Part shown: positions 1-25,187 of the stretch, piece after piece
How positions within the stretch are numbered: the stretch's first letter is position 1
Layout: each line of letters opens with the position of its first letter
DNA from: a virus
Direction: 5' to 3' (one strand)
DNA: 25,187 nucleotides
IMG/VR virus record: IMGVR_UViG_3300021225_000030
Coordinates: 1 to 25,187 of that record
Notes under the pieces: model-generated
Seen by the model: only the letters and a program-made list of their open reading frames with translations
Told to the model about the DNA's origin: nothing
Database searches by the model: none
Made by a program: the position numbers and the translations under genes

Positions 1-1
1 C

Positions 2-199
2 ACTTACTTGTACTGGAACGGCTCGGCCTTGGCTTGGGGTACTGTGGCGCAAGAGACGCCGATTGCTGAAACCAACCAGACAATCTCATCTAACTACACG
101 CTGACAACGGCTAAAAACGGCTTCAGTGTTGGGCCAGTCACAATCAATTCAGGCGTCACTGTTACGGTCGGCAGCGGCCAGCGTTGGCTGGTTGTTTAA
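2..199 (+). CDS. Tail fibre-like protein, C-terminal end (5' truncated by window)
   Basis: The frame is open to the left edge and ends at a TAA at 197-199, so only the last 65 residues are seen. The visible part starts TYLYWNGSALAW, a beta-strand-like W-N-G pattern common in phage fibres. It ends with a cap, NGFSVGPVTIN...GQRWLVV. The next gene (210-1082) ends with the same cap (NAFSVGPITIA...GQRWVVI), so the two are paralogous fibre ends. A TTG at 8 could serve as a start, but the open frame continues upstream and there is no ribosome site, so I treat it as a truncated gene. The fibre role is inferred from this similarity and from the neighbours. Confidence 0.7.
   Translation, partial: TYLYWNGSALAWGTVAQETPIAETNQTISSNYTLTTAKNGFSVGPVTINSGVTVTVGSGQRWLVV
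128..199 (+). repeat. C-terminal fibre cap module, copy 1
   Basis: This codes for the FSVGPVTI...TVTV..GQRWLVV end. It matches copy 2 at 1011-1082 in protein and partly in DNA (for example TCACAAT and GTTAC blocks). Two adjacent fibre genes therefore end with the same module. Confidence 0.6.
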
Positions 200-209
200 G
201 GAGTAAAAA

Positions 210-1082
210 ATGGCTGTCGTAGATTACACAACGAACCTTGGACTGGCGTTACCTACAACGGGTGACTTGGCCGGTCTTTGGGGCTATACAGTTAATGACT
301 CGATTACCTCCCTGCTGGATTCAGCAGTGGCCGGCACGACTACGTTAAACACAGATGCAGACACAACGCTGACAACAACAGATGGCGTAGCCAACCAAGC
401 ACGTGCAGCGGTCATTAACTGGACAGCCACAGGCACGGTCACTCGCTACATTAACGCCCCCAAGCACAGCAAAGTGTATGTGGTATTCAACAATACAGGC
501 GGCACGCAGTCTATTGTTCTTCGTGGTGGCCCAACATCCCCAACTACGGGTGTAACTATTCTTGCAGGCGACCAAGCAATGGTGGCTTGGAATGGCTCTG
601 ACTTTGAGAAGGTTGGCGGTGGTAATGCTGGCGGTTCCAACACACAAGTTCAGTTCAACAACGGCGGTAACTTTGACGGCTCATCTGGACTGACTTGGAA
701 CGGTACTACATTGACAGCCACGGCGCTGTCTGCGGGCTCTTTGACCCTGACTGGCTCGCCCCTGCCTATTGCTTCAGGCGGTACAAACTCTACGGCTACA
801 CCCACACTTGGCGGTGTTGGCTACGGCACAGGCACTGCTCACGCATATACAGCGGCAGGTACGGCTGGTAAGGTTTTGACATCTAACGGAGCGGCGGCTC
901 CAACTTGGGAAGATCCAGTAGCCCCTGTTGTAGCTGGCGGTGCTTTGCAAGTTAACACAGACACAGTTACGGCAAGCTACGTGCTGCCAACTGGCTCAAA
1001 CGCATTCTCTGTAGGGCCGATCACAATTGCTGACTCCTACACCGTTACAGTATCTGCGGGGCAGCGATGGGTGGTGATTTAA
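210..1082 (+). CDS. Tail fibre protein (290 aa)
   Basis: The ATG at 210 follows a strong ribosome site (AAGGAG, 10 bases after the previous stop). The N-terminus (MAVVDYTTNLGLALPTTGD, then LAGLWGYTVND) is a type often seen in phage tail or virion attachment domains. The rest is Thr/Gly/Ser/Asn-rich beta-type sequence. Around residues 217-233 is GTAGKVLTSNGAAAPTW, a module repeated in three other genes here. The last ~45 residues carry the FSVGPITI...GQRWVVI cap shared with the gene upstream. No enzymatic motif is seen. The 3' end overlaps the start of the homing endonuclease by 16 bases. The exact receptor or attachment partner cannot be told from sequence. Confidence 0.75.
   Translation: MAVVDYTTNLGLALPTTGDLAGLWGYTVNDSITSLLDSAVAGTTTLNTDADTTLTTTDGVANQARAAVINWTATGTVTRYINAPKHSKVYVVFNNTGGTQSIVLRGGPTSPTTGVTILAGDQAMVAWNGSDFEKVGGGNAGGSNTQVQFNNGGNFDGSSGLTWNGTTLTATALSAGSLTLTGSPLPIASGGTNSTATPTLGGVGYGTGTAHAYTAAGTAGKVLTSNGAAAPTWEDPVAPVVAGGALQVNTDTVTASYVLPTGSNAFSVGPITIADSYTVTVSAGQRWVVI
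858..908 (+). repeat. GTSGQVLTS..APTW module, copy 1
   Basis: Codes GTAGKVLTSNGAAAPTW, residues 217-233 of the fibre protein at 210-1082. Confidence 0.75.
1011..1082 (+). repeat. C-terminal fibre cap module, copy 2
   Basis: This codes for the FSVGPITI...TVTV..GQRWVVI end and is paralogous to 128-199. The start codon of the homing endonuclease lies inside it, across the codons for R and W of GQRW. Confidence 0.6.
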
Positions 1083-1768
1083 TTAGAATTGCGCACCTTT
1101 ACAAAATCACCGATACGGTGACTGGGCATCACTACATCGGAAAACACCGAGGTATGGTTCAGGACGGCTATTGGGGCAGTGGAACTGTGTGGAAGCGCCG
1201 GGTTAAAAAACACGGCACCGCTAATTTGACATATCAAATACTGGCCATTTCAGATTCAAAGTACATTCTTGATTTAGAACGCCGGTACGTTACGCATCAG
1301 TATTTGCAAGACAATCCACTGTGCTTAAATTTAATGCAAGGTGGGTATGGCCCCGATTGCCATACACAAGAGACGCTAGATAGAATGGCGGCAAAGTTGC
1401 GTGGCAGACCAAGTTGGAACAAAGGGGTTCCAATGCGTGAAGAAAGCAAGATTAAGCTAAGTATCGCAAAGATGGGCGCTACGCCACCAAACAAGGGCAA
1501 GCCGATGTCTGAAGTGTCAAAACAGCGTGTGTCAGAATCTAAGCGCGGTCAGCCGGGTTGGGGTAAAGGTGTTTCAAAATCTGCTGAGCAACGTGCCAAA
1601 ATTAGTGAGACGCTAAAAGGCAACACGCCTTGGAACAAAGGCGTTAAACTTCCAGAAGAGCAAGCTGCAAGGCTACGCACACTTGGGCTTGGCAGAAAAC
1701 ATTCTGAAGAAACTAAACAGAAAATGCGGGCTGCTCATGCGGCCAGAAAAAACGGAGCTTTAAAATGA
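1067..1768 (+). CDS. GIY-YIG homing endonuclease with NUMOD3-type repeats
   Basis: This 233-residue protein has a GIY-YIG nuclease N-terminus: LYK (residues 11-13, replacing GIY) and HHYIGKH (YIG at 23-25). DGYWGSG follows at 34-39, and a candidate metal-binding Glu sits in LDLERRYV (E71). Family relatives of this subtype have YIGKH...DGYMGSG, so the assignment is firm. The C-terminal half holds about five Lys-rich helical repeats of 21-24 residues, several ending in WNKG or similar (SWNKG, PPNKG, GWGKG, PWNKG). They resemble NUMOD3 DNA-binding motifs, with a last copy at HSEETKQKMRAAH. Such enzymes cut DNA and spread their own gene. The start overlaps the fibre gene upstream and the stop overlaps the next start (ATGA). 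Its bases look more A-rich than its neighbours, as expected for a mobile gene. Confidence 0.9.
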   Translation: MGGDLIRIAHLYKITDTVTGHHYIGKHRGMVQDGYWGSGTVWKRRVKKHGTANLTYQILAISDSKYILDLERRYVTHQYLQDNPLCLNLMQGGYGPDCHTQETLDRMAAKLRGRPSWNKGVPMREESKIKLSIAKMGATPPNKGKPMSEVSKQRVSESKRGQPGWGKGVSKSAEQRAKISETLKGNTPWNKGVKLPEEQAARLRTLGLGRKHSEETKQKMRAAHAARKNGALK

Positions 1769-2337
1769 GCATAATTAGCGCTGGCACTACGACAACTACC
1801 GCCTTAAGTAGCACAGGTAATACCGACGGCACGTTGCAGTTCCAAGTTAACGGCACCACACCTTCGGTCACATTGAACACGTTGGGTGCTATTGGTGTTG
1901 GTTCTTCGCCCGGTTACGGTACATCAGGTCAGGTTTTGACTTCTGGGGGTTCTACTGTTGCACCTTCATGGTCTAACGTGACTGTGCCTTCTGGCGCTAC
2001 GCTGACCAATCCAACGATTACAAACTACACAGAAACAACGTACACAGCTAATTCCAGCACAGCAATTACACTGGCGCTGACCAACGGCACGGTTCAGATC
2101 ATTACACTGACTGGCACTTGCACAATCACAATGCCTACTGTTGCGGCGGGTAAATCGTTCACTTTGCTTTTGAAAACAGGCGCCGGAAGCTACACAGTAA
2201 CTTGGTCTACGGTTCAGTGGCCAAGCGGCACAGCCCCAACGTTGACAAGCACAGCGTCCAAAATGGACAAGTTTGTGTTCACCAGTGATGGCACATATTG
2301 GTACGGAAGCGTTGCTGGCCAGAACTACACCGCATAA
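1765..2337 (+). CDS. Tail fibre/virion structural protein (190 aa)
   Basis: The start lies in the ATGA overlap with the endonuclease stop, behind a GGAG ribosome site, so translation is probably coupled. The N-terminal third (TVTLNT-like, then AIGVGSSPGYGTSGQVLTSGG) is paralogous to the 103-residue gene at 5706-6017 (LALGVGSSPSYGTSGQLLTSSG). The remainder (about 80-190) is a Thr-rich beta domain that ends KFVFTSDGTYWYGSVAGQNYTA-like. That form is common in phage fibres, where a W-Y-rich C-terminal strand closes the domain. No catalytic motif is visible. I infer a role in receptor binding or fibre decoration. Confidence 0.65.
   Translation: MSIISAGTTTTTALSSTGNTDGTLQFQVNGTTPSVTLNTLGAIGVGSSPGYGTSGQVLTSGGSTVAPSWSNVTVPSGATLTNPTITNYTETTYTANSSTAITLALTNGTVQIITLTGTCTITMPTVAAGKSFTLLLKTGAGSYTVTWSTVQWPSGTAPTLTSTASKMDKFVFTSDGTYWYGSVAGQNYTA
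1918..1971 (+). repeat. GTSGQVLTS..APTW module, copy 2
   Basis: Codes GTSGQVLTSGGSTVAPSW, residues 52-69 of the protein at 1765-2337. It shares the 16-base stretch GGTCAGGTTTTGACTT with copy 3. Confidence 0.8.
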
Positions 2338-2346
2338 GGGGTTTTA

Positions 2347-4329
2347 ATGTTTTCAAGCAATACAACCCAAGTCAGCAATGCAGTAACGTACATCGAGGAC
2401 GTATTTTCAACGTACGTCTATTCAGGTAATGGCTCTACACAGACTATCACGAATGGCATTGACTTGGCTGGTAAAGGTGGTTTAGTTTGGGCAAAATGTA
2501 GAACTGGAGCATATTCACATATGCTTCAGGATACTGTCAGAGGCAGTTATAAATACATTCAAAGTGACAATACAGTAGGTCAAAATAGTAATCCATTATT
2601 TGATTGGTTTAAATCATTTAATAGTGATGGATTTACTGTTGCCTATACGCCTTCATATGGCCCTGTACTTAATGACCCAATCTTAAATGCAAGTGGTCAA
2701 ACGTACGCTTCATGGACATTCCGCAAGCAACCAAAGTTCTTTGATGTTGTGACTTTTACTACTGCTGGAGACGGTAGCGCCACAGTAAATCATACTCTTG
2801 GCTCAACAGCTGGAATGGTAATCATCAAGGGAACTTCTGCAAGTGATTGGTTAGTCTATCATCGTAGCCTTGCAAGCACATCAAATTACTTGGTTTTGCA
2901 ATCTACATCTGCTGCGGGAGATTATGGATCATCTTGGATAACAACTTCTAGTACACAAATTACATTCCCGTCTGGAGGTCTTCTTGCAGGTGGTTCAACT
3001 TATGTTATGTATCTCTACGCCCACAACGCAGGAGGCTTTGGTCTGACTGGTACAGACAATGTGATTTCGTGTGGGAGTTACACAGGTAATGGAACTACTG
3101 TTGGCCCTGATGTGAACTTAGGGTATGAGCCACAGTTCTTGATGGTTAAGAATACATCTGCCGTTGGTAGTTGGTTTATGTGGGATTCCATGCGTGGAAT
3201 TACAGCAGATGGTTCAGTACAAAACTTAACTGCAAATGCTTCAACTGCAGAAACTACTAGCAGTTCTGCAATGTCAATTAACGCTACTGGATTTAGCCCA
3301 AGGTCGCTTGTATTTAGCGGCTCAGGCTCAACCTACATCTACATAGCCATTCGTAGAGGCCCAATGAAAGTGCCTACGAGTGGAACGAGTGTGTTTGCGC
3401 CTGTTGCTTACACAGGAACAAACGTAGACAACAGATTGGTAAATACAGGAATCGTCACAGACATGACGATGGCGCGTATAAGGACTGCTTTGTCTACTGG
3501 AAGTTTCTATACAGCGGATAGATTGCGTGGCGATTACTTTATTGGTACTGCTGTAACAGACGCAGAAGCTACGGACGCTGATTCGTTTATGACGCCTACT
3601 GTTGGTTATGGCAATTCATTCTCTGCAATGAATGGTTTTGGTGTTGGCAATGATGCGACAAGACAGCTAAACCAATCGTCAACATCGCAACTTGCTTACG
3701 CATTCCAACGCGCCCCTAGCTTCTTTGATGAGGTTTGCTATACGGGGACAGGAGTTGCTCGCACGGTCAATCACAACTTGGGAGTGGCTCCAGAGTTGAT
3801 CTTGTTGAAATGCAGAAACGCTGTTGCGTTCTGGCCTGTATATGCTGCTCCGCTGGGTACTACTAAGTACTTGTCGTTGAATCAAGTCAATGGAGCAAGC
3901 TCAGACACTGGCGGCGCGTACTGGAACAACACATCACCAACTAGCTCGGTATTTTCTCTCGGTATTGGTGGCCCAGCGTCAAACTCGAACGGAAATACCT
4001 ACGTCGCTTACCTATTTGCAACCTGTGCTGGTGTTTCCAAAGTAGGAAGCTACACAGGCACAGATGCCACTCAAACAATTAACTGCGGTTTTTCTGGGGG
4101 TGCGCGTTTTGTACTAATTAAGAAAACAAACGGGACAGGTAATTGGCTTGTTTGGGATTCAGCCAGAGGTATGATTTCAGGTACTGACCCATCATTAAGA
4201 CTAAATTCCAATCTTGCTGAACAAAACTCAGACGATGTTTATGCAATAGCAGGTGGCTTTCAACTTGTTAGCGCTGCTGGAGAGATAAACGGGCTTGGCG
4301 ACACATACATTTATTTAGCAATCGCATAA
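2347..4329 (+). CDS. Large tail fibre/adhesin with internal duplication (660 aa)
   Basis: This Gly/Ser/Thr-rich beta protein has no signal peptide. It consists of two copies of a ~325-residue unit. FFDVVTFTT at residue 131 matches FFDEVCYTG at 459. DTVRG at 62 matches DRLRG at 391. WDSMRG at 279 matches WDSARG at 603. The first unit ends STYIYIAIRR and the second DTYIYLAIA. Within each unit, smaller domains recur (YTGNGTT..., G..P.FLMVKN, W.VWDS.RG) of the type annotated in marine phages as DUF7483-like, lectin-like domains; that link is from memory. The gene directly precedes a tail assembly chaperone, which supports a receptor-binding role. Much of 2470-3340 looks more A/T-rich than its neighbours. 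Confidence 0.75.
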   Translation: MFSSNTTQVSNAVTYIEDVFSTYVYSGNGSTQTITNGIDLAGKGGLVWAKCRTGAYSHMLQDTVRGSYKYIQSDNTVGQNSNPLFDWFKSFNSDGFTVAYTPSYGPVLNDPILNASGQTYASWTFRKQPKFFDVVTFTTAGDGSATVNHTLGSTAGMVIIKGTSASDWLVYHRSLASTSNYLVLQSTSAAGDYGSSWITTSSTQITFPSGGLLAGGSTYVMYLYAHNAGGFGLTGTDNVISCGSYTGNGTTVGPDVNLGYEPQFLMVKNTSAVGSWFMWDSMRGITADGSVQNLTANASTAETTSSSAMSINATGFSPRSLVFSGSGSTYIYIAIRRGPMKVPTSGTSVFAPVAYTGTNVDNRLVNTGIVTDMTMARIRTALSTGSFYTADRLRGDYFIGTAVTDAEATDADSFMTPTVGYGNSFSAMNGFGVGNDATRQLNQSSTSQLAYAFQRAPSFFDEVCYTGTGVARTVNHNLGVAPELILLKCRNAVAFWPVYAAPLGTTKYLSLNQVNGASSDTGGAYWNNTSPTSSVFSLGIGGPASNSNGNTYVAYLFATCAGVSKVGSYTGTDATQTINCGFSGGARFVLIKKTNGTGNWLVWDSARGMISGTDPSLRLNSNLAEQNSDDVYAIAGGFQLVSAAGEINGLGDTYIYLAIA

Positions 4330-4338
4330 GGAATCATC

Positions 4339-4785
4339 ATGCAAGTACGAATCAGAGAAACAGGCGCAGTCATGTATGAGGGCGAGTTCCGCGCTCTGCA
4401 TCCCAACACATCATTCCCAGTTCAATTGGGCGAGGAGCTGCTCAACGCCATGGGCGCGGACGTTGTGTTTGAAGGCCCACAAGCCCAGCCTACCCGCTAC
4501 CAAGTGGCATACCGCAACGGCGTGGAAAAGATTGACGGCAAGTGGTACACAAAGTACAGCGTATCCGATATGGGCGCTGAAGCCAAAGCTGTTTTGGATG
4601 CAAGCCAAGCCCAGAATGTCCGTGCAGAACGTGACCGCAAAATTGCAGAAACAGACTGGACACAGGGCAAGGATATACCTGACAATATCAGTACTAAGTG
4701 GGCGACTTATCGCCAAGCACTGCGGGATGTCCCAGCCCAAACGGGCTTCCCTTGGACTGTGCAGTGGCCAACAAAACCGGAGTAA
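4339..4785 (+). CDS. Tail fibre assembly chaperone (Phage_tail_APC-like)
   Basis: This 148-residue protein has the C-terminal signature of phage tail assembly chaperones: RDRKIAETDWTQ near residue 98, then YRQALRDVPAQTGFPW and a final WPTKPE. The N-terminal half (MQVRIRETGAVMYEGEFR, then YQVAYRNGVEKIDGKW) resembles the part that contacts the fibre in such proteins. Proteins of this family help fold or trimerise the fibre encoded next to them. Here that is most likely the 660-residue protein ending 9 bases upstream, or the fibre starting 3 bases downstream. The ATG at 4339 follows AAGGAA. It is a full-length member by length. Confidence 0.8.
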   Translation: MQVRIRETGAVMYEGEFRALHPNTSFPVQLGEELLNAMGADVVFEGPQAQPTRYQVAYRNGVEKIDGKWYTKYSVSDMGAEAKAVLDASQAQNVRAERDRKIAETDWTQGKDIPDNISTKWATYRQALRDVPAQTGFPWTVQWPTKPE

Positions 4786-4788
4786 AAA

Positions 4789-5529
4789 ATGAGCGTCATA
4801 ATTAACGGTAGCAACACACCCACGGCTGGTGGCGTAACGTACGGCGACGGGACTCAGTATGCAACAACAGCAGCGGGTTCGGCTGGTGGCGTTTTGTATT
4901 CTGCGGGTTCTAGTGCGCCAGCGTTTACAGCCGCCGGTACTTCTGGTCAGGTTTTGACTTCGGCTGGGGCATCGGCTCCAACTTGGTCAACTCCGAGCAG
5001 CAGCGCATTAGTGTTCTTGTCTTCAACAACTGTATCTACTCCCGTAGCTAGCGTAACGTTAAATTTCAATTCGACATACAACGACTATATCATTGAGATT
5101 GACAATCTCTATTGGAGTGCTACTGGGGACAGACTGAGCTTTAGATTTGTTACTGGTAGCGTCGAGGACGATCAAACGTACACTTCGTCTGGTTACGGTT
5201 ATCGGTCAAACGGATCCGCGGCTGCTACGGCATCAGCCACGAGTGTCGGGTATTTGCAATCTAGTAACTTAGCCAATACGTCTGGCGCGGGTAAATCTAC
5301 CAGTGCGTATTTGACGGTCAGCGGAATTAACAGTTCGTCACTGGACAAAACGGTATTTAGTAATTTTGTCGGCTGCTATCAACTAACGTCGGATATCGTA
5401 GCTGGCTTTGTTGGCGTTCGATACAACAACGGAACAAACCCTGACAAGATTAGGTTCTTCAACCAATCTGCAGGTTCTATCGACATCACCGCAGGCACAT
5501 TCAAACTTTACGGAGTGGCGAAGTCATGA
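4789..5529 (+). CDS. Tail fibre protein (246 aa)
   Basis: The ATG follows a GGAG that overlaps the previous gene's end. The N-terminus (MSVIINGSNTPTAGGVTYGD, then GTQYATT) is a short attachment-type segment widely seen at fibre N-termini. Residues 50-66 hold GTSGQVLTSAGASAPTW. The following domain (about 75-246) begins LVFLSSTTV and runs through LNFNSTYNDYIIEIDNLYW to a closing FKLYGVAKS. It is a beta-sandwich-like phage fibre head, recognisable from the YNDY.IEI pattern and the end in G-V-A. The stop overlaps the next start by 4 bases (ATGA). I infer a receptor-binding tip. Confidence 0.7.
   Translation: MSVIINGSNTPTAGGVTYGDGTQYATTAAGSAGGVLYSAGSSAPAFTAAGTSGQVLTSAGASAPTWSTPSSSALVFLSSTTVSTPVASVTLNFNSTYNDYIIEIDNLYWSATGDRLSFRFVTGSVEDDQTYTSSGYGYRSNGSAAATASATSVGYLQSSNLANTSGAGKSTSAYLTVSGINSSSLDKTVFSNFVGCYQLTSDIVAGFVGVRYNNGTNPDKIRFFNQSAGSIDITAGTFKLYGVAKS
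4936..4986 (+). repeat. GTSGQVLTS..APTW module, copy 3
   Basis: Codes GTSGQVLTSAGASAPTW, residues 50-66 of the protein at 4789-5529. Confidence 0.8.
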
Positions 5530-5702
5530 CAAGAGCAGTTTATGAAGACGGAGTATTGCGTGAATGCACACCAGAGGAAATCGCAGAGTTGGAAGCTCGA
5601 GCTGCTGCTATTATCCCTTTAGCCGAATATTCAGCACCAACCAAAGAAGAATTGCTTGCCCAGTTGCAGGCACTCCAAACTCAAATCCAATCACTGGAGT
5701 AA
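5526..5702 (+). CDS. Small fibre-associated protein (58 aa), chaperone-like
   Basis: A short gene starting in the ATGA overlap with the fibre stop and ending TAA at 5700-5702. The protein begins MTRAVYEDGVLRECTPEEIA, has an acidic helix (AELEARAAAI) and ends in a coiled-coil-like helix (TKEELLAQLQALQTQIQSLE). That C-terminal helix type is common at the ends of small phage tail-fibre assembly proteins. The tight coupling to a fibre gene fits a chaperone or a fibre-binding factor. It is too short for a firm family call. Confidence 0.6.
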   Translation: MTRAVYEDGVLRECTPEEIAELEARAAAIIPLAEYSAPTKEELLAQLQALQTQIQSLE

Positions 5703-5705
5703 CAC

Positions 5706-6017
5706 ATGCCATCAACAATAAATGCGGACAACGGCGTAGTTTCCGGTTCATCCGGCCTGAAATCGACAGCCGACACCAGCGGTGTTTTGGCATTGCAATC
5801 CAACGGCACTACGGGTCTGACGCTTAATACGTCTTTGGCTTTGGGTGTTGGCTCATCGCCAAGCTATGGAACATCTGGTCAACTTTTAACATCTTCTGGG
5901 TCTGGCGCAGCGCCAACTTGGACAACTGTATCTGGCGGAGCGCAGGGCTTCGTGACACAATATACAGGCGGAAATACCCCACCAACTCAAGCCATTGATG
6001 GTTTTGCTTTAATTTAA
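5706..6017 (+). CDS. Short fibre-like protein (103 aa)
   Basis: The ATG at 5706 follows GGAG. The protein has a Ser/Gly/Thr-rich N-terminus, then LTLNTSLALGVGSSPSYGT and SGQLLTSSGSGAAPTW (module at residues 55-72), and ends GGNTPPTQAIDGFALI. It is paralogous to the first ~75 residues of the protein at 1765-2337 but lacks that protein's C-terminal domain. It could be a naturally short virion decoration, or the remnant of a longer fibre that lost its tip. The reading frame and ribosome site are intact. Confidence 0.6.
   Translation: MPSTINADNGVVSGSSGLKSTADTSGVLALQSNGTTGLTLNTSLALGVGSSPSYGTSGQLLTSSGSGAAPTWTTVSGGAQGFVTQYTGGNTPPTQAIDGFALI
5868..5921 (+). repeat. GTSGQVLTS..APTW module, copy 4
   Basis: Codes GTSGQLLTSSGSGAAPTW, residues 55-72 of the protein at 5706-6017. 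The upstream DNA coding GVGSSP.YG is also similar to that before copy 2. Confidence 0.8.
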
Positions 6018-6026
6018 GGAGCGAGT

Positions 6027-6428
6027 ATGTCAACTTCAGCGCAATATGCGTCAACCCCCAAAGTAGGCTCAGCCCTACTTACCACAGCGGACACCTCGTT
6101 GACCGCACCTACAACTGTCGGAACCGTCCTTTCTGCGGGTGCTTCTGGTACACGTATTGACTACATTGATGTTCAGGGCGTCGCAACTACTGTGGCCGGT
6201 CTGGTGAACTTGTTTATCTATGACGGTTCTAATTACATCTTGTGGCAGCAGATTCCTGTGCAGGCAATTACGTCAAGCACAACTGTCCCAGCTTTCTCAT
6301 CGGTTATTTCAAGCAACGGTAACGCTAACGTGATGCCTTTGACTATTCCAACAGGCTACTCCTTACGTGCAACAGTAACAACTGCACAAACAGGCGTTCG
6401 AGTAACAGCTTACGGAGGTGACTTCTAA
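6027..6428 (+). CDS. Virion structural protein, beta-rich (133 aa)
   Basis: The start follows AAGGAG. The protein starts MSTSAQYASTPKVGSALLTT and contains RIDYIDVQGVATTVAGLVNL, FIYDGSNYILWQQIPV and a closing TAYGGDF. The alternation of small and hydrophobic residues suggests a beta sandwich. The I-x-x-I-x-V-Q...L-F-I-Y-D-G pattern is recurrent in phage proteins near the tail tip; I know no precise function. Its stop overlaps the start of the glycine-rich adhesin by one base (TAATG), so the two are probably translated together and may form one structure. Confidence 0.6.
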   Translation: MSTSAQYASTPKVGSALLTTADTSLTAPTTVGTVLSAGASGTRIDYIDVQGVATTVAGLVNLFIYDGSNYILWQQIPVQAITSSTTVPAFSSVISSNGNANVMPLTIPTGYSLRATVTTAQTGVRVTAYGGDF

Positions 6429-7849
6429 TGAACAAAGGTATGTATGGGTTTGGTCTGCCACCCAATATGGCAACCCGTGTACGTCCACCACGCTGGAATC
6501 AAAGTCAAGTTTTGACCACTGCTGGCGCGTTTACATTCACTGTTCCTCAGAATGTCTACCAAGTTTTCTTTTTAGCCGCTGGTGGCGGTGGAGCTGGAGG
6601 CGGTGGTAATAACTCTAGCGCCACTGTTTCTGCTGGCGGCGGTGGCGGAGGTGGTGGTTGGGCGCAGGGGATTTTAGATGTAATTCCCGGTCAAACTATT
6701 ACAGGAACAATTGGAGCGGCAGGAACTTGTGCTTCAGCAACATCTAGCGGCGGAGCAGGCGGAACAACGTCGATCGGCACTGCTATTTCTTGCACTGGTG
6801 GTTCAGGTGGCACGTTAGCGTCTGGATCCAACTCAACATCTAGTGGCGGAGCTGGTGGTGCTGCCACAGTTTCTGCAACTTTAAGAGGTTTATTGACTGG
6901 TACTGGTGGTACTGGCGGCTCAGTAAGTTCTTCGGCTAGTGGCATTAACTACGGTGGCGGTGGTGGTGGTGGTTTGAGTGGAACAGGTGGATCTACTTCA
7001 ATTACCAGTACTGGACAAGCAAGCTCAGGCGGTGGCGGTGGTGGTTGGTACGGTAATGGTGGTTCTTGTACGGCTACCACTACTGGTTCTGTTGCCGGAG
7101 GCGGTGGGGGCGGCGGTTTTTACGGAAATGGCGGCTCTGTTGCTTGTAACGGATCACAAACAAACGGCGGATCTGGAGGTGGTGGTGGCTACTTGGGGAA
7201 CGGCGGATCAACACGCAATACCAGCACAAATATTGGCGGTGTCTCTGGTGGCGGTGGTGGTAGTGAATCTTCAGCTATGGATATTTTTAATATAACTAAT
7301 CCGTCGGCTGGATCATCTGTTCCGTCATTTGGCGGCGGCCCGTACGGGGGTAATCCGGGAACGGGTGGTGCTACCAATATTCCACAAGTAGCACCAACCT
7401 CTGGTGGATCCGGATTGTCCGTAAATGGTGATTCGCCATTTTTGCTGTACGCCAATAACGTTATTCCAATTGGCGGTGGTGGTGCAGGCGGTCAGCAGCT
7501 GGGAGGTTTGTTTATGGGGACGTCCGGCGGCTTTGGTGGTGGTGGTGGTGGCACTATGTATGGTTACGCCCCCGGCGGATCTGGCGGCTATGGTGGCGGT
7601 GGCGGTGGCGCTGGAACTACAAACTCTACAGTCGCGGCTGGTGCTGGTGGCTTTGGCGGCGGCGGAGGTGGCTGTGCCGGCCTAGGTGGAAATGGTGGCT
7701 TTGGCGGTGGCGGAGGTGGCGGTGGAGTTAGCAATGGCCCCGGTGGAAATGGTGGCTTCGGCGGTGGTGGTGGCGGTGGAACTGGCGGAGGTTTAGGCGG
7801 TTCAGGTGGTAAAGGTGTTGTAGCCTTTGCTTGGACAGAAGGGTACTAA
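6428..7849 (+). CDS. Glycine-rich adhesin-like tail protein (473 aa)
   Basis: The start (TAATG overlap) follows GGAGG. The N-terminus MNKGMYGFGLPPNMATRVRP precedes a small beta domain (SQVLTTAGAFTFTVPQNVYQ, then VFFLAA). Next comes a long series of Gly tracts (often 4-8 in a row) from residue ~52 to ~465. One less Gly-rich island lies near 285-345 (MDIFNITNPSAGSS...FLLYANNVIPIG). The end is GKGVVAFAWTEGY. This architecture is that of phage Gly-rich domain proteins. Salmonella phage S16 gp38 shows how Gly tracts can form a packed polyglycine core that displays receptor-binding loops. Whether this protein folds the same way is inference. The gene lies just before a chaperone-like gene. Confidence 0.7.
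   Translation: MNKGMYGFGLPPNMATRVRPPRWNQSQVLTTAGAFTFTVPQNVYQVFFLAAGGGGAGGGGNNSSATVSAGGGGGGGGWAQGILDVIPGQTITGTIGAAGTCASATSSGGAGGTTSIGTAISCTGGSGGTLASGSNSTSSGGAGGAATVSATLRGLLTGTGGTGGSVSSSASGINYGGGGGGGLSGTGGSTSITSTGQASSGGGGGGWYGNGGSCTATTTGSVAGGGGGGGFYGNGGSVACNGSQTNGGSGGGGGYLGNGGSTRNTSTNIGGVSGGGGGSESSAMDIFNITNPSAGSSVPSFGGGPYGGNPGTGGATNIPQVAPTSGGSGLSVNGDSPFLLYANNVIPIGGGGAGGQQLGGLFMGTSGGFGGGGGGTMYGYAPGGSGGYGGGGGGAGTTNSTVAAGAGGFGGGGGGCAGLGGNGGFGGGGGGGGVSNGPGGNGGFGGGGGGGTGGGLGGSGGKGVVAFAWTEGY
6580..7825 (+). repeat. Low-complexity GGN-rich DNA coding polyglycine
   Basis: Dense runs of GGT/GGC/GGA codons form many imperfect short direct repeats such as GGTGGCGGTGG. Gly codons are varied, which limits but does not remove the chance of slippage or recombination. 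The stretch is wholly inside the adhesin gene. Confidence 0.7.
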
Positions 7850-7851
7850 TC

Positions 7852-8250
7852 ATGAAATTTGCATGGATTGAAAACAACCACATTCGCGACATTGCCCCCG
7901 GAAATCCGGTGGAGTGGTATCACCCAGATGTTGCGGCTTTCTACAACACAGAAGTTCCTGACAACGCTGAGAATGGTGACGGCTGGGTAAATGGGCAGCT
8001 GGTTAAACCAGAACCATATGTTCCGCCAGAGCCAGAACCAACACCACGCACATGGACGTCATCAGACATCCGCGCAGGATTGACGCTTGCTGAACGTGTG
8101 AAGTGGGACAGCGACTCAGCGCCTGAAGTTGTGACGGCTAAACAAGAGATGGCAACACCTCAACTGGTAGCGCATACGACAGAAGTGTTGGATATGCTGG
8201 TTGGCGCTGGTGTTATTTCTCAAGCATCTGCTGACAAAATCTTAGCGTAG
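7852..8250 (+). CDS. Putative tail fibre assembly-like protein (132 aa)
   Basis: I chose the ATG at 7852, two bases after the adhesin stop; the in-frame TTG at 7831 lies inside the adhesin gene. The protein begins MKFAWIENNHIRDIAPGNP, with EWYHPDVAAFYN and GDGWVNGQ after it. It then has a Pro/Glu hinge (PPEPEPTPRTW near 56-68) and a helical end (LAERVKWDSD...EVLDMLVGAGVISQASAD). N-terminal MKFA.IEN followed by GW and a Pro-rich hinge is typical of small phage proteins placed after tail fibres and thought to assist assembly. The family call is tentative. Position supports a partner role for the Gly-rich adhesin. Confidence 0.55.
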   Translation: MKFAWIENNHIRDIAPGNPVEWYHPDVAAFYNTEVPDNAENGDGWVNGQLVKPEPYVPPEPEPTPRTWTSSDIRAGLTLAERVKWDSDSAPEVVTAKQEMATPQLVAHTTEVLDMLVGAGVISQASADKILA

Positions 8251-8252
8251 CC

Positions 8253-8345
8253 ATGAGAGACTGGGCTGAAGCGTTCATCGTTGCAGCCTTTTTTACCGCC
8301 TTCATTGTGTGGGGCGTTTTTACCATTTTGTGGATGTGGGGTTAG
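8253..8345 (+). CDS. Very small membrane peptide (30 aa)
   Basis: An ATG two bases after the previous stop opens a 30-residue frame ending TAG at 8343-8345, one base before the next start. The sequence is MRDWAEAFIVAAF, then a mostly hydrophobic stretch to the end (IVWGVFTILWMWG). That is a single membrane helix over residues 7-29 with a charged N-terminus. No clear ribosome site precedes it, so translation would depend on coupling. It lies at the left edge of the lysis genes, where small membrane peptides are frequent. The reality of this gene is moderately supported by its exact fit between two genes. Confidence 0.5.
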   Translation: MRDWAEAFIVAAFFTAFIVWGVFTILWMWG

Positions 8346-8346
8346 T

Positions 8347-9075
8347 ATGGTGACAGCAAAGAAGGCTCCGGCCAAAGCTCCTGCAAAGGTGGCTCCAGCC
8401 AAGGTAGCGCCAGTTAAAAAGCGTATACCCAAGCCAAAGCCAGAGCCTGTGGTGACGGTCAAGCACACGCCGCCAAAGAACCAAACGACTACCGACAAGG
8501 TCATTGACTTGATTAAGTGGGTGGACAATCCATTTAAGCTGTTCACGGTCATCCTGTTATCGTTCCTGTTCTTTGCAGGCTACTTTGCTTGGGACAGCCG
8601 CGTTGTTATCCTGAACGCCATTACAAACTCTTCACATAAGTCTTCGCTGCGCGAGGTGCCGGTACTAGAGAAAATCGCCCAAGCCGTGATGAAAGACTTG
8701 GAAGCCGACACCGTTGTGATTCACAAAGCCAACTTGGTAGTGAACGGCAGGACTACGCTACTTGCGTATGGCCCCAAGGGACGCACAACCGAGTTTGACG
8801 GTTACAACTCCACGCTGTTTAACAAGGATCCCGTGCGCAATACGGCCATGATTTCGATGCTAAACGGTGAAGTGTTCTGTGGCAAACATGAAGTAAGCGG
8901 CAAGACATCTGAGTGGGAAAAGAAACAAGGCGTTGAGTTCTCCTGCTGGGTGGGTGTACCCCCTGAGATTGGCGAGTTTGACGGCTACGCTTCGGTAGGG
9001 TTTTCCAAGGAGCCAGCAGACTTGACGGTGGTCAAGACACGGCTAAACTTGGCTTCAACGGAAATGGCAAAATGA
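8347..9075 (+). CDS. Membrane-anchored protein with Lys/Ala/Pro-rich N-terminal tail (242 aa)
   Basis: I chose the ATG at 8347, one base after the 30-residue gene; an earlier in-frame start at 8281 would overlap that gene. Residues 2-45 are Lys/Ala/Pro-rich (KKAPAKAPAKVAPAKVAP), like a histone-H1 tail. A single membrane helix lies at about 62-82 (FKLFTVILLSFLFFAGYFAW). Residues 100-242 should be periplasmic. They include LVVNGRTTLLAYGPKGRTTE, a repeated EFDGY (149-153 and 210-214) and two Cys (178 and 200) that could pair. The domain has a faint GAF-like look, but I do not recognise it. It sits with lysis genes. A spanin-like role is possible but unproven; the domain is not an obvious coiled coil. 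Confidence 0.7.
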   Translation: MVTAKKAPAKAPAKVAPAKVAPVKKRIPKPKPEPVVTVKHTPPKNQTTTDKVIDLIKWVDNPFKLFTVILLSFLFFAGYFAWDSRVVILNAITNSSHKSSLREVPVLEKIAQAVMKDLEADTVVIHKANLVVNGRTTLLAYGPKGRTTEFDGYNSTLFNKDPVRNTAMISMLNGEVFCGKHEVSGKTSEWEKKQGVEFSCWVGVPPEIGEFDGYASVGFSKEPADLTVVKTRLNLASTEMAK

Positions 9076-9079
9076 TTAA

Positions 9080-9364
9080 ATGCGCTGGCTTCTTCTACCA
9101 CTGTTGCTGTGTTTGGCAGGAGCCACCGCGAATGAGCGCTGTATTGTCACGGACTTTTATGGCCTGAGTTGGATACATGAGCCAACGCTTAGACACATTG
9201 AGTTGTCTAGGTGGTTGACCACAAACGGCAGCAGTTGCAGTACCGAGCAGTTGCTGGTGATTTGGAACAACTTGCCCATGTGGGCAGGGGTAGCGGATTC
9301 GGCGGAAATCAGAGCAAAGGTGTTGTACTACTTTGCAAAGGCTGCGGAGAGGGAAAAGAAATGA
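9080..9364 (+). CDS. Small secreted protein (94 aa)
   Basis: The ATG at 9080 begins four bases after the previous stop. The N-terminus MRWLLLPLLLCLAGATA is a classic short Sec signal peptide with likely cleavage after ATA (residue 17). The Cys at 11 sits inside the hydrophobic core, not in a good lipobox. The mature part is ~77 residues with two Cys (21 and 53) that could form a disulfide, and Trp-rich helices (LSRWLTTNG, IWNNLPMWAGVADSAEIRAK). The stop overlaps the next start (ATGA). A secreted protein just before holin and lysozyme could act in the envelope during lysis or superinfection exclusion. No family is recognised. Confidence 0.65.
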   Translation: MRWLLLPLLLCLAGATANERCIVTDFYGLSWIHEPTLRHIELSRWLTTNGSSCSTEQLLVIWNNLPMWAGVADSAEIRAKVLYYFAKAAEREKK

Positions 9365-9600
9365 TTTCCCTGCACAAATGGTATCCGTTTGTGTTCCCTA
9401 AAGAGTATGACGTTAGGGCGATTGCCCATGAGAAACGTGCAGAGAGGCTGGAGATTGAGCACAAGCTGGAGCTTGAAGCCCAGAAGGTGCGGGAAGTGGT
9501 TGAAGAATACGCGCTTGAGTTGTATAACAAACGCGCCAGACAGACCACGATTGAGTTGGAGATTTTCTCCAACAAAAGGCATTTTGATAAATTTGTTTGA
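9361..9600 (+). CDS. Small coiled-coil protein (79 aa)
   Basis: It starts in the ATGA overlap with the preceding gene; an in-frame GTG/ATG further upstream would lie inside that gene. MISLHKWYPFVFPKEYDVRA is followed by a long charged helix rich in Glu, Lys and Arg (EKRAERLEIEHKLELEAQK, then EEYALELYNKRARQTTIELE). This looks like a coiled coil. There is no membrane segment or signal. It is coupled upstream to the secreted protein and ends 8 bases before the holin-like gene. The function is unknown. Confidence 0.6.
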   Translation: MISLHKWYPFVFPKEYDVRAIAHEKRAERLEIEHKLELEAQKVREVVEEYALELYNKRARQTTIELEIFSNKRHFDKFV

Positions 9601-9608
9601 GGACTTTT

Positions 9609-10124
9609 ATGCTGACACTTCTTTCCACGCTAATTTCTTTCCTAATGGGCGGTCTGCCAAAGATACTTGATTTCTTACAAGATCGTCAGGATAAAAAACA
9701 CGAACTAGAGTTGGCGCAGATGCAAATTCAGCGCGAGTTGGAGATGCGTAAGTTGGGCTTTGAAGCTCAAGAACGGGTGGAGCATATCCATACCCAACAA
9801 TTAGAAATAGAGACGAAGTCGGCTGAGAAGCAGTCATTGGTTCAAGCGCAACAAGCTGAAATGCAGGCCATCTATGCCCATGACATGAGTCTAAACGAAG
9901 GCACATCAACATGGATGAAAGACCTTCGTGCCAGTGTACGCCCTGTAATTACCTACGGTTTCTTTGGTTTGCTAGTATTTATTGATGTGGGTTTGTTTGC
10001 CTATGGCTGGAGCCGTGGCGTACCATTTACTGAGTTGGCTGAGATGCTGTGGGATCCTGAGACTCAGGCTTTGTTTGCCAGCATCATTGCCTTCCACTTT
10101 GGCGGTCGGGCGTTTGGCAAATGA
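9609..10124 (+). CDS. Holin-like protein, three-helix type (171 aa)
   Basis: The start is ATG at 9609, after GAGG; an in-frame TTG at 9597 is less likely. Residues 2-23 are a hydrophobic helix (TLLSTLISFLMGGLPKILDF). Residues 26-95 form a charged coiled coil. A second membrane helix is at 112-133 (PVITYGFFGLLVFIDVGLFA) and a short third at 153-167 (QALFASIIAFHFGGRAFG). The arrangement and the end 'ALFASIIAFHFGGRAF' match the 3TM holin family found in phages and gene-transfer agents. A holin makes the membrane lesion that lets the endolysin out. It overlaps the lysozyme start by 4 bases, the usual holin-endolysin order. Confidence 0.75.
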   Translation: MLTLLSTLISFLMGGLPKILDFLQDRQDKKHELELAQMQIQRELEMRKLGFEAQERVEHIHTQQLEIETKSAEKQSLVQAQQAEMQAIYAHDMSLNEGTSTWMKDLRASVRPVITYGFFGLLVFIDVGLFAYGWSRGVPFTELAEMLWDPETQALFASIIAFHFGGRAFGK

Positions 10125-10597
10125 ACGTCAGCCCCAAGGCCATTAAGATGATCTCGCACCATGAAGGTGTGAGACAGAACCCGTACCGCTGCCCAGCAAA
10201 ACTGTGGACTGTAGGGGTTGGGCACGTTATGTTCCCAGAGCAGGGGAAGCTGAAGATAGACCAGCGCGATGCTTTTTTGCCCCCGCCAGAGGCTATGCGC
10301 AAATACAGCATGGAGGAAGTCAATGCAATACTTAGGGCAGACCTTGCTAGGTTTGAGAAAGGCGTGGCTACTTATTGTCCTGTGCCTCTTACTCAAGGGC
10401 AGTTTGACGCGCTGGTATCCTTTTCTTTTAACGTGGGTTTAGGCACATTGCAACGCTCAACCCTGCGCCAAAAAGTAAATCGCGGGGACATGGCTGGCGC
10501 AGCCGAAGAACTCTTGAAGTATTGCATGGCTGGTGGCAAAATACTCAAAGGGCTGCAAAATCGTCGCATCGACGAGCGTGCCATGTTTCTATCCTAG
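10121..10597 (+). CDS. Endolysin, GH24 lysozyme (muramidase)
   Basis: This 158-residue protein is a glycoside hydrolase 24 (T4-lysozyme-like) that cuts the MurNAc-GlcNAc bond of peptidoglycan. The catalytic signature is HHEGVRQNPYRC...WTVGVGH: E15, C24 and T30 keep the T4 spacing of E11, D20 and T26. Cys at the Asp position also occurs in other phage lysozymes. The C-terminal lobe has the usual LTQGQFDALVSFSFNVG and a closing GLQNRRIDERAMF. There is no signal peptide or SAR helix, so release depends on the holin encoded just upstream (ATGA overlap). The length is normal for the family. Confidence 0.92.
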   Translation: MNVSPKAIKMISHHEGVRQNPYRCPAKLWTVGVGHVMFPEQGKLKIDQRDAFLPPPEAMRKYSMEEVNAILRADLARFEKGVATYCPVPLTQGQFDALVSFSFNVGLGTLQRSTLRQKVNRGDMAGAAEELLKYCMAGGKILKGLQNRRIDERAMFLS

Positions 10598-10605
10598 GAC
10601 TGCCG

Positions 10606-12663
10606 ATGCCATTACAAAAGATTCTGTTTAAGCCGGGCGTCAACCGGGAGAACACGCGTTACACCACCGAAGGCGGCTGGTACGAGTGCGACAAGATTCG
10701 TTTCCGTCAAGGCAATCCTGAAGTTATCGGCGGCTGGGAGCGTATTTCTTCCAGCACGTTTCTCGGTCTGTGCCGTTCCTTGTGGAATTGGGTTACGCTC
10801 AGTAACTTGAATCTAGTAGGCGTTGGTACTAACCTAAAGTTCTATATTGAGTCTGGCGGTGCGTATAACGACATCACTCCCCTGCGCGCTACCGTGGTTT
10901 TAAATAATCCTTTTACAGGTGACGGCACAACCACTGTGTTGGTAACCGATGTAGCGCATGGCGGAATTACTGGGGATTTTGTAACCTTCAGTGGGGCCAC
11001 TGGCACATACGCTTCTACGTTTAATGCCGAGTATCAAATCACCGTTATTGACGACGACACCTACAACATTACAACGCCTATCGTTATTGCCGCAGGTACT
11101 TATGGGGGCGCTACGGTTACAGCGGAGTACCAACTTAATGTTGGCCCTGCAATCCAAGTCCCTCTGGTTGGTTGGGGTGCGGGCGGTTGGGGTTCCGGAG
11201 GCTGGGGCGCTGGTGTTTCAAGCTCGATTGGGCTGCAGTTGTGGAACCAAGTTAACTATGGCGAGAACCTGCTGTACGGCCAGCGCGGTGGTGGTCTGTA
11301 TTACTGGCAAGCCAATACAACGCTTACGACACGAGGCGTTAATCTAAACACCCTTGGCGGCACAGTATCTTTTACAAACGCTTCGCCTACGCTAGTCACC
11401 TCGACAGTCCTCTTTACTGAAGGCGCAGCCATTCAGTTCTCTGGCGGCTCTTTGCCAACGGGCGTTTCTGCGGCGACAACCTACTACGTGTTCCAAGTCA
11501 ACGGACTGACTTTTAATCTGTTGGACAGCACAGGCGCGGAAGTCAATACTTCTTCCACGGGCACAGGCACAGTGTCATTGATTGTGGACATCCCCACAAC
11601 GGTCAACTCGTTTACGGTATCCGATGCCTCACGTTTTGTGATTGCATTTGGTTGCAATGACTATGGCAGCACCACGATCGACCCTATGTTGATTCGCTGG
11701 TCAGCACAAGATGATTTGTATAATTGGACGCCAGACCCCACAAACCAAGCAGGTTTTACGCGACTTTCTCACGGCTCTGAAATTGTGACATCTGTCCAGA
11801 CCCGTCAGGAGATTGTGGTGTTTACCGACTCCAGCGTGTACTCGCTTCAGTACCTTGGCCCTCCTTATGTGTGGGCGTCGCAGTTGCTTGGCGACAGCAC
11901 CTCGATCATTGGCCCCAACGCTACAGCGCAGGCTTCTGGTATTGTGTATTGGATGGGCGTGGATAAGTTCTACGTCTATGACGGCCGAGTTAATACGCTC
12001 AATTGCGACTTGCGTCGCTACGTGTTCCAAGACATTAACCTCGATCAAGCAGCACAGGTTTTTGCAGGTACAAACGAAGGCTTCAACGAAGTCTGGTGGT
12101 TCTACTGTTCTTCCAACAGCACCGTGGTTGACCGCTACGTCGTGTACAACTACGTCGAAAAAGTCTGGTACTACGGCACAATGGGGCGCACAGCGTGGCT
12201 AGATTCCGGCTTGCAACCGTCGCCTTTGGCCGCTACATACTCCTATAACTTGGTCAACCAAGAGCAAGGACTTGATGACAACGAGACTGGTACAACTGCT
12301 GCGATCAATGCTTATATTGCTTCGTCTGAGTTTGATATTGGCGATGGCCATAACTTTGGTTTCGTCTGGCGTATCCTTCCGGACTTAACGTTCCAAGACT
12401 CTGTGGCTTCTCCAGCAGGGACACAGCCGACTGTGACCATGGAGTTGTACGGCTTGGCTAACTCAGGCTCTGGGGTCACAAGCGATGCCAGCCAGCCCGT
12501 GGTAAAGAGCAACGCCTACTACATTACTGAAGAGTTTACGGGCATGATCTTCACCCGTTTCCGTGGCCGCCAGATGATCTTCAAGATCAGTTCAAACCAG
12601 ATTGGTACGGCTTGGCAGCTCGGCGCTCCGCGTATAGATATTAGACCGGACGGCAGACGATGA
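10606..12663 (+). CDS. Tail nozzle/hub-like virion protein (685 aa)
   Basis: I chose the ATG at 10606, after AGGA; upstream in-frame starts lie inside the lysozyme gene. The N-terminus MPLQKILFKPGVNRENTRYT with GGWYECDKIRFRQG is a conserved opening of large phage structural proteins. Residues ~95-185 and ~245-330 look like small inserted beta domains. WGAGGWGSGGWGAG lies near 190-203. From ~395 onwards come blades such as VVFTDSSVYSLQYLGPPYVW, MGVDKFYVYDGR and VVYNYVEKVWYYGTMGRTAW, which recall the propeller-like fold of P22 gp10 and T7 gp12. The nozzle assignment is by pattern only. It starts the virion gene block after lysis. Confidence 0.55.
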   Translation: MPLQKILFKPGVNRENTRYTTEGGWYECDKIRFRQGNPEVIGGWERISSSTFLGLCRSLWNWVTLSNLNLVGVGTNLKFYIESGGAYNDITPLRATVVLNNPFTGDGTTTVLVTDVAHGGITGDFVTFSGATGTYASTFNAEYQITVIDDDTYNITTPIVIAAGTYGGATVTAEYQLNVGPAIQVPLVGWGAGGWGSGGWGAGVSSSIGLQLWNQVNYGENLLYGQRGGGLYYWQANTTLTTRGVNLNTLGGTVSFTNASPTLVTSTVLFTEGAAIQFSGGSLPTGVSAATTYYVFQVNGLTFNLLDSTGAEVNTSSTGTGTVSLIVDIPTTVNSFTVSDASRFVIAFGCNDYGSTTIDPMLIRWSAQDDLYNWTPDPTNQAGFTRLSHGSEIVTSVQTRQEIVVFTDSSVYSLQYLGPPYVWASQLLGDSTSIIGPNATAQASGIVYWMGVDKFYVYDGRVNTLNCDLRRYVFQDINLDQAAQVFAGTNEGFNEVWWFYCSSNSTVVDRYVVYNYVEKVWYYGTMGRTAWLDSGLQPSPLAATYSYNLVNQEQGLDDNETGTTAAINAYIASSEFDIGDGHNFGFVWRILPDLTFQDSVASPAGTQPTVTMELYGLANSGSGVTSDASQPVVKSNAYYITEEFTGMIFTRFRGRQMIFKISSNQIGTAWQLGAPRIDIRPDGRR

Positions 12664-13547
12664 CCACTAAGATCGTCACAACGGACTACACGATCGACAA
12701 GATTGCTGCGCCTAACTTACCCCTTGCGCCCCGTGAGTGGGATCAGCGGTATCAGGATCAGTTTGCCAACGTCTTGCGTCTGTACTTTAACCGCATTGAC
12801 GACTTTATTGCTCGTTTAAAAACGGGCTCCGGGACTATTGATGGCTCTGGGATTTTGTTCCCCAACGGGGCGTTTTACCAAGACGGGTACACAACGCTTA
12901 CAGCCAACATGACCAACAACGGCACAACGCCAATTCAGGTCACGTCAACTGAGGGGTTTATTTCTTCGGGCGGTCTGATTATTGGTACGGAGTTGATTAA
13001 GTACACCGGCAAGACAGCGACTACTTTTACGGGCATTACCCGTGGCGCGTATGGTTCAACCAACGTAGCCCACACTGCGGGCGTTTCTGTGTCCGAAGCC
13101 CAAACCCTAGCTTCCACTACTGTATCTCAACCACTAACTTTGCTCCAGACAACTGTAAGTAATGGCGTGGCCATTGATGCTACAGATAAGACAAAAATTG
13201 TCCACGCTACCGCAGGCATTTACAACATCCAGTTCAGCATCCAGATGCTGACGTTTGACAACACAATCGACAACGTAACTATTTGGTTCAGGCTAAACGG
13301 TGTGGATATTCCTTACAGCGCAGGTATTGCAACAATCCCAGCTATCCACGGCGGTAGCCCCGGTACGGCAATTATTTCGTGGAACCTTGTACAGCCCATG
13401 AATGCTGGCGATTACGTCCAGCTTCTGTTTGCTTCAAATACAGGCAACACTGTGGCAGCAACTTACCCACCCGGAACAACGCCGGTGCATCCAGCTTCGC
13501 CGTCCATCATTGTTACATCAACATTTGTGTCTGCGCTTCCCGCATGA
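12660..13547 (+). CDS. Virion protein with C-terminal jelly-roll-like domain (295 aa)
   Basis: It starts in the ATGA overlap with the nozzle-like gene. The N-terminal helix region (PLAPREWDQRYQDQFANVLR, then LYFNRIDDFIARL) is a recognised opening of phage proteins that bind the tail. A middle domain (about 85-135) includes GLIIGTELIKYTGKTATTFT and ITRGAYGSTNVAH. Residues ~155-295 (AGIYNIQFSIQM, VTIWFRLNGVDIP, NAGDYVQLLFAS) look like a C1q/TNF-type jelly roll, a common trimeric receptor-binding or tail-tip fold. The coupling to the nozzle-like gene suggests the two products sit together in the tail. Confidence 0.6.
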   Translation: MTTKIVTTDYTIDKIAAPNLPLAPREWDQRYQDQFANVLRLYFNRIDDFIARLKTGSGTIDGSGILFPNGAFYQDGYTTLTANMTNNGTTPIQVTSTEGFISSGGLIIGTELIKYTGKTATTFTGITRGAYGSTNVAHTAGVSVSEAQTLASTTVSQPLTLLQTTVSNGVAIDATDKTKIVHATAGIYNIQFSIQMLTFDNTIDNVTIWFRLNGVDIPYSAGIATIPAIHGGSPGTAIISWNLVQPMNAGDYVQLLFASNTGNTVAATYPPGTTPVHPASPSIIVTSTFVSALPA

Positions 13548-13581
13548 TATTATTGACCAACCCCCATTTTGAGAGGCAAAA

Positions 13582-16500
13582 ATGAGCCTTCACGTACTAG
13601 CCGATCACATGGCATCCAAAGGTCGCAACGGCGATTCGATGCTTGTCCACATGACCCCCGGAGAAGTCGCTGGACTTCATGCACTTGCCATTAAACATGG
13701 CGGTCAGTTGACCATCAACCCAGAAACAGGTTTGCCTGAAGCTAACTTCTTGAAGAAGTTGTTGCCAATGTTGGCAGGCGCTGCGCTTAATTTCTTTGTT
13801 CCCGGCTTGGGCGCTGCTGTTGGCGGTGCGTTTGGTCTTGGTGCTGCGGCGGGTACGGGTATTGCTGTGGGAGGTTTGACTACCTTGGCTACAGGTAGCT
13901 TGTCTCGTGGTTTGATGGCGGGTCTGGGTGCGTACGGCGGTGCAGGTTTGACTGAAGGTTTGATGGGTGCAGGAGCGCAAGAAATTGCCGCTACGACTGC
14001 ACCTGTGGCCGAAAATGTTGCTGGTGCTTCTGTACCACCCATAGAGCAAGTCAATCCCTCTAACTTCACAATGTCCAATGCGGACAAGCTAAGCACCGGA
14101 ATTCAAGGCTTAGGTACAGAAGCAGGCCGTGCTTCTGCTTTAGCCAATATGGGTGGAACATCTGGCGCTCTTAAACTTGCAGGAGCAGCCGCCTCCCCCA
14201 TCATGGCTGACGCAATGGTTCCCACAACCACAAAGATGCCAACAACATTGAGTGGCCCTGCGTATATTCGCCAAAAACTATACGATCCTTACACACAGAC
14301 TTACAAGTCTTTAGCGCCTGTTGAAGCCGACAAGTGGGGCAGCCGCAATTTTTCAGATGCGTACACAAACCCACAGACAGGGGAAATAGCTACGCTCCAA
14401 CCCCGCGCTCCTTCCAATATGGCGACAGGCGGTATTGTGGCCTTGGCCGCTGGTGGCGACTACACTACTGTGCGGGAAGATGGCAGCGTTGACTACGCAG
14501 CGCCTACTACTTCGCCTGCGGTAATGTCTGCCGCTGACGCACAAAAATTGATTGAAGCCCAGTACGCCACAATTGGGCGTTCAGGTGTTGGTACAGGCGC
14601 AAATCAAATTGACGAAGCTGGCCTCAATGCGTGGACTAATGCGTTGGTAAGCGGTGAATTTAAGCCTGAAGACCTTAGCTCTCGTTTTGGTACGGCGGTT
14701 AAAGATTACATGGCACAGAATCCTGATGACCAGTACACCAGCTATGTAAAAGATTGGCGTGCCCAGCAAGCTGGTACGGGCACAGGAACTGGCACAGCTA
14801 CAACTGGTGGCGTTTCTACTTTGGATACAACAGGCGGCGGAACTGCTGCCGCCACAGACACTTCTGGTATAGCCACGTTAAACAACACGGGCGCTGCCAC
14901 AGGCACTACGGGCACAAACCTAAACGCGTTCTCAAACGCATACACCGGCGCAAACATTAACGACTACATTGCTAATAACAATCTAGATGCGGCTGGTATT
15001 GCTGCCGCAGCCAAGCAGTTTAACGTTGACCCTGCACAAATTACTGCGGCTCAAAATGCTCAGAACATTGTGACCAACGTGTACCGCAACGTACTTGGTC
15101 GTGATCCCGATCCTGCCGGCCTTTCTTGGTGGACTAACCAGATCATGAACGGTGATCGTACAGGTCAAGAGATGTACCAAGAATTCTTAAAGAGCGCAAA
15201 AGGAATCTTAGGCTCCAGAGGAACCGGAGAAATCGGCAACTGGAATCTGACGCTTGACGAAGCCGCAAAAGAGTATGGTGGCTACAAATCTGCCGAAGCC
15301 AGAGGTATTGCCGATGAGTGGGTACGCAACACGCTTGGCCGTGAAGTAACTGATGCCGACCGTCAGCAGCAATGGTACAAAGACGCTATGAACAGTGGTG
15401 TCATGAACACTGTCGGTAAGGCCGAAGATATTTATAGCAAGTTTAAAAACTTTGCTTACGAAAATGCTGGCGCTACTGTTGCAAAACAAATTGCAGACGC
15501 TAAAGCGTTGTTGTCTTCTAAAGGATTGACAGAAGCAGATGTGCTAAAGCAAACAGGTAAAACTATTGCTGAGCTGGTTGGCAGTGGTATGAACCTTGAA
15601 GCGGATCTGTTTAAAGCATCCCAGTTGCGCAAGCCCGGAGAAAAAGTTGGGTTTGACTTTAGTACGATTACAAAACCTAAACTTGCTAATACGTTTGCCG
15701 GCAGCACCGCTGTGGATAGAACCGTCACTAATCCTTACGGCAACGAAACTAACCCCGGAGATTTGACGTACAACACAGACGGTACAGTTACTGTTCAGCC
15801 AAATATTCCGTACCGTCCATATGGCGGTTTCTCTGGCATGGGCGAAGTTAAAGACGCTTACACACGCGGTGGCGGCAGTTTAGGCTACACATCTCCTGTT
15901 GTTAAAACAGCGGCTGAGCACGAAGCTAGGTACAACAGACTGACTGGCGATTCGCAGGCGGCTTACAACTACCTGATGGGTAAAGGCGCCAACCCTGTGC
16001 AAAGCGTTGCAGCAAGCAGTCCTACAGGAATTATGCGTCCATATATGACGGGCGGTATGAAGTACACGCCTAAGTTCTTGAAGACCAATCCAGACGGCAC
16101 TGTTTCTTCTAGCACTACAAACCCAAATGCGCCCAAGTCTGGCACTACGCCGTCAGCGCAATCAATCAACGTTACAACGCCAAGCGGGGCTGTAGTAACT
16201 GCAATGCTCGGATCTGACGGCGTTTACCGTACATCTGATGGCGCTAAATACGATGTGACTGGTCAACCAATTGTTGCTGAAGCGGCTGGCGGTGGTTTGA
16301 TGGGCTACGCCGTAGGCGGCGGTCTGGGTACTTTGGGTGGCTACTCTGATGGCGGTCGTTTGCTCAAAGGCCCCGGTGATGGCGTGTCTGACAGCATCCC
16401 TGCAACGATTGGCGCTAAACAGCAACCCGCACGACTTGCCGACGGCGAGTTCGTAGTACCTGCACGTATTGTGTCCGAGTTGGGCAACGGCTCAACAGAT

Positions 16501-16617
16501 GCAGGCGCTAAGAAACTTTACGCCATGATGGATCGTGTGCAAAAAGCACGCGGCAAGACCACAGGCAAAAATAAAGTAGCGGCCAACTCCCGCGCTGACA
16601 AATACCTTCCCGCTTAA
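13582..16617 (+). CDS. Large internal-virion-type protein with DUF4214-like repeats (1011 aa)
   Basis: The ATG follows GAGAGG. Near the N-terminus are LVHMTPGEVAGLHALAIKHG and GQLTINPETGLPEANF, a conserved phage segment, then a Gly/Ala-rich hydrophobic region (about 56-130) that could insert in a membrane. A Thr/Gly linker (397-452) precedes a DUF4214-like unit at 495-541 (VYRNVLGRDPDPAGLSWWTN). A weaker second copy lies at about 573-625 (WVRNTLGREVTDADRQQQWY). The C-terminus holds GPGDGVSDSIPATIGAK, ARLADGEFVVPARIVSELGN and AKKLYAMMDRVQKARG, typical of phage proteins of unknown role. MA.GG.V motifs lie at ~279 and 902. An ejection or core role is inferred from order. Confidence 0.65.
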   Translation: MSLHVLADHMASKGRNGDSMLVHMTPGEVAGLHALAIKHGGQLTINPETGLPEANFLKKLLPMLAGAALNFFVPGLGAAVGGAFGLGAAAGTGIAVGGLTTLATGSLSRGLMAGLGAYGGAGLTEGLMGAGAQEIAATTAPVAENVAGASVPPIEQVNPSNFTMSNADKLSTGIQGLGTEAGRASALANMGGTSGALKLAGAAASPIMADAMVPTTTKMPTTLSGPAYIRQKLYDPYTQTYKSLAPVEADKWGSRNFSDAYTNPQTGEIATLQPRAPSNMATGGIVALAAGGDYTTVREDGSVDYAAPTTSPAVMSAADAQKLIEAQYATIGRSGVGTGANQIDEAGLNAWTNALVSGEFKPEDLSSRFGTAVKDYMAQNPDDQYTSYVKDWRAQQAGTGTGTGTATTGGVSTLDTTGGGTAAATDTSGIATLNNTGAATGTTGTNLNAFSNAYTGANINDYIANNNLDAAGIAAAAKQFNVDPAQITAAQNAQNIVTNVYRNVLGRDPDPAGLSWWTNQIMNGDRTGQEMYQEFLKSAKGILGSRGTGEIGNWNLTLDEAAKEYGGYKSAEARGIADEWVRNTLGREVTDADRQQQWYKDAMNSGVMNTVGKAEDIYSKFKNFAYENAGATVAKQIADAKALLSSKGLTEADVLKQTGKTIAELVGSGMNLEADLFKASQLRKPGEKVGFDFSTITKPKLANTFAGSTAVDRTVTNPYGNETNPGDLTYNTDGTVTVQPNIPYRPYGGFSGMGEVKDAYTRGGGSLGYTSPVVKTAAEHEARYNRLTGDSQAAYNYLMGKGANPVQSVAASSPTGIMRPYMTGGMKYTPKFLKTNPDGTVSSSTTNPNAPKSGTTPSAQSINVTTPSGAVVTAMLGSDGVYRTSDGAKYDVTGQPIVAEAAGGGLMGYAVGGGLGTLGGYSDGGRLLKGPGDGVSDSIPATIGAKQQPARLADGEFVVPARIVSELGNGSTDAGAKKLYAMMDRVQKARGKTTGKNKVAANSRADKYLPA

Positions 16618-16627
16618 GGAACAGATC

Positions 16628-17620
16628 ATGGCAGATCCAACACAAACAAACATAACGCAGACCTCCATTCCTGACTACGCTAAGCCGTACGTTGAGGAGT
16701 TGTTGGGCAGTGCGCAGGGGCTGACCGACATTAACCAGAACCCCTACATGCAGTACATGGGGGATCGCGTTGCTCAGTTCACACCTTTGCAGCAGCAATC
16801 GTACGAAAATGCTGGTTTGATGCAGACTGCGCCCCAGTTGCAAGATGCAACTGCTTTGGCAGGTATGGCGGGTTTAGGTGCTTTGAATACCCAGTACACG
16901 TTTAAGCCTTCTGACTTCTCATCCGCCAATATCCAAGGCATGATGAACCCCTACATGCAGAATGTGGTGGATCGCCAGCAACAAAACGCTCAACGTCAAG
17001 CGGATATTGCAGCGCAAGCACAACAAGCACAAGCTGCCCGTTCAGGTGCTTTTGGTGGAAGCGGGGACTACATCATGCGTGCGCAGGCCGCAGGTAACTT
17101 GGCTCGTCAAAAAGGCGACATCCAAGCCCAAGGTTTGCAAAATGCTTACAACCAAGCGATGCAGCAGTTCAATACGCAGTACCAACAAAACGCTCAGCAG
17201 CAACAGTTTGGTGCGGGTCTGGGACTGCAAGGTTTGCAAACAGCTAATACCGCCGCAGGCAATTTGGCCAATATTGGTCAAACACAGTACGGCCAGAACA
17301 TGGGCATCTTGGGTATGCAGAACCAGTTTGGTGGCCAGCAGCAACAGCAAGTACAGAATGTACTAAACAACCAATACCAAGACTACTTAAATGCTCAGAA
17401 CTACCCATACAAGCAGTTAGGCTTCATGTCCGACATGCTCCGCGGTTTGCCTTTGACTCAGCAGTCTTCGACTGTTTATCAAGCAGCGCCTTCTATGGTT
17501 TCACAAGCAGCAGGCTTGGGCACTGCGGCAATCGGTTTAAGTAAGTTTATGGCCAAAGGCGGCGCGGTTGACGAGCGTCCTGCTGGTCTGGCAGACTTGG
17601 CTATCTATAACATGGGCTGA
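16628..17620 (+). CDS. Gln-rich internal-virion-type protein (330 aa)
   Basis: The ATG follows AAGGAA. The protein opens MADPTQTNITQTSIPDYAKP and YVEELLGSAQGLTDIN, then TPLQQQSYENAGLM. The middle is helical and very rich in Gln, Ala and Asn (AQAQQAQAARSGAFGGSGDY, later NTQYQQNAQQQQFGAG). It closes with YPYKQLGFMSDMLRGLPLTQ and, near the end, FMAKGGAVDERPAGLADLAI. This layout is a recurrent phage protein next to other large virion genes, with no enzymatic motif. Long amphipathic helices fit the inner core proteins of short-tailed phages. The MAKGGAV piece belongs to a motif shared with both neighbours. Confidence 0.6.
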   Translation: MADPTQTNITQTSIPDYAKPYVEELLGSAQGLTDINQNPYMQYMGDRVAQFTPLQQQSYENAGLMQTAPQLQDATALAGMAGLGALNTQYTFKPSDFSSANIQGMMNPYMQNVVDRQQQNAQRQADIAAQAQQAQAARSGAFGGSGDYIMRAQAAGNLARQKGDIQAQGLQNAYNQAMQQFNTQYQQNAQQQQFGAGLGLQGLQTANTAAGNLANIGQTQYGQNMGILGMQNQFGGQQQQQVQNVLNNQYQDYLNAQNYPYKQLGFMSDMLRGLPLTQQSSTVYQAAPSMVSQAAGLGTAAIGLSKFMAKGGAVDERPAGLADLAIYNMG

Positions 17621-17625
17621 AGAAC

Positions 17626-19212
17626 ATGGCATTACCTAACTCAGAAAAAATTACGTCGCAAATTGCGACACTGCCCGATGCTGCGCTGAAGCAGATGGCC
17701 ATGATGCACAAGAACGATCCGTACGTTCTTCCCCTGATTATTTCTGAAGACAGCCGTCGCAAGCAGATGCGCCTAGCTGCACAAGCGCAGATGGCCGGAA
17801 TGCCCCAACCCAAGGTAGCGGATGCTGCTGTAGCCCAGATGGGCGCTTTGCCTGAAGACCAAGGTATTGGCTCTTTGCCTGCACCTAACATGCAGAACAT
17901 GGCCGATGGCGGTATTGTGGGCTATGACGAAGGCGGTATGGCCGAGGGCGGTGGCCCAGCAAGCCAGTTGGCTTTCAACAACGAACCTGTTATGCGCATG
18001 GCTGGTGGTGGCGCTGTTGGCTACGCCGATGGTGGCTGGCTTGAAAAATACTTGTACAGCAACATTACGCCTGCGGAAAGAGCACGCCGTGAAGCACTGG
18101 CTGCTGAAGCAGAAGCTGGCCGTCAAACTGACTCCCCTCTTTCGTACGAAGAAGAGAGAGCGCGGAACATGCAGCAGGTTGCCAATCAAGGCTATGTGCG
18201 CACCGATCCCCGTGCAACGGGGACAATGCCTTCTGGAAAACAACAGTTGGCCCCCGGTGCGGCTCCCGGTGCGCAGCCTAGCGGCCAGCCGCCTGCTCCT
18301 ACCCCTGCTGCACAGCAAGGCTTGGGTTCGATTGCACCCGCTAAGGCAATGACTGCTGAACAGGCCAAGGCTCAAGCCGGAGAGTTTTCCGATTTTGAAG
18401 AATCTCGTACTGCGTTGAAAAAATTGCAGTCCGATCAAGAATCTCAGAACGCTCGACTGCGCTCGACGTTAATGGACAACCTGCCCAAGACTCCTGCAAT
18501 GCAAGGCTTGGAAAAACTGCTGGACAAGCAAGATGCTGAAACTGGTGGTGAAAAAGACAAAGCCGCTGGTTTGGCGCTGCTCTCTGCGGGTCTGGCGATT
18601 GCTGGCGGCTCATCTCGGTTTGCCTTGCAGAACTTGAAAGAGGCTATTCCTGCTGTGACGCAGTACGGCGACGCGCTCAAAGACATCAAGAAGATGGAGC
18701 GTGAGAACATGAAGATGCGCGGCGAGATTGAACAAGCCCGCCGTGCCGAAGCCCGTGACGACACCAAGCTCAAACTCCAGTTGGAAGAGAAGATTGGCGA
18801 TCGTCAAGACAACATTAACAAACTTGGTGTGGAGCTCACTTCCAAAATTGCTGGCGTTAATGCAGATGTTGCGGCCAAACTTTGGACTACTTCCGCTACA
18901 AATGTGAGCCACGAAAAAGTTGCAGGCATGCAAGCAGGCGCTGCGGCTAATGCAGAGCTTAACAAGTACATGCAACTGGGATCGGCTGCGCCGGGTAGCC
19001 CACTCCTTAAAGGATTCGGGCTGTTCAAACAGGAAGCTATGGAGCCACGGATGTATTCTGAATACGTCAAACTGGCAACAGACCCAATGAAGAGCGATGA
19101 GTTTCTAAGAAAATACCCCACTTTTGAAATCTATAAAGCGGGCATGGGTGGCGGTCAAGGTCAGATTTATTCTGACAACAACGTGAATCCAAACGCTGTA
19201 CGTACGCGGTAA
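17626..19212 (+). CDS. Virion-associated protein with coiled coil and MAxGG motifs (528 aa)
   Basis: It begins 5 bases after the previous stop with MALPNSEKITSQIATLPDAA and a helical segment (LPLIISEDSRRKQMRLAAQA). Two Gly motifs follow: NMADGGIVGYDEGGMAEGG at residues 91-109 and RMAGGGAVGYADGGW at 124-138. A Pro/Ala/Gln-rich linker (about 195-245) leads to charged coiled-coil helices (about 250-430), broken by a Gly/Ala hydrophobic patch near 305-325 (GLALLSAGLAIAGGSS). The end is GQIYSDNNVNPNAVRTR. No catalytic motif is seen. The position between the Gln-rich protein and the giant polyvalent protein suggests an internal or ejected virion protein. Confidence 0.6.
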   Translation: MALPNSEKITSQIATLPDAALKQMAMMHKNDPYVLPLIISEDSRRKQMRLAAQAQMAGMPQPKVADAAVAQMGALPEDQGIGSLPAPNMQNMADGGIVGYDEGGMAEGGGPASQLAFNNEPVMRMAGGGAVGYADGGWLEKYLYSNITPAERARREALAAEAEAGRQTDSPLSYEEERARNMQQVANQGYVRTDPRATGTMPSGKQQLAPGAAPGAQPSGQPPAPTPAAQQGLGSIAPAKAMTAEQAKAQAGEFSDFEESRTALKKLQSDQESQNARLRSTLMDNLPKTPAMQGLEKLLDKQDAETGGEKDKAAGLALLSAGLAIAGGSSRFALQNLKEAIPAVTQYGDALKDIKKMERENMKMRGEIEQARRAEARDDTKLKLQLEEKIGDRQDNINKLGVELTSKIAGVNADVAAKLWTTSATNVSHEKVAGMQAGAAANAELNKYMQLGSAAPGSPLLKGFGLFKQEAMEPRMYSEYVKLATDPMKSDEFLRKYPTFEIYKAGMGGGQGQIYSDNNVNPNAVRTR

Positions 19213-19266
19213 ACCGCGACATAATAGCGACACGCGCATCTTGAACTCCGGCGTCGCGTGGCCGGA
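19205..19266 (+). repeat. GC-rich inverted-repeat cluster at stop codon and intergenic space
   Basis: CGCGG-TAAA-CCGCG (19205-19218) is a 5-bp hairpin whose loop holds the TAA stop of the upstream gene. GTCGCG at 19253-19258 can pair with CGCGAC at 19215-19220; its extension CGCGTG (19255-19260) can pair with CACGCG at 19231-19236. TCCGG (19247) and CCGGA (19262) make another 5-bp stem. No U-tract follows any stem, so it is not a standard terminator. It could hold a weak or factor-dependent terminator, an RNA-processing site or a promoter (ATAATA at 19221). The evidence is structural only. Confidence 0.4.
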
Positions 19267-19286
19267 AGACAATTCGACTGATAGCA

Positions 19287-22200
19287 ATGGCTAACTACAT
19301 CAAACTGCCGGACGGCTCATTCTTTCCCGTTGAGGAAGGCGAAGACTACTCATCCGCTATGCGTGCTGCGTACGCAAAGTATCCGGAGGCGTTTGGTGTA
19401 TCAAGGCAAGAAGAACCCAAGAAGGGCGGACTTGCTGGTGCTTTTGGTAAAGGCATTGAGTCGGCCATATCCAGTGGCCGCACAGCCCTCGAATCGTTGA
19501 CCGGAACCCCAGAAGAAGCCGCGCAAGCTGGCCTCAAGCGCCAAGAAAAGCTGGGCGAAAAGTACGCTGACCAAGTCAGTCTTGAGAAGGTCAAAGAAGC
19601 GTACAGCAAAGACGGCATCTTGTCCGCAGCCAAGGAAGCGATTGGCCAAATCCCCGCAGCGATTGCTGAACAAGCACCTAACTTGGGCGCTACGCTTGGT
19701 GGTGCTCGTGCTGGCGCGGCCCTTGGCTCATTGGCTGGCCCCGTGGGTACAGTCGTTGGCGGTATTGCAGGCGCAGCAATCCCTACCCTCATTCAACAGT
19801 TTGGCGGTAACGTTGAGCGTCAAGCACAAGAGCAGCTTGCCCGTGGTGAGCCGCTAGACATTAGCCGAGGAGCCGCCGCAGCCGCTGCCGTTCCTCAAGC
19901 CGCACTAGATGTGGCAGGCACATTCATTCCTTTTGGTGGCCAGCTCGTCTCTAAACTGACTGGCATCCCCGCCAAGGCACTGACCATCGGTGCTGGTAAC
20001 GCGGCAAAACTTGCCGAAGAACGCCTAGCCGCTACGCTTGCCAAAGGCACAGCCACGGGTGCGTTGGCCGAAGTGCCAACAGAAATTGCCCAGCAGATGC
20101 TGGAGCGGGCACAGGCAGGGTTATCCCTAACTGATAAAGATGCCTTGGAAGAGTACGGCAAGACCGCCTATCAGGTTGGTCTGCTGGCTCCGTTGGGCGC
20201 TGCTGGCCGCTTGTCTGAAAAGGGGGCCGCACGGCAAGAAGTTGCCGCCAAGAAAGCAGAAGAAAAGATTGCCGCTGATACAGCCGCATTTAAAGAAGCA
20301 GAAGCCAAGGCCACAGCGCCTGAAGCACTGACTCAACTGGACGACCAGTATCGGGCTGCCCAACAGCAAATGGCCGCTATGCAACAAGGTTTGGTCAAGC
20401 CAACCAAGGGAGCTACGCCAGAAGAGAAAGCCGCCTACACCGAATCTAAGAAAGCCTTTGACACCTTCCGCAAGGAAGAGTTCATGCCCCTGAAGCAAGA
20501 GTACGAGAAGCGCAAACCGCTGATCGACAAGATGCAGGAAGAGCGCCAAGCCGCGTTAGAGGCGCAGGCTGGTGCGGAGCAGCCCACAGCCCCACGCTTT
20601 GCAACCACAGACATCCCCGGTGCAGCGCCGTATTCACAGCAGCCCGTCGTTCGTTTGATGGAGCAGCAAGACACTCTGCGCCAGCAGTTTGGCCAGTTGG
20701 AAGACCGTTTGGCCGCAGCCACACCGGAAGAGTACAACCAGATCCACCCCGAGTACGAAGCTACCAAAGCACGCTTGGCTGAGATGGGCAGTGCCATCGA
20801 GGAGCGCGGTGGTGTGTCTGTGTCGGAGAAAGACTTTGCCAAGCAGTTGGCGTCTGAGACCAAGAAGTTCCAAGACTTCCAGCAAAAGGGTGAGTTTGAC
20901 AAAGCCAAGGAGCAAGCTGACAAGCTGGCTGACCTGAAGAAACGCCAAGCATTGTTCGATGAGATGCGTGCTGCCCGTGAGCAGCGTGGCCAGACTGGTG
21001 AGTTGTTCACCAAAGAACAAGCGCCTTTGCCCCCAACGGAGAAGCCTGAAGGCCCAGCGCAGCCAACCACTGTGCCCGGCATCGCGGCTACGCCCCAAGA
21101 AGCGATGAAGTTTGAACCGAAAGAGGTTCTGACCCAGTACGAGCGCCCAGAAGGTTACGGCGTCAAGCCCGTGAAAGAAAAGGTCACACTGCCAAGCCAG
21201 CGTGATCCACGGCAGCTTGACATCTTCAGCGACGAAAACATTACCCGCACAGGCATGACTCCCGCAGAAAGGGAAGCCGCTGACCGCCGCGCTGCTGAAG
21301 CCGTAAATGCTCCGGCTGGCCGGATGACGCAGTTTGTTAAGGATGCGGAAAAGCAGCGTTTGGCTCGGGCACTAGACACCCGTTTGAACCTTGCCGGAAC
21401 AGAGGCCAAGCGCACAGCTACGCCAGAGCAGTACGACACAACGATGGAGCAGATTAAGACGCTGCATAACAAGGTTGTGAAAGCCCAAGGCAACGCCAGC
21501 AAGTCTTACTTGCAACAGTTGTTTGACTTAGCTGACCAAGAGAACGCTTTGGTAGACAGCATCAACACTGCTCAAGAAGCCGGTAGATCAACCACACGTT
21601 TGAATAACCAACTAAACGGCGTCCGTACACGCTACGACAGGATTCTCAAAACGCATGTTGAGCCTGCCCGTAAGAAGATTGAAAGCCTGTACCAAAGCAT
21701 GTACAAGGCTACGCCTGCGGCCAAAGCCAGCGTTGTGGCCAAGGAAAAGAAAGAAGCTGCGGAAGCACAGCTTGACACCATCAAGATTCGTGACGAAGAA
21801 GGCAAAGCTGTTGGCGCAAAGGTAAGCCGCGCAGTCAAGACGGCCAAGCGTATCCAGTCTGGGGATGTCCGCAAGGAAGCCGAGATGTCTCCCCAGATGC
21901 GCGAACTTGCTCGTGGCTTAGGTATGAAAGAACCGGCCTACGACGAGTTTGGCGAACAAATGACCAAGCAGTTTACTGCGTTGAAGAAAAAGTACGGCGC
22001 TGATTCTTTGGAAGCGACTACGTTCCAATTAAAAATGAAAGATGCGGCGGAAGCAAAAGCACTGGAGCTTGGCCGCAAAACGCCTGAGTACAAGGCAACG
22101 CTTGCAGAACAAACTGACATCGTACGTGAGGCGCTGGCCCAAAGCAAACAAACCGTGCCTTCTAAACGCGGTGTGCAAGAAACCCGTAAAGTCCGCCGTG

Positions 22201-25187
22201 CTGCCTCTGAAGAACGTACTGGTTCTCCTGAAAGCCGTGCAGCCACCGAGAAGAAAGCTATACGTGAGGCAGGCTCACGCCTCACCAAAGCGCAGGTCGA
22301 GGAACTCGTCAAGGCGGCGTACGACACCGATGGTGGCACAGCCTACCGCACCCGTGAGACAGAAGGCGAGAGTGTTGATGCACGAGCCGCCGCTGACTTC
22401 ATGGAAAAAGTGCAGAGTAAATTACCTGAGAACGTGAAGCTGGTATATGCCGCTAACCCCGGCAAGATCCCCATGCGTTTGCTCAAGCAGATGTCCGTTG
22501 AGGGCGTTGACCCAACCGAAGCCATGGTGCAGGGCGCTGTGTTCAGTGACGGAACGGTCTTGGTGGTGGGCGATCAGCACGTTGACTTGAAGGACTTGGA
22601 AGCTACGGTTCTCCACGAACTCGTTGGCCACTACGGTATCGACACCATCATCGGCACTAAGCGCCTGCAAGAGTACGCCAACAAGACAGACCTGCGTAAG
22701 CTGGCCGAAGACATCGGCGGTGAGAAACTCCTGCGTGAAGTCACAATGACTGCACAGGCTAACGCAGCCATGGGCAGAAGCGAAGAAGTCCAAAAACTTC
22801 AGGTCTTGCGTGAGATCATTGCGCACACCGAAGAAGCGCGTGTGACCGAGAGCTTCAAACAAAAGGCTGGTCGCTGGCTCAAAGAACTGATCGGCATGGT
22901 TCGCGCAGGTTTGCGTGACATGGGCTTTACTTCTTCTCCTCTACTATCAACATCTGACGTTTTCTATTCTTTGCGTCAGTCTCGTCAGGCGTTTGCGTCC
23001 AAGCGTATTGGCCCCTATCGCGCAGCCGATGGCCAGATCGCTTTCCGTACCAAGGTCGACCCCTCAGTTAAGTCTTCGTTCATTGCAACCAAGCCCGCGA
23101 TCAAAGATCGTTTGTTTGGAAACTTTTTTGGCTTGGCCGGTCGCGTGCAGTTGGTTGACCAACACGCAGCTATCTCTGAAGCGTTCAAACGTGGCGCTGA
23201 CAAGGGTATCATCTCCTCTGCCGAGGCGCTCAATGGTGAATGGTTGCTACGCTTTGGCCAGAACGTAAGCCAGTACGCTCAGCAGTTCTTGACCCACGGC
23301 TCTGTGAAGTACCAGACTGTGACACGTAACGGTGTGACGGAAAAGATTTTCATGAGCGACAAAGGCCCGAACATGACCGATGCGGCCGAGGCTTTGCACA
23401 AGGGTAAGTTTGATAACGACACCGAAGCCGAAGCCTTTCTGACAGCCTACGTTGCCGGGCAGCGTGCCGATGCTGTGGGTTGGGACAAGCTGAACTACAA
23501 AGACCCCGCCGCAGTCAAGCGCGAGTACCAAGAGCGCATGGCTGAATTGCAAAAGAACCCCGAGCAACTAGCCGCCGTTCAGGAAGCCGCCAAGATTTAC
23601 CAAGAGTACAACAACGGCTTGATTGATTTCCTTGTACAGACAGAAGAGATGACCAAGGAAAAGGCCGAGGCGCTTAAGAAGATTCCGTACATCCCGTTCT
23701 ACCGCGTAGACGGCGACTCGCTCAACCTGTTTGTGGCAGGCGAGAAACCCATCCGTATTGGCAACATCAAAGACCAACCCGAACTCCAGCAACTGGTGGG
23801 CGGTGAAGATCAGATCATGCCAATCTTTACGAGTGCGGTACAGAACACTTTCATCTTGACCCGCATGGGCTTGCGCAACGCCATGATGAGAGACAACTCT
23901 TTCCTCTTGCACAAGCTCGGCATGGCCAGCAAGATTGGCCCCGGCATGGGCCCCAAGGGAGAGAACGTCGTACGCTTTAAGGTCAAGGGCAAGGATCACT
24001 TTGCTGTCATCGACACCGACAAGTTCGACATCCCCGCCGAGTTGGTGGTCAAGGGCATGGAAGGTATCAAAACTACCCTCCCAGCCGCTATCAAACTGAT
24101 GGGTTACCCCGCAGATATTCTGCGCAAGTTTGTGACCCGCAACCCTGCCTACGCTGTGCGTCAGGTTATCCGCGATCCTCTGAACGCATGGCTGACTACT
24201 GGCACAGACGCTACGCCTATCCTCAGTTCCATGAAGGAACTCGCTAGTATGGTGGCAGGGCGCAGCGAAGCTGAAGCCCAGCTTATGCGCACAGGCGCGA
24301 TCAGCAGCAACGTCTTTACAGGCAACGCTCGCGACATGGACATGTTCTTGCGTGACATCACCGCTGGTAAGTCTGGTTGGGAAAAACTCATGGCCAAGGC
24401 CGATGCGCTTGCCATGCAAGGCGATGCCGCTACCCGCGCTGTGATCTACAAAGAGTCCATTGAGAAGGGCATGTCCGAGCAGCAGGCACTGCTGCGTACG
24501 CTTGAGTCCATGAACTTTGGCCGCCGTGGTCTGTCGCCCAGCTTGCAGATGCTCTCGACTGTGATCCCGTTCTTCAACGCACAGATCCAAGGTCTGGATG
24601 TGCTCTACCGCGCTTTCAAAGGCCAGATGCCTTTCAATGAGCAACTCAAGATCAAAGAGAAACTGCTGCAACGCGGTATGTTCATGGCGCTGGGAACCAT
24701 CGCCTACGCCGCCGCTATGCAGGACGATGAGGCATACAAACGCGCTAAGCCAGAGGAACGCTACGGCAACTGGTTCATCTACGTTCCCGGCTTTGATGAG
24801 CCAATCAAAGCGCCTATCCCGTTTGAATTGGGCTACTTGTTCAAGGCATTGCCCGAAGCGATGTGGAACATGGCGGCTGGCGACGAGAAGGCGTCTAAAG
24901 CTACTGGCGGTTTCCTCAAACTCCTTGGCCAGTCCAACCCGTTTGGTCTGCCCCAAGCCGTCAAGCCTGTGGCCGAAGTGGTGCTTGGTAAGTCGTTCTT
25001 TAGCGGTGACATTGAGTCTGCCCGTGAGAAACAACTCCTGCCCAGTGAGCGCTATCGTGATAACACAACCGAGCTTGCCAAACTTATCGGGGCAGCAACG
25101 GCGAGTGAAACCGTCAAGAAGCTTACCGGCAAAGAAGGCATCACGCCTATCGAGATCGACTACCTCATCCGTGGTTACACGGGCGGC
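19287..25187 (+). CDS. Giant polyvalent/ejection-type protein, N-terminal 1967 aa (3' truncated by window)
   Basis: An open frame runs from ATG 19287 to the window edge with no stop. The start has no clear ribosome site; GGAAGA lies 18 bases away. It opens MANYIKLPDGSFFPVEEGED and YSSAMRAAYAKYPEAFG. A glycine-zipper hydrophobic stretch lies at about 132-173 (AGAALGSLAGPVGTVVGGIA). Long charged helices fill about 320-1000. At 1110-1115 is HELVGH within ATVLHELVGHYGID, a HExxxH zincin-like motif. N1619-P...VRQVIRDPLNAW and later NFGRRG (1743-1748) with QMLSTVIPFFNAQIQGLD match the domain called LPD38 in polyvalent phage proteins. Such proteins are thought to be packaged and injected with phage DNA. 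Protease activity is inference. Confidence 0.8.
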   Translation, partial: MANYIKLPDGSFFPVEEGEDYSSAMRAAYAKYPEAFGVSRQEEPKKGGLAGAFGKGIESAISSGRTALESLTGTPEEAAQAGLKRQEKLGEKYADQVSLEKVKEAYSKDGILSAAKEAIGQIPAAIAEQAPNLGATLGGARAGAALGSLAGPVGTVVGGIAGAAIPTLIQQFGGNVERQAQEQLARGEPLDISRGAAAAAAVPQAALDVAGTFIPFGGQLVSKLTGIPAKALTIGAGNAAKLAEERLAATLAKGTATGALAEVPTEIAQQMLERAQAGLSLTDKDALEEYGKTAYQVGLLAPLGAAGRLSEKGAARQEVAAKKAEEKIAADTAAFKEAEAKATAPEALTQLDDQYRAAQQQMAAMQQGLVKPTKGATPEEKAAYTESKKAFDTFRKEEFMPLKQEYEKRKPLIDKMQEERQAALEAQAGAEQPTAPRFATTDIPGAAPYSQQPVVRLMEQQDTLRQQFGQLEDRLAAATPEEYNQIHPEYEATKARLAEMGSAIEERGGVSVSEKDFAKQLASETKKFQDFQQKGEFDKAKEQADKLADLKKRQALFDEMRAAREQRGQTGELFTKEQAPLPPTEKPEGPAQPTTVPGIAATPQEAMKFEPKEVLTQYERPEGYGVKPVKEKVTLPSQRDPRQLDIFSDENITRTGMTPAEREAADRRAAEAVNAPAGRMTQFVKDAEKQRLARALDTRLNLAGTEAKRTATPEQYDTTMEQIKTLHNKVVKAQGNASKSYLQQLFDLADQENALVDSINTAQEAGRSTTRLNNQLNGVRTRYDRILKTHVEPARKKIESLYQSMYKATPAAKASVVAKEKKEAAEAQLDTIKIRDEEGKAVGAKVSRAVKTAKRIQSGDVRKEAEMSPQMRELARGLGMKEPAYDEFGEQMTKQFTALKKKYGADSLEATTFQLKMKDAAEAKALELGRKTPEYKATLAEQTDIVREALAQSKQTVPSKRGVQETRKVRRAASEERTGSPESRAATEKKAIREAGSRLTKAQVEELVKAAYDTDGGTAYRTRETEGESVDARAAADFMEKVQSKLPENVKLVYAANPGKIPMRLLKQMSVEGVDPTEAMVQGAVFSDGTVLVVGDQHVDLKDLEATVLHELVGHYGIDTIIGTKRLQEYANKTDLRKLAEDIGGEKLLREVTMTAQANAAMGRSEEVQKLQVLREIIAHTEEARVTESFKQKAGRWLKELIGMVRAGLRDMGFTSSPLLSTSDVFYSLRQSRQAFASKRIGPYRAADGQIAFRTKVDPSVKSSFIATKPAIKDRLFGNFFGLAGRVQLVDQHAAISEAFKRGADKGIISSAEALNGEWLLRFGQNVSQYAQQFLTHGSVKYQTVTRNGVTEKIFMSDKGPNMTDAAEALHKGKFDNDTEAEAFLTAYVAGQRADAVGWDKLNYKDPAAVKREYQERMAELQKNPEQLAAVQEAAKIYQEYNNGLIDFLVQTEEMTKEKAEALKKIPYIPFYRVDGDSLNLFVAGEKPIRIGNIKDQPELQQLVGGEDQIMPIFTSAVQNTFILTRMGLRNAMMRDNSFLLHKLGMASKIGPGMGPKGENVVRFKVKGKDHFAVIDTDKFDIPAELVVKGMEGIKTTLPAAIKLMGYPADILRKFVTRNPAYAVRQVIRDPLNAWLTTGTDATPILSSMKELASMVAGRSEAEAQLMRTGAISSNVFTGNARDMDMFLRDITAGKSGWEKLMAKADALAMQGDAATRAVIYKESIEKGMSEQQALLRTLESMNFGRRGLSPSLQMLSTVIPFFNAQIQGLDVLYRAFKGQMPFNEQLKIKEKLLQRGMFMALGTIAYAAAMQDDEAYKRAKPEERYGNWFIYVPGFDEPIKAPIPFELGYLFKALPEAMWNMAAGDEKASKATGGFLKLLGQSNPFGLPQAVKPVAEVVLGKSFFSGDIESAREKQLLPSERYRDNTTELAKLIGAATASETVKKLTGKEGITPIEIDYLIRGYTGG

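Follow-up and report, generated by a model that had tools for sequence, protein, structure and literature searches.

Introduction

Giant proteins that phages inject are common and, to our knowledge, have hardly been characterized. The systems closest to the protein considered here are the LPD38/DarB-like giants, such as Bcep22 gp75, JC1 gp69, PTXU04 gp25 and the protein of Vibrio phage 1.232.O. In the case of JC1, which was compared by its published description, 51 unique peptides of the LPD38 giant gp69 were obtained from CsCl-purified virions (PMC9144972). Knockdown of PTXU04_00025 (gp25) by CRISPRi-ART caused a large reduction in EOP, the gene being essential in the E. coli strain used (PMC11879866). 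A further comparison is offered by the podovirus ejection proteins (T7 gp14-15-16 and the N4/DEV virion RNA polymerase), which are large internal proteins with mosaic domains; a review of ejection proteins published in 2022 describes domain mosaicism in general (PMC8954989).

Zincins with an HEXXXH motif were reported in polyvalent proteins in 2017 by Iyer et al. (PMC5512222). The polyvalent MPTases described there comprise 12 clades, and it is proposed that the zincins process the polyvalent proteins. The same paper describes the N4 virion RNA polymerase as packaged uncleaved despite its zincin, with the zincin region needed for encapsidation. The HExxGH motif of the M49 dipeptidyl peptidase III is catalytic, both His residues and a downstream Glu binding zinc, and del-DPP III, with a shortened motif, is also zinc-active (PMC3268031, PMC5667867).

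In this study, a giant gene at the end of a 25,187-nucleotide virus record (IMGVR_UViG_3300021225_000030; the whole record is referred to as the window) was analyzed together with its relatives. Both the HExxxH spacing and the LPD38 polyvalent kind of protein have already been described. A protein family in which constant ends are combined with a near-fixed slot, a switching zincin type and swapped headers and cargo was not found in the literature, which was partly searched; in particular, a fixed slot with swapping was not found in the consulted sections of Iyer et al. (PMC5512222).

Results

Reading frame and gene neighbourhood

The giant gene begins with ATG and is free of stop codons over 1967 codons up to the record edge (19287-25187, + strand; ORF translation). 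Because the window is the whole virus record of 25187 bases, the 3' end of the gene is missing. Relatives were taken from a scan of IMG/VR, which gave 212 related stretches, 80 loci being retained, and three of these (L002, L003 and L004) have 85% identity to residues 1-1967 and a stop ~149 residues beyond, so that the window carries residues 1-1967 of a protein of ~2115 aa. A preliminary description of this DNA had reported a protein of at least 1967 residues in one frame and had called for the rest of the gene; the frame is real and runs off the contig short of the relatives' end, and the end of the gene can be seen in the 85%-identical relatives, although that of the window itself is absent. 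On the opposite strand, an open frame of 539 aa (23568-25187, -) overlaps the giant gene; it was rejected as a gene, since it spans only 167 aa in the closest relatives, and is probably a by-product of codon use. In one relative (L012, 9983-15052) the giant gene lies in two frames (509 + 1180 aa), either by a frameshift or by an assembly error. A scan of GTDB contigs for host inference gave no relative.

Directly upstream of the giant gene lies a gene of 528 aa for which no match was obtained (17626-19212, +), preceded by a DNA ejection protein homologue (16628-17620, +; phrog_4287, E=3.6e-13) and, further upstream, by tail fibre and virion structural genes and a lysozyme. In L025 the order is ejection protein, transglycosylase-domain protein (in the position of the 528-aa gene) and giant gene, past which primase/helicase, helicase, exonuclease and polymerase genes follow on the opposite strand. 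From the gene order in the window and in L025, the giant gene is therefore the last of the virion/ejection module. The ejection cassette also contains a 1011-aa protein (13582-16617) with DUF4214 and no other family.

LPD38 and the constant C-terminal core

The Pfam family PF18857 (LPD38) matches residues 1814-1967 (24726-25187, +) over profile positions 1-160 of 189, with E=4e-30 and 105.7 bits against a cut-off of 27, and by sequence the giant protein is an LPD38-type polyvalent protein. In the Pfam search with the whole protein nothing else came near significance, the PHROG matches, in the N-domain and the C-terminal region, were to families whose function is unknown, and no second enzymatic domain besides the zincin was recognized with Pfam, PHROG or NCBIfam. 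The LPD38 assignment made earlier thus stands; however, the motifs quoted in its favour, VRQVIRDP (1624), NFGRRG (1743) and IPFFNAQIQGLD (1760), lie upstream of the Pfam match, within a conserved C-terminal region of ~850 aa that exceeds the Pfam domain. This core (residues 1265-1967, 23079-25187, +, continuing past the contig) occurs in every full-length relative sampled, and a match to residues 1251 onward is present in 95-100% of the long relatives, of which 62 were compared.

The core, the giant size and the late-gene position are shared with the LPD38/DarB-like giants, whereas the window protein is short for this group, has a core that is ~25% identical to that of cultured members, and shows no recognizable methylase, helicase or transglycosylase domain; its layout of header, N-domain and cargo is that of an uncultivated subgroup. 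With the podovirus ejection proteins it shares an ejection cassette, membrane-prone helices, large size and domain mosaicism, although no similarity to the T7, N4 or DEV proteins surfaced in general searches. In Pelagibacter phage HTVC010P (L095, 7761-9275) the LPD38 core region belongs to a protein of 504 aa that has neither zincin nor cargo.

A zincin-like domain before the core

Conservation and modelling point to a zincin-like metallopeptidase domain at residues ~1030-1250 (22374-23036, +). HELVGHYG is present at residue 1110, as had been reported (22614-22637, +), and contains the predicted zinc ligands H1110 and H1115 and the predicted general base E1111, while ExxAxxxE (E1176-E1183; 22812-22835, +) carries the predicted third zinc ligand and a neighbouring acidic residue. 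HExxGH is kept in all 58 relatives that were retrieved with region 1010-1245 (blastp against ORFs of the fetched loci, the window's own copy being left out). In the alignment of the relatives H1110, E1111, H1115, E1176 and E1183 are invariant, the two Glu residues lying ~60 residues after HExxGH; since the rows of the motif alignment were picked by an HExx[GA]H pattern, independent evidence comes there from the downstream residues only. ExxAxxxE follows HExxGH by 46-106 residues in 58/58 relatives, compared with 8% of shuffled segments. Both motifs, 52-72 residues apart, were also found in Achromobacter phage CF418P1, two Bacteroides phages, Pseudoalteromonas phage Y3, Dolichospermum phage Dfl-JY45 and a Chromobacterium plasmid with phage genes. 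In the zincin region, no match to a Pfam, NCBIfam or PDB family was significant.

Relatives lacking HExxGH have a classic HExxH with an invariant EFxxE of their own. The HExxGH and HExxH family profiles gave no significant alignment (hhalign); the HExxGH profile matched the HExxH-type second domain of the Chromobacterium giant with 20 bits and a one-residue gap in the motif, a hint that the two domains may have a common origin. The giant in question, on a Chromobacterium phragmitis plasmid with phage tail genes (L082, 4405-16152), is 3915 aa long and has two zincins, HELLGH and HEMFH, ~230 residues apart.

In an AlphaFold model built with 65 sequences (model numbering), a helix (48-61) and three strands (68-71, 97-101 and 107-110) are followed by a helix carrying HExxGH (117-132) and a helix carrying the conserved Glu (182-199). 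The local pLDDT of these elements is ~62-85, the mean of the whole C-half model being 64. With moderate confidence, this order of helix, three strands and two helices corresponds to the zincin core, and the model that had been called for thus has each motif, in predicted zincin-type fashion, on a helix that follows a three-stranded sheet. The same core, with the HEXXXH helix followed by a helix with Glu, is given for the polyvalent MPTases in PMC5512222. When the 1132-aa C-half model was searched against the PDB (Foldseek, VIA-align), all matches were coiled or helical ones judged to be due to chance, and no fold was convincing. Small domains are frequently missed in fold searches with large helical models.

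The HEXXGH motif is shared with M49 dipeptidyl peptidase III, a two-domain exopeptidase of ~700 aa to which no sequence relation was found; the M49 motif EEXR(K)AE(D) follows 22-55 aa downstream, whereas the window protein has ExxAxxxE ~60 aa downstream instead, and no M49 chain appeared in the PDB profile or fold searches. In view of the HEXXXH zincins of 2017 and the catalytic HExxGH of M49, the spacing is not new. The catalytic status of the motif had been called open; the HExxxH domain itself is real, and its status is less open than was stated because the residues are invariant, zincin-type helices are modelled and the HEXXXH and M49 precedents exist, the activity being a predicted one. 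H1110, H1115 and E1176 would accordingly be expected to bind zinc.

A near-fixed slot with two types of zincin

HExxGH lies 984-1051 residues from the C-terminus in nearly all members that carry it. The HExxH sites at the junction lie at 974-1009, and another HExxH group at 1123-1850; in L076, HEVGAH is found at 1295. Cultured phages that were found through the C-terminal core, and not by motif, have their sites at similar distances from the C-terminus: HEIIVHYG at 1037 in PTXU04, HELVVHYG at 1028 in Vibrio phage 1.232.O, HEVLAHYG at 999 in Aeromonas phage ARM81mr, HEMAH at 1005 in VvAW1 and at 1000 in Vibrio phage 1.183.O, and HEAVH at 1056 in MinM2. In Erwinia phage PEp14, HEILHH lies further off, at 1137. 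Bacillus phage Pony, HTVC204P and HTVC010P, short members with the same core, have no zincin, and the domain is therefore not required in every system.

When the zincin type was placed on the tree of the core, seven changes were counted, compared with 12.8 for shuffled labels; five are forced by the starred branches, and L076, in which the motif does not lie in the slot, contributes one of the seven. On the C-terminal tree, a switch of the zincin type (HExxGH or HExxH) is thus needed at least 5-7 times.

Exchangeable header and middle

The protein begins with a header of ~40 residues (residues 1-40, 19287-19406, +) of type a (LPDG...YPEAF), which is predicted by modelling to be a beta-hairpin plus a helix. 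Unrelated headers b, c and d precede near-identical proteins in relatives, and four or more types were distinguished by regular expressions and inspection, with a minimum of ten changes on the tree. For example, L059 and L066 share 84% identity up to a point shortly upstream of the start codon and 92% past the header, with header types c and a, respectively. Types c and d also start cultured Vibrio phage proteins of the LPD38 giant family, and type c has matches in 21 phage records; the 37-aa type-a header had no match in cultured phages.

The header is followed by a constant, all-helical N-domain (residues 44-320, 19416-20246, +) with a glycine-zipper hydrophobic helix pair at ~122-185. The hydrophobic zipper proposed near residue 150 was recovered as a glycine-rich stretch at ~131-175, with a Kyte-Doolittle maximum of 1.5 at 151-169 and several conserved glycines.

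The variable middle, or cargo (residues 321-1000, 20247-22286, +), is charged and probably helical or coiled; longer, unrelated segments of up to ~2200 aa take its place in other members. Residues 51-300 are matched in 77-82% of the 62 long relatives, and residues 351-1000 in 27-57%. The middles of 48 members fall into 11 clusters. Searches of the middle of the window protein against Pfam, PHROG and NCBIfam gave no domain with a known function, and those of the middles of long members nothing convincing. Between L081 and L076, DNA identity is 92% in the N-domain and 95% in the 12 kb that start with the core, while their middles (~1,770-1,950 residues) are unrelated, with no match below E=0.19. 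Header and middle are thus exchanged between otherwise near-identical viruses.

Discussion

The explanation that we consider likely is that the protein is a giant internal virion protein with a constant frame and exchangeable parts, which would be packed in the head and ejected together with the DNA. The frame would consist of the glycine-zipper N-domain and the ~850-aa LPD38 core and hold header, cargo and zincin. The helices of the N-domain, according to the model, may insert in the membrane, and the zincin would cut close to the point where cargo and core meet, either inside the head or once entry has taken place, and thereby free the cargo or remodel the giant protein. The family and the delivery reading are the firm part of this explanation; that the window protein itself is packaged and ejected is inferred by analogy with JC1 gp69. 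Self-cleavage by the zincin, taken alone, is finely balanced and leans slightly towards not occurring.

The protein had been proposed specifically as a host-takeover protein. This was not borne out, since the middle has no recognizable effector domain, an ejection cassette lies upstream and PTXU04 gp25 is essential; by analogy, that essentiality speaks no less for a basic function in assembling the virion or in bringing the DNA into the cell. It would nevertheless be conceivable that the zincin is an effector cleaving host proteins, for example those of defence, after injection, the rest serving for delivery. Such a role is raised by Iyer et al. for some MPTases (PMC5512222), repeated exchange of the zincin type would suit an arms race, and PTXU04_00025 is among the genes that, when expressed, were toxic in E. 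coli or interfered with infection, two outcomes that were not separated (PMC11879866). However, a near-fixed site right before the core suits self-processing better, as a free effector could sit anywhere, and the essentiality of the PTXU04 homologue needs no counter-defence role; we therefore judge the host effector to be unlikely.

Rather improbable, too, is a dead zincin whose fold is retained to help packaging without cleavage, although the N4 virion RNA polymerase, uncut and with a region needed for encapsidation, is a precedent (PMC5512222): metal-binding and base residues and the Glu pair that are invariant in very divergent members, with two types of spacing, would be unusual for a relic. 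The lack of any significant Pfam, NCBIfam or PDB family could also mean that HExxGH is there by chance or belongs to an unrelated helical domain, but this is hardly credible, since 58 relatives and distant phages keep the motif, in the latter always with ExxAxxxE 52-72 residues downstream, and the elements of the model follow the zincin order.

In the likely case of an ejected giant with a constant frame, the constant ends and a zincin slot ~1000 aa from the C-terminus serve as landmarks for the start and end of the cargo. Furthermore, a metagenomic protein is linked to an essential and genetically accessible gene of an E. coli phage: PTXU04 gp25 contains the region matched by the window protein and has its HExxxH + ExxAxxxE site, so that the processing proposal of 2017 is directly testable. 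More tentatively, and with more doubt than confidence on our part, the frame may be a two-ended delivery device in which the fixed zincin slot releases interchangeable cargo and the ~40-residue header is a packaging/ejection signal. If so, the cargo of any member could be read between two fixed landmarks, and header swaps would bring to light a code by which proteins are loaded into the heads of phages.

Other genes of the window

A 473-aa frame at 6428-7849, extremely glycine-rich with GGGGG runs and without a Pfam match, is perhaps a tail-tip adhesin. The 660-aa protein at 2347-4329 has two DUF7483 stretches and belongs with virion structural and tail fibre families. Between tail-fibre genes, the gene at 1067-1768 has four NUMOD3 motifs and a weak GIY-YIG match and is likely to encode a homing endonuclease.
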